Source: Terriglobales bacterium
Lineage (GTDB): Bacteria; Acidobacteriota; Terriglobia; Terriglobales; Acidobacteriaceae
Length of the DNA: 64,000 nucleotides
Assembly: GCA_030038475.1 (NCBI GenBank)
Contig: JASHOU010000123.1
Location: 1-64,000, forward strand
Reading direction: 5' to 3'
Position numbers and translations under genes: made by a program. A model generated the notes under the pieces. The model saw only the letters and a list, made by a program, of their open reading frames with translations. It was not told where the DNA came from and ran no database searches. This document shows, piece by piece, positions 1 to 64,000 of this stretch. Every line of letters starts with the position of its first letter. The first letter of the stretch is position 1.

Positions 1-394
1 AAACGGTTCCGGTGCTCTCCGCCGGCACCTCGATCAACCACCACTTGTCGGCGAAGTGCGGCGTCTGGGAAGCATCATCGGCGTTATCCCGCCAGTTGTT
101 CATGGCGTCTAAGAGTCCGGCAGGCGTCAAGGCATAAGGCTGGCCAACGGCTTCTCCAGCATCATTTGGACCGATGTTGATTGTCGTTCCAAGAATCACC
201 GTAGTGTCATAAACCCCATTCGGCGGATCGCATTGCGTGTTGTCCACCCAATTCAAAGGCAGCGCAGCAAAGAAAATCGGCGCTTGCCCAGCTAGTCCGT
301 ACAGCCCCGGTCCCGAATACGACCACTGACCTTGATATCCGGCTTGGGCTAATACAAGCTGTCCAAGAAATACAACGAAAAATAACTTCTTCAT
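1..394 (-). CDS. Secreted protein of unknown function, partial
   Basis: The reading frame opens at the ATG whose first base is 394 and stays open for 131 codons to the left edge, so the C-terminus is missing. A GGAG-type ribosome site lies about nine bases before the start. The first 18 residues (MKKLFFVVFLGQLVLAQA) form a Sec signal peptide with Ala at the expected cleavage position. The rest is Gly/Tyr/Trp-rich at first and then reads as a globular extracytoplasmic protein. No domain is recognised. It diverges from the dehydrogenase subunit that begins at 589, so the 195-bp gap should hold both promoters. Confidence 0.6.
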   Translation of the reverse strand, partial: MKKLFFVVFLGQLVLAQAGYQGQWSYSGPGLYGLAGQAPIFFAALPLNWVDNTQCDPPNGVYDTTVILGTTINIGPNDAGEAVGQPYALTPAGLLDAMNNWRDNADDASQTPHFADKWWLIEVPAESTGTV

Positions 395-588
395 TGATTC
401 TTACTCCGTGAAATCGAGGCTGGTCACCAAATGGCTCCTCAAACTGCGGCAGGGAAAGTCAGCCTGGGCGAAGTCTGCATGCCACTGAAGTTGCAGACCT
501 GTCACTCGCTCCGGCGATCACTGACGCTTCCGCCTTCGCTATAATGTTTATTTATTTCCTTTGCGCGCGCGTTCATGGAAAGGGAACT

Positions 589-1863
589 ATGCCGACCGAC
601 GTAGTCATGCCCCAGATGGGCGAATCCATTGTTGAAGGCACGATCACCAAATGGCTGAAAAAGCCTGGTGACAAGGTTCAGCGCGACGAGCCTTTGTTCG
701 AGATTTCGACCGACAAAGTTGACGCCGAGATCCCCGCACCCGCCAGCGGCGTTCTGCAGGAGATCAAGGTTTCCGAAGGCAATACTGTTCAGGTCAACAC
801 CGTGGTGGGCATAATCGGCGAAGGCAACGGGGCATCCCCATCCCTCCACGCCGCGAAAGCCCCAACGCCGACAGCTGCACCGGTTGCGCCGATAAAAGCA
901 GCTACTGCTACCCCGTCCATCCCCGCAGCCGCAGAAGACGAAGATCAGCTTTCCGATGTCCGGTCTTCACCGCTCGTCCGCAAGCTTGCGCGCGAGCACA
1001 ATGTAGATCTTGCAAAACTGAGCGGCACCGGCACTGGCGGTCGCGTCACCAAGCAGGATGTTCTCGACTATGTCCAGCAGCGTGCAGCTAGTCCCACGAC
1101 ACCTCTCGTTGCGTCTCCTGCGTCACGTCCTGCTCCGACTCCACCGCCGGTCGCTATGCCCGGTGATCTTGTGCCGATGTCGCAAATGCGCAAAATTATT
1201 GCGCAGCGTATGATCGAGTCGCGGCGCACGAGTGCTCACGTCCACGCCATGTTCGAAGTGGATTTGACGCGCATCGTCAATCTGCGAAACAAGCTCAAGA
1301 ACAGCTTCGAGCAGCGCTATGGCACACGGCTTACATTCATGCCGTTCTTCGTGCGCGCTGCCATCATCGCCGTGCAGCGGTTTCCGGTGGTCAACGCCTC
1401 AGTCGAGGGTGACAGCATTCGCTATCACAAACACGTTAACGCCGGCATCGCCGTGGCACTCGATTGGGGACTGATCGTTCCCGTTCTCAAGAACGCCGAC
1501 GAACTGAATTTCCTCGGCCTGCAGCGCGGTATCACCGACCTCGGCGAGCGCGCACGGAGCAAGAAACTCACGCCGGCCGACGTAGAAGGTTCGACCTTTA
1601 CCGTCACTAACCCCGGCCAGTTCGGCGCAGTCTTCGGTTTGCCGATCATCAACCAGCCCAATGCGGCCATCATGGGTGTCGGCGGCATCACCAAACAGCC
1701 GCTTGTCATCACCGACAAAGACGGAACGGATTCCATCGCCATCCGTTCTGTTGTTCACCTTACACTCGGCTACGATCATCGAATCATCGATGGCGCTGTT
1801 GCCGACCAATTCATGGCGCTTGTCAAGAAGACACTTGAAAACTGGAGCGAGGAAGTTGGTTAA
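589..1863 (+). CDS. 2-oxo acid dehydrogenase E2 component (dihydrolipoyllysine acyltransferase)
   Basis: This E2 subunit of a pyruvate-, 2-oxoglutarate- or branched-chain-type dehydrogenase transfers the acyl group from lipoamide to CoA. The 424-residue protein has the standard order. A lipoyl domain occupies residues 1-76, with the lipoylated Lys43 in STDKVDAE. An Ala/Pro linker follows. A peripheral-subunit-binding domain starts near residue 120 (SSPLVRKLAREHNVDL), and the catalytic domain ends with the active-site motif HRIIDG. I start it at 589, not the in-frame ATG at 544, because a GGAAAGGG site precedes it and family members begin MPxxVxMPQMGE. No E1 or E3 gene is adjacent. The sequence resembles the SucB or BkdB type, but the substrate cannot be fixed from this gene alone. 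Confidence 0.93.
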   Translation: MPTDVVMPQMGESIVEGTITKWLKKPGDKVQRDEPLFEISTDKVDAEIPAPASGVLQEIKVSEGNTVQVNTVVGIIGEGNGASPSLHAAKAPTPTAAPVAPIKAATATPSIPAAAEDEDQLSDVRSSPLVRKLAREHNVDLAKLSGTGTGGRVTKQDVLDYVQQRAASPTTPLVASPASRPAPTPPPVAMPGDLVPMSQMRKIIAQRMIESRRTSAHVHAMFEVDLTRIVNLRNKLKNSFEQRYGTRLTFMPFFVRAAIIAVQRFPVVNASVEGDSIRYHKHVNAGIAVALDWGLIVPVLKNADELNFLGLQRGITDLGERARSKKLTPADVEGSTFTVTNPGQFGAVFGLPIINQPNAAIMGVGGITKQPLVITDKDGTDSIAIRSVVHLTLGYDHRIIDGAVADQFMALVKKTLENWSEEVG

Positions 1864-1877
1864 AGGGCGTTAAGCGC

Positions 1878-1900
1878 GGCCGCGAGAACTAGCCGCGGCC
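1878..1900. terminator. Hairpin between convergent genes, possible terminator
   Basis: Seven-base arms GGCCGCG (1878-1884) and CGCGGCC (1894-1900) enclose a nine-base loop, just after the E2 stop codon and before the convergent gene ending at 1947. There is no U-tract, so it may be factor-dependent or simply stabilise the 3' end. Confidence 0.35.
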
Positions 1901-1946
1901 TTCATCGAAGGCGATGCAGCCATCGGTTTTTTCACACGAACGTTTT

Positions 1947-3041
1947 TCATACTAACGGCGTCTCACCACCCAGCAGTAACGGGCCGTCTTCAGACCGCTC
2001 GACGAAGTATCGCGCGACATCATCGCGGAGTCCCGGCTTGTTCCCTGTCCAGCGCCACAATCCCTGATAGTCGCGCGCGATGTCGGTTCCCGGATTGAAG
2101 TCCCATTTCTTCAGAATTCCCCACCGTTCGCCATAAGCTCGCAATACTTTATTGCCGTGGAAAGCGTGAGTGGCAAAATTATCGATACAACCGATCGGAG
2201 AACGTCCTTCGACGTCATTCAGCTTCGCCGCGCGCGCCTGCCAGTTCAACACAGATTCGACATAGGGTTGCGAGCAGCGTTTCGTCTCCGCGGCCACGTT
2301 CGTTGCCTGGATCAGCCCAAACGCTTGGTGCCAGTCCGCGCTTCCGAGAATGCAGGTGTCGAGCATTCCGCCGACGGTATCGAAAGCATCCCGGCGCCAC
2401 GCCCAGGCGCCGCCCGTTGCTCCCGGAGCATGACCAAAGGGAAAAGATTTCGAGGCCGCGACCGGTGCGTAGTAAGTATCCGCTGTGTGAAACCCCTGCC
2501 GCGCTTTTCTCGATTTCACAAATTCAGGTTGATGCAGGTAATTCCATGCAAAACTCGTGCTCATGCGATAAGGACGGTGTCCTGTGTAACTCGTGGACGT
2601 TTCGCCGGTCAGGTCGGCATAAGTGCTGAAGAGCTGAACGAAGCTATAGTGCTGGAGCATGTGAATCGCCTCCAGCGCCCAATCATGCCGGGTGAAGTGA
2701 AAGTCGCCATCCACATAACCGCCGTATTCCCAGTCCGACGGAAACCGGCGCACGCCTTCATTGATTGCGCATTCTTTGATCCACAGGTTCGCGTCGGTTC
2801 GCAGCTGTAGGTCCAGAGGATTGTCGCGACTCGTAACCTCATGCGGCCGATCTCCGAACGCGACTTCGACGACATGCAGCACGACATTCGCAGCATTCTC
2901 CATGTGATATCGAAAATCATGGAAAGTTTCTCGTCTGCGCTGCCATCGGTACGGGTTGCAATACACCGAAACAATATGCAACTTTTGCTTCTCGGAGTAC
3001 TCGACGAACTCTCGATGGACATTCGGATGGTTGTAGATCAC
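1947..3041 (-). CDS. Glycosyltransferase-like protein
   Basis: A 364-residue cytoplasmic protein with no signal peptide. It begins with GTG at 3041 because AAGGAGA lies seven bases upstream. Residues 109-115 (YVDGDFH) hold a DxD-like motif after a hydrophobic strand, as in GT-A-fold nucleotide-sugar transferases. Trp/Tyr-rich segments and a GGAWAWRRDAFDTVGG stretch resemble the acceptor-site region of family 2-like enzymes. The assignment is by motif only. It follows the secreted tail-fibre-like gene by 31 bp on the same strand, so the two are probably co-transcribed, and its target could be that surface protein or a glycan. Confidence 0.5.
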   Translation of the reverse strand: MIYNHPNVHREFVEYSEKQKLHIVSVYCNPYRWQRRRETFHDFRYHMENAANVVLHVVEVAFGDRPHEVTSRDNPLDLQLRTDANLWIKECAINEGVRRFPSDWEYGGYVDGDFHFTRHDWALEAIHMLQHYSFVQLFSTYADLTGETSTSYTGHRPYRMSTSFAWNYLHQPEFVKSRKARQGFHTADTYYAPVAASKSFPFGHAPGATGGAWAWRRDAFDTVGGMLDTCILGSADWHQAFGLIQATNVAAETKRCSQPYVESVLNWQARAAKLNDVEGRSPIGCIDNFATHAFHGNKVLRAYGERWGILKKWDFNPGTDIARDYQGLWRWTGNKPGLRDDVARYFVERSEDGPLLLGGETPLV

Positions 3042-3072
3042 AAACCGCTCTCCTTAAGCCTGAAAACGCAAA

Positions 3073-3915
3073 CTACTTAAACGGCAGACGATCGTGCCAC
3101 GATATGACGGCGCTGATCGCAAATGTGATTGCCGCAGTTATCAACCGGTCGATGATCGTGCGCCGGAGGTCACTTTTTTCCAGCGCGGCAACCCGGTCCT
3201 CCACGAGCTTCATCCGTCCCGGCTCTCCAGGCAGTGTGAGCGGACCGGTCATAGTGCCACCAGCGATCGGAACATACGCTCCCGAGCCGACGTTCTCAAC
3301 AGCCTGATCGACATAACCTTTGTTTGCCCCGTCGTTGGGTCCAACTGGAGTCGGAAGCGAAGGTGGCACTGTAAACTGCTTGGTACCGATAATGGTCTCT
3401 GTTCCCGCCAGGTGAACGACCGTCGCGTCGACCGCCAGGGGAGCGATCGCCGCGTTCACATACGCTTGGGTCGCGACCAGATTTCCTAATCCCGAGCCTG
3501 GTGTCGTCAGAATCTGGGCAATCGTTACTGGCGAGGTGGTCGGAACCGCCCAATATTCTGTTCGCACGGTTCCGTCATCCAGCTGAAAGACGGCTACGTA
3601 GTAAATTCCCGCCGGGGTTGCGCCTACGGTCGGAACCAGTTGTGCCGTAAAGGCGCCTTGCGCCCCTAGCGTTACGCTCTGGTTGCCGGCCGGCACGGCA
3701 TACCCGTCCGGTGACACAAATGACGGCCATGAAATCAAAACCGTGCCGGTAGCCGGCGAGCCGTCCGCAAAGTAAACGGTGTCGTTAATCGTGGTGAGGG
3801 CAGGTCCCTGCGCCTGCGATTGCGTTGATAACGCCAACCCCGCAAGCAGAACGAGTACGAGAGAAATCGCCGCTTTCCCCGCTCTCGGGAAACACGTGGT
3901 GAATAATCTGCGCAT
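3073..3915 (-). CDS. Secreted phage-tail-fibre-like protein
   Basis: A 280-residue protein started at the ATG at 3915. The longer frame reaching 3999 would run through a terminator hairpin, and a GAGGAAAGAG site precedes 3915. A signal peptide covers residues 1-36 (hydrophobic core LVLVLLAGLALS, then SQAQ). The middle is a beta-rich head. The second half carries the collar and repeat wording typical of phage tail fibres (NDGANKGYVDQAV, then IAGGTMTGPLTLPG). A hydrophobic segment near the C-terminus (ITAAITFAISAVIS) could anchor it. A signal peptide on a tail-fibre-like module is unusual. No capsid, portal or integrase gene is nearby, so I read it as a domesticated surface protein. Confidence 0.6.
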   Translation of the reverse strand: MRRLFTTCFPRAGKAAISLVLVLLAGLALSTQSQAQGPALTTINDTVYFADGSPATGTVLISWPSFVSPDGYAVPAGNQSVTLGAQGAFTAQLVPTVGATPAGIYYVAVFQLDDGTVRTEYWAVPTTSPVTIAQILTTPGSGLGNLVATQAYVNAAIAPLAVDATVVHLAGTETIIGTKQFTVPPSLPTPVGPNDGANKGYVDQAVENVGSGAYVPIAGGTMTGPLTLPGEPGRMKLVEDRVAALEKSDLRRTIIDRLITAAITFAISAVISWHDRLPFK

Positions 3916-3960
3916 TTCTTTCTCTTTCCTCGTGAGCGCATGCGACCCTGATTCGGGCCA

Positions 3961-3986
3961 ATAAAAAAGCCGCTCCGGCGAGCGGC
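3961..3986 (-). terminator. Rho-independent terminator
   Basis: On the minus strand the 7-bp stem GCCGCTC/GAGCGGC with a four-base loop is followed by a run of six T. It lies 32 bp beyond the phosphatase stop codon (4018) and just upstream of the next minus-strand gene, separating the two transcripts. Confidence 0.85.
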
Positions 3987-4017
3987 ATCCCTTTCGCATA
4001 CTCCCTCCAACTCAGTT

Positions 4018-4506
4018 CTACAAGTTCGAACCCGACAACCTTCCTTCGCGCGACATCAAATATCGCCGTACGCTTTCTACGTATACGTCCGCGAAATCAA
4101 CCACCGGCCGTCGCGCTTCGATCAGTGTTATGGCCGTGTCAATCTGCCAGTTGAGCGCACATAAAACAGCCAAGGTCATCATCGGAGCCCGGTGTACTCC
4201 CGCGGCGCAATGGACGTAAAGCCTCGCCTCCGGGTCATCCAGCGCTTCCAGCGCAAAATCCACACCGCGTTTCAACAACTCCACTGGCTTCGGCAAAAAA
4301 TCGTCGTTGGTAGGATTCCACAGCACGCAAATTCCGTGCGACTCAGCGAGCGGTCGGTCATCGAACTCGACTTGCATGTTGAGCACATGGGTCACACCGG
4401 CCCGCGCTAGGTCTTCCATATTCGACTCGTTCCACACGCCTCCGCCCAGCGCGATTCGATCTGTAATCCAGCTCACATCCATGACGATCTCGGTTATTTG
4501 AGACAT
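4018..4506 (-). CDS. Dual-specificity protein phosphatase family protein
   Basis: A 162-residue single-domain cysteine phosphatase. The P-loop signature is HCAAGVHR, with catalytic Cys100 and phosphate-binding Arg106. The preceding acidic loop (PTNDDF, residues 65-70) can supply the general acid Asp. There is no signal peptide, so it should act in the cytoplasm on phosphoproteins or another phosphate ester. The start is either Met1 or Met9, and neither has a strong ribosome site. It stands alone between two terminators, in a block of accessory genes. Confidence 0.82.
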   Translation of the reverse strand: MSQITEIVMDVSWITDRIALGGGVWNESNMEDLARAGVTHVLNMQVEFDDRPLAESHGICVLWNPTNDDFLPKPVELLKRGVDFALEALDDPEARLYVHCAAGVHRAPMMTLAVLCALNWQIDTAITLIEARRPVVDFADVYVESVRRYLMSREGRLSGSNL

Positions 4507-4656
4507 ACAACGCTCAAACGGTATCTCTCAATGCTTCTGATTTTACGTGACCTTTCGACGCCTTCGTCCCTTGCTCAACAGAGACCACTCTGTGTAATTC
4601 TATGTTTCCGGTCATCGCTTGGACTCATGCTCGTAGATCGTCCCAAATAATAAAGA

Positions 4657-4674
4657 GCGCGATTCGCATCGCGC
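4657..4674 (-). terminator. Likely intrinsic terminator
   Basis: Arms GCGCGAT and ATCGCGC enclose a four-base loop. On the minus strand they are followed by TCTTTATTATTT. The hairpin lies 46 bp past the stop codon of the sigma-like gene ending at 4720. Confidence 0.65.
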
Positions 4675-4719
4675 CCTTCGGAAAATCTTGGTTTTTTCTC
4701 AACTCTTAACTTTAGGATA

Positions 4720-5310
4720 TCAAATTAAAGGTGAGGAGCGGACATACTTTTGATATTTATTTTTGTCATCGTTTGAGTTACTTGCAGTTGATTTGCGATT
4801 TTTTCGCTCTTGACACGTTTCTGACCAGTTGGTCGCCGATGGTAATTCCTCCAACAGACCTCCTGCGAGCAGGATTCGTGATAGCCGGTCGATTGCGCTA
4901 TGCAAGAGGCGGCGCACGTTTCTAGGTGTGCAATCGAGTAACCGCGCCGTGTCGAGTATGTCATACTCCTCGAGCACATTCATAGCTAATAGTTTTTTAT
5001 CGATTTCGTTTAACTTCTCGATCGTACTCTCCATGTCGGCCACGAAGATCACGACGTCCTCAAAGTTCCTCATGGTGTAGGAAGTCACGTGCGAGCGAAA
5101 AAACTCTCGCCCCAAGAGCGACGGGAGTCTGCCTACTTCAACTGACGCTCTGGCATAACGTCGTAGTAGCGCTACCGTGCGCCCGCGATAGGGCCATAAA
5201 TCCATCTCGAGTTCGCTGAAGAACACCGGCGGCGGCAATTCCGCCTGCCCCAACAGACACCATACTCGCGCGCTTACTGCATCTGAGAAGTTCGTTTGTA
5301 AATTTGTCAT
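4720..5310 (-). CDS. Sigma-factor-region-4-like helix-turn-helix protein
   Basis: A 196-residue protein. Residues from about 95 to 140 form an HTH like sigma region 4 (DILDTARLLDCTPRNVRRLLHSAI), after a helical N-terminal part. It lacks a recognisable region 2 core-binding motif, so it may be a DNA-binding regulator rather than a true sigma factor. The C-terminus is polar and Asn/Lys-rich. The ATG at 5310 is chosen over the GTG at 5316 because GGAGGT lies six bases upstream of the ATG. That ATG overlaps the stop of the zinc-ribbon gene as ATGA, a sign of translational coupling. Confidence 0.65.
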   Translation of the reverse strand: MTNLQTNFSDAVSARVWCLLGQAELPPPVFFSELEMDLWPYRGRTVALLRRYARASVEVGRLPSLLGREFFRSHVTSYTMRNFEDVVIFVADMESTIEKLNEIDKKLLAMNVLEEYDILDTARLLDCTPRNVRRLLHSAIDRLSRILLAGGLLEELPSATNWSETCQERKNRKSTASNSNDDKNKYQKYVRSSPLI

Positions 5311-5627
5311 GCCCACACCTCCGTCGTTGCCACGCCCTGGAGATCTTCGATTTGGCCAGAGTTAGCAAACTCTTGGCTATGACTATCAATTCCTTGACGA
5401 TCGAGGCTCCGAGCGTCCATTTTTCGAACACCGAGCAATCGTGCTTTGCGGCGTCCTGTTTGACGGGGCAGGTCGGCCGAAGTTGGAATTCTCGTTAGGC
5501 GCACGTGGCAACTGGCACAATGCACACCAACTGTTCTCGCCGGACGCAGAAATAACCCGCCGCAGCGCTCGCAATATTTGAGTTCGACTGGGATTTCCGT
5601 GCTTTTCAGCTCTTCCGCACAATTCAT
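5307..5627 (-). CDS. Small zinc-ribbon protein
   Basis: A 106-residue protein started at the ATG at 5627, where AGGAGAGAGG sits a few bases upstream. Two CxxC pairs (YCERCGG and HCASCHV, about 20 residues apart) make a zinc ribbon near residues 20-43. The basic C-terminal tail has no known domain. It is translationally coupled to the following HTH protein through a four-base overlap, so the pair may act together in transcription. The function is unknown. Confidence 0.7.
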   Translation of the reverse strand: MNCAEELKSTEIPVELKYCERCGGLFLRPARTVGVHCASCHVRLTRIPTSADLPRQTGRRKARLLGVRKMDARSLDRQGIDSHSQEFANSGQIEDLQGVATTEVWA

Positions 5628-5660
5628 GATTGCCTCTCTCCTATGAAACGAAAATGTTCC

Positions 5661-5700
5661 AATCAAAAAAGGCCCTGGTGCCGATGTTCCGGCCCAGGGC
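5661..5700 (-). terminator. Rho-independent terminator
   Basis: Arms GCCCTGG (5672-5678) and CCAGGGC (5694-5700) form a stem that on the minus strand is followed by TTTTTTG. It ends the transcript of the small gene at 5761-5988 and lies in front of the zinc-ribbon gene. Confidence 0.85.
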
Positions 5701-5760
5701 TCGTTCCTCTTACGATGACCTGTTGTGCTATTTAATTAGTGATCGAGTCTTATTGGAGCT

Positions 5761-5988
5761 TTATTGCAGTCTTGCCACACCTGCCGAGTGTGCTTGGTGG
5801 AAGTAACTCTCCTCATAACCGGACTTGAGTACTCTCCCATTCCGCACAACGACGCTGAGACTGCCATTGAAATGAATGGTCTGCAATAACTTCTGCGTTG
5901 CAGCCGAGAGAACTTCCGCCGCTCGTACCTTACGGCGAAACTCCCCGAAGCTCCTTTCCTCGTTTTCGTGGGAGTGCACTTCTATCAT
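5761..5988 (-). CDS. Small protein of unknown function
   Basis: A 75-residue cytoplasmic protein started at the ATG at 5988, which AAGGAA precedes; an in-frame upstream ATG at 6030 has no such site. It is rich in His and Glu at the N-terminus (MIEVHSHENEERS), with a strand-rich second half (GSLSVVVRNGRVLKSG). No family is recognised. A strong terminator directly downstream supports it being a real transcription unit. Confidence 0.5.
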   Translation of the reverse strand: MIEVHSHENEERSFGEFRRKVRAAEVLSAATQKLLQTIHFNGSLSVVVRNGRVLKSGYEESYFHQAHSAGVARLQ

Positions 5989-6451
5989 TGCTGGTATTCC
6001 TTCCCGGGGGATATGTGCGTTATGAAGCATATAATTTGCTTATCGTAGAAAGTTTCATCCGGCTAAGTCAATAAATTTGTAATTTTACCTTCTCAATGGA
6101 TGTCTCATTCTGTGCGAAACTTAGACAGAACCATTTCGGGAAGTTACTTAGTGGCGAAGATAGCATACTTTGCATTGGCCCCAGGCATCACGTTCTGGAG
6201 ACATAGCACTTTAGTGGTACTGTTAAATATCCCTTTTTTCCGCATACAGTCCCAGTCTGTGAACTGATCCTTGAAGTTCGGCTGCGATAGTGCGCGGCGC
6301 CATTCTGAGTCCTTACAGTAATGCCACAGACAATCAAACGACAGTTGCGGCAAACCGTGACAATTTACGCTGCACGGTTCCCTAGCTGCTGGATAAGTTT
6401 TGCATGAAGCTTATAATCTCAGAGAACAATCTGGCGTGCGTCTAAACCCTT
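5989..6451. other. 463-bp intergenic region
   Basis: More AT-rich than its surroundings. A 69-codon minus-strand frame (6144-6353) has only a TTG start and no ribosome site, so I do not call it. TATAAT at 6412-6417, 35 bp before the M13 peptidase, is a candidate -10 box, but no good -35 box lies 17 bp upstream. Nothing else is recognised. Confidence 0.5.
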
Positions 6452-8509
6452 ATGACCTGGAAAATCTCCGTTCTCACTCTGGCTGCGCTTTTGAATACTG
6501 TATCCGCTGTTTCCCAAATGTCGTCCACCGGTCCTGTGCTCGACATCTCCGGCATGGATAAGACTGTCGATCCCTGCGTTGACTTCTACACCTATTCTTG
6601 CGGTGGTTGGATGAAGAACAATCCGATACCGCCGGATCAGGCAAGCTGGAGCACATACAGTAAGCTTGAAGATGAGAATCGCGCACAGTTGAGGTCTATT
6701 TTGGAAGATGCCGCCCGCGCGATCGAAACGCGCGATGGAACGCATGTCAGCGCCAACGACGTCACCCAAAAGATTGGCGACTACTATGCTTCCTGCATGG
6801 ATGAAGCCGCCATTGAAAAGTTGGGAGCGAAGCCCCTCTTGGCGGAATTGGACCGCATCGCAAACTTGAAGTCGAAACCGGATATCGCAGAGTATGCCGC
6901 CACTGCGCAATTTCCGCCGGCGCTCTACGGTGAGGGCTCGCTGTTCTCATTTCGCTCGGATCAGGACTACAAAGACTCTTCCAAAGTCATCGCCGAAGCC
7001 GACCAGGGCGGTCTTGGCCTGCCTGATCGCGATTACTACTTCAAAGACGATCCGAAGTCCGATGAACTCCGCAAGGCGTATGTTCAGCATGTGGCCAATA
7101 TGCTCGCGTTGCTCGGAGATAAGCCTGCCGATTCCGTAAGCGAAGCCGCAACCGTAATGCGGATCGAGACTGCTCTTGCTAAAGGCCAAATGACCCGCGT
7201 CGAGCGGCGCGATCCCCCAAAGCTTTATCACAAGATGGACGTAAACGATCTGCAAAAGCTGGCGCCGTCGTTTCTCTGGAGCGTCTACTTCTCAAAGGTT
7301 GGCTTGGGATCGCTGGCGTCGCTCAACGTGGTCGCACCCGACTATTTCCGCGTCATGAGCGAGGAGATCGAAAAAGAAAGCCTGGCGGACTGGAAAACCT
7401 ACCTGCGCTGGCATGCCGTGCACAATGCGGCCAGCGATCTTTCCTCAGCATTTGTGAAAGAAGATTTTAATTTCTACGGCAAGACCCTGCGAGGAAGACA
7501 GGAATTGCCGCCGCGCTGGAAGCGCTGCACGACTGATGTCGACAACAACCTGGGCGAGGCATTGGGCCAGGCATATGTAGCCAAATACTTCAGTCCCGAG
7601 GCGAAACTGGCTGCGCTGAAGATGGTCCAGGAGATCGAGGGCGCTATGCAAAGCGAGATCCAGGCCTTGCCTTGGATGGGTGCAACAACGAAAGAGCAGG
7701 CTCTCATAAAACTGCACGCGATTCGCAACAAGATTGGTTATCCCGACCGCTGGCGCGATTACAGCGGGCTCGAAATCGTCCGGGGAGACGAAATCGGAAA
7801 CTCGGAACGCGCCTCCTGGTTCGAATTCCACCGTTGGCTCGCGAAGATCGGCAAGCCAGTGGATCGCGGCGAATGGGACATGAGCCCGCCCACAGTCAAT
7901 GCTTACTACGATCCGCAAAAAAATGACATCAACTTTCCCGCTGGAATTCTGCAACCGCCTCTCTTCAGTGCGCTCTCCGATGCCGCTCCCAATTATGGCA
8001 ATACCGGCGCCACCATGGGACACGAACTCACTCATGCGTTCGACGACGAAGGCAGTCAGTTTGACTCCCAGGGAAATTTGCGCAACTGGTGGACGGAAGC
8101 CGATCGCAAACAATTTGAGCAACGCGCCCAATGTGTCGTTGACCAATACTCCAGCTACACCATCATTGATGACATAAAGATCAGCGGTAAGCTGACCAAT
8201 GGCGAGGATCTAGCGGATCTGGGCGGAACGCTCCTCGCGTATCTGGCGTGGAAGGAAGACACGAAGGATCAAAAGCTGCAGCCCCTGGACGGACTGACGC
8301 CGGAACAGCGCTTTTTTGTTGCCTATGGGCAGAGCTGGTGCACCAACGAGCGCGATGAGGAAAAGCGCCTGCGCGCGACTGTCGATCCTCACTCGCCCGA
8401 AAAATATCGCACGAACGGTGTGGTTTCCGACATGAAGGAATTTCGCGACGCATTCCACTGCAAGCCGGGGCAACCCATGGTCCGTGAAAACGCTTGCCGC
8501 GTCTGGTAG
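6452..8509 (+). CDS. M13 family (neprilysin/PepO-like) metallopeptidase
   Basis: A 685-residue zinc endopeptidase of oligopeptides, exported by an N-terminal signal (residues 1-22). The M13 N-terminal domain opens with DPCVDFYTYSCGGW. The catalytic half has NAYYDP and INFPAGILQPP. The zinc motif HELTH starts at residue 524, and the third ligand is Glu585 in GEDLADLGG, with Asp589 as its partner. The C-terminus is CRVW, the family's CxxW ending. The length matches full-size M13 enzymes. It probably acts in the periplasm or outside the cell in peptide scavenging. It is monocistronic. Confidence 0.95.
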   Translation: MTWKISVLTLAALLNTVSAVSQMSSTGPVLDISGMDKTVDPCVDFYTYSCGGWMKNNPIPPDQASWSTYSKLEDENRAQLRSILEDAARAIETRDGTHVSANDVTQKIGDYYASCMDEAAIEKLGAKPLLAELDRIANLKSKPDIAEYAATAQFPPALYGEGSLFSFRSDQDYKDSSKVIAEADQGGLGLPDRDYYFKDDPKSDELRKAYVQHVANMLALLGDKPADSVSEAATVMRIETALAKGQMTRVERRDPPKLYHKMDVNDLQKLAPSFLWSVYFSKVGLGSLASLNVVAPDYFRVMSEEIEKESLADWKTYLRWHAVHNAASDLSSAFVKEDFNFYGKTLRGRQELPPRWKRCTTDVDNNLGEALGQAYVAKYFSPEAKLAALKMVQEIEGAMQSEIQALPWMGATTKEQALIKLHAIRNKIGYPDRWRDYSGLEIVRGDEIGNSERASWFEFHRWLAKIGKPVDRGEWDMSPPTVNAYYDPQKNDINFPAGILQPPLFSALSDAAPNYGNTGATMGHELTHAFDDEGSQFDSQGNLRNWWTEADRKQFEQRAQCVVDQYSSYTIIDDIKISGKLTNGEDLADLGGTLLAYLAWKEDTKDQKLQPLDGLTPEQRFFVAYGQSWCTNERDEEKRLRATVDPHSPEKYRTNGVVSDMKEFRDAFHCKPGQPMVRENACRVW

Positions 8510-8552
8510 CCGCATAGCCCGCGGACCGGGCTAGGCGTCTCTCGGGAAATTG

Positions 8553-9269
8553 TCAGCCGCGCTCGAAAGCGTGCTTTTCTTCCAACTGTCGAAGTGCTTC
8601 GGCCATTTCCGATTCGAAACGGTGCTTCTGATCCATCAGCGCCGGAAGTGCAGCAGCGTAACACCGCTCGAGCCTAAGCAGGCCTTTCCGAGCGAGTCCG
8701 CCTGCGATCTCAGCGATGTGATCGGTATTACTGTCAAGATAAAGCGCCTCAGTCGGGTCACCCAGCCACACATCTCCACCGAGCAGATGCGTCTGCCAGT
8801 AGACTTTGCGTTCGATCAGGCACGAGATCTCTTCGTCGCTGGCATGGCCAAAAACCCACTGCCTGAGTTTGAAGTTGTAATGCCGGCTAGAGAATGGCAG
8901 CGGCACCAGCTTGCTCGATTTTGCAAACTCGATCTGTTTGTGGTCGACCTCTTTCCGCAGCGCATTGATGACCGGACCCTCTGTGTCTTTCGCTTCGAGT
9001 GAGGGCAACACTTCTCGCAGCGTGGCGGAAAGATTTACCGCCACCAGCGCGCGCAGGCCGTCGGAATTTTCCAGCCTGATTACCGCGTGCAGAACATCAA
9101 AGTCCGAACCCGAAGTGGCATGGCGAAAAGGCCAGTCCAACTCGAAACTCAGTGGCAGGCCGCTGCGGGTTACGTAGATTGTCTTCAATGTCGAAGTCAA
9201 TGAGCTCATGGCCGGTTCATGCCGAATCAATTTTACCCATTCTGCTGCGACGCTGTGGAAACGCATCAT
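8553..9269 (-). CDS. Conserved-looking protein of unknown function
   Basis: A 238-residue soluble protein (209-218 residues if a later Met is the start) with no signal peptide or membrane segment. It alternates strands and helices and ends in a charged helical tail (MAEALRQLEEKHAFERG). No domain or catalytic motif is recognised. It converges on the M13 peptidase gene and lies 13 bp from the stop of the membrane protein upstream on the same strand, so the two are probably one operon. Confidence 0.55.
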   Translation of the reverse strand: MMRFHSVAAEWVKLIRHEPAMSSLTSTLKTIYVTRSGLPLSFELDWPFRHATSGSDFDVLHAVIRLENSDGLRALVAVNLSATLREVLPSLEAKDTEGPVINALRKEVDHKQIEFAKSSKLVPLPFSSRHYNFKLRQWVFGHASDEEISCLIERKVYWQTHLLGGDVWLGDPTEALYLDSNTDHIAEIAGGLARKGLLRLERCYAAALPALMDQKHRFESEMAEALRQLEEKHAFERG

Positions 9270-9282
9270 GGTCGTCTCGCAA

Positions 9283-10560
9283 TCACGCCAGACGCATCAG
9301 CCCATACAGGTTGAACATGGCGGATCCGGCCAACAATGCAATCAGACAGGCTTTGACGAACAGGCCGGCGCGACTCTCCAGCAAGTCTGCGAACACGCCG
9401 CTAACGAAGACAAAAAGAAAAGCGAGTGTGGTGAGATAAAATCCACGTCCCGAAAAAGTGGAAGCGCCGAGCGCAAGGATCAGCAACAGTACCCAGATCA
9501 GCAGAGGCGCGGTGTTGCCGAAATAGCGTGTGCGTCCCCAGGCTCCATAAGCGACCATCGCCGCAGGCAAGGCGAGCAACAGCGCGGGGCTGCCGAGCAA
9601 AATTGTTTGCAGTGCCTTGCGATAGGAAACCGCTAGACCAAACGCCGCAGGTTCGAAGTCGATCCACTTCCCGTGCACCATTCCTTGCCAGAACAATCCC
9701 GGCTCACAAAAATACGCGGCAAACAACAGCACTGCGGCGACTGCGATTGCCATGATCCAGATTGCAATCACCGCACGCGGACGCACCGGAGCCACCCAAA
9801 ACATGATGGGCAAAATCGCCAGTGCTAATACTCCCAGCGAAAACTGGTTACCTGCGGCTAGGGCAAGCGACAAACCCAGAAGTAGAATGCGTCGTCCATT
9901 CCAGAACACAACTTCCCTCGGAGCATAGAGCGTGTGCGCGACGGCAATGGCGGTGAAGACCGTCCCGAATGCTCCCCAGACCGCGCCCATTTCCGCCACA
10001 CTCTCCCTGCCGGCGACATTCACGATCATCGCGGGGGAAAAGCAGTAGAGGGCGAGCGCGATATAGCCTCCGGCATTGCCGTAAAGCCTGCGCGCAACGT
10101 ACCAAAGCGAGGCTCCGAGCATAACGCCGAAGAACAGTTGCGGGGCCGCAGCCAGCAACGGCTGCAGCGAGTTCGGCAGCCACGAACCGGGACGCATCAG
10201 TAGCGGCGCAGCAGCAATGAGATAGTAAAGCGGCGAGCGATCCTGATCGTAACCGTCGCGAACGCGCAAATGTCCTTCGCGTCCGGTGGAGGGCAAGCCG
10301 GTGACAGCTTCCGAGCGCAACGATTCCGGAGTTCCTGCGATCGGCCCGCCTTCCCACTGCTGCAGCCCTTGATACATACGCAGAGCCTGATCGGAGTCCG
10401 GTATCGCACTTTGCAACGTCTGCACGCGAATCAGCCAAACACACTGCAAAAGAAAGACAAAGAGCAGCGCAGCCGCGGCAAATTGCGGAGCCCGAATATC
10501 CTCCGAATTGAGAACGTGACGCAACATTGGCGCAACAGAGAGAACGAAGTGTTTTACCAT
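9283..10560 (-). CDS. Multi-pass membrane protein, glycosyltransferase-39-like topology
   Basis: A 425-residue protein with about ten hydrophobic segments. The large first periplasmic loop holds charged residues, and the second helix begins DRSPLYYLIAAAPLL, similar to the HPPLYY motif of polyprenyl-phosphate-dependent glycosyltransferases (PMT/ArnT). The acidic DSDQ in the first loop could be the catalytic position. The ATG at 10560 is preferred to a TTG further upstream. The substrate is unknown. It is divergent from the CPBP protease with only 27 bp between the starts, so their promoters must overlap or lie inside the genes. Confidence 0.6.
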   Translation of the reverse strand: MVKHFVLSVAPMLRHVLNSEDIRAPQFAAAALLFVFLLQCVWLIRVQTLQSAIPDSDQALRMYQGLQQWEGGPIAGTPESLRSEAVTGLPSTGREGHLRVRDGYDQDRSPLYYLIAAAPLLMRPGSWLPNSLQPLLAAAPQLFFGVMLGASLWYVARRLYGNAGGYIALALYCFSPAMIVNVAGRESVAEMGAVWGAFGTVFTAIAVAHTLYAPREVVFWNGRRILLLGLSLALAAGNQFSLGVLALAILPIMFWVAPVRPRAVIAIWIMAIAVAAVLLFAAYFCEPGLFWQGMVHGKWIDFEPAAFGLAVSYRKALQTILLGSPALLLALPAAMVAYGAWGRTRYFGNTAPLLIWVLLLILALGASTFSGRGFYLTTLAFLFVFVSGVFADLLESRAGLFVKACLIALLAGSAMFNLYGLMRLA

Positions 10561-10587
10561 GTCCGAGATAGCGTTGGGCAACTAAAG

Positions 10588-11601
10588 ATGGATTTCGAAC
10601 AACTGCCGGCTTCCGGAGAACCAGAATCACCGCAGCCGATCGCCGATAATGACGAGGCAAAGCAAAATGCGCTAGCTTCTGCTTCGCCGCTTCCACCATC
10701 GTCACTCCATCGGCGTCGCGAGTCTCCTTTGCGCGATGTGTTCCTCAGTCCCACCGGGCTCTATCCGGGAACGCGCTGGCTGATCTACTTGGCAATGGCG
10801 TTTGTCGTCTTCCAGGTGGAAGGGTGGCTGATCGCATCGCTGCACTCGCAGGTCAACCTTTATTGGTGGCGAATGATGGTCGAAGCCAGCATGATGCTCG
10901 CGGCAATCTTACCGGGTTTTGCGATGGCCCGGATCGAAGGTTGTGCGTTCGGCGATTTCGGCCTGCCTGCGCGGCGAGCGTTTGGGCGGAACTTCTGGGT
11001 GGGGACGTTATGGGGAATCGCCTCGCTCAGCATACTGATGCTGGCATTACGAATCGCAGGAGTGTTTCGATTCGAGGCGTTGTCGCTGCATGGTTTGTTC
11101 GTCTGGAAATTCGGCGCATATTACGCTGTGTTCTTCCTGTTCACCGGATTCTTCGAAGAATTTCTTGTTCGCGGCTACTCGCTGTGGGTGCTCGCGCGCG
11201 GGATGAATTTTTGGCCGGCAGCGGCTCTCCTATCGGTTTCGTTCGGTGCGATTCACAGCGCGAATTCAGGCGAAGCGAAAACTGGGCTTGTCGCCGCTGG
11301 ACTGCTCGGATTTTTTCTCTGCCTCACGTTAAGACGCACCGGCGACCTGTGGTGGGCGGTTGGCTTTCACATGGCCTGGGATTGGGGCGAAACTTACCTC
11401 TATTCCGTTCCAGACAGCGGCGCGATTCTACCCGGGCATCTGCTCAACTCCAGCTTGCGCGGCCCCGAGTGGCTCGCCGGAGGTTCGGTCGGCCCCGAAG
11501 GTAGCTATCTGGTTTTTGCCCTCATCGGAGCGCTCTGGTTTTTATTTGACAGGGCCTATCCGGAGGTGAAGTACGCAGTGCCGCAGCCGGCAAGAATCTG
11601 A
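10588..11601 (+). CDS. CPBP family intramembrane metalloprotease (CAAX/Abi type)
   Basis: A 337-residue membrane protein with about eight membrane segments. The catalytic motifs are EEFLVR (Glu190, Glu191, Arg195), the second-helix His223 in FGAIHSAN, and a third motif GFHMAWDWG. The first 60 residues are polar and disordered. The start at 10588 is the first reasonable Met; an upstream extension would run antisense through the neighbouring gene. Bacterial members cleave membrane peptides or act in stress tolerance. The substrate is unknown. Confidence 0.88.
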   Translation: MDFEQLPASGEPESPQPIADNDEAKQNALASASPLPPSSLHRRRESPLRDVFLSPTGLYPGTRWLIYLAMAFVVFQVEGWLIASLHSQVNLYWWRMMVEASMMLAAILPGFAMARIEGCAFGDFGLPARRAFGRNFWVGTLWGIASLSILMLALRIAGVFRFEALSLHGLFVWKFGAYYAVFFLFTGFFEEFLVRGYSLWVLARGMNFWPAAALLSVSFGAIHSANSGEAKTGLVAAGLLGFFLCLTLRRTGDLWWAVGFHMAWDWGETYLYSVPDSGAILPGHLLNSSLRGPEWLAGGSVGPEGSYLVFALIGALWFLFDRAYPEVKYAVPQPARI

Positions 11602-11653
11602 TGCACTCGGATCGGCAGCGCGCGTTTCTGAGGAACTTCCTGGACAGAGATAC

Positions 11654-14455
<2,802 letters not shown>

Positions 14456-14609
14456 TTAGGCGATTTCGAGAGCGGAACCGTGACCGTAAACGTTGGGTTT
14501 TGTGGTGGTTAGGAAGCCCGGTTGAGAATGTGAAACTGGCAGGTCATGCAGGCTGGAGAAAGCCCAAAAAAAAACTGGAGCACAGGATCTAGATCTCGGC
14601 TAACAGTCG

Positions 14610-15239
14610 TTAATGCGCGCGCGATGATGCTGGGCCGAAATGCAGGCCGTCCATCAGTTCGTCGAGTTCATCGTCGCTCGACGCGATGAACGTGAACGAC
14701 ACGATCTGGCCCTTGGCCAGTAGAACCAGCGTGCACTGGTGCATGGTGAGCTTGTCGCTGATAGCTTTGGCAAAATCGGCGCGCAGCAAATGCCGGGAGT
14801 CTTCATCGACCGCATACGGTTCACCTTCGACTTTGAAACCTTTGGCGGTGACGATTTCAGTTAGCGCACCGGCATAGTCTTCCGCTTTTTTGAGCCCTGG
14901 ATAGGACGCCGCGCTCTCGGAGGCAATCACGACCGCAGAGTTGATCGTATCGGTCGTGGCCTCGGGCGGGTGCTCGAAAACAGCTAGAAGAACCGCGGCT
15001 TTGGGAGTCTCATTGCCTTCCTGCATTTCTTCGGTGCGATCGACCCAGCCATAGGGGATTCTGTAATGGAACCCGAATGTCTTGTTACCGTAAAGCTGTG
15101 CGTCGTCGCCGCGTGTAGCAGCAGGCGAGGAATTCTGACGAGCTTTTGGCTGGGTGTTGGCTTGCCCCAGCGTTTGAGCATGCGCACCGACGGTGAAGCC
15201 CAGAGTCAATGCGGCAATCGCTGCGATCCGGATGTGCAT
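14610..15239 (-). CDS. Exported protein of unknown function
   Basis: A 209-residue protein with a signal peptide (MHIRIAAIAALTLGFTVGAHAQ) and then a Gln/Ala/Ser-rich linker. A compact mixed domain follows, with a conserved-looking FGFHYRIPYGWVDRTEEM segment, the kind of fold seen in PsbP/MOG1-like exported proteins. The start at 15239 is set by the signal peptide. It ends 265 bp upstream of gyrB on the same strand. The function is unknown. Confidence 0.65.
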   Translation of the reverse strand: MHIRIAAIAALTLGFTVGAHAQTLGQANTQPKARQNSSPAATRGDDAQLYGNKTFGFHYRIPYGWVDRTEEMQEGNETPKAAVLLAVFEHPPEATTDTINSAVVIASESAASYPGLKKAEDYAGALTEIVTAKGFKVEGEPYAVDEDSRHLLRADFAKAISDKLTMHQCTLVLLAKGQIVSFTFIASSDDELDELMDGLHFGPASSRAH

Positions 15240-15376
15240 GTCAGAGAAATCAGCTGAAATAAGTTTACATGCTTCGAATTGCGGACGAGCATCGCCGGAT
15301 GTGGTTTCGTTTCCAACTAGAAGAAAACCGAGAACCCATGCCTTCCGAGATTTACCCGCTATCTGAGTGCTGACTC

Positions 15377-16510
15377 CTAATCGATGAACATGCAGTCCCC
15401 GTAGGAATAGAAGCGGTAGCCGGAGTCGATCGCGTGACGGTATGCAGCCATCACTGAATCCTTCCCGCCCAGAGCGCACACCATCATTAGCAGCGTAGAT
15501 TGCGGCAGGTGAAAGTTGGTCAGCAGGGCATCTGTGATGCGGAAACGATAGCCGGGATAGATGAACAAGTCGGCTTCGCCGCTTCCGGCTCCCACGCGAT
15601 TCAGACTGGCGCATTCGGTGTCCATTTTGGCTGCGTGCTCAAGCGTGCGAACCGTGGTTGTCCCCACAGCGACAACGCGCCGCTTCTCCGCTTTGGCGCG
15701 GTTGATTGCTTCGGCAGCCTCAGCTGAAATTTCGTACCACTCTCGGTGCAATTTGTGGTCTTCGACTTTTTCCACTCGCACCGGCTGGAAGGTACCGAGG
15801 CCGACATGCAACGTGATCTCAGCAATTTCAACTCCGCGGGTGCGAATTTCATCGAGTATCTGCGGTGTGAAGTGCAACCCGGCTGTCGGCGCTGCGACAG
15901 ACCCCCGGTCTCGCGCGTAGACCGTCTGGTAGCGATCACGGTCGGCTGGCTGATCTCCTCGACTTATGTAGGGTGGAAGCGGCACGTGCCCGATGCGCTC
16001 CACGCAAGCGAAGAAATCCTGGACAGCCGCGAAACGAATTCGGCGCTCGCCGAAGCTGCCGCGCTCGGTAACCTCCGCCTCGAGTTCGGTCGCAGCGCCG
16101 CATGACTCGCTTGGGGGTGAGGAATCAAAGAAAAGTCTTTCTCCGACTCTGATTTTTCTTCCGGGTCGCACCAGACACTCCCATTCCATCGGATCTTCCG
16201 ATACCTGGCGTGTGAGCAGAACTTCCACCCGGCCGCGCAGAAAATCTCTCGTCGCCCGATTGCGCGGGCTTGGATGCTGCGCGTGTTCCCCGCTGCGATG
16301 ACCATAAATCCGCGCCGGGAATACGCGTGTATTGTTCAGGACGAGCAGGTCGCTGGCGCGCAGCAAGCCGGGGAATTCACGAAATGTGCGGTCCCGCCGA
16401 GCTCCCGATTCTCGATTCAGATGCAGCAGACGCGATGAGGCGCGGTCAGCCAATGGCTGCTGCGCAATCCGCTCCGGCAGCAGATCATAGTCGAAATCCG
16501 AGACAAGCAT
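15377..16510 (-). CDS. queA: tRNA preQ1(34) S-adenosylmethionine ribosyltransferase-isomerase
   Basis: QueA transfers and isomerises the ribosyl moiety of SAM onto preQ1 at tRNA position 34, giving epoxyqueuosine. The 377-residue protein shows the family hallmarks: N-terminal [32 protein letters not shown], the central [26 protein letters not shown], and the C-terminal [18 protein letters not shown]. It is slightly longer than the usual 340-360 residues because of an insert near residue 75. Synthesis of preQ1 or its uptake is not encoded nearby. Confidence 0.96.
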
Positions 16511-16594
16511 CGAGAAGATTATAAGTTTGAGCGGCGATAGCAGCGCGAGCGGAACGTCTGCGCCATCCTGCGTTCATTCCTCTCGATCACTATT

Positions 16595-18085
16595 TCACTC
16601 CATCGTTTCGAGCGCGGCCATGGTTTCGATGCCATCCCACAGATTCTGTAGCCGGATGTTCTCGTTGGCGGAGTGCTGGTTATTGTCGTAGTTGGCAATC
16701 GGGACAGTGATTGTAAGCGTGCCCAGTGTTTGTTCGATCATTTCGAGCGGAACGCTTCCTCCCATCGTCGGTAACTTCACGACCGGCCCGCGAGCGCTTT
16801 CGACGGCGGCAATGACTTCCCGCGACATCGGCAAGTCCATGGACGTGCGCACCGCGTTGTACCCAGTCGAATCGAGTTTCACCAAAGCCACGCGTGAATG
16901 CTCGATCAGAGTCGTCTGATCGGGTGGCGTGCCGGTTATGAAATAGCCTTGCGCTGTGATGTAGTCGACGACGCGCTGTTGTTGTGTCTTCCAGTCGAGA
17001 CCCTTGACGAGCCGAAGATCGATGTCGGCGGTTGCCGACGAGGGAATCACATTGTTCGCCTTGGCTCCGGTGCGCGCCGACGAGAAGCCGTCGATATTCA
17101 GCGACGGCTCGTTGAGCATAGCGAGCAAGCGCTGGCCGCCGCCGTCAGTGTGGCCGAGTCCAAACTCGTGCCGCAGCATATCTTCGTTTCGCGGCGCATC
17201 GGCGATCGCTTGCTTTTCGATCTCGCTGAGCGGCGCGACGCCGTCGTAGAAGTGCGGAATGAGGACATGGCCAGTGGCATCTTTCATTCCTGCCAACAAC
17301 TGCGCCAGCATCATTGCGGGATTGGGAGCCCAATTGCCGTAATGGCCGCTGTGCAGTTCCCGATTGGGGCCATAAACGGTGATTTCGAGGTGGGTTACGC
17401 CGCGCGCGCCAAAAACCACACTTTGGCGTCCGCTCTGGTCAACCGGGCCATCGCAGATGAGCCAGACGTCGCCACCGAGTTCGTCGCGATATTTCTCCAG
17501 CACCTCGCGAAGATGAGTCGATCCCGCTTCCTCTTCACCTTCCCAGACGAAACGCAGATTTGCCTTAAACGGAATCTGCGCGGATTCCAGTGCGTCGAGC
17601 GCCGTGAGCTGCGTGAGGATCGCGGCCTTATCGTCGGAGGCCGAGCGGGCGTAAATGCGTGGCTCGCCGTTCACAATGCGCGTTACCGGCGTGAAGGGCT
17701 CCTTGGTTTCCCACTCGTCGGGAGTGACGGGCTGACCGTCATAGTGCGCGTAGAAAACAAATGTGTGCTTTGCTCCAGGTGTTTTAATCTCGCCGTAAAC
17801 GACGGGATTCGCGCTGGGTGCGAGCAGCAATTTCGCCTCCACATGACGTCGCCCCAGCATCTGCGCAAGCGTCTCGGCATTGCGATGGATGTTCGCGGTG
17901 TCGGTGGCAACGTTTGGAATGGAGAGCAGAGCGTTGAACTCTCGGAGTATTTCCTGCTCATGGGCAGTGCGCCATTGGTGCGCAGCGTCTTTTGGCGTTT
18001 GCGCCAGGAGGATGTCCGAAGAGAGGATAACCGAAGAAATGACCACTGCAACCAGCGGAATGACTGTGCGGCCGAATCCGATCAT
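16595..18085 (-). CDS. Exported M20 family metallopeptidase
   Basis: A 496-residue di-zinc exopeptidase with an N-terminal signal or anchor (residues 1-29). Metal and catalytic residues are visible: His114 in YAHYDGQ, Asp151 in ARSASDDKA, the Glu pair near 184 in WEGEEEAGS, Asp in LICDGP, and a late His in NNQHSANENI. The dimerisation domain sits between residues 230 and 390. It resembles secreted dipeptidases of the M20 group such as carnosinase-like enzymes. It probably trims peptides in the periplasm. The antisense frame is open throughout this gene but is not coding. Confidence 0.9.
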   Translation of the reverse strand: MIGFGRTVIPLVAVVISSVILSSDILLAQTPKDAAHQWRTAHEQEILREFNALLSIPNVATDTANIHRNAETLAQMLGRRHVEAKLLLAPSANPVVYGEIKTPGAKHTFVFYAHYDGQPVTPDEWETKEPFTPVTRIVNGEPRIYARSASDDKAAILTQLTALDALESAQIPFKANLRFVWEGEEEAGSTHLREVLEKYRDELGGDVWLICDGPVDQSGRQSVVFGARGVTHLEITVYGPNRELHSGHYGNWAPNPAMMLAQLLAGMKDATGHVLIPHFYDGVAPLSEIEKQAIADAPRNEDMLRHEFGLGHTDGGGQRLLAMLNEPSLNIDGFSSARTGAKANNVIPSSATADIDLRLVKGLDWKTQQQRVVDYITAQGYFITGTPPDQTTLIEHSRVALVKLDSTGYNAVRTSMDLPMSREVIAAVESARGPVVKLPTMGGSVPLEMIEQTLGTLTITVPIANYDNNQHSANENIRLQNLWDGIETMAALETME

Positions 18086-18148
18086 GCGACGATTTTTACA
18101 TATTTTTGCTCAGCAAATGGTTGTAAGGTTTCCGAGGCGTGCGGTACC

Positions 18149-18880
18149 ATGGCCGCTATGGCCAGCGATCGTCGGCATCGCCTCGCGATTGTGCAGTACG
18201 GCCGAATGTTGCACGAAAGCGGTTTTGTTGCGGCCACCGACGGGAATCTCTCGGTCCGTCTCGACGAATCACGCCTTTTGGTTACTCCTACCTGTATCAG
18301 CAAAGGTAGGATGCGCACCTCAGACCTCGTACTTGTTGACACGGATGGCAAGCGCTTGGCCGGTAAGCGCAGGGTTTCGAGCGAACTGGGGATGCACCTG
18401 TTGATTTATCGCATACGCCCAGACGTGTACGGCATCGTGCACGCACACCCCCCGACAGCCACGGGCTTTGCCGCTTCCGGACTTGACTTGAACCGGCCGC
18501 TGGTGTGCGAGGTCGTCGTGGGTCTTGGCTCCATTCCGCTGGCGCGCTATGGAACTCCGGGCACTCCCGAACTGACCGATGCGCTCGAACCATTGGTTCC
18601 ACACTACGACGCGATCCTGATGGCGAATCATGGGGTGGTGACCTTTGGGCCGTCACTTGAAAGTGCCTACATGAAAATGGAAACCGTAGAGCACTTCGCC
18701 AAGATCGCGCTGGTTACACACGTGCTGGGCAACGAGCAGCCGCTCAGTGAAAAAGAAGTGCAGAAACTGTACGAGGTACGAAACCGCTATAACGGCGGCG
18801 GACCTCATGCGGCGCCGCACAAGCCTCGGGTTTCGAGCGACAGCATTCGATTAGACGAGACTGCCGTTGACCGGTCTTGA
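18149..18880 (+). CDS. Class II aldolase/adducin family protein
   Basis: A 243-residue zinc-dependent aldolase-type protein. Motifs are DGNLSVR (31-37), SKG near 51, the acid/base Glu79 in SSELGMH, and zinc ligands His98 and His100 in HAHPPT and His161 in MANHG. This set matches L-fuculose-phosphate and L-ribulose-phosphate family enzymes, which cleave or epimerise sugar phosphates. The exact substrate is open. I start it at the ATG at 18149; upstream the frame is antisense to the M20 peptidase. Confidence 0.88.
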   Translation: MAAMASDRRHRLAIVQYGRMLHESGFVAATDGNLSVRLDESRLLVTPTCISKGRMRTSDLVLVDTDGKRLAGKRRVSSELGMHLLIYRIRPDVYGIVHAHPPTATGFAASGLDLNRPLVCEVVVGLGSIPLARYGTPGTPELTDALEPLVPHYDAILMANHGVVTFGPSLESAYMKMETVEHFAKIALVTHVLGNEQPLSEKEVQKLYEVRNRYNGGGPHAAPHKPRVSSDSIRLDETAVDRS

Positions 18881-18898
18881 CCCCCCCAACGAGACGAT

Positions 18899-18925
18899 GC
18901 CGAGCCGGTAAAGCCGGGCAGTCGG
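18899..18925. terminator. Compound hairpin between convergent genes
   Basis: An outer GCCGA/TCGGC pair encloses CCGG arms around a short loop. It lies 19 bp after the aldolase stop and just before the receptor stop on the other strand. There is no clear U-tract, so function as a terminator is only suggested. Confidence 0.35.
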
Positions 18926-18932
18926 CTGCAAG

Positions 18933-21128
18933 TTATTCCCCTCCAATTCGAAATCTGAACCCCACGCGGAAGTTGGCCGACAGCGCCGGATATCCCAGCA
19001 CCTCATTGTAGTGATCATTGAGTGCGTTTTGGACGTTGACGTAGGCCGTGACGCGCGAATTGATCGCATACCAGCCGCCTAGATCGACGCGTGCGTAGCC
19101 GGCCGCGTGCGTGATGCCGAAGCCGTCAAAGTCAGAATCCGGCCGGCGGCCTACAAAACTTCCCGCCAGGTTTGCGCCCCAACGTGTTCCCAAATAGCTG
19201 AGGAGCGTCGTGGCCGAATGCTTCGGCCTGCGCAGCAAAGGATCTCCCGGCGCATAAGGAAAACCACAAGGGTTTGCAGCCGTACACGCGGGATTTTCGA
19301 GAACCTGAGTCGAGGTATAGGTGTAGGCGGTCGTTAGTGACAATCTCGATCGGATTCTGCCTTGCAACTCAAGTTCGGCACCGTGAGCAAAAGACTGTTC
19401 CAGGTTGAAAAATTGATATTCGCCCGTCTGGTTCGGAATTGCCTCAATCTGATCGTGGAAAAGATTGTTGAAGTAGGTTGCGTTCAAAGCCCAGCGTCCG
19501 CTAAAAAGCCCCTGCTCCAAACCGGCTTCAAAGGACCGGGTGCGTTCCGGCAACAAGCCGGGATTCGAAGCGTAGTAATATCCAGGTTCGCCAAAAACCT
19601 CGTAGAGAGCCGGTATCATGAATCCGGTGGCGTAGGAAAAACGCAATCGGGTTCCAGAAAACATGTCTCCCCCACGCAGCGCCAGCAGAGTTAGAGCAAC
19701 GCGTGGCACTCCCGTATTACCGAATTCGCTGTTGTGCACGAAACGGCCACCCGCGATCGCCGAGAGTCGGCCCAACGTGAACTGTTGTTGTAAATATGTA
19801 TCCTGCTCCAATCGCTGCCCTGCAGCGGGTGGAGGAAAATCCATATCGTTGACGAAGCCGTTTTCATTCTCGATGCGATAGCCAAACGTGCTGTGCGACC
19901 AAGTCCGCTCCGAGTAATCGCCCTGATATTCGAATCCAGCGCGGTTGTCGTGAGTCTCGTAACGATCCGGAAAATCGTCGTAACTCGCAGGATTGCTGTT
20001 GAGGTTGGTGTCAGTGTAACGATAGAGTGAGTCAAAGCCCGTGAGGCGGTGTTGCCAGCCCGAGGGCGCGCTGATCGTGAGTTGCACGCTGCCGAGGAGA
20101 TTGTTCTGGTGCGACCATTCGCTGGGATCAGGCGCCAGAAGCGGATCGCCGTTGAACTTCCATTCGCCGGGCACACCTGTGTAGCTGTTGGAGTGCCGGA
20201 CTCGAATGCGCAGTCCAATCTCATCGGTGATTGCCGCGCCAACGTTCGCACCCTGCAGCGAGTCAGAGTAAGCATCGTTTATGCCTTGCCCATTTGTGTT
20301 GAACTGATCGCCAAAGAAGTTGTAGTCGAAGCGTCCGCGGGCTCCGGCGAGCGAGGCATAACCGTTCGCTGTTCCGAAATTCCCTCCGTCGGCGCCAAAG
20401 CGAAGTTCGGGCACTCGGGTGCTTCCCGTGCGCGTCCACACCTGCACCACGCTCGTCATCGCATCTGAGCCATATAGAGTGCTTTGCGCCCCGCGCACGA
20501 ATTCCAGGCGGTCGGCTTCCGTCAGTGGCAGCGTGCCAAAGTCAAACGTGTCTCCGGGATTATCGATGGCAACTCCATCGACAATCACTTTGTTGTAGGT
20601 GGACTCGCCGCCGCGAACAAATAGCGATGAAATGCCTCCGCGTTGCCCGGCGGTGTTCACGACCGCTCCAGGCAGGAAGCGCAAGACATCATCGGACGCA
20701 ATCGGCTGCATCGTTTCCAGTTGCTGGCCGTTTAGGCTGTCGACATCGCTGCCTGCGCTCTGGCTGGAAACGGGAGTGCGGGTCGCAGTTACGACCACAG
20801 TTTCCGCCGCAGGGGCGATGCGGAGCTTGATCGTGATGCTTTCAGCAGACGGAGAAAGATCCACGGTCTGTGCTGCGAATCCCGGAGCCAGCACCTGGAC
20901 ATGATACGATCCTCGTGTAGCCTCACGAAAAACTGCCAGGCCTTCGGCCGATGTGCTCTGCACGGCCGCGGGAAGGGACCTTCCAGTCGCCAGCAGTCGC
21001 ACCTCGGCCCCAGCGACGACAGCATCTTGAGGATCGACAACCTTGATTTTGATTTCAGCGGAAGCAATCGACACCAGACAGAGTGCCCATAGAGAAAAAA
21101 CACCGGCCAATACGCGATAGCAGCGCAT
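18933..21128 (-). CDS. TonB-dependent outer-membrane receptor, BtuB-like (cobalamin uptake)
   Basis: A 731-residue receptor. A signal peptide (1-29) is followed by an Ig-like carboxypeptidase-regulatory domain (about 30-110), a TonB box (ETVVVTATRTP), a plug with the SLFVRGGESTYNKVIVDG signature, and a 22-strand-type barrel ending in FRVGFRFRIGGE. The start at 21128 has AAAGGAGA at ideal spacing. The cobalamin riboswitch immediately upstream shows the likely cargo is vitamin B12 or a corrinoid. No periplasmic binding protein or BtuCD genes are adjacent. Confidence 0.93.
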   Translation of the reverse strand: MRCYRVLAGVFSLWALCLVSIASAEIKIKVVDPQDAVVAGAEVRLLATGRSLPAAVQSTSAEGLAVFREATRGSYHVQVLAPGFAAQTVDLSPSAESITIKLRIAPAAETVVVTATRTPVSSQSAGSDVDSLNGQQLETMQPIASDDVLRFLPGAVVNTAGQRGGISSLFVRGGESTYNKVIVDGVAIDNPGDTFDFGTLPLTEADRLEFVRGAQSTLYGSDAMTSVVQVWTRTGSTRVPELRFGADGGNFGTANGYASLAGARGRFDYNFFGDQFNTNGQGINDAYSDSLQGANVGAAITDEIGLRIRVRHSNSYTGVPGEWKFNGDPLLAPDPSEWSHQNNLLGSVQLTISAPSGWQHRLTGFDSLYRYTDTNLNSNPASYDDFPDRYETHDNRAGFEYQGDYSERTWSHSTFGYRIENENGFVNDMDFPPPAAGQRLEQDTYLQQQFTLGRLSAIAGGRFVHNSEFGNTGVPRVALTLLALRGGDMFSGTRLRFSYATGFMIPALYEVFGEPGYYYASNPGLLPERTRSFEAGLEQGLFSGRWALNATYFNNLFHDQIEAIPNQTGEYQFFNLEQSFAHGAELELQGRIRSRLSLTTAYTYTSTQVLENPACTAANPCGFPYAPGDPLLRRPKHSATTLLSYLGTRWGANLAGSFVGRRPDSDFDGFGITHAAGYARVDLGGWYAINSRVTAYVNVQNALNDHYNEVLGYPALSANFRVGFRFRIGGE

Positions 21129-21165
21129 ACACGTCTCCTTTGTCACGCGAAAGGGTTGTGTGGAC

Positions 21166-21405
21166 GGTTCACGCCGGTCTCCTGGCTTTGCGAGTCAGGA
21201 TGCGAGCTGTGCTCGAAATGAGCTTGTGCTCAGCATCCGGTTGCTGCGATCGGCCTTCCCAGATTTCCCTGCTAAGGTTTTTCCCTTCCAGGTTTCACCC
21301 AGTGACCGATTACGATTTCCTCGCTTACAGTTGCGCGGCAGCGCGGGAATTACACCCGCTTCCCATAGTGCCGGCCTATCGCCGGCCTACGATCATGCGC
21401 GAACC
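21166..21405 (-). promoter_or_regulatory. Cobalamin (adenosylcobalamin) riboswitch
   Basis: On the minus strand this leader carries the conserved B12-class core. It has AATTCCCGCGCTGCCGCGCAA then CTGTAA, GTCACTGGG, and the B12 box GCCAGGAGACCGGC near its 3' end. The closing stem P1 pairs GGTTCGCGC (21397-21405) with GCGTGAACC (21166-21174), with one G-U pair. It ends about 40 bases before the ribosome site of the BtuB-like gene, so it probably blocks translation or transcription when B12 is plentiful. Confidence 0.95.
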
Positions 21406-21430
21406 TAACTTGAGAAAGAGCAAAACAGCA

Positions 21431-21450
21431 GCCCGGTAAATTTACCGGGC
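21431..21450 (-). terminator. 20-bp perfect palindrome, probable terminator of the M48 gene
   Basis: GCCCGGTAAA followed by its exact complement TTTACCGGGC. On the minus strand it is followed by TGCTGTTTTGC, only moderately T-rich. It lies 80 bp past the M48 protease stop and 26 bp before the riboswitch, so it should separate the two transcripts. A protein operator is an alternative. Confidence 0.6.
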
Positions 21451-21529
21451 AGTCGCGTGTCAAGTCAAATGCTGGAAACGGTTGATCGATAGGAACCTAC
21501 AAACGAGAAGAGATTGCGCTGTCGGATTA

Positions 21530-22669
21530 CTAATGCGACTTCGCCCACGTTTCGGCGGCAGCGACTCGCTTGGCGATTGCCGGATGCGAGTAGAGCAGCC
21601 ATTCGACCCAACGAGCTGGCGCCCGTTCGGCAAGGTTCTGTTCCGCTAATTTGTTCATCGACGAAATAAAAGGTTCGACGCTTGAGACCGATTCGAAGCA
21701 ATAGCGGTCCGCTTGTCGTTCATTGAAGCGCGAATAGGCGTTGAGCGCGGGCATCAGCAAAAACGAAAGTACGGTCGAGACTAGAATCAGCAGTGGCAGA
21801 TTGGCGAAGTCGGCCATGGTCTCGAACATATTTCGACGCTCCACCGCGTAACGTAGAACTTCATTGGCCAGCCAGAATCCGAAGAGCGTGATTCCCGCCT
21901 GCACGAAAATACTTTTCAGAATGTGACGGTGTACGTGGTGGCCAAGTTCATGGGCCAGCACGGCTTCGATTTCATCATCCGAGTAGTTGTCGAGCAAAGT
22001 ATCGGCGAGAATAATGCGGCGGGTTGCGCCCAGCCCGGTAAGTGCCGCATTGGCCTTCTTGCTCTTCTCGGAGAGATGCCATTTGTAGACGCCGCGCACG
22101 CGCGTCCCCGCGCGTTCGCTCAGCATGATCAGGCGGCGCTTGAGCTCTTCGTTTTCAAGCGGCTCGAACTTGTAAAAAATCGGAAACAGCACCACAGGCG
22201 CAAGTTGTGCCAGCATGATAAAGAACCCAAGAAAAACGGCCCACGCAATTACCCACCAATGCTGCGGCGTCTGGCGAATCAGCAGGTAGAGCAGTTCAAC
22301 GACAATCGTCGCCAGGAGTAATCCGAGCAGCAAACCTTTGCATTCATCCCAGAACCAGGAACCGAATCGCTGGTTGGAAAGGTTGTAGCGATGTTCGAGG
22401 CGAAAACTGTAATAGTCGAGCGGGGCTCCGAGGACTTTGCTGATCAGCATCAACATCAGGACGTACAGGAAAACGGCGAGGGAATAGTTTTGCGCCGCGC
22501 CGTGTTCGGCGAGATCGCGGAGGCTTCCAGTCCATCCCGTGACCAACAGAACTACCAGCAGGCCGAAACCGATGGCGAAATCAGCGATACCCAGCCATCG
22601 CTTGATCCTGTTGTAGCGGCGCGATTCCGGTGAATCGGTCAGAACGGGTGTAATTTCCTGAGTCGCCAT
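21530..22669 (-). CDS. M48 family metalloprotease (Ste24/CAAX prenyl protease 1-like)
   Basis: A 379-residue integral membrane zinc protease with about six membrane segments. The zinc motif is HELGH at residues 240-244 followed by HVHRH. The upstream segment KRSEKANAAL-like (SEKSKKANAALTG) and the downstream NERQADRYCFE, which supplies the third zinc ligand, are typical of Ste24 homologues. It probably takes part in membrane protein quality control. It sits 103 bp downstream of the phosphomannomutase gene on the same strand. Confidence 0.92.
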   Translation of the reverse strand: MATQEITPVLTDSPESRRYNRIKRWLGIADFAIGFGLLVVLLVTGWTGSLRDLAEHGAAQNYSLAVFLYVLMLMLISKVLGAPLDYYSFRLEHRYNLSNQRFGSWFWDECKGLLLGLLLATIVVELLYLLIRQTPQHWWVIAWAVFLGFFIMLAQLAPVVLFPIFYKFEPLENEELKRRLIMLSERAGTRVRGVYKWHLSEKSKKANAALTGLGATRRIILADTLLDNYSDDEIEAVLAHELGHHVHRHILKSIFVQAGITLFGFWLANEVLRYAVERRNMFETMADFANLPLLILVSTVLSFLLMPALNAYSRFNERQADRYCFESVSSVEPFISSMNKLAEQNLAERAPARWVEWLLYSHPAIAKRVAAAETWAKSH

Positions 22670-22772
22670 GGATTCCTAGCTTGTTTCTATCCTATCGCGT
22701 TCGACGAGTGGCCAGAACGCCAAAATGCCGCACAGCAACGCCGAGTTGGCTGGACAATCGAGCGTGGCCGTC

Positions 22773-24188
22773 CTACGCGAGACGTACGAATCGCTCGCCA
22801 GCTTCCAGAATTTCTTCCACCAATTCGGGATCGGCCGCTTCGGCGTAACAGCGCAACATCGGTTCGGTTCCCGAGGCGCGAAATAGTACCCAGGCATCGG
22901 CGCCATTATTAGGCTTGGGAGCATCAAGGTAAAGCTTCACGCCATCGCGGTCTTCTTTTCGCAGGATAGAATAGGTACCGATCTTGGTCGTGCGTGGATC
23001 GGCGGCGCGGCGGATGGCGCCGTTTTTCATCTCATCGGAAATGTGCAGATCGCGGCGGCCGAAGTAGTGCGGGCCGAATTCGCGTTGTAGATCGGCGACC
23101 AACTGGCCGAGCGGCTTCTTTTCTTCGGCCATAACATTTGCCAGCAATAGCGCGTTCAGAATGCCATCGCGTTCTGGTAAGAAACGCCCGTACCCAATGC
23201 CGCCGGATTCTTCTCCGCCAATCAGAATTTCGTGGTCCATCATCAGATCGGCGATGTATTTGAAACCGATGGAGCACTCGTGCAGCTTTCGTCCATATTT
23301 CGCGGCGATGCGGTCCATCATGCCGGTGGTATTGAAAGCGCGCACCACATCGCCCGGCCATTTCTTGTAAACCAGCAACCAGTTCAGCAGAACCGACATA
23401 CACTTGTGCGAATCGACGAAGCTTCCGTCTTCGGCGACCGCGCCGATGCGGTCGGCATCGCCGTCAGTAACCAGGCCGGCGTGGCATTTTTCTTGGACCA
23501 CAGTTCGCTGCAGCAGCGCTACGTGCGGCAGAATCGGTTCGGGATTGATGCCCGGGAACAGCGGGTTGACTTCCTGACGAATGGCGACGTAGCGAATGCC
23601 GTGCGCGTCAAAGATTCTGGAGAGAACTCCGCGACCGGAACCGTACATGGAGTCGATGGCAAACTTGAAATTCGCACGGCGGATGAGATCGAGATCGGCA
23701 AACTGAGAAACGGCTTCGATGTAGGCCAGCTTAAGGTCAACTTCTTCGATCTTTGCCGCGTTGCCTCTGGGCGCCGTGCCGGAGGCCAGTTCCTCTTCGA
23801 TAGACTTCATAATCGCCGGCGTGGCTGAGCCTCCGAATTTGGCCTTGAACTTCACTCCATTCCAGTTCCAGGGATTATGGCTCGACGTAACCATCACGCC
23901 GCCCGCGGCTCCTAACTTTTTAACATTGTAAGAAACAGCCGGCGTGGGTACGTAATCATCGGCAAGCTTCACAGGAATGCCCGCGGCGGCGAGGACTTCG
24001 GAGATGGTGCGCGCGAAGCTGCCAGAGAGAAAACGTGTGTCGTATCCGACGATGACGCCGCGCGAGGGATCTTCGTGTTTGAGCACATACCCGGCGATGG
24101 CTCCCGCCACGCGACGAACGTTATCAAAGGTAAAGTCGTCGGCGATTAGGCCGCGCCAGCCGTCGGTGCCGAATTTGATTCGGGTCAT
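22773..24188 (-). CDS. Phosphoglucomutase/phosphomannomutase
   Basis: An alpha-D-phosphohexomutase of 471 residues interconverting hexose 6- and 1-phosphates. The four family loops are visible: the phosphoserine loop TSSHNP (Ser103), the metal loop DGDADR (242-247), the sugar loop EESGGIGY, and the phosphate loop RASGTEP near 449. I start it at the ATG at 24188 (MTRIKFGTDGWRG); the frame upstream is repetitive intergenic sequence. Since manA and manC precede it on the same strand, mannose-6-phosphate to mannose-1-phosphate is its likely role in GDP-mannose synthesis. Confidence 0.93.
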   Translation of the reverse strand: MTRIKFGTDGWRGLIADDFTFDNVRRVAGAIAGYVLKHEDPSRGVIVGYDTRFLSGSFARTISEVLAAAGIPVKLADDYVPTPAVSYNVKKLGAAGGVMVTSSHNPWNWNGVKFKAKFGGSATPAIMKSIEEELASGTAPRGNAAKIEEVDLKLAYIEAVSQFADLDLIRRANFKFAIDSMYGSGRGVLSRIFDAHGIRYVAIRQEVNPLFPGINPEPILPHVALLQRTVVQEKCHAGLVTDGDADRIGAVAEDGSFVDSHKCMSVLLNWLLVYKKWPGDVVRAFNTTGMMDRIAAKYGRKLHECSIGFKYIADLMMDHEILIGGEESGGIGYGRFLPERDGILNALLLANVMAEEKKPLGQLVADLQREFGPHYFGRRDLHISDEMKNGAIRRAADPRTTKIGTYSILRKEDRDGVKLYLDAPKPNNGADAWVLFRASGTEPMLRCYAEAADPELVEEILEAGERFVRLA

Positions 24189-24189
24189 G

Positions 24190-24325
24190 GTTGATTGTTG
24201 GTCATTCGTAGCCGGTCGTTCGCATACTGTTGATCGTTCGTCCCTCGTCGTGGCAACCCCTATCTGATTGTCATCCGAGTGAGGGGTCTGCATTTGCCAA
24301 CGACAAACGACCAATGACTAACGAC
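24190..24325. repeat. Inverted arrays of a 7-nt word between phosphomannomutase and manC
   Basis: Four adjacent heptads at 24298-24325 end in CGAC or TGAC (for example CAACGAC, AAACGAC). The complementary word family (GTTGGTC, GCCGGTC and similar) occupies 24190-24245 in opposite orientation. The gap between the two genes is thus an imperfect long inverted repeat. It has no coding potential and no recognised transposon ends. Confidence 0.6.
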
Positions 24326-24329
24326 TGCT

Positions 24330-25457
24330 TCACACCAGCTTATGCAGTTTCTTCTCGTCCAGGTACGTCACCACTTTTCCGACCTCCTGCGATTGATCGA
24401 GCGTGGTGACTAGCAACGCGTCTTCTGTCTCAACTACTATCAGGTTGCTCACGCCGACCAGCGCCACAAATTTGCCGGGAGCGTAAACGAAATTGTTTTT
24501 TGCGTTCAGGTCAACGCTGCCCGAGGCCGAGACCGGGCCTCCATTGGCTGGTTTCGCCTTTGCGACACGATGCTCATGCAGCGCCGCCCAAGAGCCAAGG
24601 TCGTTCCATCCGAAGTCCGAGGGCAGGCAGAAGATATGCGACTGCCTTTCTCCCTGGGCTGAGCGCGGTTCGAGCACAGCATAGTCGATGCTGATGTTTT
24701 CACATTTTGGATAGAGCTTGCGAAATGTGTCGGCGAATTTGCCAGTGCCATACGTGGAGGCGATTCTTTCCAGCAGCCGAGCGGTTTTCGGTAAATACTC
24801 GCGCAAGGCATCCGCTAGCGTATCCGCCCGCCAAAGAAACATGCCGCTGTTCCAGAAGTAATTACCGGATTCAACGAACTTGGCTGCGGCGGCAAGATCG
24901 GGTTTTTCGGTGAAGCGGCGCACACGCAGGGAGCCATGCTCGCCGGCTGCGTCAGTTTCATGAGAACCGGCCTCGATATAGCCGTAACCAATCTCAGGCC
25001 GTGTAGGACGAATGCCGAGCACCACGATGTTTTCTCCCGCGCTGGCAATCTCGATGCCACGGCTGAGAGTGGCGCGATATTGAGCCGCGTCACCGATCAC
25101 ATGGTCGGAAGGAAACATACCGAGCACGGCGTTAGGATCGCGGCGAAGCAGGAGGAACGCTGCTAATCCTATAGCGGGCGCGGTGTTGCGTCCGATGGGC
25201 TCTGCCATGATTTGCTTGGCGGGAATTTTCCTCAGCTGACGCAGGATCGCAGGACGCGAATCCTCGTTCGTAATGATCCAGAAATGGGTAGGCAAGGCGA
25301 GTGGCGCGAGGCGCTGCGCGGTCTGCTGAATCATGGTTTGCTTGCCATCGAGAGCAAGCAACTGCTTGGCGCGGCGCTTTCGGCTTAGCGGCCAGAAGCG
25401 CGTACCGCGGCCTCCAGCAAGAATGATGGGATAAAAGTGCGCGTTCCTGTTCACCAT
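24330..25457 (-). CDS. manC: Mannose-1-phosphate guanylyltransferase
   Basis: This enzyme makes GDP-mannose from mannose-1-phosphate and GTP. The 375-residue protein has the nucleotidyltransferase signature GGRGTRFWPLSR followed by KQLLAL at the N-terminus. Further along are the GDP-mannose-type motifs SDHVI, EKP and NSGMFLWR, and a C-terminal FxLPSDFGWNDLGSW. The isomerase domain of bifunctional enzymes is absent, and the isomerase is encoded separately next door. The product would feed lipopolysaccharide, exopolysaccharide or protein glycans. Confidence 0.95.
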   Translation of the reverse strand: MVNRNAHFYPIILAGGRGTRFWPLSRKRRAKQLLALDGKQTMIQQTAQRLAPLALPTHFWIITNEDSRPAILRQLRKIPAKQIMAEPIGRNTAPAIGLAAFLLLRRDPNAVLGMFPSDHVIGDAAQYRATLSRGIEIASAGENIVVLGIRPTRPEIGYGYIEAGSHETDAAGEHGSLRVRRFTEKPDLAAAAKFVESGNYFWNSGMFLWRADTLADALREYLPKTARLLERIASTYGTGKFADTFRKLYPKCENISIDYAVLEPRSAQGERQSHIFCLPSDFGWNDLGSWAALHEHRVAKAKPANGGPVSASGSVDLNAKNNFVYAPGKFVALVGVSNLIVVETEDALLVTTLDQSQEVGKVVTYLDEKKLHKLV

Positions 25458-25576
25458 CTTTCAAAGCGTAACACTTTGCGGCCAACGAGGAAGAATTTAG
25501 GCGAAAAGAGAGTAATTATTTTTAGAGAGCATGAACGACAGGCCATTTCGCTGGAAATTAAATTGTGGCAGCGTCG

Positions 25577-26578
25577 CTACATGCGCGTGGCAGGCTCCGG
25601 CACGCGATTGCCGGGGACGCAGCTCTTCAAAAACTCTACCGTCCACTGCGGGCGCACCGTGAAATTTTGCACGGCAGCGGGTAGCACTACCGCATCACCC
25701 TTTGCGAGCGTAACTGGATCGCGGCCCTGTACTTCGACGACTCCGCAGCCTTCGACTGCCACCAGGATTTGCACGGAGGTTTTGCCGGAACTGTCAGCCG
25801 TGGAGAACACATGCGGCTCCTTCAATTCAAACAAGTCGACCGCGAAGTGGGGCGCGGCGATCATTGAAGACTGGCGGCTTCTTCCGCGGTGAATACTGAC
25901 CGGAGCCGGGCGAATGACTTTGCCGGCGGCGGTGCGCTCTTTGATGGAGTCCAGACCGCGCTCGAGATGCAACGGCCGCGGACGGCCGTAGTCGTAGAGA
26001 CGGTAGGTCGTATCGGATTGCTGCTGTGTTTCGACGATCACCGAGCCAGGGCCAAGCGTGTGCACAGTGCCAGCGGCCATATAGATCATTTCACCCTGGT
26101 AAACATTGACCCAGTTGAGCAGCTCATCGGCGCGGCTCTCATGGATGGCCTGCTCAAACTGAGCGCGCCTGACGCCGGGTTTCAACCCGAGGGCGATCTG
26201 CGCTCCGGGCCGCGCATGGGCGATGTACCAGCACTCGGTTTTGCCCCACGGCTCGCCGAAGCGCTGGGCAGTTTCATTGTCGGGATGAACCTGGACGGAA
26301 AGTTTCTCCTCGGGAAACAAAAACTTGACGAGCAACGGAAAGCGTTGTGGGTCGCGTGCGGCTGTGCCCACGAACTCGGCGCCAAATTCTTGGCTGAGAT
26401 CGGCTAGCGTGCGTTTGGCGAACGGTCCATTCGAGACCACGCACTTGTCACCGGTGAGCCATGCTTCTCCAATACGCTCGCTGAATTTGTGATTTGGGTA
26501 GACGGCAGAGAGATCGAGCGTGCCCCACGGGCGCGGATCAAAGTCGGGCTGCATCAGGAGCGGGTAGAGTTGCGTCAT
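25577..26578 (-). CDS. manA: Mannose-6-phosphate isomerase (type I)
   Basis: A cupin zinc isomerase of 333 residues converting fructose-6-phosphate and mannose-6-phosphate. The core motif VQVHPDNETA supplies His and Gln ligands. GKTECWYI, and MAAGTVHTLGPGSVIVETQQQSDTTYRLYDYGR, match the family's active-site strands. It is the first of three GDP-mannose genes (manA, manC, phosphomannomutase) reading leftward with 120-140 bp gaps. Confidence 0.94.
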   Translation of the reverse strand: MTQLYPLLMQPDFDPRPWGTLDLSAVYPNHKFSERIGEAWLTGDKCVVSNGPFAKRTLADLSQEFGAEFVGTAARDPQRFPLLVKFLFPEEKLSVQVHPDNETAQRFGEPWGKTECWYIAHARPGAQIALGLKPGVRRAQFEQAIHESRADELLNWVNVYQGEMIYMAAGTVHTLGPGSVIVETQQQSDTTYRLYDYGRPRPLHLERGLDSIKERTAAGKVIRPAPVSIHRGRSRQSSMIAAPHFAVDLFELKEPHVFSTADSSGKTSVQILVAVEGCGVVEVQGRDPVTLAKGDAVVLPAAVQNFTVRPQWTVEFLKSCVPGNRVPEPATRM

Positions 26579-26711
26579 GCGAGGAAGATTGCGCGTTGAG
26601 TTGATGCCCGCGCTGTAAACGGCAAAGGATTCGATACCACAAACTGATTTCGCACGTCCCTTCTTTCACTCAGGACGACAAGTCAGATCATTCGCACGAA
26701 TTCAGGCATGC

Positions 26712-27920
26712 TCACAGCGCGCCGAAGAACCTCCGCATGCGCTCCAGGCCGCGATCCAGTTCGGCAATTGAAGTCGCATAGGAGATACGGATGTGATCTC
26801 TTGTGCCGAACCCTTCTCCGGGAACGGTCGCGACATGCGCCTCGCGCAGGAGTTTGCCGGCGATGTCGGAAGCCGAGTTCATCCCGCCGCAGCCTATAAA
26901 TTTCGAGACATTGGGATAGGCGTAGAACGCGCCTTCCGGCAACGTGCATTTCATGCCCGGGATGGTCCTTAGTCCTTCGACCACGTGATCGCGGAGCTTG
27001 ATGTATTCGGCACGCATCTCTTCGACACATTGTTGCGGCCCTTTGAGCGCCGTGACTGCGGCTTTCTGCACGATCGAAACCGGGTTCGAAGTGGACTGGC
27101 TCTGCAACTTTTGCACTGCCGTAATAATCGAGGCGGGGCCAAGCGTGAATCCCAGGCGCCAGCCGGTCATTGCATAGGTTTTCGAGAGTGACCCGACCAC
27201 CAGGAAGCGCTCGCGAAACTCACGCAGCGAACCAACCGAGAAACGCTTTCCACCATAGTTGAGATAAACGTAGCACTCATCGGAGATCACCCAGATGCCG
27301 CGCTCGTGGGCAAGGCGTACGACTTCCGTCATGTCTTGCGCGCTCATCACGGCCCCGGAGGGATTCGAAGGCGAATTCAGAATGATGAGCTTGGTCTTCG
27401 GAGTCACCAGGCGCGCGACCATGTCGGCCGTAACCCGAAAGCCCTGCGATTCGTCGCTGTCGAGAAACACGCAGTTGCCGCCCGCGTAACGAACCATGTC
27501 CTTGAACGAAACCCAGTAAGGAACAGGAAGGATGACCTCATCGCCATGGCCAACGAGTACCGAGATGACGTTGAAGAGCGCATGTTTGCCACCGACTGAA
27601 GCGGCTGCTTCTTCGCGGCGGTAATCGGAATCGAAGTCGACGGCGTGGCGATGCACAATGGCATCTTTGAGTTCAGCCGTCCCGCCGACCGGTGTGTACT
27701 TGGAAAAATTCGCCTGAATGGCGGCGATGGCGGCGTCCTTTATGTGTTGCGGCGTGGAGAAATGCGGCTCGCCGGCTCCAAAATCGACGACATCAATCCC
27801 CTGCTGGCGCAGCTTGTCGGCCTCGGCCACCACTGCCATCGTGGCGGAGGGCTCGATACGGTTGACGCGTTCCGTCAGGCGGACGGGGTGGATGGTGGGT
27901 GCTGCCGTAACGGTGCTCAT
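26712..27920 (-). CDS. Pyridoxal-phosphate aminotransferase class I (aspartate aminotransferase-like)
   Basis: A 402-residue fold-type I aminotransferase. The Schiff-base lysine is Lys247 in SLSKTYAMTGWRLGF. Other cofactor contacts are NSPSNPSGA (182-190) and SDEC near 213, and the carboxylate-binding Arg is near the C-terminus (RISYA). It is close to the prephenate/aspartate aminotransferase subgroup. Its ATG overlaps the coaD stop by four bases (ATGA), so the two are translationally coupled. Confidence 0.92.
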   Translation of the reverse strand: MSTVTAAPTIHPVRLTERVNRIEPSATMAVVAEADKLRQQGIDVVDFGAGEPHFSTPQHIKDAAIAAIQANFSKYTPVGGTAELKDAIVHRHAVDFDSDYRREEAAASVGGKHALFNVISVLVGHGDEVILPVPYWVSFKDMVRYAGGNCVFLDSDESQGFRVTADMVARLVTPKTKLIILNSPSNPSGAVMSAQDMTEVVRLAHERGIWVISDECYVYLNYGGKRFSVGSLREFRERFLVVGSLSKTYAMTGWRLGFTLGPASIITAVQKLQSQSTSNPVSIVQKAAVTALKGPQQCVEEMRAEYIKLRDHVVEGLRTIPGMKCTLPEGAFYAYPNVSKFIGCGGMNSASDIAGKLLREAHVATVPGEGFGTRDHIRISYATSIAELDRGLERMRRFFGAL

Positions 27921-28522
27921 GATCTTCTTTTCCTGAATTTGTTCTTACCCTCGGACGATGTCGTGCCTGTGAGCCGCTCGCCGTTCGCAAATTTGTGAGC
28001 GACATCCATTTTCTCACGGATTTTCTGTGCGACAAGATCGGGAACCAGACAATCGATGGAGCCGCCAAGCTGGGCGACCTGGCGCACGAGACGCGAACTC
28101 AGGTACGAATACTTTTCCGCGGGCATCATGAAGACGGTTTCGAGCGAGGGCTGAAGTTTGCGGTTCATCAAAGCCATTTGCAATTCGTACTCATAATCGC
28201 TGATGGCGCGAATCCCGCGCAGAATGGCCTGCGCCTCAACACGCAAAGCGTAGTCCACGGTAAGGCCGTCGAACGTATCGACGACAACATTGTCGAAGCC
28301 TGCAGTCATCGCCTCCAGCATCTTGCGGCGGTCAGCCACGCTAAACAGCGGGTCCTTCTCGGGATTGCGCAGAATCGCGACCACCAGTTCATCGAAAATC
28401 TTGCTGCCGCGCTCGATGAGATCGAGATGGCCATTGGTAGGAGGATCGAACGATCCGGGATAAATAGCTTTGACGCGCTTCACAGAGCCTCGGCGGAGAT
28501 TCACGTTCGGGACGAGTTGCAT
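27917..28522 (-). CDS. coaD: Phosphopantetheine adenylyltransferase
   Basis: Fourth step of CoA synthesis, making dephospho-CoA from phosphopantetheine and ATP. The nucleotidyltransferase motif is PGSFDPPTNGHLDLI. RGIRAISDYEYELQMALMNR and the C-terminal YSYLSSRLVRQVA complete the family pattern. The annotated ATG gives 201 residues; a GTG 12 codons later, with GAGG five bases upstream, would give the more usual N-terminus. The protein has about 30 extra basic residues at the C-terminus compared with the roughly 160-residue norm. Confidence 0.95.
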   Translation of the reverse strand: MQLVPNVNLRRGSVKRVKAIYPGSFDPPTNGHLDLIERGSKIFDELVVAILRNPEKDPLFSVADRRKMLEAMTAGFDNVVVDTFDGLTVDYALRVEAQAILRGIRAISDYEYELQMALMNRKLQPSLETVFMMPAEKYSYLSSRLVRQVAQLGGSIDCLVPDLVAQKIREKMDVAHKFANGERLTGTTSSEGKNKFRKRRS

Positions 28523-28604
28523 TCTAACCGTCAGCTAAGGTGGTGGGCAAACAAACGGCTGGTGCCATGTCATAATTGATATCCTCGGGTTTTGGGGAAT
28601 AAGT

Positions 28605-28922
28605 ATGAGCAGCGATCATTTGCACGTTTGGGTCGGATTAGCCGGAGATTTCTTAACATTTCTTGGAGGCGCGATCCTGGCTTTGGACGCCATCAATGAG
28701 GACAGGAAAGCGCAGATGATTCGTCGCATCGCTCGAGCGATTGAAGGACCAGGCTTCAAGAAACTGACGATTGAAATCGCGGGCATGCCCGTACGCGCGG
28801 AGGATGACGTGGAGGCAGCTTTCATTCGCCGGTCCTCTCGGATCGCAAAATATGGCTTTGTGGTCTTGAGCTTCGGCTTTCTTTTCCTGATCGCATATCG
28901 CGTGATCGAGCTATGCCATTGA
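28605..28922 (+). CDS. Small membrane protein of unknown function
   Basis: A 105-residue protein with two hydrophobic segments (residues 9-27 and 85-102) flanking a charged central domain of about 55 residues (DRKAQMIRRIARAIEGPGFKK). It starts at an ATG divergent from coaD. No family is recognised, and it may be part of an accessory unit with the regulators that follow. Confidence 0.5.
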   Translation: MSSDHLHVWVGLAGDFLTFLGGAILALDAINEDRKAQMIRRIARAIEGPGFKKLTIEIAGMPVRAEDDVEAAFIRRSSRIAKYGFVVLSFGFLFLIAYRVIELCH

Positions 28923-28942
28923 TAGTCAAGCTGATTATGCCC

Positions 28943-28971
28943 TTGACATTGTCCCGACGTTATCTGATAAT
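28943..28971 (+). promoter_or_regulatory. Sigma-70-type promoter of the small AbrB-tail gene
   Basis: A perfect -35 box TTGACA (28943-28948), a 17-bp spacer and GATAAT (28966-28971) lie 36 bp before the start codon at 29007. The hexamers and spacer are near-consensus. Confidence 0.75.
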
Positions 28972-29006
28972 CCGAATTTCCGACTTTCCGATTGGAGGAT
29001 CCGGGG

Positions 29007-29216
29007 ATGACGGACGATAAGAATAAGATTAAAAAGGATGTCGGGTCGACTTTTTTTCCCGAAGAAATAGTGCGGAAACTCGACCTGCGCCAAGAGGAAC
29101 TCAGCTCAGGACATGGATTTGAGGTAGAGGGAACCCATGAATTGCGCCAGAAGATAAAGTTACGCAATCTCAATGCGAATGCGGCTTTGAGGAAGAGGAA
29201 AAAGAGGGCCGCCTGA
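29007..29216 (+). CDS. Small protein related to the C-terminal half of the neighbouring AbrB-type regulator
   Basis: A 69-residue protein started at the ATG at 29007 behind GGAGG. Its core (STFFPEEIVRKLDLRQEEL followed by SSGHGFEVEGTHELRQK) aligns with residues 55-93 of the regulator at 29341 (TSFFTEEILQKLERRERE and on), with roughly half of positions identical. It lacks the DNA-binding AbrB part. It could be an antitoxin-like toxin-binding tail or a competitor of the full-length protein. The tail is Arg/Lys-rich. Confidence 0.6.
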   Translation: MTDDKNKIKKDVGSTFFPEEIVRKLDLRQEELSSGHGFEVEGTHELRQKIKLRNLNANAALRKRKKRAA

Positions 29217-29248
29217 ACCAAACACCATTTTGGTACTTTCCCCTTCGT

Positions 29249-29303
29249 AACACTCTAGTGTTCCGTGTGTGCTATTGACACGTCCTTCCTTCAGTCCGAC
29301 AAT
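29249..29303 (+). promoter_or_regulatory. Sigma-70-type promoter with upstream inverted repeat
   Basis: TTGACA (29275-29280), a 17-bp spacer and GACAAT (29298-29303) precede the AbrB-type gene by 37 bp. AACACT-CT-AGTGTT (29249-29262) just upstream is a possible operator. CGGATAATTC downstream resembles the -10 region of the paralogue's promoter, which hints at shared autoregulation. Confidence 0.6.
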
Positions 29304-29340
29304 CGGATCATCGGATAATTCTTTCAGATAAAGGATCGCT

Positions 29341-29649
29341 ATGCTGACGATTCAGGAGTCATTCCGTCTCAAGATCGCTGCCAAGCGCCAGGTAACGCTC
29401 CCGCAGAAACTGGTTTCCATGCTGCATCTGCAGGAAGGGGATGAAATTGAGATAGTAACCGAGGGGTCCAATGTTGTCGATTTCCGACCGATGAAATTGG
29501 TGCCCACCTCGTTTTTTACCGAGGAAATCCTGCAGAAACTGGAGCGCAGGGAGCGGGAGCTAAAATCTGGCGGCGGATTTGAGGTAAACAATACGTCCGA
29601 ACTGCGCAGCAGGTTGGAGGCCCGCCGTCGTGTGCTGGCCCGAGAATAG
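29341..29649 (+). CDS. AbrB/MazE-type swapped-hairpin transcription regulator
   Basis: A 102-residue protein. Residues 8-50 form a SpoVT/AbrB domain (FRLKIAAKRQVTLPQKLVSML then LQEGDEIEIV), the DNA-binding fold of many antitoxins. Residues 55-102 are the charged helical tail shared with the small protein encoded at 29007. It is followed, convergently, by a RelE-like gene. An antitoxin role is plausible but is not shown by operon structure. Confidence 0.75.
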   Translation: MLTIQESFRLKIAAKRQVTLPQKLVSMLHLQEGDEIEIVTEGSNVVDFRPMKLVPTSFFTEEILQKLERRERELKSGGGFEVNNTSELRSRLEARRRVLARE

Positions 29650-29678
29650 AGCCACCTTCTTGCATGGCCGAGACTTGT

Positions 29679-30029
29679 CTAGATGCGCAGCCGGCCTTTT
29701 ACGTTCTGCGCGAGGTCGGTCAACAAGCTTCCTTGAAGGACTGTCCTCAGCGGTTCGATCGATAAAACCTCGATTCGCAGCACTTGCGACCACAGAATCG
29801 TGAGTTTCGGGCGTTCCCGTTCTAAATGACAATAGACGGCATACTCGGCATGGAATCTGTAAGCGAAGCGGTCAGGTCCGTCATCCTCGGTGCGTAATTC
29901 AGGGTTGTCGGGATTCCGTTGTAAGCGATCAAGATACTCCAGTAGGTCATCCTTAGCATCCTTCGGAAGGTCGTCAAAGTCCTTGAAGAACTTTTCCTCG
30001 TTATAGAACTTGATAGGAGGAGTCGGCAT
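29679..30029 (-). CDS. RelE/ParE-like protein
   Basis: A 116-residue protein from the ATG at 30029. The pattern of an N-terminal helical hairpin (NEEKFFKDFDDLPKDAKDDLLEYLDRL) followed by strands DRFAYRFHAEYAVYCHLE and LTILWSQVLRIEVL resembles the RelE/ParE toxin fold, though no catalytic set is certain. An ATG at 30073 with AGGGGTGG upstream opens a different frame over its 5' end, so a coupled leader or a frameshifted longer start is possible. It converges on the AbrB-type gene with 29 bp between stops. Confidence 0.5.
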   Translation of the reverse strand: MPTPPIKFYNEEKFFKDFDDLPKDAKDDLLEYLDRLQRNPDNPELRTEDDGPDRFAYRFHAEYAVYCHLERERPKLTILWSQVLRIEVLSIEPLRTVLQGSLLTDLAQNVKGRLRI

Positions 30030-30108
30030 ATGCAACCATCAGGCGCACCAATGTAATCGTAAATGCCGCTCATTGTCCACCCCTAATGATGATGAAGTCG
30101 CCGCACCT

Positions 30109-31215
<1,107 letters not shown>

Positions 31216-31240
31216 AAAGGCTCCTCATAAATCTGGAATC

Positions 31241-31254
31241 GGGAACGAATTCCC
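31241..31254 (-). promoter_or_regulatory. UUCG-tetraloop hairpin in the recA leader
   Basis: On the minus strand GGGAA-TTCG-TTCCC gives a 5-bp stem closed by a UUCG tetraloop about 25 bases upstream of the recA start codon. The same sequence is a DNA palindrome, so it could instead be an operator. The weaker pair ACACTC/GAGTGT lies at 31263-31282. Confidence 0.4.
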
Positions 31255-31512
31255 CGTAGCCTACACTCTCAGGCTGGAGTGTGAAGTGTTAGCTGTCACA
31301 TCGCTTTTGGTCAGTTTAGCATGAAGCGAATGAAAAGCGAAGCGTGGTAATATGCTGTGTTTGCCGGTCGGCGTGCTCCGTCGACGTTCCCCTAGATCAC
31401 CAACAGATTAATAAATCAAAGGCAATTCGGCCAGGAAATTCCCGGGTACGCCAAAAATGCGTCACGACTAAATCCACCGGCCAGCGCAGTGCTAAACTCG
31501 AGAAGAACCAAT

Positions 31513-32409
31513 ATGCGGTCTGAAGCACAAACCGAAAATACCAATGGCCGCGGCGCCTCAGGAACCGGATCGCTGCTCTATTTGGTTGCCACGCCCATCG
31601 GCAACCTCGAAGACATCACCCTGCGAGCCCTGCGCGTTCTAAAGGAAGTCGACCTTATCGCTTGCGAGGACACGCGCCAGACGCTCAAACTGCTCAGCCA
31701 TTACGGCATTCAGACGCGCCTGGTGAGCTATCACGAGCACAACGAGATGACCAAGGCCGCCGAACTGATGGTCGACCTCGAAGGCGGCGCAAAAATTGCT
31801 CTCGTTACGGACGCTGGCATGCCCGGAATCTCCGATCCCGGATTCCGCCTGATTGCTCTCGCTATACGCCATCATGTGCCGGTCGTGCCCATTCCCGGAG
31901 CGTCGGCATTTCTCGCAGCTCTGGTTGCGAGCGGGCTGCCGACGGATTCTTTTCGCTTCAGTGGATTTTTACCCGCCAAGGCGGCGCAAAGACGCAAGCT
32001 GCTCGAAAGCGTGAAAGAATCGCCGCGGACGCAGGTTTTCTACGAAGCCCCACACCGTCTCCTCGAAACGCTGGCCAATGTGGTCGAAGTTTTGGGAAAC
32101 GACCGCCATGTTGTTGTCGCGCGTGAAGTAACAAAGATTCACGAAGAATTCCTTCGCGGGCGCGCGGGCGAAATTCTCGAACAACTCAAGGCCCGCGGAG
32201 ACGTAAAAGGCGAGATCACGCTGCTGATTGCGAAAGAGGAGAGCCAAGAGCCGAAAGCCGAAAGCCGATCCATCAGCATCGCCCAGCGCGTGCGCGAAAT
32301 CATCGCCGCAGAGAATGCCGACGAAAAAACCGCGCTAAAAAAAGTGGCCAAAGAGCGCGGCATCGGCAAGAGCGAAGCCTACCGCGAATGGCAGATGGGC
32401 AAATCGTAG
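31513..32409 (+). CDS. rsmI: 16S rRNA (cytidine(1402)-2'-O)-methyltransferase
   Basis: RsmI methylates C1402 in the decoding centre, using SAM. The 298-residue protein has the tetrapyrrole-methylase fold: LVATPIGNLEDITLRALRVL, ACEDTRQT, VTDAGMPGISDPG, IPGASA and SGFLPAK. It starts at the ATG at 31513 with AGAAGAA upstream. The C-terminal 40 residues form the family's HTH-like tail (IAAENADEKTALKKVAKERG). Confidence 0.95.
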   Translation: MRSEAQTENTNGRGASGTGSLLYLVATPIGNLEDITLRALRVLKEVDLIACEDTRQTLKLLSHYGIQTRLVSYHEHNEMTKAAELMVDLEGGAKIALVTDAGMPGISDPGFRLIALAIRHHVPVVPIPGASAFLAALVASGLPTDSFRFSGFLPAKAAQRRKLLESVKESPRTQVFYEAPHRLLETLANVVEVLGNDRHVVVAREVTKIHEEFLRGRAGEILEQLKARGDVKGEITLLIAKEESQEPKAESRSISIAQRVREIIAAENADEKTALKKVAKERGIGKSEAYREWQMGKS

Positions 32410-32438
32410 ACCAAACAAAGACCAAACCACGCGACCCG

Positions 32439-32492
32439 CATGCAGGGGGTAGTGTCTTAAACACGCTATTTCAGACACCACCCATGCAGGGG
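32439..32492. repeat. Hairpin flanked by 10-bp direct repeats
   Basis: CATGCAGGGG occurs at 32439-32448 and 32483-32492. Between them GGGTAGTGTCT (32447-32457) pairs with AGACACCACCC (32473-32483), with one G-U, around a 15-base AT-rich loop. It could end the rsmI transcript, although no T-run follows. The direct-repeat flanks also suit a small palindromic mobile unit. Confidence 0.45.
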
Positions 32493-32556
32493 TCTTAATT
32501 CAAAACAAACAATGAAAGCATAAAATAACGTTTTGTTTCCGAGGAGAGGTCTGCTC

Positions 32557-34011
32557 TTGAGTTGGGCTTCCAGGTTTTCACTGTCGCTCTCTCTGCTGGT
32601 ATTGGTCTGTGGGGCAGCCACTGGCCCCTTTGCCCAAAACGCTGAACGGCTTTCCCAGGTAAGAAAATTGTATGTCGATTCCCTGGGAACGGACCGGGGC
32701 GCAGCCGAAATGCGTGAGCGCATGGTCGGCTTGCTGCGCAAGAGTCGTGAAGTGCAGTTGGTCTCCGATCCGAAGACCGCAGATGCACTCGTCACAGGCA
32801 CAGGCCGGATTTGGGTTACAGGCTACGTTTCTCTGAATCCCCGCTCCCATGGCTCGAGCCAGCCAATATTCGAGGGATTCCTGTCTGCGGAAGTGGTAGG
32901 CAAGAACGGCGAGACGCTGTGGTCTTATCTGGTGACCCCAAGCAAATTTCCCTGGAACGGTATTACGGACGACCTCGCGCGCCAGATGGTGACGAAGTTG
33001 CTCGCGGCCGTCAAAGGAGAAAACCAACCGGAGCCTGTTGTCGCCGGGCGACAGACGCTAGCCGAAGGAACATTGCGAGGCGCAGGCGCCACTTTTCCCG
33101 CGCCTATTTATCAGCGCTGGTTCGAGTTGTTTCAGGAACAAAATCCGAAGGTCCACATCAGCTACGACGCGGTTGGCTCGGCGGAGGGAATCCGGCAATT
33201 GGAAGAGCGAAAGGTCGATTTTGCCGCTTCGGAGATGCCATTGTCAGATGACGCGATGGCGGAAGCGCACCAACGATTCATCCATCTGCCAATGGTCCTG
33301 GGAGCGGTGGTCGTAATTTACAACGTGGCCGGACTTCGCCAGAACCTCAACTTCACGCCCGAGATCCTGTCTGGGATTTTCCTCGGAAAAATCGCCAAGT
33401 GGAATGATCCGGAGATCAGAAGCTCAAACCGGGGTGCGGTCCTGCCGAATGCAGACATTAGTGTGGTTCACCGCTGCGATGGCAGCGGCACCACTTTTGT
33501 GTGGAGCGACTATCTGTCCAAGATCAGTGCGCAATGGAAAACCTCTGTCGGCGTCGGCACCACGGTACCATGGCCCGTTGGAATGGGAGCAGAACGCAAT
33601 GAAGGTGTTGCCGCTGCCGTACAAAAAACGCCCAACTCCATCGGATACGTCGAACTCATTTACGCGATTCAACATGAACTCAGTTTCGGCTCCCTCAGGA
33701 ACGCATCCGGAGAATTCGTCACAGCTAATATTTCCAGCGTAACCGCTGCAGCCGCAACGTCAGCCTCACCGGGCCACGATTTTCGAGTAGCGATTACCAA
33801 TCCGCCCGGCGCGGCTGCCTATCCGATTGCCACCTATACCTGGCTCTTAATTCCCGAGAGGATTCAGGATCGGAATAAAAAGATCGTCCTAACCGAACTC
33901 CTGCGCTGGACGCTGACGTCGGGCCAGAAGAAGTGCTCGGCGCTGGGCTATGCGCCATTGCCCACGGAGGTCGCAAAGCGCGCGTTGGAATCGTTGGATT
34001 CGATGAAGTAG
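32557..34011 (+). CDS. PstS-like phosphate-binding protein with an extra N-terminal domain
   Basis: A 484-residue exported protein. I place the start at TTG 32557, because GAGGAGAGG lies seven bases upstream and the resulting N-terminus is a good signal peptide ending GPFAQ. Residues from about 30 to 150 form a separate domain (VRKLYVDSLGTDRGAAEMRERMVGLL, then TADALVTGTGRI) like lipoprotein domains that report on partner proteins. From about 170 it is a PstS-type solute-binding domain (LRGAGATFPAPIYQRW, HRCDGSGTTFVWSDYL, IGYVE). No pstCAB genes are nearby, so it may be a receptor or storage form rather than a transporter component. Confidence 0.8.
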   Translation: MSWASRFSLSLSLLVLVCGAATGPFAQNAERLSQVRKLYVDSLGTDRGAAEMRERMVGLLRKSREVQLVSDPKTADALVTGTGRIWVTGYVSLNPRSHGSSQPIFEGFLSAEVVGKNGETLWSYLVTPSKFPWNGITDDLARQMVTKLLAAVKGENQPEPVVAGRQTLAEGTLRGAGATFPAPIYQRWFELFQEQNPKVHISYDAVGSAEGIRQLEERKVDFAASEMPLSDDAMAEAHQRFIHLPMVLGAVVVIYNVAGLRQNLNFTPEILSGIFLGKIAKWNDPEIRSSNRGAVLPNADISVVHRCDGSGTTFVWSDYLSKISAQWKTSVGVGTTVPWPVGMGAERNEGVAAAVQKTPNSIGYVELIYAIQHELSFGSLRNASGEFVTANISSVTAAAATSASPGHDFRVAITNPPGAAAYPIATYTWLLIPERIQDRNKKIVLTELLRWTLTSGQKKCSALGYAPLPTEVAKRALESLDSMK

Positions 34012-34066
34012 TAATTTCGTGCTTGAATATTGGCGACCAGTAGTTTGCTTTAAAGTTTGATAGTTT

Positions 34067-34528
34067 CTATTTCCCCGCCAACTCCTTCTTCACCGCGTCG
34101 CTAACCACCTTGCCATCCACGCGCATCCCCGCGGCGGCGAAGCGCGCCATCGCCGCCTTCATCACCGAGCCCATGTCCTTCATCGCTGGCGGCGTCGGCA
34201 TTTCCGCAATCGCCGCTCGCACTCCAGCCACGATCTCCTCTTCACCCGCTGCCTTCGGCAAATAAGTCTCAATCAGCTTGATCTCGGCCGCTTCCTTATC
34301 CGCCATCTCCTGGCGTCCGCCTTTGGTGAACTGCTCAATCGAATCCTTACGCTGCTTGATTAGCGTTGCGAGCACCTGCTGCGACTCCTTGTCGTCCAGC
34401 GGGCTCATCTTTTCGATCTCTTTGTTCTTGAGCGCGGTCTTCACCATTCGCAGCGTCGAAAGTCGCTGCTCTTCGCGCGATTTCATGGCGGCGACAATAT
34501 CTTTCTGAATCTGGTCGATGAGGGACAT
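34067..34528 (-). CDS. GatB/YqeY domain protein
   Basis: A 153-residue helical protein (LIDQIQKDIVAAMKSREEQRLSTLRMVKTALKNKEIE) of the YqeY family. It resembles the tRNA-binding tail of amidotransferase subunit GatB. YqeY proteins stand alone and their role is not settled, although links to tRNA-dependent amidation have been proposed. The length is exactly that of the family. Confidence 0.9.
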   Translation of the reverse strand: MSLIDQIQKDIVAAMKSREEQRLSTLRMVKTALKNKEIEKMSPLDDKESQQVLATLIKQRKDSIEQFTKGGRQEMADKEAAEIKLIETYLPKAAGEEEIVAGVRAAIAEMPTPPAMKDMGSVMKAAMARFAAAGMRVDGKVVSDAVKKELAGK

Positions 34529-34544
34529 GAGTGGATTATAGAAC

Positions 34545-34614
34545 GCTGCGAGCGGCGAGCCGCGACCTGCGAGTTACGAGCGAACCGGTTGCCCGAAGCT
34601 CGTAGCTCGAGCCT
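34545..34614. repeat. Inverted arrays of a 7-nt word (NNNNCGA)
   Basis: Five adjacent heptads ending in CGA run from 34545 to 34579 (for example GCGGCGA, GTTACGA). After the centre ACCGGT, the reverse-complement family (CGAAGCT, CGTAGCT) runs from 34594 to about 34614. Together they can fold into a long imperfect hairpin. It fills the gap between the divergent yqeY and aminotransferase genes. Confidence 0.6.
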
Positions 34615-34670
34615 TCGTCCACAATCCACGCTTTCCGAACCACAGCCTTTCGCATATTCTGATACTTCTC

Positions 34671-35840
34671 ATGCTCAAGAAGAACAGGCTCTTCACTCCC
34701 GGCCCAACTCCCCTTCTTCCTGTCGCGCAGATGGCGATGGCTTCCTATGGCGCGCACCATCGCACCGCCGAGTTTCGTGCCCTGTTCACGCGCGTTCTCG
34801 CCGACGTAAAAGAATTCATCGGCACCGCAAACGATGTGCTCGTCCTCACTTCCTCGGGCACTGGTTTCATGGAAGCGGCGGTTTCAAATCTGACCTCGCC
34901 GGGCGATAAGGTTCTCGTTCTCAGTGCCGGAAAATTCGCCGAGCGATGGATTTCCCTCGTCAAAGCATTCGGCTGCGCGGTAGAGACCGTTACCGCTCCC
35001 TATGGCGAGACGTTTTCGTTGGAGGAGGTAGGCCGCAAGCTGACGCCTGAAATTCGCTGCGTCTATGTGCAGGCGACGGAGAGTTCGACCGGCGCGCGGC
35101 ATGATATCGAGAGCATCGCCAAACTGGTGCACGCTCTGCCCGATACCTTGCTGATTGTCGACGCGATCACTGGCCTCGGCACGACTCATCTCGATGTGGA
35201 CGCCTGGGGAATCGACATCATCATTGGCGGCTCGCAGAAGGCGCTGATGATTCCGCCGGGATTAGCCTACGGCGCCATCAGCGAGCGCGCGTGGCAACGC
35301 ATGGAAACGACGGAATCGCCCCGCTATTATTTCGATCTGCGAAAGGAACGAAAAGCGGCGGCAAAGGCCGAAACCGCATCTACGCCCGCTACTGCTCTGT
35401 TTGCCGGGCTCGCGGCCGCTCTCGATTATGTGCGGCAACTCGGCGATGGCAGTCTCCCCGCGGGACGCGACGCCTTGATTGCCAATGCGGAGCTGTGCGC
35501 GGCAATGACGCGCGCTGGAGTCGAAGCGCTCCGCCTGAAGTTATTTGCGCCGAGTTCGCCGGCTGCCGCACTGACTGCAGTCACCGCGCCTGCCGAAGCC
35601 GACTCCAACATCATCTGCAAGCGCTTCCGCGAGCAATTCGGAGCGGTGGTGGCCAACGGAAACGCCGAGATGAAGGGACAGCTCTTCCGTATTGCTCATA
35701 TCGGCTATTACGACTACCTCGATACGATCGGCGTGCTCGCTGCGCTCGAGCACGTGATTGCCGAAACCACCGACGGGAAAGTTGAGTTTGGATCCGCGGT
35801 ACGGGCCGCGCAGGATGTCTATGCCAAGGTCAGGAACTAG
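34671..35840 (+). CDS. Class V aminotransferase (serine-glyoxylate/alanine-glyoxylate type)
   Basis: A 389-residue PLP enzyme. The N-terminus LFTPGPTPLLPVAQMAM and SYGAHHRTAEFRALF are hallmarks of the alanine/serine-glyoxylate family. The Schiff-base lysine is Lys190 in GGSQKALMIPPGL, and VDAITGLG precedes it. It probably transfers an amino group to glyoxylate, or acts in serine or phosphonate metabolism. The exact amino donor is not determined. Confidence 0.9.
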   Translation: MLKKNRLFTPGPTPLLPVAQMAMASYGAHHRTAEFRALFTRVLADVKEFIGTANDVLVLTSSGTGFMEAAVSNLTSPGDKVLVLSAGKFAERWISLVKAFGCAVETVTAPYGETFSLEEVGRKLTPEIRCVYVQATESSTGARHDIESIAKLVHALPDTLLIVDAITGLGTTHLDVDAWGIDIIIGGSQKALMIPPGLAYGAISERAWQRMETTESPRYYFDLRKERKAAAKAETASTPATALFAGLAAALDYVRQLGDGSLPAGRDALIANAELCAAMTRAGVEALRLKLFAPSSPAAALTAVTAPAEADSNIICKRFREQFGAVVANGNAEMKGQLFRIAHIGYYDYLDTIGVLAALEHVIAETTDGKVEFGSAVRAAQDVYAKVRN

Positions 35841-35853
35841 ACGTCAGATGGCG

Positions 35854-35924
35854 CAGGTTAGAACGATGGCGCATATGGGGCCGTCGAAATTGGACTTTGT
35901 CCCCTGCATCTGTTCTCTAACCTC
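35854..35924. terminator. Imperfect long hairpin between convergent genes
   Basis: GGTTAGAAC (35856-35864) faces GTTCTCTAACC (35912-35922), and GGGG (35877-35880) faces CCCC (35901-35904). It lies between the aminotransferase stop and the M50 protease stop, so it could end both transcripts. There are no U-tracts. Confidence 0.35.
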
Positions 35925-35932
35925 TGAGCTGT

Positions 35933-37060
35933 CTACGCGTCCAGCGCCGCCCGCCGCAGTTTACGGCTTTCCGCCAGCAATGACATGGAGTGCATCAGGT
36001 TTTGCAGCGTGACGATTCCGACTAGGCGCTGCTCGTCGACGATAGGAATGATGCTCAGATTCCGCGCCGATAGCTTTCTGAAAGCGGAGGCGAGTGACTC
36101 CTGCTTTGCAGCTACTTCGAAAATGCGATTCATGACGGCTTGCACGTAGCCGTTCCCTTCCGCGCGCAAGGCTTCGAGAATTTTCTGACGCGAAACCACG
36201 CCCACCATGTCGCTGCCGCGCACAACCGGAAAATCGTCCTGCAGCGTGTGTACGGCTTTTTCGAGCGCGTCTTCGAGTGTATCGGCGGGCGAGAGCGTAG
36301 CAAAGTCGGTGAGCATGACCTCTTCAAGGCGCACGCTTTGCAACACCGATTGAAATACCGCCGAACGCTCTTCGATGTTGGCCCCCACAAAAATGAAGAA
36401 ACCAATCATCACCAGCCACCAGTTACCCATGAGGATTCCGACCATCATAAACAGAGTCGAAAAGACATGGCCGATGCGAACGGCACGTTGCGTGGCTCGC
36501 ACCATATCGACTCGTCGCGAGAACAGAGCCCGCAAAACGCGGCCGCCGTCCATGGGATATGCCGGTAACAAGTTAAACAACCCAAGGTAGACGTTTGCCC
36601 AGACAATGCTGCGCAAAAGGGCGCTGGAGTGCAGCAGCGGCCTTGCGGTGAGCGAAAAATTTGGCATAGCTGCGAGCAAAATAAGAGCCGATAACCCGGC
36701 GACACAGAGATTCACCAGCGGGCCGGCAACCGCGATACGAATGTCGCGCTTCCAGGCGTTGAGCGGGTCAGAAATGGCATGAGCTTCATCGAAGATCGTG
36801 ATGCCGCCAATCGGCAGCAGAATGATTCCCTTCGCCGGAATACCCGATCCCCGCGCCACCAGCGCGTGTCCTAATTCATGCAGAACTACGCTGCCGAAAA
36901 CAATGCCAACCAGGCCCAAACCGCGCACGGCAGCGGCCGCATCCTGAGTCGCGGCTTCGGTGCCCCAGACAAAAACCAGCAGAAACAGGAACGTCAGATG
37001 AATGCGGATCTCGATTCCAAAGATTCGTCCGAACGGGATGGACCAACTGCGCATCGACAT
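35933..37060 (-). CDS. M50 family site-2-type protease with two CBS domains
   Basis: A 375-residue membrane metalloprotease. Catalytic residues are HELGH (61-65) and the metal ligand Asp171 in YPMDGGR. About five membrane helices span residues 12-235, and a CBS pair occupies 240-365 (LSPADTLEDALEKAVHTLQDDFPVV and IIPIVDEQRLVGIV). CBS domains usually bind adenosyl compounds and would gate proteolysis. The substrate is unknown; relatives process anti-sigma factors or sporulation factors. Confidence 0.94.
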   Translation of the reverse strand: MSMRSWSIPFGRIFGIEIRIHLTFLFLLVFVWGTEAATQDAAAAVRGLGLVGIVFGSVVLHELGHALVARGSGIPAKGIILLPIGGITIFDEAHAISDPLNAWKRDIRIAVAGPLVNLCVAGLSALILLAAMPNFSLTARPLLHSSALLRSIVWANVYLGLFNLLPAYPMDGGRVLRALFSRRVDMVRATQRAVRIGHVFSTLFMMVGILMGNWWLVMIGFFIFVGANIEERSAVFQSVLQSVRLEEVMLTDFATLSPADTLEDALEKAVHTLQDDFPVVRGSDMVGVVSRQKILEALRAEGNGYVQAVMNRIFEVAAKQESLASAFRKLSARNLSIIPIVDEQRLVGIVTLQNLMHSMSLLAESRKLRRAALDA

Positions 37061-37262
37061 GCCTGCCAGTATTCTATCTGTTTAGACACGGTTGGACGCT
37101 CGAGAGATGCTAAAGCGCGAATCGGAAGTTCTGGAACTGAAGAAACTTCTGGAGTGAATAAACTATCGATCTGGACAAACTGACGATCTCGCTTAGAAAC
37201 GCCGCTGGCCGTGCCCTTTGCGGCAAAGCAGGCGCATGCCTCGTCTCTACAGTGATGAATGT

Positions 37263-37838
37263 ATGAGAGTGATTGCCGGAGAGTACCGGAGCCGTCCACT
37301 ACGATCGTTGCACGGCATTGACGTTCGCCCAACGGCGGACCGCTTGCGCGAGACGCTATTCAACGTGTTGTGCTCCGGCAATGCGGCGGCGTTCGAGGGC
37401 TCGACCTGGTTCGATCTGTACGCGGGAACGGGCGCGGTCGGCATTGAAGCGCTGAGCCGCGGCGCGGCGTTGGTCTACTTCGTCGAGTCATCGAGGGCTG
37501 CTGCGGATTTAATCACAGAGAATTTGAAGTCGCTCGGGATTGCCACTGGATTTGTGATGGTGCGCGGCGAGGTCAGAAACTCGTTGCGGAGTTTGCAAAA
37601 GGCTGGTGCCGTTGCCAATTACGTGTTTCTCGATCCGCCGTACCGGTTGCAGGACGAATATGCTGGCACGCTGGCATCCCTCGCAGAATCGAAACTGCTG
37701 GCCGCCCCTGGCGTGGTGATCGCCGAGCACGACAAACGGTTTGATCCCGGCGCGGAATACGGAAAACTGCATCGCTATCGAAAGCTTGAGCAGGGCGATG
37801 CAGCGCTGAGTTTTTATCAGCCGAAACCCCGCGGGTAG
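37263..37838 (+). CDS. rsmD: 16S rRNA (guanine(966)-N(2))-methyltransferase
   Basis: RsmD methylates G966 of 16S rRNA. The 191-residue protein starts at the ATG at 37263 (MRVIAGEYRSRPL, typical of the family). SAM binding is by DLYAGTGAVGIEALSRG (51-67), and the catalytic motif is DPPY (124-127). In many bacteria coaD follows rsmD; here coaD lies 9 kb away. Confidence 0.94.
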   Translation: MRVIAGEYRSRPLRSLHGIDVRPTADRLRETLFNVLCSGNAAAFEGSTWFDLYAGTGAVGIEALSRGAALVYFVESSRAAADLITENLKSLGIATGFVMVRGEVRNSLRSLQKAGAVANYVFLDPPYRLQDEYAGTLASLAESKLLAAPGVVIAEHDKRFDPGAEYGKLHRYRKLEQGDAALSFYQPKPRG

Positions 37839-37962
37839 AATTACACGCGCTCGCAGCTGCATAGCGAGCCAGCGACCGTTTTTGCTCCGCGCCTCCGTTG
37901 TGGATTGGGCTTTGGACTTTGCCGGAAGCTCTACTCGAAGCTCGCGGCTATAATCAAAACGC

Positions 37963-39291
37963 ATGTCGAACTTCCCACCGGTTGACGAGCAACTGGCCCA
38001 CATCAAGAAGGGCGCGGCTGAGATCGTCAAAGAATCTGAACTACGCTCGAAACTCGAACGCTCGCTCGCGTCAGGCAAGCCGTTGCGCGTAAAAGCCGGA
38101 TTCGACCCCACCGCGCCCGATCTGCACCTGGGCCACACTGTCTTGCTGCGCAAGCTCAAACATTTTCAGGATCTCGGCCACACCGTCATCTTCCTCATCG
38201 GCGATTTCACCGGCATGATCGGCGATCCCACAGGCCGCTCGGCGACTCGTCTTCCGTTGACGCGCGAACAGATTGACACTAACGCGGAAACCTACAAGGC
38301 GCAGGTTTTCAAAATCCTCAGCCCCGAGAAAACAGTGGTCGATTTCAATAGCCGCTGGTTTTCGAAATTTTCTGCCGAGGATTTCATCCGCTTGACGGCC
38401 AAGTACACGGTCTCGCAGATGCTCGAGCGCGAGGACTTCCATAAGCGCTTCCGCGATGAGAAGCCGATCGCCATGCACGAACTCCTCTATCCGCTCGCCC
38501 AGGGATACGATTCGGTTGCTCTCGAAGCCGACGTCGAACTCGGTGGCACCGATCAGAAATTCAATCTCTTAGTCGGACGCGAGTTGCAGCGCGCCTATGG
38601 ACAGGAATCGCAGATCGTGCTGACCACACCGATTCTCGAAGGCCTCGACGGCGTCAACAAAATGTCGAAGTCGCTGGGCAATGCAATTGGCATTCACGAG
38701 CCGCCGCTCGAGATGTATGGCAAGGTGATGTCGATTTCCGACGAGATGATGTGGCGATATTACGAGCTACTGACAGACGTACGCGTCGAAGCCATCCAAC
38801 AGATGAAGGCCAATGTGGCGAGCGGAAAGTCGCATCCAATGGCGCTAAAAAAAGAGCTGGCGCGTGGAATCGTGGCCGATTTTCACTCGGCCGAAACAGC
38901 GTCGAAAGCTGCGGAAGATTGGGCAAAACAGTTTCAGAAAGATCAAGTGCCGGAGAACTTAGATCTCATCGAGATCCGACTCGCAGATGTAATTCCCTCG
39001 GGAAGTGGCGGCGGAGCAGTCCGAGTTATTGGGGGAATTAAACAGCTTGCGGAGACGGACTTGGTTCGGATAGACAAGTTGGTTCGCTTGGCCGGGCTTG
39101 CGACCTCGAACACGGAGGCCGCAGGAAAACACAAACAAGGCGCTGTCAGCTTGGTTGGAGTCAACGGGGAGAACATCGACTTAAAACATGAAATGGTTGT
39201 GATGGTGCCGGTTGATCGGGAGCTTGTGTTGCGCGTAGGGCGGAAGATGAAAAAAATCCGCGTGGTCAGCGACGGCGGACGATGGGAGTAA
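37963..39291 (+). CDS. tyrS: Tyrosyl-tRNA synthetase
   Basis: A class I synthetase charging tRNA-Tyr. The 442-residue protein has HLGH (55-58) and KMSKS (233-237) ATP motifs and a C-terminal S4 RNA-binding domain (about 375-440, [19 protein letters not shown]). It belongs to the TyrZ-like subgroup judging by [17 protein letters not shown]. No T-box or attenuator is seen in its 120-bp leader. Confidence 0.96.
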
Positions 39292-39762
39292 TCAGCATTT
39301 GCAGCTATCATCGACTCGGCACATAATCCACCTTCATCCTGAGCGCAGCACTGAGCACAATTTTGCACAGTCGCCAACTTAAGAATCACCTCGCCCATGT
39401 CAAGCCATCTGCGCAGACGCTTGCACATAGCCTTGGTTGGAGGGCTTCTGGATGTTCGTGCCAGGCGATTCCAGTTCCCGAGCTTAACCTGCTGGAATTC
39501 GACGATCTAGTTCGATTTTGCCTTCGATGGAATGCTCCCAAACCTCCACTTCAGCATTTGCAACTTGGATCTTAAGTTGCCATTAATCTGTAAGTTGCCA
39601 GCAATGCTCCGCGGGGGTCCAGATGGGCTTGAGAAGAGCGGCGTCGCATAATGAACGCCCGCCGTCCCCGCAATTTCCTGTGGGTGCACCGTTTGAAACG
39701 TTAATGGCTACCGTAGGTCCACAGTAAGAGATGGCGTCGTCAAAAAAGGTTGTGCGCAAGAA
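39292..39762. other. Intergenic region upstream of the sulfur island
   Basis: No credible gene is present. AAGTTGC occurs at 39574-39580 and 39592-39598, and its complement GCAACTT occurs at 39560-39566. The longer form TAAGTTGCCA repeats exactly at 39573 and 39591. CGTTTGAAACG (39690-39700) is palindromic. These elements lie 60-200 bp upstream of a sigma-54 promoter, where an activator's binding sites are expected. Confidence 0.45.
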
Positions 39763-39778
39763 AGGCACTCAGTTTGCA
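39763..39778 (+). promoter_or_regulatory. Sigma-54 (-24/-12) promoter of the FAD/NAD(P) protein gene
   Basis: AGGCACTCAGTTTGCA matches the consensus TGGCAC-N5-TTGCA, with GG at 39764-39765 and GC at 39776-39777, exactly ten bases apart. The predicted start of transcription is near 39789, about 50 bp before the GTG start codon. An SfnR-like activator is encoded at the other end of the island. Confidence 0.75.
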
Positions 39779-39798
39779 CACATAAAATCGAAGAATGT

Positions 39799-39813
39799 CT
39801 ATTATAGTAATAG
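39799..39813. promoter_or_regulatory. Palindrome in the leader of the FAD/NAD(P) protein gene
   Basis: CTATTA-TAG-TAATAG is a perfect inverted repeat just after the predicted transcription start. Its ATTATAGTA (39801-39809) recurs exactly at 50605-50613 in front of the island's activator gene, so the two could bind the same repressor. Confidence 0.45.
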
Positions 39814-39839
39814 GCATTTAGGGACGAGGGTCCTCGACA

Positions 39840-41255
39840 GTGCACGACTCACAATTCGACGTTCTGATCGTTGGTGGCGGGTTTAGCGGCACAATGCTGG
39901 CCGTACACTTGCTGCGCAGCTCTTCGTCCTTGTCCGTCGCCATCGTCGACCGTGGGGCGTTGCCGGGGCGAGGCCTCGCCTATAGCAGCCCGCATCGATT
40001 TCACCTGCTTAATGTACCCGCGGGCGAGATGAGCGCATGGCCCCACGCACCCGACGATTTCCTGCGCTGGGCGCGAACCCACTACGATCCCGCCGTGCAA
40101 TCGCGCAGTTTCCCTCCGCGCTCTGTTTACGGCGCGTATGTGGCCAGTTTATTGGAAGCAACCCTGGCCGACGGCGGTCGCGAGCGTTTTCAATGGATTC
40201 AGGACGAGGCGCTTTCGCTGCATCGTCGCAAAGGGAAATTTGGTATCCAAACGAAGGTAGGCGCTGAAATCTTGGCGCGGGCGGTGGTGCTGGCCACCGG
40301 AAATTTTCCGCCCGCCAACCCCAGCGTGCCCGGACTGCAAACCTCAACCGGCCTGTATTTCCAGTTTCCGTGGGACAGCGCTGCCCTGAACAACCTTCCA
40401 ACCGGCGGCAGTGTTTTGCTGATTGGTTCGGGACTCACCAGCGTCGACCTCATCATGACGCTCAAATCGAAGGGGTTCCGCGGGGTGATTCATGTGATTT
40501 CGCGGCAGGGATTGTTTCCACGGTCGCGCCGGCACGAACGCCAGGACGAGTCTTGGCCTTTGTTCTGGAACGAAAAATCTCCCCGAACTGTGCGTGGCTT
40601 GCTGCGGTTAATTCGTCAACAGGTACAAGCGGCAGCCGACCGGGGCATCGACTGGCGGGAGGTGATCGACAGCCTTCGACCGGTTACACAGGACATTTGG
40701 CGCACCTTTCCGCTCCAGGAGCGGAAAAGATTTCTGCGCCATGTCCGTGCCTATTGGGATGTGCATCGTCACCGCGTCGCACCCGAAATCGGTGACGTAC
40801 TCGTCGACATGCAGAATGACGGGCAAGTCCGCTTGCATATGGGAGCGATTACGCGATTCTCCGCGGACCGCGAACGTGCCGAGGTACATTACTGGGATCG
40901 GAAGAGCCGCAGTGAGAAAACGTTGCACGCCAGCCGCGTGATCAATTGTTCGGGATCCGAATCCGATTGCCGCCGTATCGATGAGTCGTTTATCACTAGT
41001 TTGTTCGTGCAGGGATTCGCGCGGCCCGATCCTCTTTTTTTGGGCCTCAACGTCGATGGCAACGGTGCATTGATTGATTACCAGGACATTCCGTCTGATC
41101 GGTTGTACGCCATCGGACCGACCCGCAAAGGATGTCTGTGGGAGACCACGACCGTGCCCGAGATTCGCGTCCAAGCCGCCGCTTTGGCAGAACATTTAGC
41201 GGGCGCGCTCGGGCACAGCCGTGGCAGGTCTCGAGGTGTTCTCAGAACTGCCTAG
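39840..41255 (+). CDS. FAD/NAD(P)-binding protein of the sulfur island
   Basis: A 471-residue flavoprotein starting with GTG at 39840. The N-terminal FAD motif is VLIVGGGFSGTM, and LLNVPAGEMSAWPH follows. A second dinucleotide-binding motif (LLIGSGLTSVDLIMTL, about 195-210) should bind NAD(P)H. This is the wording of the FAD-NAD(P)-binding family PF13454, which often sits in gene sets for scavenging organosulfur compounds. It may reduce flavin for the nearby monooxygenases or oxidise a sulfur compound itself. It has its own sigma-54 promoter. Confidence 0.82.
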   Translation: MHDSQFDVLIVGGGFSGTMLAVHLLRSSSSLSVAIVDRGALPGRGLAYSSPHRFHLLNVPAGEMSAWPHAPDDFLRWARTHYDPAVQSRSFPPRSVYGAYVASLLEATLADGGRERFQWIQDEALSLHRRKGKFGIQTKVGAEILARAVVLATGNFPPANPSVPGLQTSTGLYFQFPWDSAALNNLPTGGSVLLIGSGLTSVDLIMTLKSKGFRGVIHVISRQGLFPRSRRHERQDESWPLFWNEKSPRTVRGLLRLIRQQVQAAADRGIDWREVIDSLRPVTQDIWRTFPLQERKRFLRHVRAYWDVHRHRVAPEIGDVLVDMQNDGQVRLHMGAITRFSADRERAEVHYWDRKSRSEKTLHASRVINCSGSESDCRRIDESFITSLFVQGFARPDPLFLGLNVDGNGALIDYQDIPSDRLYAIGPTRKGCLWETTTVPEIRVQAAALAEHLAGALGHSRGRSRGVLRTA

Positions 41256-41301
41256 TCGGGGTCGCTCTGCAACATTTGCGCGCGGTTGTCCTAAGCCTGG
41301 G

Positions 41302-41329
41302 CTTTTACCACTGATCTTTTACCACCGAT
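41302..41329. repeat. Two 14-nt copies (2 x 7) across the ssuB stop
   Basis: CTTTTACCACTGAT is followed directly by CTTTTACCACCGAT, one base different. The array sits at the convergent ends of the FAD protein and ssuB genes and includes the ssuB stop codon. Confidence 0.65.
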
Positions 41330-42170
41330 CCTCGACAACCCTCCGGCGTTGAAGCACACGGCCAAGTATGCGTTCTTCAAGCGCGGCAAAGCGGGTGCCG
41401 CCGCGAGTTCGTGGTCGGGGTATGTTTACGACTTCATCCAAGGCGACACAGCCTCCCTCAATCAGGATGACGCGGTCCGCCAGACTTATGGCCTCGGCAA
41501 CGTCATGAGTTACTAGCATTGCCGTAAAACCGCGGCTTCGCCAAATGTCTTCGATGAGTTGTTGCATTTCGATGCGAGTGAGCGCGTCCAACGAACCAAG
41601 CGGTTCATCGAGAAGCAGCAAATTGGGATCATGGACCAGAGCGCGAGCCAGTGCGACCCGCTGACGCTGCCCGCCCGATAAGGTAGCAGGCCAGTCGCCG
41701 GCTCGTTCTGCCAGACCAACTTGCGCCAGGACTTTTCGCGCCTGCGGGATGAGTGCAGGCTCCAGGCCGAGCATGACGTTGGGAAGGACTCGTCTCCACG
41801 GCAGGAGGCGAGAATCCTGGAACATGACCCGAACATCAGGACGAGCTTCAGGACGAACAGCAGAACGAACAGGCGGCCGGAGATCGGGCTTGCCGTCGTG
41901 CTTTCTGGCGTGTTCTGCCACGTTGCCCAGGGTAATGGTTCCGGCCTGCGGCGTTTCCAAACCAACGACTGAACGCAGTAGAGTACTTTTGCCACATCCG
42001 CTGCGGCCGACAATGGCGACAAACTCACCGGCGGAAATCTCAATGTCAAAGTTTTCCAGCACCGTGCGTCCACCGAAGGCAATGCTGACACTCTGGATTC
42101 TGACTGAGACGCCACGCGAGCAGCGCCGGTCCCCAGTCGCGATCTCTCCCGAACTGCAAGTGACAGGCAA
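41319..42170 (-). CDS. ssuB: Sulfonate/taurine-type ABC transporter ATP-binding protein (system 1)
   Basis: A 283-residue ATPase. Walker A is GRSGCGKST, the Q-loop [13 protein letters not shown] is of SsuB type, the signature is [16 protein letters not shown], and Walker B is LLLLDEP with H-loop THD. An insert of about 30 Arg/Pro-rich residues lies before the Q-loop (near 85-115). The likely start is TTG at 42170 with GAGG upstream, ten bases after the permease stop. It energises the permease encoded just upstream. Confidence 0.9.
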
Positions 42171-42179
42171 AGTGATCCT

Positions 42180-42995
42180 CTATCGTGCCCTCTGATATGC
42201 CGGATTCCAGCGCAACCAGTAGCGTTCCAATCCTTTCGCCAGAAGGTCGGCGAGCTTCCCTAAAACCGCATAAAGCAAAATGCCGACCACCATGACGTCC
42301 GTCTGCATGAATTCACGTGCGTTCATCGTCATATAGCCAATCCCCGAGCGCGCTGAAATGGTTTCGGCAACGATCAAGATCACCCACATTAGCCCGAGAG
42401 AGAAGCGCACGCCTACGAGAATCGACGGCAACGCTCCGGGCAGAATGATCTCGCGGTACAAAGGCCAGCCCGACAGGCCATAAGTTCGCCCCATTTCCAG
42501 AAGTCCGCGATCGACGGAGCGAATCCCGTGAAAGGTGTTGATGTAGACAGGGAAAAAAACGCCCAGCGAGACCAAAAAAAGCTTGGCCGATTCGTCGATG
42601 CCGAACCACAGAATGACCAGAGGAATGAGCGCCAGGGGAGGAATGTTGCGAACCATTTGAATGGTGGTATCGAGTAGAGTCTCAGCCCAATGCAGTGAAC
42701 CGGTGAGTAATCCAAGTACAAGTCCAAGGCCGCCGCCCATGGCGAAACCTGCCAAGGCGCGCAGAGTGCTGACCCGGACATGCATCCACAATTCGCCAGA
42801 GGCGCTGAGCGCGATGAATGAACTCACCACCGCCCGTGGTGAGGGCAGGAAGCGGCTGGGCAGGATCCCCGCGGAGGATGCCGATTGCCAAACCATCAAC
42901 AGCAAAATCGGTACGACCCAAGGCAAGGCTTGCTTCGCCAGAACACTCGGCCGAAGTTGGGTCTTCCAGGCAGGACTTTTCTGACGCTCGCTCAT
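42180..42995 (-). CDS. ssuC: Sulfonate-type ABC transporter permease (system 1)
   Basis: A 271-residue inner-membrane permease with six helices. The coupling motif is EMGRTYGLSGWPLYREIILPGALPSILVGVRFSLG, the EAA loop that contacts the ATPase. The best matches in wording are SsuC/TauC. It starts at the ATG at 42995, which is embedded in a heptad repeat. It lies between ssuA and ssuB of the same transcript. Confidence 0.92.
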   Translation of the reverse strand: MSERQKSPAWKTQLRPSVLAKQALPWVVPILLLMVWQSASSAGILPSRFLPSPRAVVSSFIALSASGELWMHVRVSTLRALAGFAMGGGLGLVLGLLTGSLHWAETLLDTTIQMVRNIPPLALIPLVILWFGIDESAKLFLVSLGVFFPVYINTFHGIRSVDRGLLEMGRTYGLSGWPLYREIILPGALPSILVGVRFSLGLMWVILIVAETISARSGIGYMTMNAREFMQTDVMVVGILLYAVLGKLADLLAKGLERYWLRWNPAYQRAR

Positions 42996-43041
42996 GGTTC
43001 CTCTTTCATGGTTCGTCGCTCATAGTTCCTCGTTCAGCGTT
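42993..43041. repeat. Seven adjacent heptads filling the ssuA-ssuC gap
   Basis: From 42993 every seventh base restarts a C-initial word that mostly ends in TT (CATGGTT, CCTCTTT, and so on). CATGGTT occurs twice, with CATAGTT as a variant. The array includes the ssuC start codon and the ssuA stop codon, so the whole 38-bp spacer is repeat. Confidence 0.7.
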
Positions 43042-44017
43042 TAGCCTGGGTTCCCGTCGACGCCCCCTGCAAGGTCGCATCTCGGACATTAATGTGCTTG
43101 GGAATTAACTTGAGGTCGTAGAATGCGTCCGCGATTCTTTGTTGCTCCGCCAGCACAGTATCGCTGACTGGCATGACCCCGTAGCCGCCCCGCGAAACTG
43201 CCAACTCAAGCGTCGCTTGATCCAAACCGATCTGCGGTTGCAGCGCTGCGGCTGCCTCCTTTGGATTTGTTTTCGCCCACTGATCTACACTTGCCAACTC
43301 CTCCGTGACGATCGCAACCACATCTGCCCGTTTCGTGGCGTAGGATCGGGAAGCAAGAAAGAACTGGTGATTGCTGACTACACCGTTGCCATCGGCGAGA
43401 ATGCGAGCGCCGGTTTGCCTTTGCGCGGCGGCAAGAAACGGCTCCCAGATCGCCCACGCGTCCACGCTGCCGCGCTCGAAAGCGGCTCGTGCATCCGCCG
43501 GCGTCAGGAAAATTGTGTCTATGTCTGTGTACCGCACGCCTGCCTTTTCCAACAGTTTGACCAGCAGAAAGTGAACGTTGGAGCCTTTGTTGAGCGCCAC
43601 TTTCTTGCCCTTGAGTTCGGCGACCGTCTTGATGGGCGAATCCTTGGGAACCACGATGGCCTCAGCCGCCGAAGCGGGCGGCTCGTTTGCGACGTAAACC
43701 AGATCCGCTCCGGCGGCCTGGGCGAAGATGGGCGGAGCCTCGCCCACCGTCCCGAAGTCGATGCTTCCCACGTTCAGACCTTCGAGCAATTGCGGACCGG
43801 CCGGAAATTCGGTCCATTTGACCTCAACGTGCAGCGGAGCCAGCCGTTTCTCCAAACTACCGCGAGCTTTCAGCAGCACCAGTGTGCCGTATTTCTGGTA
43901 TCCGATTCGTAGGACGTTATCGGCGCTCTGGGCCGAAGCAAATTGCGCTAAAGCCATTAGGACCAGGACAGGTGCCACGATCGTGCTGTGAAACATTACC
44001 GCTAGAGAATTGCGCAT
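43034..44017 (-). CDS. ssuA: Aliphatic sulfonate ABC transporter substrate-binding protein (system 1)
   Basis: A 327-residue periplasmic binding protein with a signal peptide (1-29, ending FASAQ). The body shows the NMT1/SsuA fold: LRIGYQKYGTLVLLKARGSLE, DFGTVGEAPPIFAQAAG, LKGKKVALNKGSNVHFLLVKLLE and SVDAWAIWEPFLAA. These match SsuA closely. It follows the SfnB-like gene by 40 bp, and ssuC and ssuB come after it, giving one operon of four genes. Confidence 0.93.
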   Translation of the reverse strand: MRNSLAVMFHSTIVAPVLVLMALAQFASAQSADNVLRIGYQKYGTLVLLKARGSLEKRLAPLHVEVKWTEFPAGPQLLEGLNVGSIDFGTVGEAPPIFAQAAGADLVYVANEPPASAAEAIVVPKDSPIKTVAELKGKKVALNKGSNVHFLLVKLLEKAGVRYTDIDTIFLTPADARAAFERGSVDAWAIWEPFLAAAQRQTGARILADGNGVVSNHQFFLASRSYATKRADVVAIVTEELASVDQWAKTNPKEAAAALQPQIGLDQATLELAVSRGGYGVMPVSDTVLAEQQRIADAFYDLKLIPKHINVRDATLQGASTGTQAKR

Positions 44018-44057
44018 AAGTCTGAGCCCTTAGTCGATCTTGTTCTACGAATAATGT

Positions 44058-45263
44058 TCAGGAATAAAATGAGGGCTTCGGAAGCCGGCGATTCAATGCC
44101 CAGTCTCCCAGCTCACGAATCTTGTAATCGACCGGATCATGCAACGTGTGAGTGCGCAGGTTGCGCCAGAAGCGATCGATCCTGGCGGGGCCGGCGGCGG
44201 CGCGCGCTCCCATTACTTCGAACATCCGGCTGGTGATCTCCAGGCCGACCTTGCTGGTGGTCACCTTCGAAGCTGCCACGTCCAGCGTGCACTTGCCACG
44301 CTGATTTTCAGTGATCGCGTCTCCGCTCTCCCAGGCTCGCTGCAGAGACTCTCCCGCGATGTCTGTGAGGGCTTGCGCTCCCTGAACGCTGACAAAGAAA
44401 TTTCCGTAATTCGCCAGAATGTACGGATCATCCGTGGCACTCTGCGCAGTTGATGTAATCCATGGCCTGGTTTGCGCCAGAGTGTAGTTGCGCGATTCCT
44501 CCAGCGCCCCTTCGGCAATTCCCAGAAAAATGTTGCTGAGAATCAACTGCGCAATGCACGAACGCAAGGACGCCCTGATGCTCCCCAGCGGGCCGGGCGT
44601 CTTCAAGAACTCTTCCTGTCCGGCGGCCACATCGCAGAACTCCACGGTTCCGCTGTCGGTCTGCCGCTGTCCCATCGCATCCCAGTCGTCGAGAATGCGA
44701 ATCCCTGGCCGGTCAGATGGTATCGCGGCCACCACGAACTTTTCGTCTACGGAGCGAATCGCGGAGACGATCAGCATGTCGGAGTCGACCGCGCCGGAAC
44801 AAAAACTCTTGCGCCCGTTGATGAGGTACCCCACACCGCACTTGGACGTAAGGCTTGTACGCTTGTCGAGCGGATTGAGCGCGTTGCCCCAGAACCATTG
44901 ATTGCGCACGGTTTCAGAAAAGAGCTCTTCGGTCTGTGCCCAGGATCCGTAAAGCGACACGGAAGCCAGCATGAGATGCTGAAAGCCGAACAGATGGGCA
45001 ATCGAACTATCGACACGGGCGAAGACTCGTATGAGTTTCATCGTGTCCGGCCATTCCATTCCCCAACCGCCCAACTCCGCCGGAATCGTCACGTTGAGTA
45101 GTCCGCTCGCGCGCAACAGGTCTCTCTCAATCTTTGCCGTGCCGCCTCGCTTATCGCGTTCAACGGCGGTTTGAGCAAATGCCGCTGTCAATTGATCGGC
45201 AATCTCGAAAGCATGTTGCCGGGGCGGAACGTTAACTGCGATGTGATTCATCGTAGAAAGCAC
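44058..45263 (-). CDS. SfnB/DszC-like flavin-dependent monooxygenase (acyl-CoA dehydrogenase fold)
   Basis: A 401-residue enzyme of the acyl-CoA dehydrogenase superfamily in the sulfur-acquisition branch (SfnB, DszC). The N-terminal helical domain, the middle beta domain (WFWGNALNPLDKRT, YLINGRKSFCSGAVDSDMLIV) and the C-terminal four-helix bundle are all present. The catalytic Glu of acyl-CoA dehydrogenases is not obvious, as expected for oxygenases. GTG at 45263 is chosen since GGAGG lies six bases upstream. It probably oxidises a sulfone, sulfoxide or thiophene-type compound with reduced flavin, feeding SsuD. It is first in the operon with ssuACB. Confidence 0.85.
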   Translation of the reverse strand: MLSTMNHIAVNVPPRQHAFEIADQLTAAFAQTAVERDKRGGTAKIERDLLRASGLLNVTIPAELGGWGMEWPDTMKLIRVFARVDSSIAHLFGFQHLMLASVSLYGSWAQTEELFSETVRNQWFWGNALNPLDKRTSLTSKCGVGYLINGRKSFCSGAVDSDMLIVSAIRSVDEKFVVAAIPSDRPGIRILDDWDAMGQRQTDSGTVEFCDVAAGQEEFLKTPGPLGSIRASLRSCIAQLILSNIFLGIAEGALEESRNYTLAQTRPWITSTAQSATDDPYILANYGNFFVSVQGAQALTDIAGESLQRAWESGDAITENQRGKCTLDVAASKVTTSKVGLEITSRMFEVMGARAAAGPARIDRFWRNLRTHTLHDPVDYKIRELGDWALNRRLPKPSFYS

Positions 45264-45348
45264 TACAGTCCTCCTGTGTCGTCAGGCGTGTGACGCCATA
45301 TCGCGCGCAGATGCCCACTGCTGCCCCAGCAGCACCTCTGCTGAATTG

Positions 45349-45366
45349 GTGTTGCTATAGCAACAC
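45349..45366. promoter_or_regulatory. 18-bp perfect palindrome, candidate activator site
   Basis: GTGTTGCTATAGCAACAC is its own reverse complement. It sits in the divergent region, with its edge 80 bp upstream of the -24 box of the ssuD promoter. That is the distance at which enhancer-binding proteins such as the SfnR-like regulator normally bind. GTTGC/GCAAC half-sites recur upstream of the sigma-54 promoter at 39763. Confidence 0.65.
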
Positions 45367-45445
45367 ACCCCGATTGACCGAACGGCCTGACAATCCCCGT
45401 AACCGCGTGAAACTTGAAATTCATGGACATAGCCGCACTCCTCTG

Positions 45446-45464
45446 TTGGCAAGACAATTGCCAA
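45446..45464. promoter_or_regulatory. Sigma-54 promoter that reads in both directions
   Basis: TTGGCAAGACAATTGCCAA has perfect arms TTGGCAA/TTGCCAA. On the plus strand GG (45448-45449) and GC (45460-45461) are ten bases apart, as sigma-54 requires. The minus strand gives the same spacing and also TTGGCA with TTGCC. It lies 41 bp before ssuD and 183 bp before the SfnB-like gene, so one site could drive both operons. Confidence 0.7.
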
Positions 45465-45504
45465 AGCTCAGATGGAACTCAGTCCCGGAAAGAGATCGCT
45501 AAAC

Positions 45505-46671
45505 ATGGAAGTATTCTGGTTCTTACCAACTCACGGCGACGGTCGCTACCTTGGAAGTGCCGAGCAGGCCCGAACCGTCAACTACGGATACTTGAAGCAA
45601 ATTGCTCTAGCCGCCGATCAGCTTGGCTTTCAAGGCGTGCTACTGCCTACCGGCCGGTCGTGTGAAGACGCGTGGGTCGTTGCGTCAACTCTGGTCCCGG
45701 TAACCACTAGGCTGAAGTTCCTGGTCGCGATTCGTCCCGGCATTACTTCTCCCACGGCTGCCGCGCGAATGGCCGCAACGTTCGACCGGCTGTCCGAGGG
45801 ACGGCTGCTGATTAACGTCGTTACGGGCGGCGACCCAGATGAAGCGCTCGGCGACGGCGTTTTTCTTACTCACGATCAGCGCTATGAAGTGACGGAGGAA
45901 TTTCTCCAGATATGGCGTGAGGCAGTCGGGGGCAACGCAATTACGTTGAAAGGTAAGCATCTCCACGTAGAGAACGCGAAGGTCTTGTATCCGTCAGTGC
46001 AAAAGCCACATCCCCCGCTCTACTTCGGGGGATCTTCCAAGGTTGCTTATGGGTTGGCGGCGCGGCAGGTCGATGTTTATCTCACCTGGGGTGAACCGCC
46101 ACAGGCGGTTGAAGAAAAGGTTGCGACAGTTCGGCGTCTGGCTGAGGAAGAGGGTCGCTCCGTGCGCTTCGGCATTCGCCTGCACGTCATTGTTCGGGAA
46201 ACGGCGCAGGAAGCGTGGGACGCAGCGAACGATCTGATTCGTTACGTCGACGACGACACGATTGCCCGCGCACAAAAAACATTCGCGCGATTCGATTCCG
46301 AAGGCCAGCGCCGCATGGCGGAGTTGCATCGCGGCGGTCGCGAAAAACTGGAAGTAAGTCCCAATCTCTGGGCAGGCGTGGGCCTCGTGCGCGGAGGCGC
46401 CGGCACAGCGCTGGTTGGCGATCCAGCCACGGTGGCGAAAAGAATGCAGGAGTACGCCGAACTGGGAATTGAGACGTTCATTCTTTCCGGTTATCCGCAC
46501 CTTGAAGAGGCGTATCGCGTGGCTGATTTGCTGTTTCCACATCTGCCGGTTTCGTCGTCGAAATCGGAGAAATCGGTTGGCAACATCACTGGCCCGTTCG
46601 GAGAACTGGTCGCGAACGAATATCTACCGCGCACGACCGCGGCGGCGCCGGTGCCGGCGCAACAGAGTTAG
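45505..46671 (+). CDS. ssuD: FMNH2-dependent alkanesulfonate monooxygenase
   Basis: SsuD-type enzyme of the luciferase-like family that releases sulfite from alkanesulfonates, using reduced FMN and oxygen. The 388-residue protein begins [17 protein letters not shown], as in SsuD. It contains [48 protein letters not shown] and [17 protein letters not shown], and ends with the family's PHLPVSS region. It starts at the ATG at 45505 behind AAAGAGA. No dedicated flavin reductase SsuE is adjacent; the FAD/NAD(P) protein of the island may serve. Confidence 0.94.
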
Positions 46672-46722
46672 CCACGAGCGGCATCCGGTTTCATCTTCCG
46701 CACGATCCACAGAGGAGGAAAG

Positions 46723-47748
46723 TTGAGCAATCAGAAGTTGAACAATCAGAAGAGGCCGAGGCTCGCGCTTCTGGTCGCTGTTTTGATCATTATTAACGCG
46801 GCGATGTCGGCGAGTTGCAGCCGCAGGGCTTCTGTTAAGCCCGCGATCATCAGGCTCGACTATGCCTATTACAACCCCGTGAGCCTGGTGCTGAAGGATA
46901 AGAAGTTTCTGGAGCAGGATCTCGCCAGTGATGGCATTTCGGTTGAATGGACACAGAGCTTGGGCAGCAACAAAGCGTTGGAATTGCTGAACAGCAAGAG
47001 CGTCGACTTTGGGTCGACGGCTGGGGCCGCGGCGCTCATCGGAAAAGCGAACGGCAATCCGATCAAAGCTATCTATGTCTACTCCCGTCCCGAGTGGACC
47101 GCTCTGGTCGTTCGCAAAGACTCTTCCATCACGAAAGTCGCAGATCTCAAAGGCAAGAAAGTGGCCGTGACGCGCGGGACCGACCCCCACATATTCTTAT
47201 TGCGCGCGCTCCACGAATCAGGGCTGACGGAAAAAGATATTGAGATGGTGGTGCTGCAGCATCCCGACGGGAGAATTGCACTCGAAAAAGGAGACGTGGA
47301 TGCCTGGGCCGGTCTGGACCCGATGATGGCGCAAACCGAGTTGCAGAGTGGCTCTCGGCTTTTCTATCGGAACGTGAACTTCAACAGCTACGGTGTACTC
47401 AACGTGCGCGAAGAGTTTGCCCGCCAATATCCAGCGTATGTCGAGCGCGTGCTGACAGCCTATGAGAAGGCTCGTCTCTGGGCCCTTCGGAACCCCGAAG
47501 AATTCCGCAAATTATTTGCCACCGACGCCAAGCTCGATGATTCTGTCGTCACGAAAGTTCTGGAGCGCACAGACCTCACCAATTCGACGATTGGAGACAA
47601 CCAGCGACAGGTGATTATCGCCAGCGGCGACGTGCTGAAGCAAAACAACGTGATCGATAGTGGCGGTGATGTGAATGCAACTGTGAACAGTCTGATCGAT
47701 CCTCAGTATGTGCGAGACGTGGTCAACAAAAACCTGGCTCAGAAATGA
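46723..47748 (+). CDS. ssuA: Sulfonate-type ABC transporter substrate-binding protein (system 2)
   Basis: A 341-residue binding protein starting with TTG at 46723, since GAGGAGG is seven bases upstream. The first 15 bases are duplicated in tandem, so residues 1-10 repeat (SNQKLNNQK). A hydrophobic signal (LALLVAVLIIINAAMSASC) ends in a Cys that could be a lipobox. The fold motifs are RLDYAYYNPVSLVLKDKK, DFGSTAGAAALIGKA and LKGKKVAVTRGTDPHIFLLRALHE. It is clearly different from the SBP of system 1, so the two transporters probably take different substrates. Confidence 0.9.
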   Translation: MSNQKLNNQKRPRLALLVAVLIIINAAMSASCSRRASVKPAIIRLDYAYYNPVSLVLKDKKFLEQDLASDGISVEWTQSLGSNKALELLNSKSVDFGSTAGAAALIGKANGNPIKAIYVYSRPEWTALVVRKDSSITKVADLKGKKVAVTRGTDPHIFLLRALHESGLTEKDIEMVVLQHPDGRIALEKGDVDAWAGLDPMMAQTELQSGSRLFYRNVNFNSYGVLNVREEFARQYPAYVERVLTAYEKARLWALRNPEEFRKLFATDAKLDDSVVTKVLERTDLTNSTIGDNQRQVIIASGDVLKQNNVIDSGGDVNATVNSLIDPQYVRDVVNKNLAQK

Positions 47749-48584
47749 GCACCGCGGAGCAGAACCGAAGGCTCGTGCGCAAAGGATCTACTGCGGAATT
47801 AACGGCCAAAGCGCCGAAAAACATCGGACGAATCCATATTCCAGATCGGCTTCTGGGCTGGATCATTCCTGTGAGCGTGCTGCTCGTGTGGCAACTCCTC
47901 GCGCGCCTCGGGGTGCTTCCCGCTAATTGGCTGCCTGCGCCGACGATCGTCGGCCAAACAATCTATCAGTTAACCGTTGCGGGCGACTTGTTGAAGCACG
48001 TGGGAATTACTATCGCCCGCGTGGGGGTTGGATTTCTGCTCGGAGCGAGCGCAGGCACGCTTTTCGGCGGTCTTACTGGTTACTTGCCAGTGGCGCGCAA
48101 ACTATTGGATCCCACATTGCAGGCGTTGCGAAGCGTTCCTTCCATAGCGTGGGTTCCACTCTTCTTGTTGTGGCTGGGTATTGGAGAGACCTCGAAAATT
48201 ACTCTGATCGCCCTCGGTGCGTTCTTTCCCGTTTATCTGAATCTCTCGCTTGCCATGCGTCACGTCGATCCAAAGTTGCTTGAGGTTGGCAAGTTATACC
48301 GGCTTAGCAGTTTTCAAATGGTGCGCCGACTGATTCTTCCGGCCGCCTTGCCCGAATACATCGTCGGGCTTCGCAGCGGATTGGGCCTGGCGTGGATGTT
48401 TGTCGTTGCGGCAGAGCTTTTGGGGGCGAGCAGCGGGATCGGATATCTCATGGTGGACGGCGAGATGACGGGTCGCGCTGGCGTCATCTTAGCCAGCGTG
48501 ATACTTTTCGCCATCTGCGGCAAAACGACCGACTGGATGATGAATGCGGCCGGCCGCAGGCTTCTCGGCCACAGAGCCCGCTAA
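47745..48584 (+). CDS. ssuC: Sulfonate-type ABC transporter permease (system 2)
   Basis: A 279-residue permease with six membrane helices. The EAA loop is EVGKLYRLSSFQMVRRLILPAALPEYIVGLRSGLG. The ATG overlaps the stop of the binding-protein gene by four bases (ATGA), indicating translational coupling. The first 40 residues are a polar cytoplasmic extension. Confidence 0.92.
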   Translation: MSTAEQNRRLVRKGSTAELTAKAPKNIGRIHIPDRLLGWIIPVSVLLVWQLLARLGVLPANWLPAPTIVGQTIYQLTVAGDLLKHVGITIARVGVGFLLGASAGTLFGGLTGYLPVARKLLDPTLQALRSVPSIAWVPLFLLWLGIGETSKITLIALGAFFPVYLNLSLAMRHVDPKLLEVGKLYRLSSFQMVRRLILPAALPEYIVGLRSGLGLAWMFVVAAELLGASSGIGYLMVDGEMTGRAGVILASVILFAICGKTTDWMMNAAGRRLLGHRAR

Positions 48585-48636
48585 CCCACACTCGGTGAGG
48601 CTCATTCCACCGGCCTCGGCGAGAGCAATTCAACGT

Positions 48637-49476
48637 ATGGTCTTCGATTATGGTCAACCATCTATGGTCAACAATGGTTTCGCTCAACGCGGCACGGTCA
48701 ACATCGAAATCGCCCGTAAGGCCTTTTCAGGTTCCAAGGGCACTCTCCTGGCGTTGAAAGATATTGTGCTGACCATCAACCCCGGAGAATTCGTGTGCAT
48801 TGTCGGCGGCAGTGGCTGCGGGAAGACCACCTTATTGAGAATCATTGCCGGCTTGGAGACCGAATATGAGGGCGCCGTTTTTCTCGACGGCAAGAAACTC
48901 ATAGGGACCGGCTTGGATCGTGGTGTGGTTTTCCAGGAGCACCGCCTCCTTTCGTGGCTCACGGTGCATGACAATGTCGCTTTTGGACTTGCAGGTCTGC
49001 CTCCCCAGGAACGCAGCAGAAAAGAACGCAGCCGAGACATTCGGCACTACATCAACTTAGTTGGGCTGGATCGGTTCGAATATGAATATCCTCACCAGCT
49101 TTCCGGCGGCATGTCCCAGCGTGTGGCCGTTGCGCGAGCACTGGTGGGTCGTCCTGAAGTCCTGTTGTTGGACGAACCATTCGCGTCCCTGGATGCTCTG
49201 ACTCGAATGCGTATGCAACAGGAGATCCTGCGTATTTGGGAAGCTGAGCGAACCACGGTCGTCCTGGTCACCCACGACATTGAGGAAGCGGTCTATCTTG
49301 CCGATCGGGTGGTCATCATGTCTCCGCAGCCAGGCACCATTAGAAATATCCTTCCGGTCCGCTTGTTACGGCCGCGCGACCGTACCGATCGAGAATTTGT
49401 CCGCATACGGAAATCGATCCACGATGAATTGTTTGCGCCTCGCGGAATGACACATCTGGCTGCCGACAGTTTCTAA
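48637..49476 (+). CDS. ssuB: Sulfonate-type ABC transporter ATP-binding protein (system 2)
   Basis: An ATPase of 279 residues. It has Walker A (GGSGCGKTT), Q-loop (VVFQEHRLLSWLTV), signature (LSGGMSQRVAVARALV), Walker B (VLLLDEP) and switch His (THDIEEA). The start is uncertain: 48544 would overlap the permease, 48637 has GAGAG upstream, and 48664 is nearest to the conserved domain. The spacer in front is a heptad repeat containing TATGGTC three times, which argues against the longest form. Confidence 0.9.
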   Translation: MVFDYGQPSMVNNGFAQRGTVNIEIARKAFSGSKGTLLALKDIVLTINPGEFVCIVGGSGCGKTTLLRIIAGLETEYEGAVFLDGKKLIGTGLDRGVVFQEHRLLSWLTVHDNVAFGLAGLPPQERSRKERSRDIRHYINLVGLDRFEYEYPHQLSGGMSQRVAVARALVGRPEVLLLDEPFASLDALTRMRMQQEILRIWEAERTTVVLVTHDIEEAVYLADRVVIMSPQPGTIRNILPVRLLRPRDRTDREFVRIRKSIHDELFAPRGMTHLAADSF

Positions 49477-49485
49477 CTTTCGGTA

Positions 49486-50577
49486 TCAGGAAGGATCGAA
49501 TGAAGCTCTCAGTTTTCTACCCTTGGGCAGCTCACCGCATTGCATCAGCTTGGCCCGAACGATATTCCGGCTGATGCCGAGTAGACGGGCCGTCTGAACT
49601 TGGTTGCGATGACAGAATTCATAGGCTGTTCTCGTAATTGCTGTCTCGATCTCTGCGTAAAGATTCGGACGGCCATCTTCAAAAAGGGCCAGTAGCGCCT
49701 CATGCAACGCTTCGAAGGGTTGGACTTGACCACTAGTCGCGATGCGCAGCCCGAGCGGAGAAAGCCTCAAATCTTCTGGTCTGACTACATTTTCCCGGCA
49801 AACCAGCAGCGCGTGGTGGATGACATTTTCCAGTTCTCGCGTATTGCCTGGCCAGGAGTGCCCGCGCACCAGCACATCGATCCCCTCCGCGCTCAGTGCG
49901 GGATCCTTAAGTCCCAGCCGTTCCCCATAAACTCCGAGAAAATATTGCGCCAGGGGCAGAATGTCACCCGGACGTTCGCGCAAAGGAGGAATATGCAGCG
50001 TGGCAACCTGCAGCCGGTAATAAAGATCTTCGCGGAAGCGTCCGGCGGCAACCGCATCCTCTAGATTCACGTTGGTCGCCGCTACCACGCGAACGTCAAT
50101 CGCAACCGGACTACGCGAACCCAGCCTGACTACTTGGCGCTCTTGCAGCACTCGGAGCAACTTGACTTGCATGGCAAACGGCAAATCTCCGATTTCATCC
50201 AGAAATAACGTTCCGCCACGGGCCGCTTCAAACCATCCCGCTCGAGCTACCGTTGCTCCCGTGAATGAGCCGCGCTCATGACCAAACAATTCGCTCTCCA
50301 CCAGACTTTCAGAAAAAGCTCCGCAATTCACCGCTACGAACGGACCGTCGGCGCGTGGGCTCAACTTATGGACGTGTCTGGCGATGAGTTCCTTGCCGGT
50401 GCCTGTTTCCCCAGTGACTAGGACATTTGCGGTGCTCGGTCCGATCAATTGAATTCTTTCGAGTAGCGCCTTGGACTTAACGTCTTCAAACACCAGGGCA
50501 GACGCCTTTGGGCTAAATGGCGCGACGAGCGGCCCGGGAAAACTGAGAAGTGCCTTGGGAATTGGCGCGAGAGACAC
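49486..50577 (-). CDS. Sigma-54-dependent activator, SfnR-like, without sensory domain
   Basis: A 363-residue enhancer-binding protein. The AAA+ domain begins almost at once (about residue 30): Walker A GETGTGKE (56-63), the sigma-54 contact loop GSFTGA (103-108, a GAFTGA variant), Walker [10 protein letters not shown] (to 131), and the sensor FREDLYYRL. The C-terminal Fis-type HTH is [20 protein letters not shown]. There is no receiver, GAF or PAS domain, as in SfnR of pseudomonads, so activity is probably set by its amount. It should activate the GG-N10-GC promoters of this island. It converges on the system 2 operon. Confidence 0.9.
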
Positions 50578-50588
50578 TGTATAAACCC

Positions 50589-50635
50589 TACTATATACAT
50601 GGACATTATAGTATAAGGTGGGACGGTCGTGTCAA
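50589..50635 (-). promoter_or_regulatory. Sigma-70-type promoter of the activator gene with overlapping operator
   Basis: On the minus strand a perfect TTGACA (50630-50635) and a perfect TATAAT (50605-50610) are 19 bp apart, slightly long. The inverted repeat TACTATA (50589-50595) / TATAGTA (50607-50613) overlaps the -10 box and would suit a repressor. The activator itself is thus probably made under sulfur control by another regulator. Confidence 0.6.
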
Positions 50636-50700
50636 GCGCATGATGCTCGCGAAAGTTACCCTACCCAACTAAACCCTCACATTCTACGAGGGCAAGACTT

Positions 50701-50777
50701 TGGTGGCGGCGGTTGGACTCGAACCAACGACCTACGGATTATGAGACCGTCGCTCTAACCACCTGAGCTACACCGCC
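50701..50777 (-). tRNA. tRNA-Met (anticodon CAT, elongator type)
   Basis: A full cloverleaf on the minus strand. The acceptor arms GGCGGTG and CGCCGCC pair with one wobble, the D arm contains GCTCAGGTGGTTAGAGC, the anticodon loop is CTCATAA, and the T arm contains GGTTCGAGTCC. A discriminator A and an encoded CCA end the gene at 50701. The first acceptor pair is G-C, unlike initiator tRNA with its mismatch, so it is an elongator. A CAT anticodon changed to lysidine (tRNA-Ile2) cannot be fully excluded. Confidence 0.93.
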
Positions 50778-50986
50778 AACTCGGGTAAACACAAAGATGC
50801 AAAGGGAAAGCGGGGATGGCCCGGACACGAGCAGGAATCCCACAGACGCGGGTGGACGCGTCCCTGCATCATTTTAAGATTCGCTGGATTCGAGTGTCAA
50901 ACCGCATCTTTCCGATAATCTCGGCCTGATGATAGTGGCCGACGGCAATGGTACCTGATAAAGATCCGTGCGAAACTGAACAACAG

Positions 50987-51718
50987 ATGAGAGTCATTGC
51001 TGTCATCCCCGCGCGCTTGGCTTCCACGCGTCTCCCGCGCAAGATGCTGCGCGAGATCGCGGGCGAGCCTTTGCTGGCGCTAACCTATCAGGCCGTGCGC
51101 CGTTGCCCGCAGCTCGACGAAGTAGTGGTTGCAACCGACTCCGATGAAATCTTCCAGTTCTGCCAACGGCGCGGTTTTTCAGCGCGAATGACTTCACCCA
51201 ACCATCGCTCCGGCACGGAGCGCACCCACGAAATCTCCACTGTCATCGCCGCTGATATCTACATCGATGTGCAAGGCGATGAGCCTCTGACCAGGCCCGA
51301 ACACATCGCCACACTGATCGACGTGATGCGGCCCGAGGAAGTTGAAGTGGGCACCTTGAAGACACCCGCGGCAGAGCACGACATAACTAATCCGGGAGCC
51401 GTGAAGGTCGTGACCGATGCTCAAGGCCGTGCCCTCTATTTTTCCCGCGCCACCATTCCCTTCGATCGCGATGGCGCGCATCCGCCTTACTACAAGCATC
51501 TCGGAATTTACGGTCATCGTAAGCAGGCGCTCGACAAATTCGTGCGCTGGCCGGAGTCTCCGCTGGAGCGCAGCGAACGCCTCGAGCAGTTGCGCTTCTT
51601 GGAGAACGGAGTTCCGATTTACGTTGCCAAGACTGTGTTTGACACAATCGGCGTCGATACCGAGGAAGATGTGAGGCGAGTGGAAGAAATTCTGCGCGGC
51701 GGCCTCAGGCGAGTTTAG
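50987..51718 (+). CDS. kdsB: 3-deoxy-manno-octulosonate cytidylyltransferase (CMP-KDO synthetase)
   Basis: Activates KDO with CTP for the lipopolysaccharide inner core. The 243-residue protein has the signature VIAVIPARLASTRLPRKML, VVVATDSDEI, HRSGTERTHE and DVQGDEPL, and then NPGAVKVV and YFSRATIPFDRD. The start at 50987 agrees with the family; an in-frame ATG at 50948 would add 13 residues. Its presence shows a diderm envelope with KDO. Confidence 0.95.
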   Translation: MRVIAVIPARLASTRLPRKMLREIAGEPLLALTYQAVRRCPQLDEVVVATDSDEIFQFCQRRGFSARMTSPNHRSGTERTHEISTVIAADIYIDVQGDEPLTRPEHIATLIDVMRPEEVEVGTLKTPAAEHDITNPGAVKVVTDAQGRALYFSRATIPFDRDGAHPPYYKHLGIYGHRKQALDKFVRWPESPLERSERLEQLRFLENGVPIYVAKTVFDTIGVDTEEDVRRVEEILRGGLRRV

Positions 51719-51780
51719 CATCGTCTGCACGAATCAGATTCCGCGAGAAGCATGATTTTCGTGAGTCTAGAGTCTTGATT

Positions 51781-52560
51781 CTAGCTTCGTGATTCCAGCA
51801 TCGGATTTTGCCTTCGAAAGATGGGGAACTCTGGCGATCCTACTTGCGCGACGTGCTCCTCAGCGAAGCGGGTAACACGCTCCAGCGCTGCCTGCAAATT
51901 GCGGTGAAATTCCGCCATCTGCGCATCGTCGGCTGTAGCCGGGACTCTCATCTTGGCGCTCAGGCGGACCAGTGCCTTCGAAAATGGCTTGGGAATCATC
52001 AGTGCATCCCACGTATTGAGAACCCATGCATCGCTGAGCGCCACATAGAACGCCGCCATGGGCGCGCCGCTGGCACGCGACAGCAAGATCGGTCCCGGCT
52101 TGGCCACGTATTTTGGCCCGCGGGGACCGTCGATGGTAAATGCAACCGTAATGCCTTGTTCCAACTCGCTCTTCAGACCGAGCAACGCGCTTGCGCCGCT
52201 TCGGTTGCTCGATCCGCGAACCGCCACGAAACCCAGTTTTTCAATCGTGCGCGCGATGTATTCCCCGTCGAAGCTGCGGCTCACCATCACCGCGATTCCG
52301 GTCTTTCTCCACAGCCATGTGCTGGCGAACACCGCGCGGTGCCAGAAAGAATAGATCACAGGCTTTTCATAAGTTGCGCCGGGCGTGTCCGGTGGTTCTT
52401 CCCACGATATGGAATAACGCAGTGTCGGACCAATCAGTGAAACGGCCAGATAGTTAACCGCAGTGATCAGCCTTAAAAGAATTCTTTGCCGCAGTGAGAA
52501 GCGGCGACTTTCTACGACGGACGCCTGCTCGGGCTCCACTGCGGCTGAAGAAGAACTCAC
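51781..52560 (-). CDS. Lysophospholipid acyltransferase-like protein (DUF374)
   Basis: A 259-residue protein with one hydrophobic segment near residue 30-50. SFWHRAVFAS supplies a catalytic His, and the TIDGPRGPKYVAKPG segment is the hallmark of the DUF374 group of acyltransferases. It probably transfers an acyl or sugar-lipid moiety in the inner membrane. It converges on kdsB, whose envelope role fits. Confidence 0.85.
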   Translation of the reverse strand: MSSSSAAVEPEQASVVESRRFSLRQRILLRLITAVNYLAVSLIGPTLRYSISWEEPPDTPGATYEKPVIYSFWHRAVFASTWLWRKTGIAVMVSRSFDGEYIARTIEKLGFVAVRGSSNRSGASALLGLKSELEQGITVAFTIDGPRGPKYVAKPGPILLSRASGAPMAAFYVALSDAWVLNTWDALMIPKPFSKALVRLSAKMRVPATADDAQMAEFHRNLQAALERVTRFAEEHVAQVGSPEFPIFRRQNPMLESRS

Positions 52561-52600
52561 GCGGCTATTGTAGCCGCACGCAGCGGCTCATTAGGCGTCT

Positions 52601-53371
52601 TTACGCATCCAGATACGCGACGATCCACTCCTTGAGCCGTTGCCGGCGCTCGTCGGTTGGGTCAAAGCGAATGCCAAAACCTTTGGTCGGTTTTTTCCAC
52701 GTAACCTGTCCACGCACCCAGACCCGCGGCAGCGTAAGCAAAGAAAACGAAACTTCTACCGGACTTCCCGGTTCGGGCGCGTGACTGCCCCTGAGCGACA
52801 TGCCGCCCGAACTGATCTCCTGGCTCGTGGCGGTGATACGCGCGCCATCGTTCATTACCACGGCAACTTCGGTCATCACCGGGACGCGCACATACCGGCG
52901 GAATTCGTGGAGCACCAGCATCTGTGTGGAACGTACCAGCTTGATCGCGGCTGACCGCTCTAACGGTTCGTGAAATATGGCATTGATGCACAGCTTGGAA
53001 TATCGCATGGCATCCTGCGCCGTTCCACCCAGCCCGAAAATAATGATTCGGCTGTTGGAAGTTGACCCTCGCGCCAGTTCGATTATGCTCCCCGCGGTTT
53101 CTTGCAGCGGCAAAACGCAGGCCTCGAACTTTTCCCGTTGTAACCGGTCTGCGCGCTCGGGCGCAATTGAAACTGTTTCAATTCCAAACTGGCGAAAACA
53201 TTCCGTGATCAGATGAGCGGAAGGTTCGGGCACGTCAAACAGTGCGACGCGCGCTGTGGTCTTGCGATGAACCGATTGTGGAGCGAGAACGGTGCCAGTT
53301 GAAGTGGGCATGAGTCCCAGGGGATGAACTCCTTTAAAAGTCCATTCTGACGCGGCTTTTCGCGGTTGCAT
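52601..53371 (-). CDS. PilZ domain protein
   Basis: A 256-residue protein. The C-terminal third is a PilZ domain: RRYVRVPV (the R-x3-R c-di-GMP motif in slightly altered form) and SQEISSGGMSLRG (D/N-x-S-x-x-G-like). The N-terminal 150 residues look like a degenerate receiver-type fold (RVALFDVPEPSAHLITECFRQFGIETVS). It may bind cyclic di-GMP. The start is unclear, with Met at 53371 or 53311. Confidence 0.75.
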   Translation of the reverse strand: MQPRKAASEWTFKGVHPLGLMPTSTGTVLAPQSVHRKTTARVALFDVPEPSAHLITECFRQFGIETVSIAPERADRLQREKFEACVLPLQETAGSIIELARGSTSNSRIIIFGLGGTAQDAMRYSKLCINAIFHEPLERSAAIKLVRSTQMLVLHEFRRYVRVPVMTEVAVVMNDGARITATSQEISSGGMSLRGSHAPEPGSPVEVSFSLLTLPRVWVRGQVTWKKPTKGFGIRFDPTDERRQRLKEWIVAYLDA

Positions 53372-53655
53372 AGGTTTCCAAAGGGCGAAGCCCGTTTCCA
53401 AAGGGCCATTACGGAAGTTGCATTTCCACCCATTCGCCCCCACTCCCTTGGTTTGTGTCAGGTAAGATGTTTCGATCCTTGTGCTTGCAGCCGCGATTGC
53501 GCTTATAGAAAATGGTAACTCTCAACCACATCCAGTCGGCCATGGGCCGGATTCGCAAAAACGCCGAAAGAAAATCCACTTTCGGCACCACCAATGAGCG
53601 CATTCATACCGATTTCGTCGACGCAATCCACATATGCGCGGCAGTGGAGCAATAT

Positions 53656-54306
53656 TCATTCAAACTGCTTCCGAAATCGCTCCCATTGATCCTTCACTTC
53701 ACTCAAATCGCGCCGCAGTTCCGCCACTTCCTCTTCCAACCTCGCGAGGCGCTCATCGCCTGCTGAATTTCGTCCAACCGTCGCGGAGGCCTGCACCGCC
53801 ACTTCCACCACATCTCCGGCAAACAAATGCGCATAACGCGATTCCTTCGTTCCCGGCTGGCGCGGCAACACTTTCGCCAGCAGCGGCTCCCGCTGCATCA
53901 ACTTCTGCAACGCCGATTGCACATCCTCCAGCGCCTCGAAGCGGTGCATGCGTTCGGCGCGTCCACGCAGTTCGCCCGGAGTTTGCGGGCCACGCAGCAG
54001 CAACACGCACAGCACCGCAATTTCGGGGCGCGTGAAGTTGAAGACCTCCTGCAAACGTTGCTCGTATTTCGTGACGCGGCTGTCGGCGCCGCGCGCAGGG
54101 CCAGCCATACCCCGCTGCTGCAGGTCTTCCAGCGCGTCGCGCACGGCATCTTCGTCCAACTGCATAACCGGGTCCCGATTTGATTTCTGATTGCAGGCGT
54201 TTACGAGCGCGTTCAGCGACAACGGGTAGTATTCCGGCGTGGTGATGTCTTTTTCGATCAGCGAGCCGAGCACGCGAACTTCAGTTTCCGACAGGTTCAG
54301 TTCCAT
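53656..54306 (-). CDS. YceH family protein (DUF480, UPF0502)
   Basis: A 216-residue protein with two winged-helix domains. The family signature is LGSLIEKDITTPEYYPLSLNALVNACNQKSNRDPV near the N-terminus, then RPEIAVLCVLLLRGPQTPGELRGR. A coiled-coil tail (RLARLEEEVAELRRDLSEVKDQWERFRKQ) closes it. The ATG at 54306 is where the family begins. The function is unknown. Confidence 0.92.
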   Translation of the reverse strand: MELNLSETEVRVLGSLIEKDITTPEYYPLSLNALVNACNQKSNRDPVMQLDEDAVRDALEDLQQRGMAGPARGADSRVTKYEQRLQEVFNFTRPEIAVLCVLLLRGPQTPGELRGRAERMHRFEALEDVQSALQKLMQREPLLAKVLPRQPGTKESRYAHLFAGDVVEVAVQASATVGRNSAGDERLARLEEEVAELRRDLSEVKDQWERFRKQFE

Positions 54307-54506
54307 GCTCACAGATTCTACCGGGCGAAGATTGTAACGAGGGAAGATTGTACCCAGAGAGCGTTTTAACACGGGCGCAGAAGTCGACCGTCGGCCGGCG
54401 CAAAGCTCGACGGCGCTCACGGTATACTCAATAGTTTGTTTGCTCCACAGGTGTTCGTTAGAGCCATCGTCATTGTAAGTTTCTAAGTTTCAAGGAGCGT
54501 GCGGAT

Positions 54507-55100
54507 ATGAGTGAACTGGCAACAGCAACGCGAGTCCCCGTTGACGTGCTGGTAGAGAAACTGCGCCTGCTCCCGGGGAGCGCTTTCGATGGAACCGAAC
54601 AGATTCTTTCTCTACTCGAGAAGTTGCCGGTCGCCGTGACCAGTCTCGCACCTTATTTGACTTGGGACCGCCAGCATTACACGCGCAATTTGATCGACAA
54701 GACCGAGTTCTACGAACTGATCGCCATTTGTTGGGAGGTCGGCCAGTTCAGCTCGGTGCACAATCATCGCGACCAGAATTGCTGGATGGCAGCTCCGGTG
54801 GGGAATCTCCTCGTAGAGAATTTTCACGTCGAATTTCAGGATATCGAGGCGGGAATGTGCCGTTTGCAGGCATCTAACACCGTGGAGTTGACGGCGGCAA
54901 GGCCGTGTGCGGTCGATCCGCGCGAGCCGGTGCATCGGGTGGTGAATCCTCGGGACGCGAACCAGCGCGCGGTGACGTTGCACGTTTACTCGCGCCCGTT
55001 TGACAGCTGCGTGGTCTATTCGCCCGAGCAGGGAACGTGCGGGGATATTCGCCTTCACTACAATACAGTTTTCGGAAAAGCGGTTGGCGGTAGCCAGTAG
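54507..55100 (+). CDS. Cysteine dioxygenase family protein
   Basis: A cupin that oxidises cysteine to cysteine sulfinate with non-haem iron. In the 197-residue protein the iron ligands are His85, His87 and His143 (VHNHRDQNC and VHRVVN). Tyr161 in HVYSRP and Cys92 would form the Cys-Tyr cross-link typical of the family. It stands alone, 4 kb from the sulfonate island, and adds to the sulfur theme of this region. Confidence 0.92.
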   Translation: MSELATATRVPVDVLVEKLRLLPGSAFDGTEQILSLLEKLPVAVTSLAPYLTWDRQHYTRNLIDKTEFYELIAICWEVGQFSSVHNHRDQNCWMAAPVGNLLVENFHVEFQDIEAGMCRLQASNTVELTAARPCAVDPREPVHRVVNPRDANQRAVTLHVYSRPFDSCVVYSPEQGTCGDIRLHYNTVFGKAVGGSQ

Positions 55101-55215
55101 CCAGCGGCTAAAACGGATGCTGTGGACGAACCGGTATGGCGGTGTGCGGGAGACTGCTCGTAAACCTGCAACGGCTGACAACTGGATGCCGGCAACTGCA
55201 TTTCAAGGAGGAATC

Positions 55216-56019
55216 GTGAGGAAATACCTGGGAGTGGTGGCTGCGCTGTGCTCGATCTCGTGGGCGCAGACGCCAACTTCAGCTCCCGATGCAGCTCAAG
55301 CTCCGACCCAGGCTCAAGGACAAACCCCCACCAGTGATCAAACTCCGGCACAGGCGCCCGAGGCGCCAACGATTCCACCGCGCGCCGAAAAACCGATCGT
55401 CCCTCCTACACCGTATCCTCGCCTGGAAGTTTTTGGCGGAGGCACCTACGCAGAGACTGGTTTTTTCAATTCAGGCCACTGGGCGGGACTCTACGGTTGG
55501 GACGCTTCACTGGCTGGGAACGCGACTCGCTGGCTCGGGTTCGTAGTCGAAGGCGGCCAATACTTCGGAACCTCTAAGATTCCCGTTGCCGTGCCCGCTC
55601 CATTTCCATTCCCCCCCTGCCAACCCAATTGCACGGCTCCTACTTTCGGCGTCGACACGCGAGAGTACAACATTCTGTTCGGGGCTCAGTTCGTGCGCCG
55701 TAAATGGCAAATCTGGACGCCATTCGGCGAAGTCCTGTATGGACATCAGGGCGTGCGTGGTGATGTGACTCCGGCGATCCCAGGACCTGTCGTAATGGAA
55801 ATTGGCACAGGCCGGGCGCTGGAGCTCGGGGGCGGATTCGATCATCCAATTTCCCCGCGACTGGCATTGCGGCTCAAAGCCGACTACTTCCAGACTGGCA
55901 CCGCGTTCCCAGCCGAACCTCACCAGAAGCAGGACAACTTCCGCGTCTCCTTGGGAGTTGTCATTCGCAGAGTGCCAAAAAAGAAGCGCAGGCTTGAGGA
56001 GGACACTGAGGAACCGTAA
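55216..56019 (+). CDS. Outer-membrane beta-barrel protein
   Basis: A 267-residue protein starting with GTG at 55216 behind AAGGAGG. A signal peptide (1-18, ending SWAQ) is followed by about 45 residues rich in Ala, Pro, Gln and Thr. The rest alternates aromatic strands (RLEVFGGGTYAETG, WLGFVVEGGQYFG, FRVSLGVVIRRV) in the manner of an eight-stranded OmpA-like barrel. It has no peptidoglycan-binding domain. Confidence 0.75.
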   Translation: MRKYLGVVAALCSISWAQTPTSAPDAAQAPTQAQGQTPTSDQTPAQAPEAPTIPPRAEKPIVPPTPYPRLEVFGGGTYAETGFFNSGHWAGLYGWDASLAGNATRWLGFVVEGGQYFGTSKIPVAVPAPFPFPPCQPNCTAPTFGVDTREYNILFGAQFVRRKWQIWTPFGEVLYGHQGVRGDVTPAIPGPVVMEIGTGRALELGGGFDHPISPRLALRLKADYFQTGTAFPAEPHQKQDNFRVSLGVVIRRVPKKKRRLEEDTEEP

Positions 56020-56147
56020 GCCCCGGCGCTTCGAACGAGCACGGCGAGCTTTGTCGCGAGCTTATCGAAAACCTGCCGAAACCGCGCCAATCACATTCAC
56101 AGTCGCCGCGGCAAAAACTGCCAGCCGCGCATACGCTTGGTTACATT

Positions 56148-56438
56148 TTATGATCGTCGCAGAAGGTCGCTTATCGGCTCAGTCTTGGCTCGCACTTCCT
56201 TAGCAAAATCGGAACCCTTTTCCACGGCTTCCTCAAAACGGTCCTTTGCCTCTTCCGTCCAGTCGGAAACGGTTTCGAGCGCATCGTCATAGGAACGGCG
56301 CAGGTCTTTCCGCAGTTGGCGCCCGGCCTTGGGGGCAAGCAAGAGGCCAATGGCTGCGCCTACGCCGAGGCCGATCAATAAGAACGTCAGAGCAGTGCCG
56401 ACTGTGCTTCCAGAACTCTCATATTTTCCAATCTGCAT
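56148..56438 (-). CDS. YtxH domain protein
   Basis: A 96-residue protein. A membrane segment (ALTFLLIGLGVGAAIGLLLAP) is followed by KAGRQLRKDLRR and an amphipathic helical tail, the pattern of the YtxH/gas-vesicle-protein-like family. These are general stress-related envelope proteins whose exact role is unknown. Confidence 0.88.
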   Translation of the reverse strand: MQIGKYESSGSTVGTALTFLLIGLGVGAAIGLLLAPKAGRQLRKDLRRSYDDALETVSDWTEEAKDRFEEAVEKGSDFAKEVRAKTEPISDLLRRS

Positions 56439-56477
56439 AATGAACCTCCAACTACTCTATTCTAGACCGAATCTCGA

Positions 56478-56600
56478 ATTGGTAATCAGCGATTAGCAAT
56501 TGATCACTTAAAAACAATCATTTGCAATTGAAAAATGAAGACCGCATTTGCCGCTTTCCAATTACCTATTACAAATTACAAATTACCAATCCCAAATTCG
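56478..56600. repeat. Inverted arrays of an AT-rich 7-nt word upstream of efp
   Basis: From 56561 to 56595 five heptads follow one another (ATTACCT, ATTACAA twice, and variants). At 56478-56525 the opposite orientation (ATTGGTAAT and GCAATTG words) appears. The array fills most of the gap between the YtxH and efp genes. Confidence 0.6.
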
Positions 56601-56725
56601 TACCTCGGTTCCCACAATGCTCTCCCTCTGTGTAAAATAAAATGTTGATTCCAAGTGCGGCGGACAGCTCAGCTTCCCGTCCCGCTGCAAATTTCCTGTG
56701 AGATTGAAGGAGATGTAACCAGGCA

Positions 56726-57286
56726 ATGTCGATTCCAGCGACCCAACTGCGTCCCGGCATGATCATCAAGCACAACAATGACTTGCACTCCGTCTTCAGT
56801 GTCGAACACCGTACCCCGGGCAACCTGCGCGCCTTTATCCAGGCCAAGTTGCGCAACCTTCGCACCGGCGCCATGTTCGAGCACCGTTTCCGCTCTCCCG
56901 ACCCCATCGAGAAAATCAACGTCGACGAAGAAAACATGGAGTTTCTCTACAGCGACGGCGACGACTACTATTTCATGAATACGGAAAACTACGAGCAGAC
57001 GCATCTCACCCGCGACATTCTGGGCGATGCCGTCGACTATCTAACGCCGAACCTGCAAATCAAAGTTGAGTTTTTCGACGGCAAAGCCGTCGGTATCGAG
57101 CTGCCGCAAACGGTTGTACTGACCGTAATGGAGGTAGAGCCGGGCCTGAAAAGCGCAACCGCCTCGAGCGTGACCAAGCCGGCGACAACCGAAACCGGAC
57201 TCGTCGTGCAAGTGCCGCCATTCATCAATGAAGGTGAGAAGATCAAGGTGGACACAGCGGAGGGAACGTATCTTTCCAGGGCTTAA
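56726..57286 (+). CDS. efp: Elongation factor P
   Basis: EF-P relieves ribosomes stalled at polyproline. All three domains are present in 186 residues. The tip of domain I reads RTPGNLRAF; aligned with KPGKGQAF of Escherichia coli, the modified Lys34 is replaced by Asn33. Neither the lysine (EpmA-type) nor the arginine (EarP-type) acceptor is at the tip. It therefore acts unmodified or by another modification. It starts at the ATG at 56726 behind GGAGATG. Confidence 0.96.
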   Translation: MSIPATQLRPGMIIKHNNDLHSVFSVEHRTPGNLRAFIQAKLRNLRTGAMFEHRFRSPDPIEKINVDEENMEFLYSDGDDYYFMNTENYEQTHLTRDILGDAVDYLTPNLQIKVEFFDGKAVGIELPQTVVLTVMEVEPGLKSATASSVTKPATTETGLVVQVPPFINEGEKIKVDTAEGTYLSRA

Positions 57287-57622
57287 GGTTTCAAGGTTTC
57301 CACCCAAATGTCACTGCACCTCGAAGGCGATTAGAAAATGACTTCCTTTGTTCTGACTTTGTTGGTCACGGGAGTTGCTTTTTACGGACTCGGGAGTTGC
57401 TTTTTACGGACTTTGGTACGGAGCGTATGCCAGGAAATTATACCGTGCGAAGTCCTTACACTGGACGCTTTAAGTATCGCTACAGCCCGAGCCTTTTCCA
57501 GCGTATCGCCGTTTGCACAGGGAGCCTCGTGATCCTCCTGGCGGGGTTCGCTCAGATTCTTAGAATGTGGAAGCCACGATGATTTCTATCCTTGAAACTC
57601 TGAAACCTTGAAACTTTGAAAT
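57285..57622. repeat. 338-bp interval bounded by inverted GAAACCTT arrays
   Basis: At the left edge AAGGTTTC occurs twice (57285-57300). At the right edge 8-nt words CTTGAAAC, TCTGAAAC, CTTGAAAC and TTTGAAAT run to 57622. The edges match 15 of 16 bases as inverted repeats. The interior holds a perfect 22-bp tandem duplication (57369-57390 and 57391-57412) and only short frames, one of which (57427-57582, 51 codons) has a membrane segment. It resembles a small non-autonomous element. Confidence 0.5.
57338..57473 (+). pseudogene. Possible small membrane protein frameshifted by a 22-bp duplication
   Basis: The ATG at 57338 opens a hydrophobic N-terminus (MTSFVLTLLVTGVAFYGL). With one copy of the 22-bp tandem repeat removed, the frame would continue WYGAYARKLYRAK and end at 57473, giving about 37 residues. 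With both copies present it shifts to a different reading. The call rests only on this reconstruction. Confidence 0.3.
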
Positions 57623-57919
57623 GTGAGCCACACTGAAAATCGTACCTTAGCAAAGCGTTATCTCATCCGCGGCCGCGTGCAAGGTGTCGGATTCCGCTGG
57701 TTTGTGGAACGCGAAGCGCACTTGCTCGCCATCACCGGATGGGTGCGCAACAATCCCGATGGCAGCGTCGAAGTGCTGGCCATCGGTACCCGAGAGCAAC
57801 TGGCCGGATTGCGTTCGCGCTTGCAGGAGGGTCCGCGCGCGGCGCGGGTCGATGATGTAGACGAATCGGAAACCGAGCCCGTCTCAGGGCTCAGTTCCTT
57901 TCAAGTTCGAGGGGCATAA
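57623..57919 (+). CDS. acyP: Acylphosphatase
   Basis: Hydrolyses acyl phosphates. The 98-residue protein starts with GTG at 57623. The active-site loop GRVQGVGFRWFVEREA (with the catalytic Arg) and GWVRNNPDGSVEVLA (with the catalytic Asn) are exact family motifs. A 15-bp tandem duplication (57906-57935) spans its stop and supplies GAGGAG before apt. Confidence 0.95.
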   Translation: MSHTENRTLAKRYLIRGRVQGVGFRWFVEREAHLLAITGWVRNNPDGSVEVLAIGTREQLAGLRSRLQEGPRAARVDDVDESETEPVSGLSSFQVRGA

Positions 57920-57942
57920 CTTCGAGGAGCATAATTTTATAA

Positions 57943-58509
57943 ATGGCGACCAGGATACCGAACCCGATGCGAACCGAACCTCTCGATTGCGATGCGTTGA
58001 AAAAACTGATCCGCGAAGTTCCCGACTTCCCGAAGAAGGGCATTTTGTTTTATGACATCACTACGCTGCTCAAGGACAAGCTCGGTTTCGCGCGCCTGAT
58101 TGATGCGCTTTCTGAACACTACATCGGCAAAGAGATCGACCTCGTGCTGGGCATGGAAGCCCGGGGATTTATTTTCGGTCCGGCGCTCGCCTACCGGTTG
58201 AATGCCGGATTCGTTCCGGTGCGCAAGCCGGGCAAGCTTCCGGCTGAGACGGCAAAGGTCAGCTACGAACTCGAATACGGCAGCAACTCGCTCGAAATCC
58301 ACAAAGACGCGGTCGCGAAGGGTCAACGCGTCCTCATTGTGGATGATCTGCTGGCTACGGGCGGAACGGCGGTCGCAACGGCCGAATTGGCTGCCGGTCG
58401 CGGCGCACAGATCGCAGGATTAGCCTTCGTAGTTGAGTTGGATTTCCTGAAAGGTCGCGAGAAGTTGGCCAAGTACGATGTCTTCTCGCTTCTGCATTAC
58501 GATCGCTGA
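57943..58509 (+). CDS. apt: Adenine phosphoribosyltransferase
   Basis: Salvages adenine to AMP with PRPP. The 188-residue protein has the PRPP motif [44 protein letters not shown], and the N-terminal [21 protein letters not shown]. Either the ATG at 57943 or Met8 may be the start. It lies 23 bp after acyP and is probably in one transcript with it. Confidence 0.95.
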
Positions 58510-58553
58510 TTACCGCGGAACGATGAGGGTCATTTTCCAAACATCTGCAAGCG

Positions 58554-58596
58554 GGAGGGGCTAAGTCCGACGTCGGTTAACGTCTGGAGCCCCTCC
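58554..58596. terminator. Strong GC hairpin between apt and a convergent small gene
   Basis: GGAGGGGCT (58554-58562) pairs perfectly with AGCCCCTCC (58588-58596) around a 25-base loop. It lies 45 bp after the apt stop. There is no long U-tract on either side. Confidence 0.5.
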
Positions 58597-58730
58597 TACT
58601 TAATCAGATATGCCACAGCGAGAAATAAACCTCTCCAAATTGCCAGACTGAAGGCAATAGACACAGCATAGGAAAAAATCGCAACCCAATTCCATCTCAC
58701 CGATTCATTCTCGTTTTCGGTCTTCAGCAT
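58596..58730 (-). CDS. Small single-helix membrane protein
   Basis: A 44-residue frame from the ATG at 58730: a polar head (MLKTENENESVRWN) followed by one long hydrophobic stretch (WVAIFSYAVSIAFSLAIWRGLFLAVAYLIK). The ribosome site is weak. It may be real, but similarity data are lacking. Confidence 0.35.
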   Translation of the reverse strand: MLKTENENESVRWNWVAIFSYAVSIAFSLAIWRGLFLAVAYLIK

Positions 58731-58973
58731 GGCGAAGCGCTCACTCACTTGATTAGAAGCAATTCTCGGACCTTTGGTTGGTACCCGCAAGTGATTGGAA
58801 ATATTCCGCAAGTTTGACCGCAGTTTCCCGAATCCGGTGATTCACCCGATGCCAGTAGAGATTTCCCCCCAGTACTGCGAAATTTTTCACGTTACCTCGG
58901 CTCCCTACCTTTTCTTGCCGGCACCTAATACTCCACGGCTACAGTGGTAATCTATTGCCCTGCACGGTGAAGT

Positions 58974-59888
58974 ATGCGCACGGTCTTGGGTTCAATGCAG
59001 CGGTTCGAGATCGGACCAAAGAAGGCTGGTCCAAACACGGCCGACCTCAACCGATCAGAACATAGTCGGACCGACGTTACCCGAATCAACCTTGGCCAAA
59101 TCGACTTTGGAAAGACCACGGCTCCTCTTGTGCTAGCCGCCATAACGCTGATCGCGTGGGTCAATGTGCTCGCACAGCCCGTCGCGCCAGCCCTCCCACC
59201 GTCAATAACAACCGCGCCTCTCTCTGTCGACCAAGTGGTGAACAATCTCATCCGCAAAGATGCCGAGCGCGCCCAGGCTCTGCGCCACTATCAAGCGACC
59301 CGCATCTATCACCTTTCCTATCGCGGATTCCCAAGCGATCACGATGCGGAGATGATCGTGGAGGCAACCTACGACAGCCCTTCCACGAAACGCTTTCGGA
59401 TCGTCTCGCAACAGGGATCGAAACTGATTGTCGACCACGTCTTCAAGCGCTTGCTGCAAAGTGAAGAAGAAGCAACGGAGCCAGAAATTCGCGACAACAT
59501 GATGCTGAACCGGAGTAATTACGACATTGCACTCGTCGGCTATGAGTCTTCAGGCCACGGTAAACAGTACGTGCTTTATGTCACGCCAAAAGAGATGAGC
59601 AAGTATGTGTATCGCGGTAAGGTGTGGGTGGATGCGACCGATTTCGCCGTAACCAGAATTGACGCCGAGCCCGCCAGGAATCCTTCGTTTTGGACAAAGA
59701 GAAGCGAGTTTCACCACGAGTATATGAAGGTGCAGGATTTTTGGCTGCCTTGCCGGAACGAGTCAGTAAGCCAAGTCCGACTTGGGGGGCGCGCCACTCT
59801 GACCATTGAATACCGTAACTACCACGTAGTCGATTCGCGAGTCTCGCTGAATGCTCCGACTGCGGCCTCCGCGCCTGGCATCCGGTAG
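58974..59888 (+). CDS. Exported protein, LolA/RseB-like fold suspected
   Basis: A 304-residue frame. A hydrophobic segment at about residues 51-68 (LVLAAITLIAWVNVLA) acts as signal or anchor after an unusually long polar start, so the true start may be further in. The mature part (YQATRIYHLSYRGFPSDHDAEMIVEATYD, YRGKVWVDATDFAVTRIDAEPARNPSF) resembles outer-membrane-lipoprotein sorting or MucB/RseB-like proteins. The role is unknown. Confidence 0.6.
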   Translation: MRTVLGSMQRFEIGPKKAGPNTADLNRSEHSRTDVTRINLGQIDFGKTTAPLVLAAITLIAWVNVLAQPVAPALPPSITTAPLSVDQVVNNLIRKDAERAQALRHYQATRIYHLSYRGFPSDHDAEMIVEATYDSPSTKRFRIVSQQGSKLIVDHVFKRLLQSEEEATEPEIRDNMMLNRSNYDIALVGYESSGHGKQYVLYVTPKEMSKYVYRGKVWVDATDFAVTRIDAEPARNPSFWTKRSEFHHEYMKVQDFWLPCRNESVSQVRLGGRATLTIEYRNYHVVDSRVSLNAPTAASAPGIR

Positions 59889-59900
59889 TACAATCCGGCC

Positions 59901-60410
59901 ATGGATGGCCTGATCCAGTCCAACCCAAATCCTACGGCCGAGCGGCAGGAGTCCATCCTGCGCCCCATTCTCATCGGCATCGTCATCGTTGGAGTCGTGG
60001 TTGGCATTCTGGCGCTGATTTTCCGGGCGGAGCAGCCCAAGCCGGCCCCGCCTCCAGCCTATGCTGCGAACCTGAAATTTTCGGATCTGAAAACGAGCGC
60101 GGCGCAGAACTTTGTCGGCACCACAGTCAACTATCTCGACGGCGCCATCACCAACACTGGCGACAAGACCGTTGTGCACGCGGTCGTTAGGGTCACGTTT
60201 AAAGACGACATGGGACAGACTGCGCAGCGCGAAGAGCTTCCTCTGCGCGTTCTCCGCACCGGCGGACCCTACGATGAAGCTGTCGACCTCAGCCTTTCGC
60301 CGCTGGCACCCGGCCAGAGCGAACCCTTTCGCCTGACCTTCGAGAATATCTCGGCGCAATGGAATCATGCCTATCCCGATTTGCAGATCACGGAAGTTAC
60401 AGCGAAGTAG
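59901..60410 (+). CDS. Membrane-anchored protein with an Ig-like domain (DUF2393-like)
   Basis: A 169-residue protein. One membrane helix lies at 23-42 (ILIGIVIVGVVVGILALIF), and then a periplasmic beta domain (LDGAITNTGDKTVVHAVVRVTFKDDMGQ) of the FxLYD/DUF2393 kind. It starts 12 bp after the preceding gene, so the two are probably co-transcribed. Confidence 0.65.
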   Translation: MDGLIQSNPNPTAERQESILRPILIGIVIVGVVVGILALIFRAEQPKPAPPPAYAANLKFSDLKTSAAQNFVGTTVNYLDGAITNTGDKTVVHAVVRVTFKDDMGQTAQREELPLRVLRTGGPYDEAVDLSLSPLAPGQSEPFRLTFENISAQWNHAYPDLQITEVTAK

Positions 60411-60543
60411 AAGTTATTGCGAAGAATTTTGCAGTTACATCCTTATAAGTGCAAAAAGCTTGTCAATGAGTCTTCTTCATGCGATGAACTCATGATTTCG
60501 TTTGACTCGCGCGGCTCTTCGGTATATGTGTATTTTCTCTCTT

Positions 60544-62415
60544 ATGCGGAAGCGCGCCGCCATACTCGCGTACTTGGCCATTACCACGTTGGCATCGGGC
60601 CGTGATAAGCCACAAATCTGGCTGCAAGTCCGTACCCCGAATTTCATGGTTGTGACTGACGCCAATGAAAAAATTGGCCGGCGCATTGCCGACCAGTTGG
60701 AGCGTATGCGGGCCGTCTTTCAGCGCGTGCTTCCCCACGCGGTGCATGATAACGACTCTCCCGTCATTGTGATGGCTGTCAAAGACGAAAAGGACTTCCG
60801 CGCCCTCGAACCGCAAATCTATCTGGAAAAAGGACAAATCAAACTTGGTGGGCTTTTTCTGGCTACGCCGGACAAAAACTACATTCTTATGCGAGTGGAT
60901 GCGGAGGGCGACCACCCCTATGCCGTGATTTATCACGAGTACACGCACCTTCTCCTTCGCAAGTCCGCAGAATGGTTGCCCTTGTGGTTGAACGAGGGGT
61001 TGGCCGAGTTTTACGAGAATACGGACATCCACGATAAGGACGTCGCACTGGGCCAGCCGAATTCACAGAATTTGCAGTTGCTGCGCGAGAGCCGCCTTTT
61101 GCCGCTCGCTTCGCTGTTCGCGGTCGATCACAATTCGCCCTATTATCACGAGGAAAATAAAGCTTCCATTTTCTATGCCGAGTCGTGGGCGCTCACCCAT
61201 TATCTTTTCGTAAGAGACCACGCAGAGAACACGAACCATCTAGCCGACTACATGGACCTGTTACAGAGCAACGAAGATGCTGTAGCAGCGGCGACCCGGT
61301 CATTCGGCGATCTTAAGCAACTGCAGTCCTCGTTGGAGGGCTACATTCGCCAGGGAAGATACACCTTTTACCACGGGCCCATTTCCGTCGATGTCGACGA
61401 TACAGCGTTCAAGGTACAAAGCTTGACCGAGGAGCAGGCAGACGCGCGACGGGCCGATTTCCTCGCCTACGACGGACGCCTCGCCGATTCCCGTTCCCTT
61501 CTGGATCAGGTGCTGCACGAAGACCCACAGAACATTTCGGCGCATGAAACCATGGGATTCCTGGAGTTTCGCGCGGGCCATCTGGAGCAGGCGCAAAAAT
61601 GGTACGAACAGGCGGTAAAACTGGACTCGCAGAGCTATCTCGCCCACTACTACTACGCCGCAATCTCGATGAGCGAAGCGATTCCAGTCGACGACTCCCT
61701 GGTCGAAGCCAGTTTACGCACCGCAATCAAGCTCAATCCAACGTTTGCGCCGGCCTTCGATCGATTAGCGGCTTTCGAGGGTATGCTGCGGCAAAATCTC
61801 GAGGAAGCGCACATGATGTCGCTTTCGGCTGTGGAACTGGACCCGGGCAATGTCGGTTATCGCATCACCGCGGCCAACCTACTCATGCAATTGCAGCGAA
61901 GCGAGGATGCCGCGAATGTGCTGCGTATTGCCTTGCGCATGGCCAAGACGCCTTCGGAAACGGCGATGGTGCAAGGTTTTCTCACGCAAGTCGAGCAATA
62001 CACGAACGCCAGGCAACGGGCGACAGCACAAAATCGCCGTTCCGCCACGGAACCTATGGATAACGCTCCAGCGAACGTGGAAACGGTCGAGACCGCTGAT
62101 GGCGATGTTGAGGCGCCAGATGTTGACGAGCCGGAAGAAGTGCCAAAAGGGCCTCACCATTTCCTGTCCGGCACGCTGCATGATGTGCAGTGTCACACCC
62201 AAAAGATCGACATGGTGATCGCCGCGCAAGGCAAAACCATGCCATTGCACGCCGGCAATTTCTATAAGATTCAATACACAGCTCTCGGCTTCACGCTGCA
62301 GCATGATCTCAATCCCTGTAGAGATCTAGAGGGTAAATCCGCCAAGGTCGAATACATTGAATCTTCCTCCGACTCCAAAGTGTTGTACGTGGCCGCGATC
62401 GAAATCCACAAGTGA
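60544..62415 (+). CDS. TPR protein with a gluzincin-type peptidase domain (DUF1570-like)
   Basis: A 623-residue exported protein (signal MRKRAAILAYLAITTLASG). A peptidase-MA-like domain has HEYTH followed by LWLNEGLAEFYE, which gives both zinc His and the third Glu ligand. Tetratricopeptide repeats fill about 290-480 (ISAHETMGFLEFRAGHLEQAQKWYEQAV). An acidic linker and a C-terminal beta domain follow. It probably acts in the periplasm. The substrate is unknown. Confidence 0.78.
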   Translation: MRKRAAILAYLAITTLASGRDKPQIWLQVRTPNFMVVTDANEKIGRRIADQLERMRAVFQRVLPHAVHDNDSPVIVMAVKDEKDFRALEPQIYLEKGQIKLGGLFLATPDKNYILMRVDAEGDHPYAVIYHEYTHLLLRKSAEWLPLWLNEGLAEFYENTDIHDKDVALGQPNSQNLQLLRESRLLPLASLFAVDHNSPYYHEENKASIFYAESWALTHYLFVRDHAENTNHLADYMDLLQSNEDAVAAATRSFGDLKQLQSSLEGYIRQGRYTFYHGPISVDVDDTAFKVQSLTEEQADARRADFLAYDGRLADSRSLLDQVLHEDPQNISAHETMGFLEFRAGHLEQAQKWYEQAVKLDSQSYLAHYYYAAISMSEAIPVDDSLVEASLRTAIKLNPTFAPAFDRLAAFEGMLRQNLEEAHMMSLSAVELDPGNVGYRITAANLLMQLQRSEDAANVLRIALRMAKTPSETAMVQGFLTQVEQYTNARQRATAQNRRSATEPMDNAPANVETVETADGDVEAPDVDEPEEVPKGPHHFLSGTLHDVQCHTQKIDMVIAAQGKTMPLHAGNFYKIQYTALGFTLQHDLNPCRDLEGKSAKVEYIESSSDSKVLYVAAIEIHK

Positions 62416-62494
62416 GAGCTGCAACTCCCTTCGACATCATCACAGCGCAACCCTCCCCTGCAAACGTCATTCTCCTCTCCGTTACAATCACTTC

Positions 62495-63553
62495 GTGACT
62501 GATGACGTCAAACCGTTCCGTCTAACCGAGTCTGTTAAAGCTGCGGGTTGAGCGTCCAAGCTGAGTCCGGCGGCGCTGGACGCAGTGCTTGGGAAATTAG
62601 CCCGGCAACAGGACCCGAATGTGCTCATCGGCTTCGATCACGCCGACGACGCCGGAGTGTATCGGTTGACGCCGGAAACGGCGCTTGTGCAGACCGTCGA
62701 TTTTTTTACACCCATCGTGGACGACCCCTACACCTTCGGCCAGATCGCCGCCACCAATGCCCTCAGCGATGTCTACGCTATGGGTGGAAAACCGCTGACT
62801 TCGCTCGCGCTCGTCTGCTTTCCAGAAAAAGGCGATCTCGAAATTCTTGAGCGCATCCTTGCCGGCGGCTTGGCAAAGATGATCGAAGCCAGCTGCACGG
62901 TAGTCGGCGGACATAGCATCCGCGATGACGAGACAAAATTCGGATATTCGGTCACAGGAGTGATTCATCCCAAACGCGTGCTGGCAAATCAGGGCGCGCA
63001 ACCCGGCGACCGGTTGCTGTTTACCAAAGCTCTCGGGACGGGGGTCATTTCGACCGCAATCAAGAAAGGTGTGGCGCAGCCCGAATGGATCGACGCAGCC
63101 GTGGCCTCAATGACCACGTTGAATAAACGCGCAGCTGAAGTAATCGCAGATGTTGCGCGTTCCTGGTCTGTCCATGCTCTGACCGACGTTACCGGGTTCG
63201 GCCTGATCGGCCACGCGCGCGAAATGGCGCTGGCGTCAAACGTCAGCCTCATCGTTGAATCCGCCAACATTCTCGTGCTCGCGGGCGCTCTCGACTGCAT
63301 TCGCGCCGGCTATATTCCCGGTGGACTCAGAGCCAATCGCGATTTTGCCGAATGCCTGGTCGGTTACGATGAAACAGTTTCCGCCGATATCCGCACGCTT
63401 TTGTTCGACCCGCAAACTGCCGGAGGATTGCTGATCTCTGTCTCCTCCGAAGACGCCGTTCCGCTCACACGTGCCCTGCAGGATGCCAGTGTTCCTGTCC
63501 TCGAAATCGGCCGAGTCGTGGCACGTACCAAACCCTTAATCCGCGTGGCTTGA
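62495..63553 (+). CDS. selD: Selenide, water dikinase, itself a selenoprotein (Sec at UGA 62549-62551)
   Basis: Makes selenophosphate from selenide and ATP, the selenium donor for selenocysteine. The frame opens at GTG 62495 and reads VTDDVKPFRLTESVKAAG, then UGA at codon 19, then ASKLSPAALDAVL. The UGA falls exactly at the catalytic Cys17 of Escherichia coli SelD, with the essential Lys three residues later (Lys22), so it must be read as selenocysteine. The total is 352 residues. Downstream motifs are FDHADDAGVY, TVDFFTPIVDDPY and GGHSIRDDE. No selA, selB or selC lies in the window. The stop overlaps the convergent DinB gene by 18 bp. Confidence 0.95.
62552..62583 (+). promoter_or_regulatory. 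Candidate bacterial SECIS hairpin
   Basis: Immediately after the UGA, GCGTCCA (62552-62558) pairs with TGGACGC (62577-62583). A further G-C/C-G pair can form past a bulged A, leaving an 11-base apical loop with a central G. Position and size suit recruitment of SelB to read UGA as selenocysteine. Confidence 0.7.
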
Positions 63554-64000
63554 TTCGTGCTTCGCACCACCTCCCTGGATCAGTCCCCAGATATGCGCCA
63601 GATGATGATCATCGTGCTCGGCCACAAAAAATAAGTGGTCTACCAGCCGCATCGGAATTTTCAATCTCAGATGCGGAATGTTGCGTGCAAGAACCGTCGG
63701 GTCGATGCTATCCACTCGGTTCACCAGGCGCGACCGTGCGCTTCGAAATTGAGCCAGAATGTCACCGATTGAGCGCCGATTGTACTGCGCTTCCCACGTG
63801 CTTCGATTGGTCAGGTCAGCAACAGTAAGCTGCGATGCTCCCGCCAGATAGTCATCGACGCGTGCCATCCAAAGCGATTCGAGATCGACCAGATGCCCGG
63901 CATGTTCCTGGGCCGACCACTTTTCACCCGGCCTTGCCGCCAAAACTCCATGAGCCACGCCACGGCAAATTTCCTCCAAACGCGCCGGTGTGCCTCTCAA
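63536..64000 (-). CDS. DinB family protein, partial
   Basis: At least 155 codons, running off the right edge, so the N-terminus is not seen. Metal-binding histidines of the DinB/YfiT four-helix bundle are present: the first in QEHAGHLVDLE and two in EHDDHHLAHIWGL. These proteins are putative metal-dependent thiol transferases. It overlaps the end of selD by 18 bp in convergent orientation. Confidence 0.85.
   Translation of the reverse strand: MRGTPARLEEICRGVAHGVLAARPGEKWSAQEHAGHLVDLESLWMARVDDYLAGASQLTVADLTNRSTWEAQYNRRSIGDILAQFRSARSRLVNRVDSIDPTVLARNIPHLRLKIPMRLVDHLFFVAEHDDHHLAHIWGLIQGGGAKHESSHAD

Follow-up and report, generated by a model that had tools for sequence, protein, structure and literature searches.

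A 19-bp palindrome at positions 45446-45464 of the window, by which we mean the whole 64,000-nucleotide stretch of a Terriglobales genome analysed here (Acidobacteriota; GCA_030038475.1, contig JASHOU010000123.1), probably supplies the -24/-12 element of a sigma-54 promoter that drives ssuD-ssuACB in one direction only, served by an SfnR-like activator on two enhancers. The site reads TTGGCAAGACAATTGCCAA, a perfect inverted repeat with 7-bp arms and a 5-bp spacer, and both of its strands satisfy GG-N10-GC. On the minus strand to one side lie a gene for a DszC/SfnB-like flavin monooxygenase with an acyl-CoA dehydrogenase fold (dszC; 44058-45263, GTG start, AGGAGG at 45270-45275) and ssuA, ssuC and ssuB-like genes (41319-44017); on the plus strand to the other lie the alkanesulfonate monooxygenase gene ssuD (45505-46671; NF001939 and TIGR03565 over cut-off) and a second set of ssuA, ssuC and ssuB-like ABC transporter genes (46723-49476). 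The initial annotation had described the repeat and its place between these divergent operons exactly as we find them, and had read it as back-to-back sigma-54 promoters firing in both directions. 'Back-to-back' is inaccurate, as the two reads overlap fully, so that at most one holoenzyme could be bound at a time.

As abstract properties, neither the GG-N10-GC rule nor the 7-5-7 repeat is rare. The window contains 8 perfect 7-5-7 inverted repeats, 377 GG-N10-GC matches on one strand and 40 places where both strands obey the rule (that is, GGC-N9-GCC), as do 9 of 135 (7%) E. coli sigma-54 sites, whereas the window and the 4.46 Mb genome hold a single perfect match to the full 19 bp. What goes beyond chance at 45446-45464 is the full sigma-54 consensus match together with its conservation. 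We derived a scoring matrix from 135 E. coli sigma-54 sites located by ChIP (PMC4591121, Tables 1 and 2) and applied it to the window; among 127,968 positions the forward read, TTGGCAAGACAATTGCC (GG at 45448-45449, GC at 45460-45461, predicted transcription start near 45473), ranked second, with a score of 13.8 that corresponds to the 46th percentile of the E. coli sites. Its GG-N10-GC sits inside a TGGCACG-N4-TTGCW-like sequence, and rpoN, on whose presence the initial annotation had made its promoter depend, is encoded elsewhere in the genome (E 9.4e-61, over cut-off). Searching genome-wide for TGGCACG-N4-TTGC with one mismatch returned 75+65 matches against 41+47 for a reversed control, and because of this noise no regulon can be defined from the motif. 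The most likely start of ssuD is the ATG at 45505, which follows the predicted transcription start by 32 nt and has a GGAAAGAG ribosome site; we prefer it because the other candidate, the ATG at 45472, precedes the predicted transcription start at 45473 and is not conserved.

Upstream of the promoter we found two palindromic sites of the enhancer type TGTTGC-N4-GCAACA, overlooked in the initial annotation. Predicted site 1, TGTTGCTATAGCAACA (45350-45365), is the core of a perfect 18-bp palindrome, GTGTTGCTATAGCAACAC (45349-45366), between the promoter site and dszC, and its centre lies 91 bp from the -24 GG. Predicted site 2, TGCTGCCCCAGCAGCA (45319-45334), is a degenerate copy centred 31 bp, or about three helical turns, upstream of site 1. 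The pattern TGYTGCYNNRGCARCA occurs at two places in the whole genome, both in the dszC-ssuD gap. The sole other perfect 18-bp palindrome in the window is CCCGGTAAATTTACCGGG, at 21432-21449.

The protein that would bind these sites is probably the product of the minus-strand gene at 49486-50577, a 363-aa SfnR-like sigma-54 enhancer-binding protein whose gene is convergent with the forward operon at the end of the island. It combines an AAA+ domain carrying a GSFTGA loop with a C-terminal Fis-type helix-turn-helix and has no receiver domain; its predicted targets are desulfurization genes, as in the SfnR regulon. We call it SfnR-like on the strength of its Acinetobacter relatives and its gene context. 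Among 396 genomes of the phylum, a search at E <= 1e-90 found it in just two, each of which has the island. The region upstream of the activator gene (50560-50650) contains an inverted repeat, ACTATA-N11-TATAGT, immediately ahead of the start codon and overlapped by a sigma-70-like promoter (TTGACA ... TATAAT-like). The related loci L007-L009 preserve TTGACA, CTAT-ATGTC-AT and ATA-TA but not the sequence further upstream. A separate repressor that senses sulfur may use the repeat as its operator.

Together, these elements suggest how the forward promoter would work. Under sulfate limitation, the SfnR-like activator would bind the enhancers at 45319-45334 and 45350-45365 and loop to sigma-54 polymerase poised at 45446-45464; ATP hydrolysis by the activator would then open the promoter, with transcription beginning near 45473. 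The sequence, its conservation, the enhancer spacing, rpoN and the activator gene are observed, while the binding, the activation and the sulfate signal are inferred. The near-symmetry of the site would arise from the consensus itself, TGGCA followed by TTGCC, and a single C-to-A change, seen also in locus L004, would have perfected the palindrome.

To place the site in its family, we sought orthologues in 298, 398 and 45 genomes, which yielded seven usable gaps in only one family and two genera: those of the window, L003, L004, L005, L006, L007 and L010. Loci of the same sequence drawn from two collections were counted once (L003/L008, L004/L009, L007/L025 and L010/L026), and L027, whose sequence stops before the site, was left out. 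All seven genomes have the site, with GG-N10-GC on both strands. Fifteen of its 19 columns are invariant, compared with 13 of 80 in the upstream spacer and 6 of 38 in the leader. The core reads TTGGCACGACAATTGCC in four genomes, ATGGCACGAGAATTGCC in one and TTGGCAAG in the window and L004. Five genomes thus carry TGGCACG-N4-TTGC, pointing at ssuD, with C in place of A at 45452; judged by its letters, this common form is a near-perfect, textbook forward sigma-54 promoter. Its forward scores of 15.4-16.8 fall at the 73rd-88th percentile of the E. coli sites, and those of the relatives as a whole (13.2-16.8) at the 35th-88th. With A at 45452, the window copy gains its symmetry, its forward score drops to 13.8 and its reverse score rises from 5.45 to 9.85. 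Alignment of the gap in related genomes, a check proposed in the initial annotation, accordingly upholds the forward site in all seven genomes and shows the symmetry broken by C at 45452 in five of them.

Enhancer spacing is equally regular: measured from the -24 GG, the near copy is centred at 91-92 bp and the far copy at 122-123 bp in each of the seven genomes. It recurs in the sulfur island of Acinetobacter rudis (L014), which resembles that of the window in its two activators (54-55% identical to ours, with the same C-terminal helix-turn-helix core), its enhancer motif and its ssuD-like and DszC-like genes. There the distance from motif to promoter is 92 bp for ssuD, 93 bp for a promoter preceding a flavin-reductase-like gene, and 94 bp for both promoters of a divergent gap, with one mismatch in two of the four sites and two mismatches in one. 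Nothing argues more strongly for the forward reading, and for these being the activator's sites, than this spacing, which two phyla share along with related activators. The fixed 91-94 bp spacing of the motif could be used to predict activator targets in unannotated genomes.

These data also bear on whether the palindrome merely resembles a promoter by chance, with the operons using other promoters. The 8 repeats and 40 two-strand sites of the window make such a coincidence conceivable, but conservation against diverged flanks, the second-ranked forward score and a spacing held in two phyla speak against it, and we reject it as exceedingly improbable. It is also very unlikely that the inverted repeat is, in addition or instead, the operator of a dimeric regulator overlapping the sigma-54 promoter. 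TGGCA-N7-TGCCA, invariant in all seven genomes, would be compatible with a bound dimer no less than with sigma-54; the position-by-position sigma-54 fit and the enhancer at a regular distance speak against an operator, as do the single occurrence in the genome and the lack of any known candidate regulator. The evidence thus supports well an SfnR-type sigma-54 promoter that serves ssuD in one direction.

Whether the same 19 bp could also fire toward dszC deserves closer scrutiny. Polymerase would bind in either orientation, one excluding the other, and the activator would open the promoter toward ssuD or toward dszC. The reverse read, TTGGCAATTGTCTTGCC (45446-45464, minus strand; predicted start near 45437), is a weak, putative sigma-54-like match that scores 9.85, the 6th percentile of the E. 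coli sites. This is the best two-strand score in the window, where the next best is 6.83, and a reverse score of this height is expected 0.03 times per gap. The conservation of GG-N10-GC on both strands in all seven genomes favours two-way firing, as does the stretch AATTGCCAAA, which includes the full reverse -24 element TTTGGCAATT and is invariant in all seven genomes amid flanks that have diverged to about 40% identity in a distant pair. Within it, C45462 and A45463-A45465 never vary; CCAAA completes the reverse -24 element TTTGGCA. A C at -11 is disfavoured among forward sites (11 of 135 in E. coli), yet it is fixed here; this C and the AAA that follows are not predicted by a forward-only view and count against the one-way reading. 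The invariant CCAAA is one point in favour of symmetry that could equally be explained by contacts of forward polymerase at -11 to -8, and with seven sequences from one family, forward and reverse constraint on these positions are inseparable. Moreover, scans of all seven gaps, which included the position 92 bp to the dszC side of either enhancer, revealed no promoter of dszC's own, of either sigma-54 or sigma-70 type, which leaves the reverse operon unexplained by a strictly one-way reading.

Against this stands the quality of the reverse match outside the window. The six relatives score 5.45-7.26, L004 lying at the 1st percentile of the E. coli sites, and the reverse -12 element is GTGC in the five genomes with C at 45452, whose scores fall under those of all 135 E. 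coli sites; a good, full-length reverse match is therefore not conserved. Compliance with the two-strand rule is itself found in the 7% of E. coli sites noted above. A reverse promoter would further require an enhancer upstream at the distance typical of this activator, near 45554 inside ssuD, where we found none with up to two mismatches; the enhancers lie instead downstream of the reverse GG, by 104-105 bp for site 1 and 135 bp for site 2. Enhancers are able to act from downstream in other systems, so their location lowers the likelihood of reverse firing and does no more than that. The divergent gap of A. rudis shows the ordinary solution: there each of the monooxygenase genes (1227- and 1838+) has a predicted sigma-54 promoter to itself, and 94 bp from each promoter stands an enhancer of its own.

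Taken together, these observations make true two-way firing unlikely, and reverse transcription toward dszC from 45446-45464 would be at most a weak side activity. We consider distinctly unlikely the fuller scheme in which the two divergent desulfurization operons share one symmetric site, polymerase binds it in either orientation, and a single pair of enhancers, acting from upstream on ssuD and from downstream on dszC, activates both; the C-to-A change would then have shifted the window lineage from mostly forward toward balanced transcription. The sigma-54 promoter proposed in the initial annotation therefore survives in the ssuD direction, backed by consensus, rpoN, activator, conservation and regularly spaced enhancers, and its symmetric two-way form finds little support, given the broken symmetry, low reverse scores, missing upstream enhancer and paired Acinetobacter promoters. 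Its further proposal, that one activator couples both operons, fares better: joint control is plausible, given that the enhancers are situated between the operons.

Several known systems can be compared with this site. In Pseudomonas, SfnR-dependent sigma-54 promoters drive sfnFG for dimethyl sulfone use (Endoh 2003, 2005, as cited in PMC13352529); SfnR is likewise a receiver-less sigma-54 activator, and SfnB-like and luciferase-like monooxygenases are among the desulfurization genes in both cases, whereas the activator here belongs to an acidobacterium and has ssuD and dszC-like operons, not sfnFG, as its neighbours. E. coli hycA and hypA are divergent and both sigma-54 dependent (PMC4591121, Table 1; Lutz 1990), as the two operons here may be, but use two sites about 130 bp apart rather than one shared site. 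Symmetric bidirectional promoters are established for sigma-70 (PMC12825309, Warman and colleagues), in which a pseudo-symmetric core element likewise admits polymerase in either, mutually exclusive, orientation; there the symmetry lies in the sigma-70 -10 element, and a term search of that article found no mention of sigma-54. Nor did the open-access articles that we searched describe any symmetric sigma-54 promoter shared by two operons. If two-way firing were true, symmetric bidirectional promoters would extend from sigma-70 to sigma-54, with an activator in principle choosing the direction, and the seven natural variants of differing symmetry would make it testable. The one-way promoter, with its enhancers and activator, already makes up a well-defined candidate circuit by which Acidobacteriota would scavenge sulfur under sigma-54 control.

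The island as a whole (39840-50777) is absent from sampled members of the window's genus and present in a neighbouring genus, with up to 91-93% protein identity. A tRNA-Met gene (50701-50777) marks its edge, and the flanking genes tyrS and kdsB were not found beside the island within the available stretches of L007-L009. This distribution suggests that the island was likely acquired by horizontal transfer. Beside ssuD, L008 lacks the second ssuACB set and L009 retains no more than a part of ssuA, which brings the activator gene adjacent, or almost adjacent, to ssuD in these loci. A cysteine dioxygenase-like gene (PF05995) lies at 54507-55100 of the window, a few kb from the sulfur island.

Follow-up and report, generated by a model that had tools for sequence, protein, structure and literature searches.

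An in-frame UGA in selD of a Terriglobales bacterium and the conserved tract that follows it in UGA-type genes of its family

The selD gene and the selenocysteine genes of the genome

The window (the whole stretch of DNA analysed, 64,000 nucleotides) carries a gene for selenophosphate synthetase, selD, with a UGA codon in frame close to its start. The coding features are:

62495..63553, + strand: selD, selenophosphate synthetase; 352 residues if UGA is read as Sec (residue 19), stop codon TGA at 63551-63553
62549..62551, + strand: in-frame UGA, codon 19, at the position of the catalytic Cys; TGA in 76, Cys codon in 16 and unread in 1 of 93 loci
62558..62560, + strand: AAG codon of Lys22, three codons past the UGA, placed by translation and alignment

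The start codon of selD is the GTG at 62495-62497. Under the standard code the selD frame runs from GTG 62585 to 63553 (322 amino acids), without the catalytic N-terminus, just as an earlier note on this DNA had stated, and translation from GTG 62495 reproduces the peptide SVKAAG-U-ASKLSP that the note had read. NCBIfam calls both versions SelD. The TIGR00476 score is 367.2 bits with the UGA read through against 341.9 without (cut-off 125), and the match starts at profile position 1 only in the read-through version; in the standard frame it starts at position 31. When the N-terminus is aligned with SelD proteins, the UGA falls on Cys in both full-length SelD chains listed, 3u0o and 2yye, and each chain has Lys three residues past that Cys. 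The coordinates, this alignment and the recurrence of the UGA in relatives bear out the placing of the UGA at the catalytic position, and the AAG at 62558-62560 is the essential Lys that the note had expected three codons on.

Recurrence was assessed in a set of 120 genomes, this one and its relatives, of which 104 gave some match and 92 a SelD match at E <1e-60. The 93 loci read come from 91 genomes, two of which have a second copy; G023 was excluded, its SelD being a fragment that starts at query residue 98. The homologous codon is TGA in 76 loci, TGC in 13, TGT in 3 and unread in 1; at L160 (G014) the Sec column holds a gap, yet model R1, introduced below, finds the element there. An overlapping earlier set that included other phyla gave TGA in 93, TGC in 11 and TGT in 3 of the 107 loci readable among 110. 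L038, L040 and L061, whose N-terminal match was not usable, were dropped ahead of counting. With TGA in 76/93 loci, a wrong base does not reasonably account for the UGA. The 16 Cys genes require 9 label changes on a tree of 91 SelD rows (one of 92, with fewer than 200 residues, was excluded), in keeping with the repeated exchange of Sec for Cys that PMC1794560 describes. The same paper places SelD among the most widespread bacterial selenoproteins and counts, as of 2006, four selenoproteins from acidobacteria, belonging to three families; PMC12013277 lists an acidobacterial genome that has three selenoproteins.

Both types of selD are present in G012 (L142 Cys, L144 UGA) and in G070 (L168 Cys, L156 UGA). 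The Cys-type genes of these two genomes lie on contigs of 3-4 kb and elsewhere in the tree, and are either second copies or contamination, for which 5% is listed in both cases. At loci L139, L141, L144, L145, L147, L148, L151, L154, L156 and L159 the SelD match comes in two same-frame pieces that break near residue 220, as though tens of bases had been inserted; the SelD of the window has no such break.

The genome (4.46 Mb in 216 contigs, 98.4% complete) was searched for selA, selB and selC, as the earlier note had proposed, and all three are present. A tRNA-Sec lies at C123:32851-32943 (68 bits against a gathering score of 47) and is also called by ARAGORN as tRNA-SeC with anticodon tca. SelB, encoded at C211:4361-6274 (377.1 bits, cut-off 242.25), combines a GTPase domain of the EF-Tu type with two winged-helix domains of SelB, and SelA is encoded at C7:7229-8647 (532.6 bits, cut-off 267.9). 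Judged by its gene content, the organism decodes selenocysteine, and the note's view that it uses UGA as Sec is thereby supported, neither of the two findings that it had named as refuting having turned up. Across the 120 genomes, SelD (E <1e-60) and SelA (over cut-off) occur together in 88, SelD alone in 4, SelA alone in 6 and neither in 22; the SelD-only genomes (G019, G023, G083 and G115) are listed as 73-88% complete, and pieces of SelA are found in three of them. SelB is over its cut-off in 92 of the 120, and in most genomes with a Cys-type selD, SelA still exceeds its own. One genome listed as 100% complete, G087, has SelA and SelB over their cut-offs and no SelD match.

A forecast that other selenoproteins would be truncated by routine annotation came true once. 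Three molybdopterin oxidoreductase matches were found in the genome, and one of them contains an internal TGA. This is FdhA, a formate dehydrogenase with a frame of 1069 amino acids and U202 in the motif RVUHGPT (G000:C162:18380-21589, - strand, equal to L198:397-3606); under the standard code it falls into two frames, of 201 and 860 amino acids. Genes nearby encode FdhE, the large subunit of a nickel hydrogenase and an iron-sulphur protein that carries a transmembrane domain of formate dehydrogenase. After the UGA of fdhA, 18 nt on, comes the loop (AGUU) of a hairpin with a 7-bp stem, seen in 3 of 4 folded stretches. Neither a tRNA selenouridine synthase (TIGR03167) nor a SelW-like Rdx protein (PF10262) was matched in the genome.

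Judging from these sequence comparisons, the UGA of selD is most likely read as selenocysteine, and a Sec-containing SelD is in itself an already known kind of gene. Were the UGA a true stop or a sequence error, the product would start at GTG 62585, be 322 residues long and lack the catalytic residue. That frame still scores as SelD, and codon 31 is an invariant GTG throughout the 43 family UGA genes (the family is defined below), but TGA recurs in 76 of the 93 loci with Cys codons in 16 others, the protein sequence is conserved on both sides of the UGA, and tRNA-Sec, SelA and SelB are present; we consider this reading very improbable. Reassignment of UGA to another amino acid, as in genetic codes 4 or 25, would also produce conserved genes that contain in-frame UGA. 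Yet selD itself terminates at TGA 63551, both in-frame TGAs found (SelD and FdhA) fall at known Sec positions, and the presence of tRNA-Sec, SelA and SelB counts against this reading too, which we regard as even less probable than a stop or an error.

The hairpin after the UGA

Decoding of the UGA as Sec would call on an RNA signal, and the following elements were located in or near the codons that follow it:

62565..62581, + strand: core SECIS hairpin GUCCGGC / loop GGC / GCUGGAC, from pairing, compensatory changes and an energy of -10.8 kcal/mol
62555..62561, + strand: predicted middle helix, 5' strand UCCAAGC, pairing with 62587-62593
62587..62593, + strand: predicted middle helix, 3' strand GCUUGGG
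62544..62551, + strand: predicted basal helix, 5' strand CGGGUUGA, which contains the UGA and pairs with 62597-62604 in the minimum-energy fold
62597..62604, + strand: predicted basal helix, 3' strand UUAGCCCG, from the same minimum-energy fold

The core hairpin begins 13 nt past the UGA and pairs 62565-62571 with 62575-62581. It was assessed in alignment A2, whose 42 rows comprise 10 UGA loci from the family and 32 of the 33 from elsewhere in the class (L181, which has the same bases as L180, is omitted). Here 89.1% of cells are paired, 31 cells are changed on both sides and the covariation score is 0.265; none of 500 shuffles reaches this pairing, this number of double-changed cells or this score, and slid versions of the hairpin are only 20-51% paired. 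Counted by pairs, double changes are not unusual (58 of 500 shuffles are as high), and further pair types are not above shuffles (454 of 500 as high).

The bSECIS rules of PMC13188914, as set out in its Figure 2 legend, call for an upper stem of 4-16 bp, an apical loop of 3-9 nt, a G within the first two loop positions, a distance of 16-37 nt from UGA to apical loop and a minimum free energy of -7.5 kcal/mol or lower. The core hairpin conforms to these rules in its 7-bp stem, its 3-nt loop GGC with G first, the 20 nt (62552-62571) between UGA and loop, and the -10.8 kcal/mol of the isolated hairpin (62564-62583). No Rfam family was matched in 61000-64000, even with hits up to E 5 admitted.

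The earlier note had proposed a 7-bp stem straight after the UGA, which we take to be GCGTCCA (62552-62558) with TGGACGC (62577-62583). These strands are complementary, as claimed, but the pairing is not conserved: 59.2% of cells are paired across 42 class sequences, no better than in shuffles, and 74.5% within the family, again with no excess over shuffles. The conserved hairpin is the one at 62565-62581. At L050, L059, L063, L064, L068, L069 and L088, loci of other and mostly acidobacterial genomes, the UGA of selD is followed by a different sequence that contains a palindrome similar to CTTGCTCAAGTTTTGAGCAAG, perhaps another SECIS for this gene.

Below the core hairpin, the predicted basal helix holds all three UGA bases in 39 of 43 family UGA folds (all except L115, L126, L132 and L154), and in the minimum-energy fold of none of the 33 UGA sequences from elsewhere in the class. 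In alignment A1, which contains the 33 distinct sequences from the 43 family UGA loci, 95.7% of cells in the predicted lower helices are paired; there is hardly any variation, and 1 of 792 cells is changed on both sides. The two lowest pairs of the middle helix are each broken in 8 of 33 sequences with the 3' strand unchanged. Since this strand is fixed where its 5' partners differ, the sequence itself may be what matters. The GGT before the UGA also stands in 27 of the 33 UGA loci of the class that lie outside the family, and its frequency there means that the 5' strand has no specificity for the basal helix.

Folding energies did not single out the region, and the present reading does not lean on them. 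The fold of 62549-62590, a check suggested in the earlier note, was not significant against dinucleotide shuffles (z -1.29), nor was that of 62540-62600 (z -1.27). Synonymous recodings fold as well in 456 of 5000 cases, so that the energy is not exceptional by this measure, and across the 43 sequences the mean z is -1.18 with only 2 at -2 or below. As modelled here, the two lower helices have an even chance of being part of the signal.

A synonymous codon lock linked to the UGA

The conserved tract of the family extends 57 nt past the UGA and is marked by one further feature:

62564..62608, + strand: codons 24-38, synonymous sites locked in the UGA-type selD genes of the family, by pairwise same-codon rate

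The family is group f1 of our grouping of the relatives, in which 43 UGA and 7 Cys selD genes were compared; L190 (G042, 43% identical, TGC) was excluded. Between UGA genes, the rate at which the same codon is used given the same residue has a median of 1.00 over codons 24-38 against 0.47 over codons 50-350 (903 pairs), and the 455 UGA pairs whose proteins are less than 72% identical average 0.97 and 0.47. The Cys genes (21 pairs) have means of 0.39 in both regions and thus no lock; within the family, constraint on synonymous sites was seen only in UGA-type genes. Codons 24-38 are near-invariant in these, with the exception of codon 30, where the residue varies: GGG at 33, GCC at 36 and CGG at 37 occur in 43/43 and TTA at 35 in 42/43. 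Residue 36 is Ala in all 43 UGA genes and Pro in all 7 Cys genes of the family; in the rest of the class, 26 of 33 UGA genes have Pro there. The Cys genes L114, L121, L125 and L127 lie inside the UGA clade of the family, on branches of moderate support, and L135, L142 and L168 lie outside it. That nested Cys genes have no lock fits a release of RNA constraint after the change to Cys; its absence there could also have come about by recombination.

A search with R1, a model of the extended element, gave matches at E 7.7e-18 or better in 44 of the 120 genomes, all of them at selD by coordinates. Weaker matches (E 8.4e-9 to 0.005), also at selD, were found in 21 more genomes, two of them in Cys genes, and G036 has an extra weak match on the strand opposite its selD element. 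Of 396 genomes drawn from the phylum, 10 gave a match at E 1e-4 or better, 8 of them strong and from the same family and two weak and from another family. Four of the strongly matching genomes (G189, G236, G369 and G377) lie outside the model, and each has a UGA selD that differs from the window at 2-5 of 69 bases. The R1 search found no second copy of the element in the window's own genome, where the matches besides selD were one on the reverse strand at the same place (E 0.08) and one at E 3.3.

The lock at 62585-62608 might be unrelated to Sec and reflect another DNA or RNA signal that overlaps selD by chance, such as a protein-binding site, the target of an antisense RNA or an internal start at GTG 62585. 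Such a signal would explain why the lock sits on the 3' strand's own sequence even where the 5' partners vary, why the tract exceeds the published bacterial SECIS core, and why the UGA selD genes of other families in the class do without it. It would not readily explain why the lock is found in 43 UGA genes and is absent from the 7 Cys genes of the family, four of which are lock-free and nested in the UGA clade (the branches, again, being of moderate support); nor was any promoter- or terminator-like site seen in 62380-62700, or a second copy found in the same genome. We judge a signal of this kind rather unlikely, with enough in its favour to be kept in mind. A link between the tract and Sec decoding is the reading we prefer. 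It is the UGA-linked, family-specific, sequence-locked extension that goes beyond known Sec-SelD; no description of an extended acidobacterial selD SECIS was found in the literature searched, most subscription papers lying outside that search.

Proposed decoding of selD and its relation to known systems

Upstream of the start codon lies a possible promoter element:

62483..62488, + strand: TACAAT, a -10-like box 6 nt before the start codon, from its recurrence in the family

A TANAAT box lies 4-9 nt (mostly 6) ahead of the start codon, as picked by a simple rule, at 40 of 49 family loci; among 3430 background windows, 18 have one. A sigma-70 scan that required a -35 hexamer gave no promoter-like site in 62380-62700. 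The position of TACAAT together with the usual spacing would put the transcript start on GTG 62495, and the selD mRNA may thus be leaderless.

In the mechanism that we propose, translation would begin at GTG 62495, probably on a leaderless mRNA, and the UGA at codon 19 would be decoded by Sec-tRNA-Sec brought by SelB, which would bind the mRNA hairpin at 62565-62581. The product would be a SelD of full length that carries Sec at the active site, and its selenophosphate would allow SelA to make the Sec-tRNA-Sec that serves SelD itself and at least FdhA. From the sequence evidence we hold it to be nearly certain that this gene encodes a Sec-containing SelD decoded through the core hairpin. In the family, the signal appears to be extended 3' to about 62608, and the extension would most likely consist of the middle helix and the basal helix that holds the UGA, so that a long hairpin forms, which would favour recruitment of SelB over release factor.

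In fdhF of E. coli, the UGA lies at the base of the SECIS hairpin. According to PMC4513850, the fdhF model has SelB and Sec-tRNA bind the SECIS before the ribosome arrives, with the lower part then unwound; the bound SelB complex keeps RF2 out, and on a short mRNA with only the upper part of the SECIS, RF2 wins in vitro. A longer lower part in the family selD would fit this logic by analogy, and this would be the likeliest role of the extension. The two systems would be alike in having a hairpin whose lower part unwinds before the UGA is read (PMC4513850). They differ in gene, sequence and size, and the family tract is specific to selD and single in the search of its own genome.

Like known Sec-SelD (TIGR00476), the gene has UGA at the catalytic Cys with Lys three codons on, a SECIS-like hairpin after the UGA, and SelA, SelB and tRNA-Sec in the genome; unlike it, the family selD has the 3' extension, the locked codons 24-38 and Ala36. 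From bSECIS elements the family differs in a tract that reaches 57 nt past the UGA and in a UGA that is paired in the predicted fold, on both of which the rules in the Figure 2 legend of PMC13188914 are silent. The SRE and HRE stem-loops of eukaryotic SPS genes likewise stand beside the SelD/SPS UGA and disfavour termination, according to PMC4561486; those are eukaryotic, whereas the family element is in a bacterial gene with a SelB-type system.

When selenium runs short, a selenoprotein on which the supply of its own Sec precursor depends raises a problem of priority. As a speculation, and one that we think distinctly unlikely as it stands, the selD SECIS of the family, a gene-specific and sequence-locked element of about 60-70 nt that would pair its own UGA within a helix close to the 5' end of a leaderless transcript, could act as a selenium-responsive priority switch that makes selenophosphate synthetase first when Sec-tRNA is scarce, the need of the RNA overriding the preference of the protein (Pro36 to Ala36). 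For annotation, selD and fdhA of this group need a Sec-aware gene caller. The selD signal is longer and far more constrained than Cys-type selD of the family needs, and offers a handle on how bacteria rank their selenoproteins. If its link to the UGA holds, SECIS constraint in this family would extend no less than 57 nt beyond the UGA and may determine one residue of the protein.
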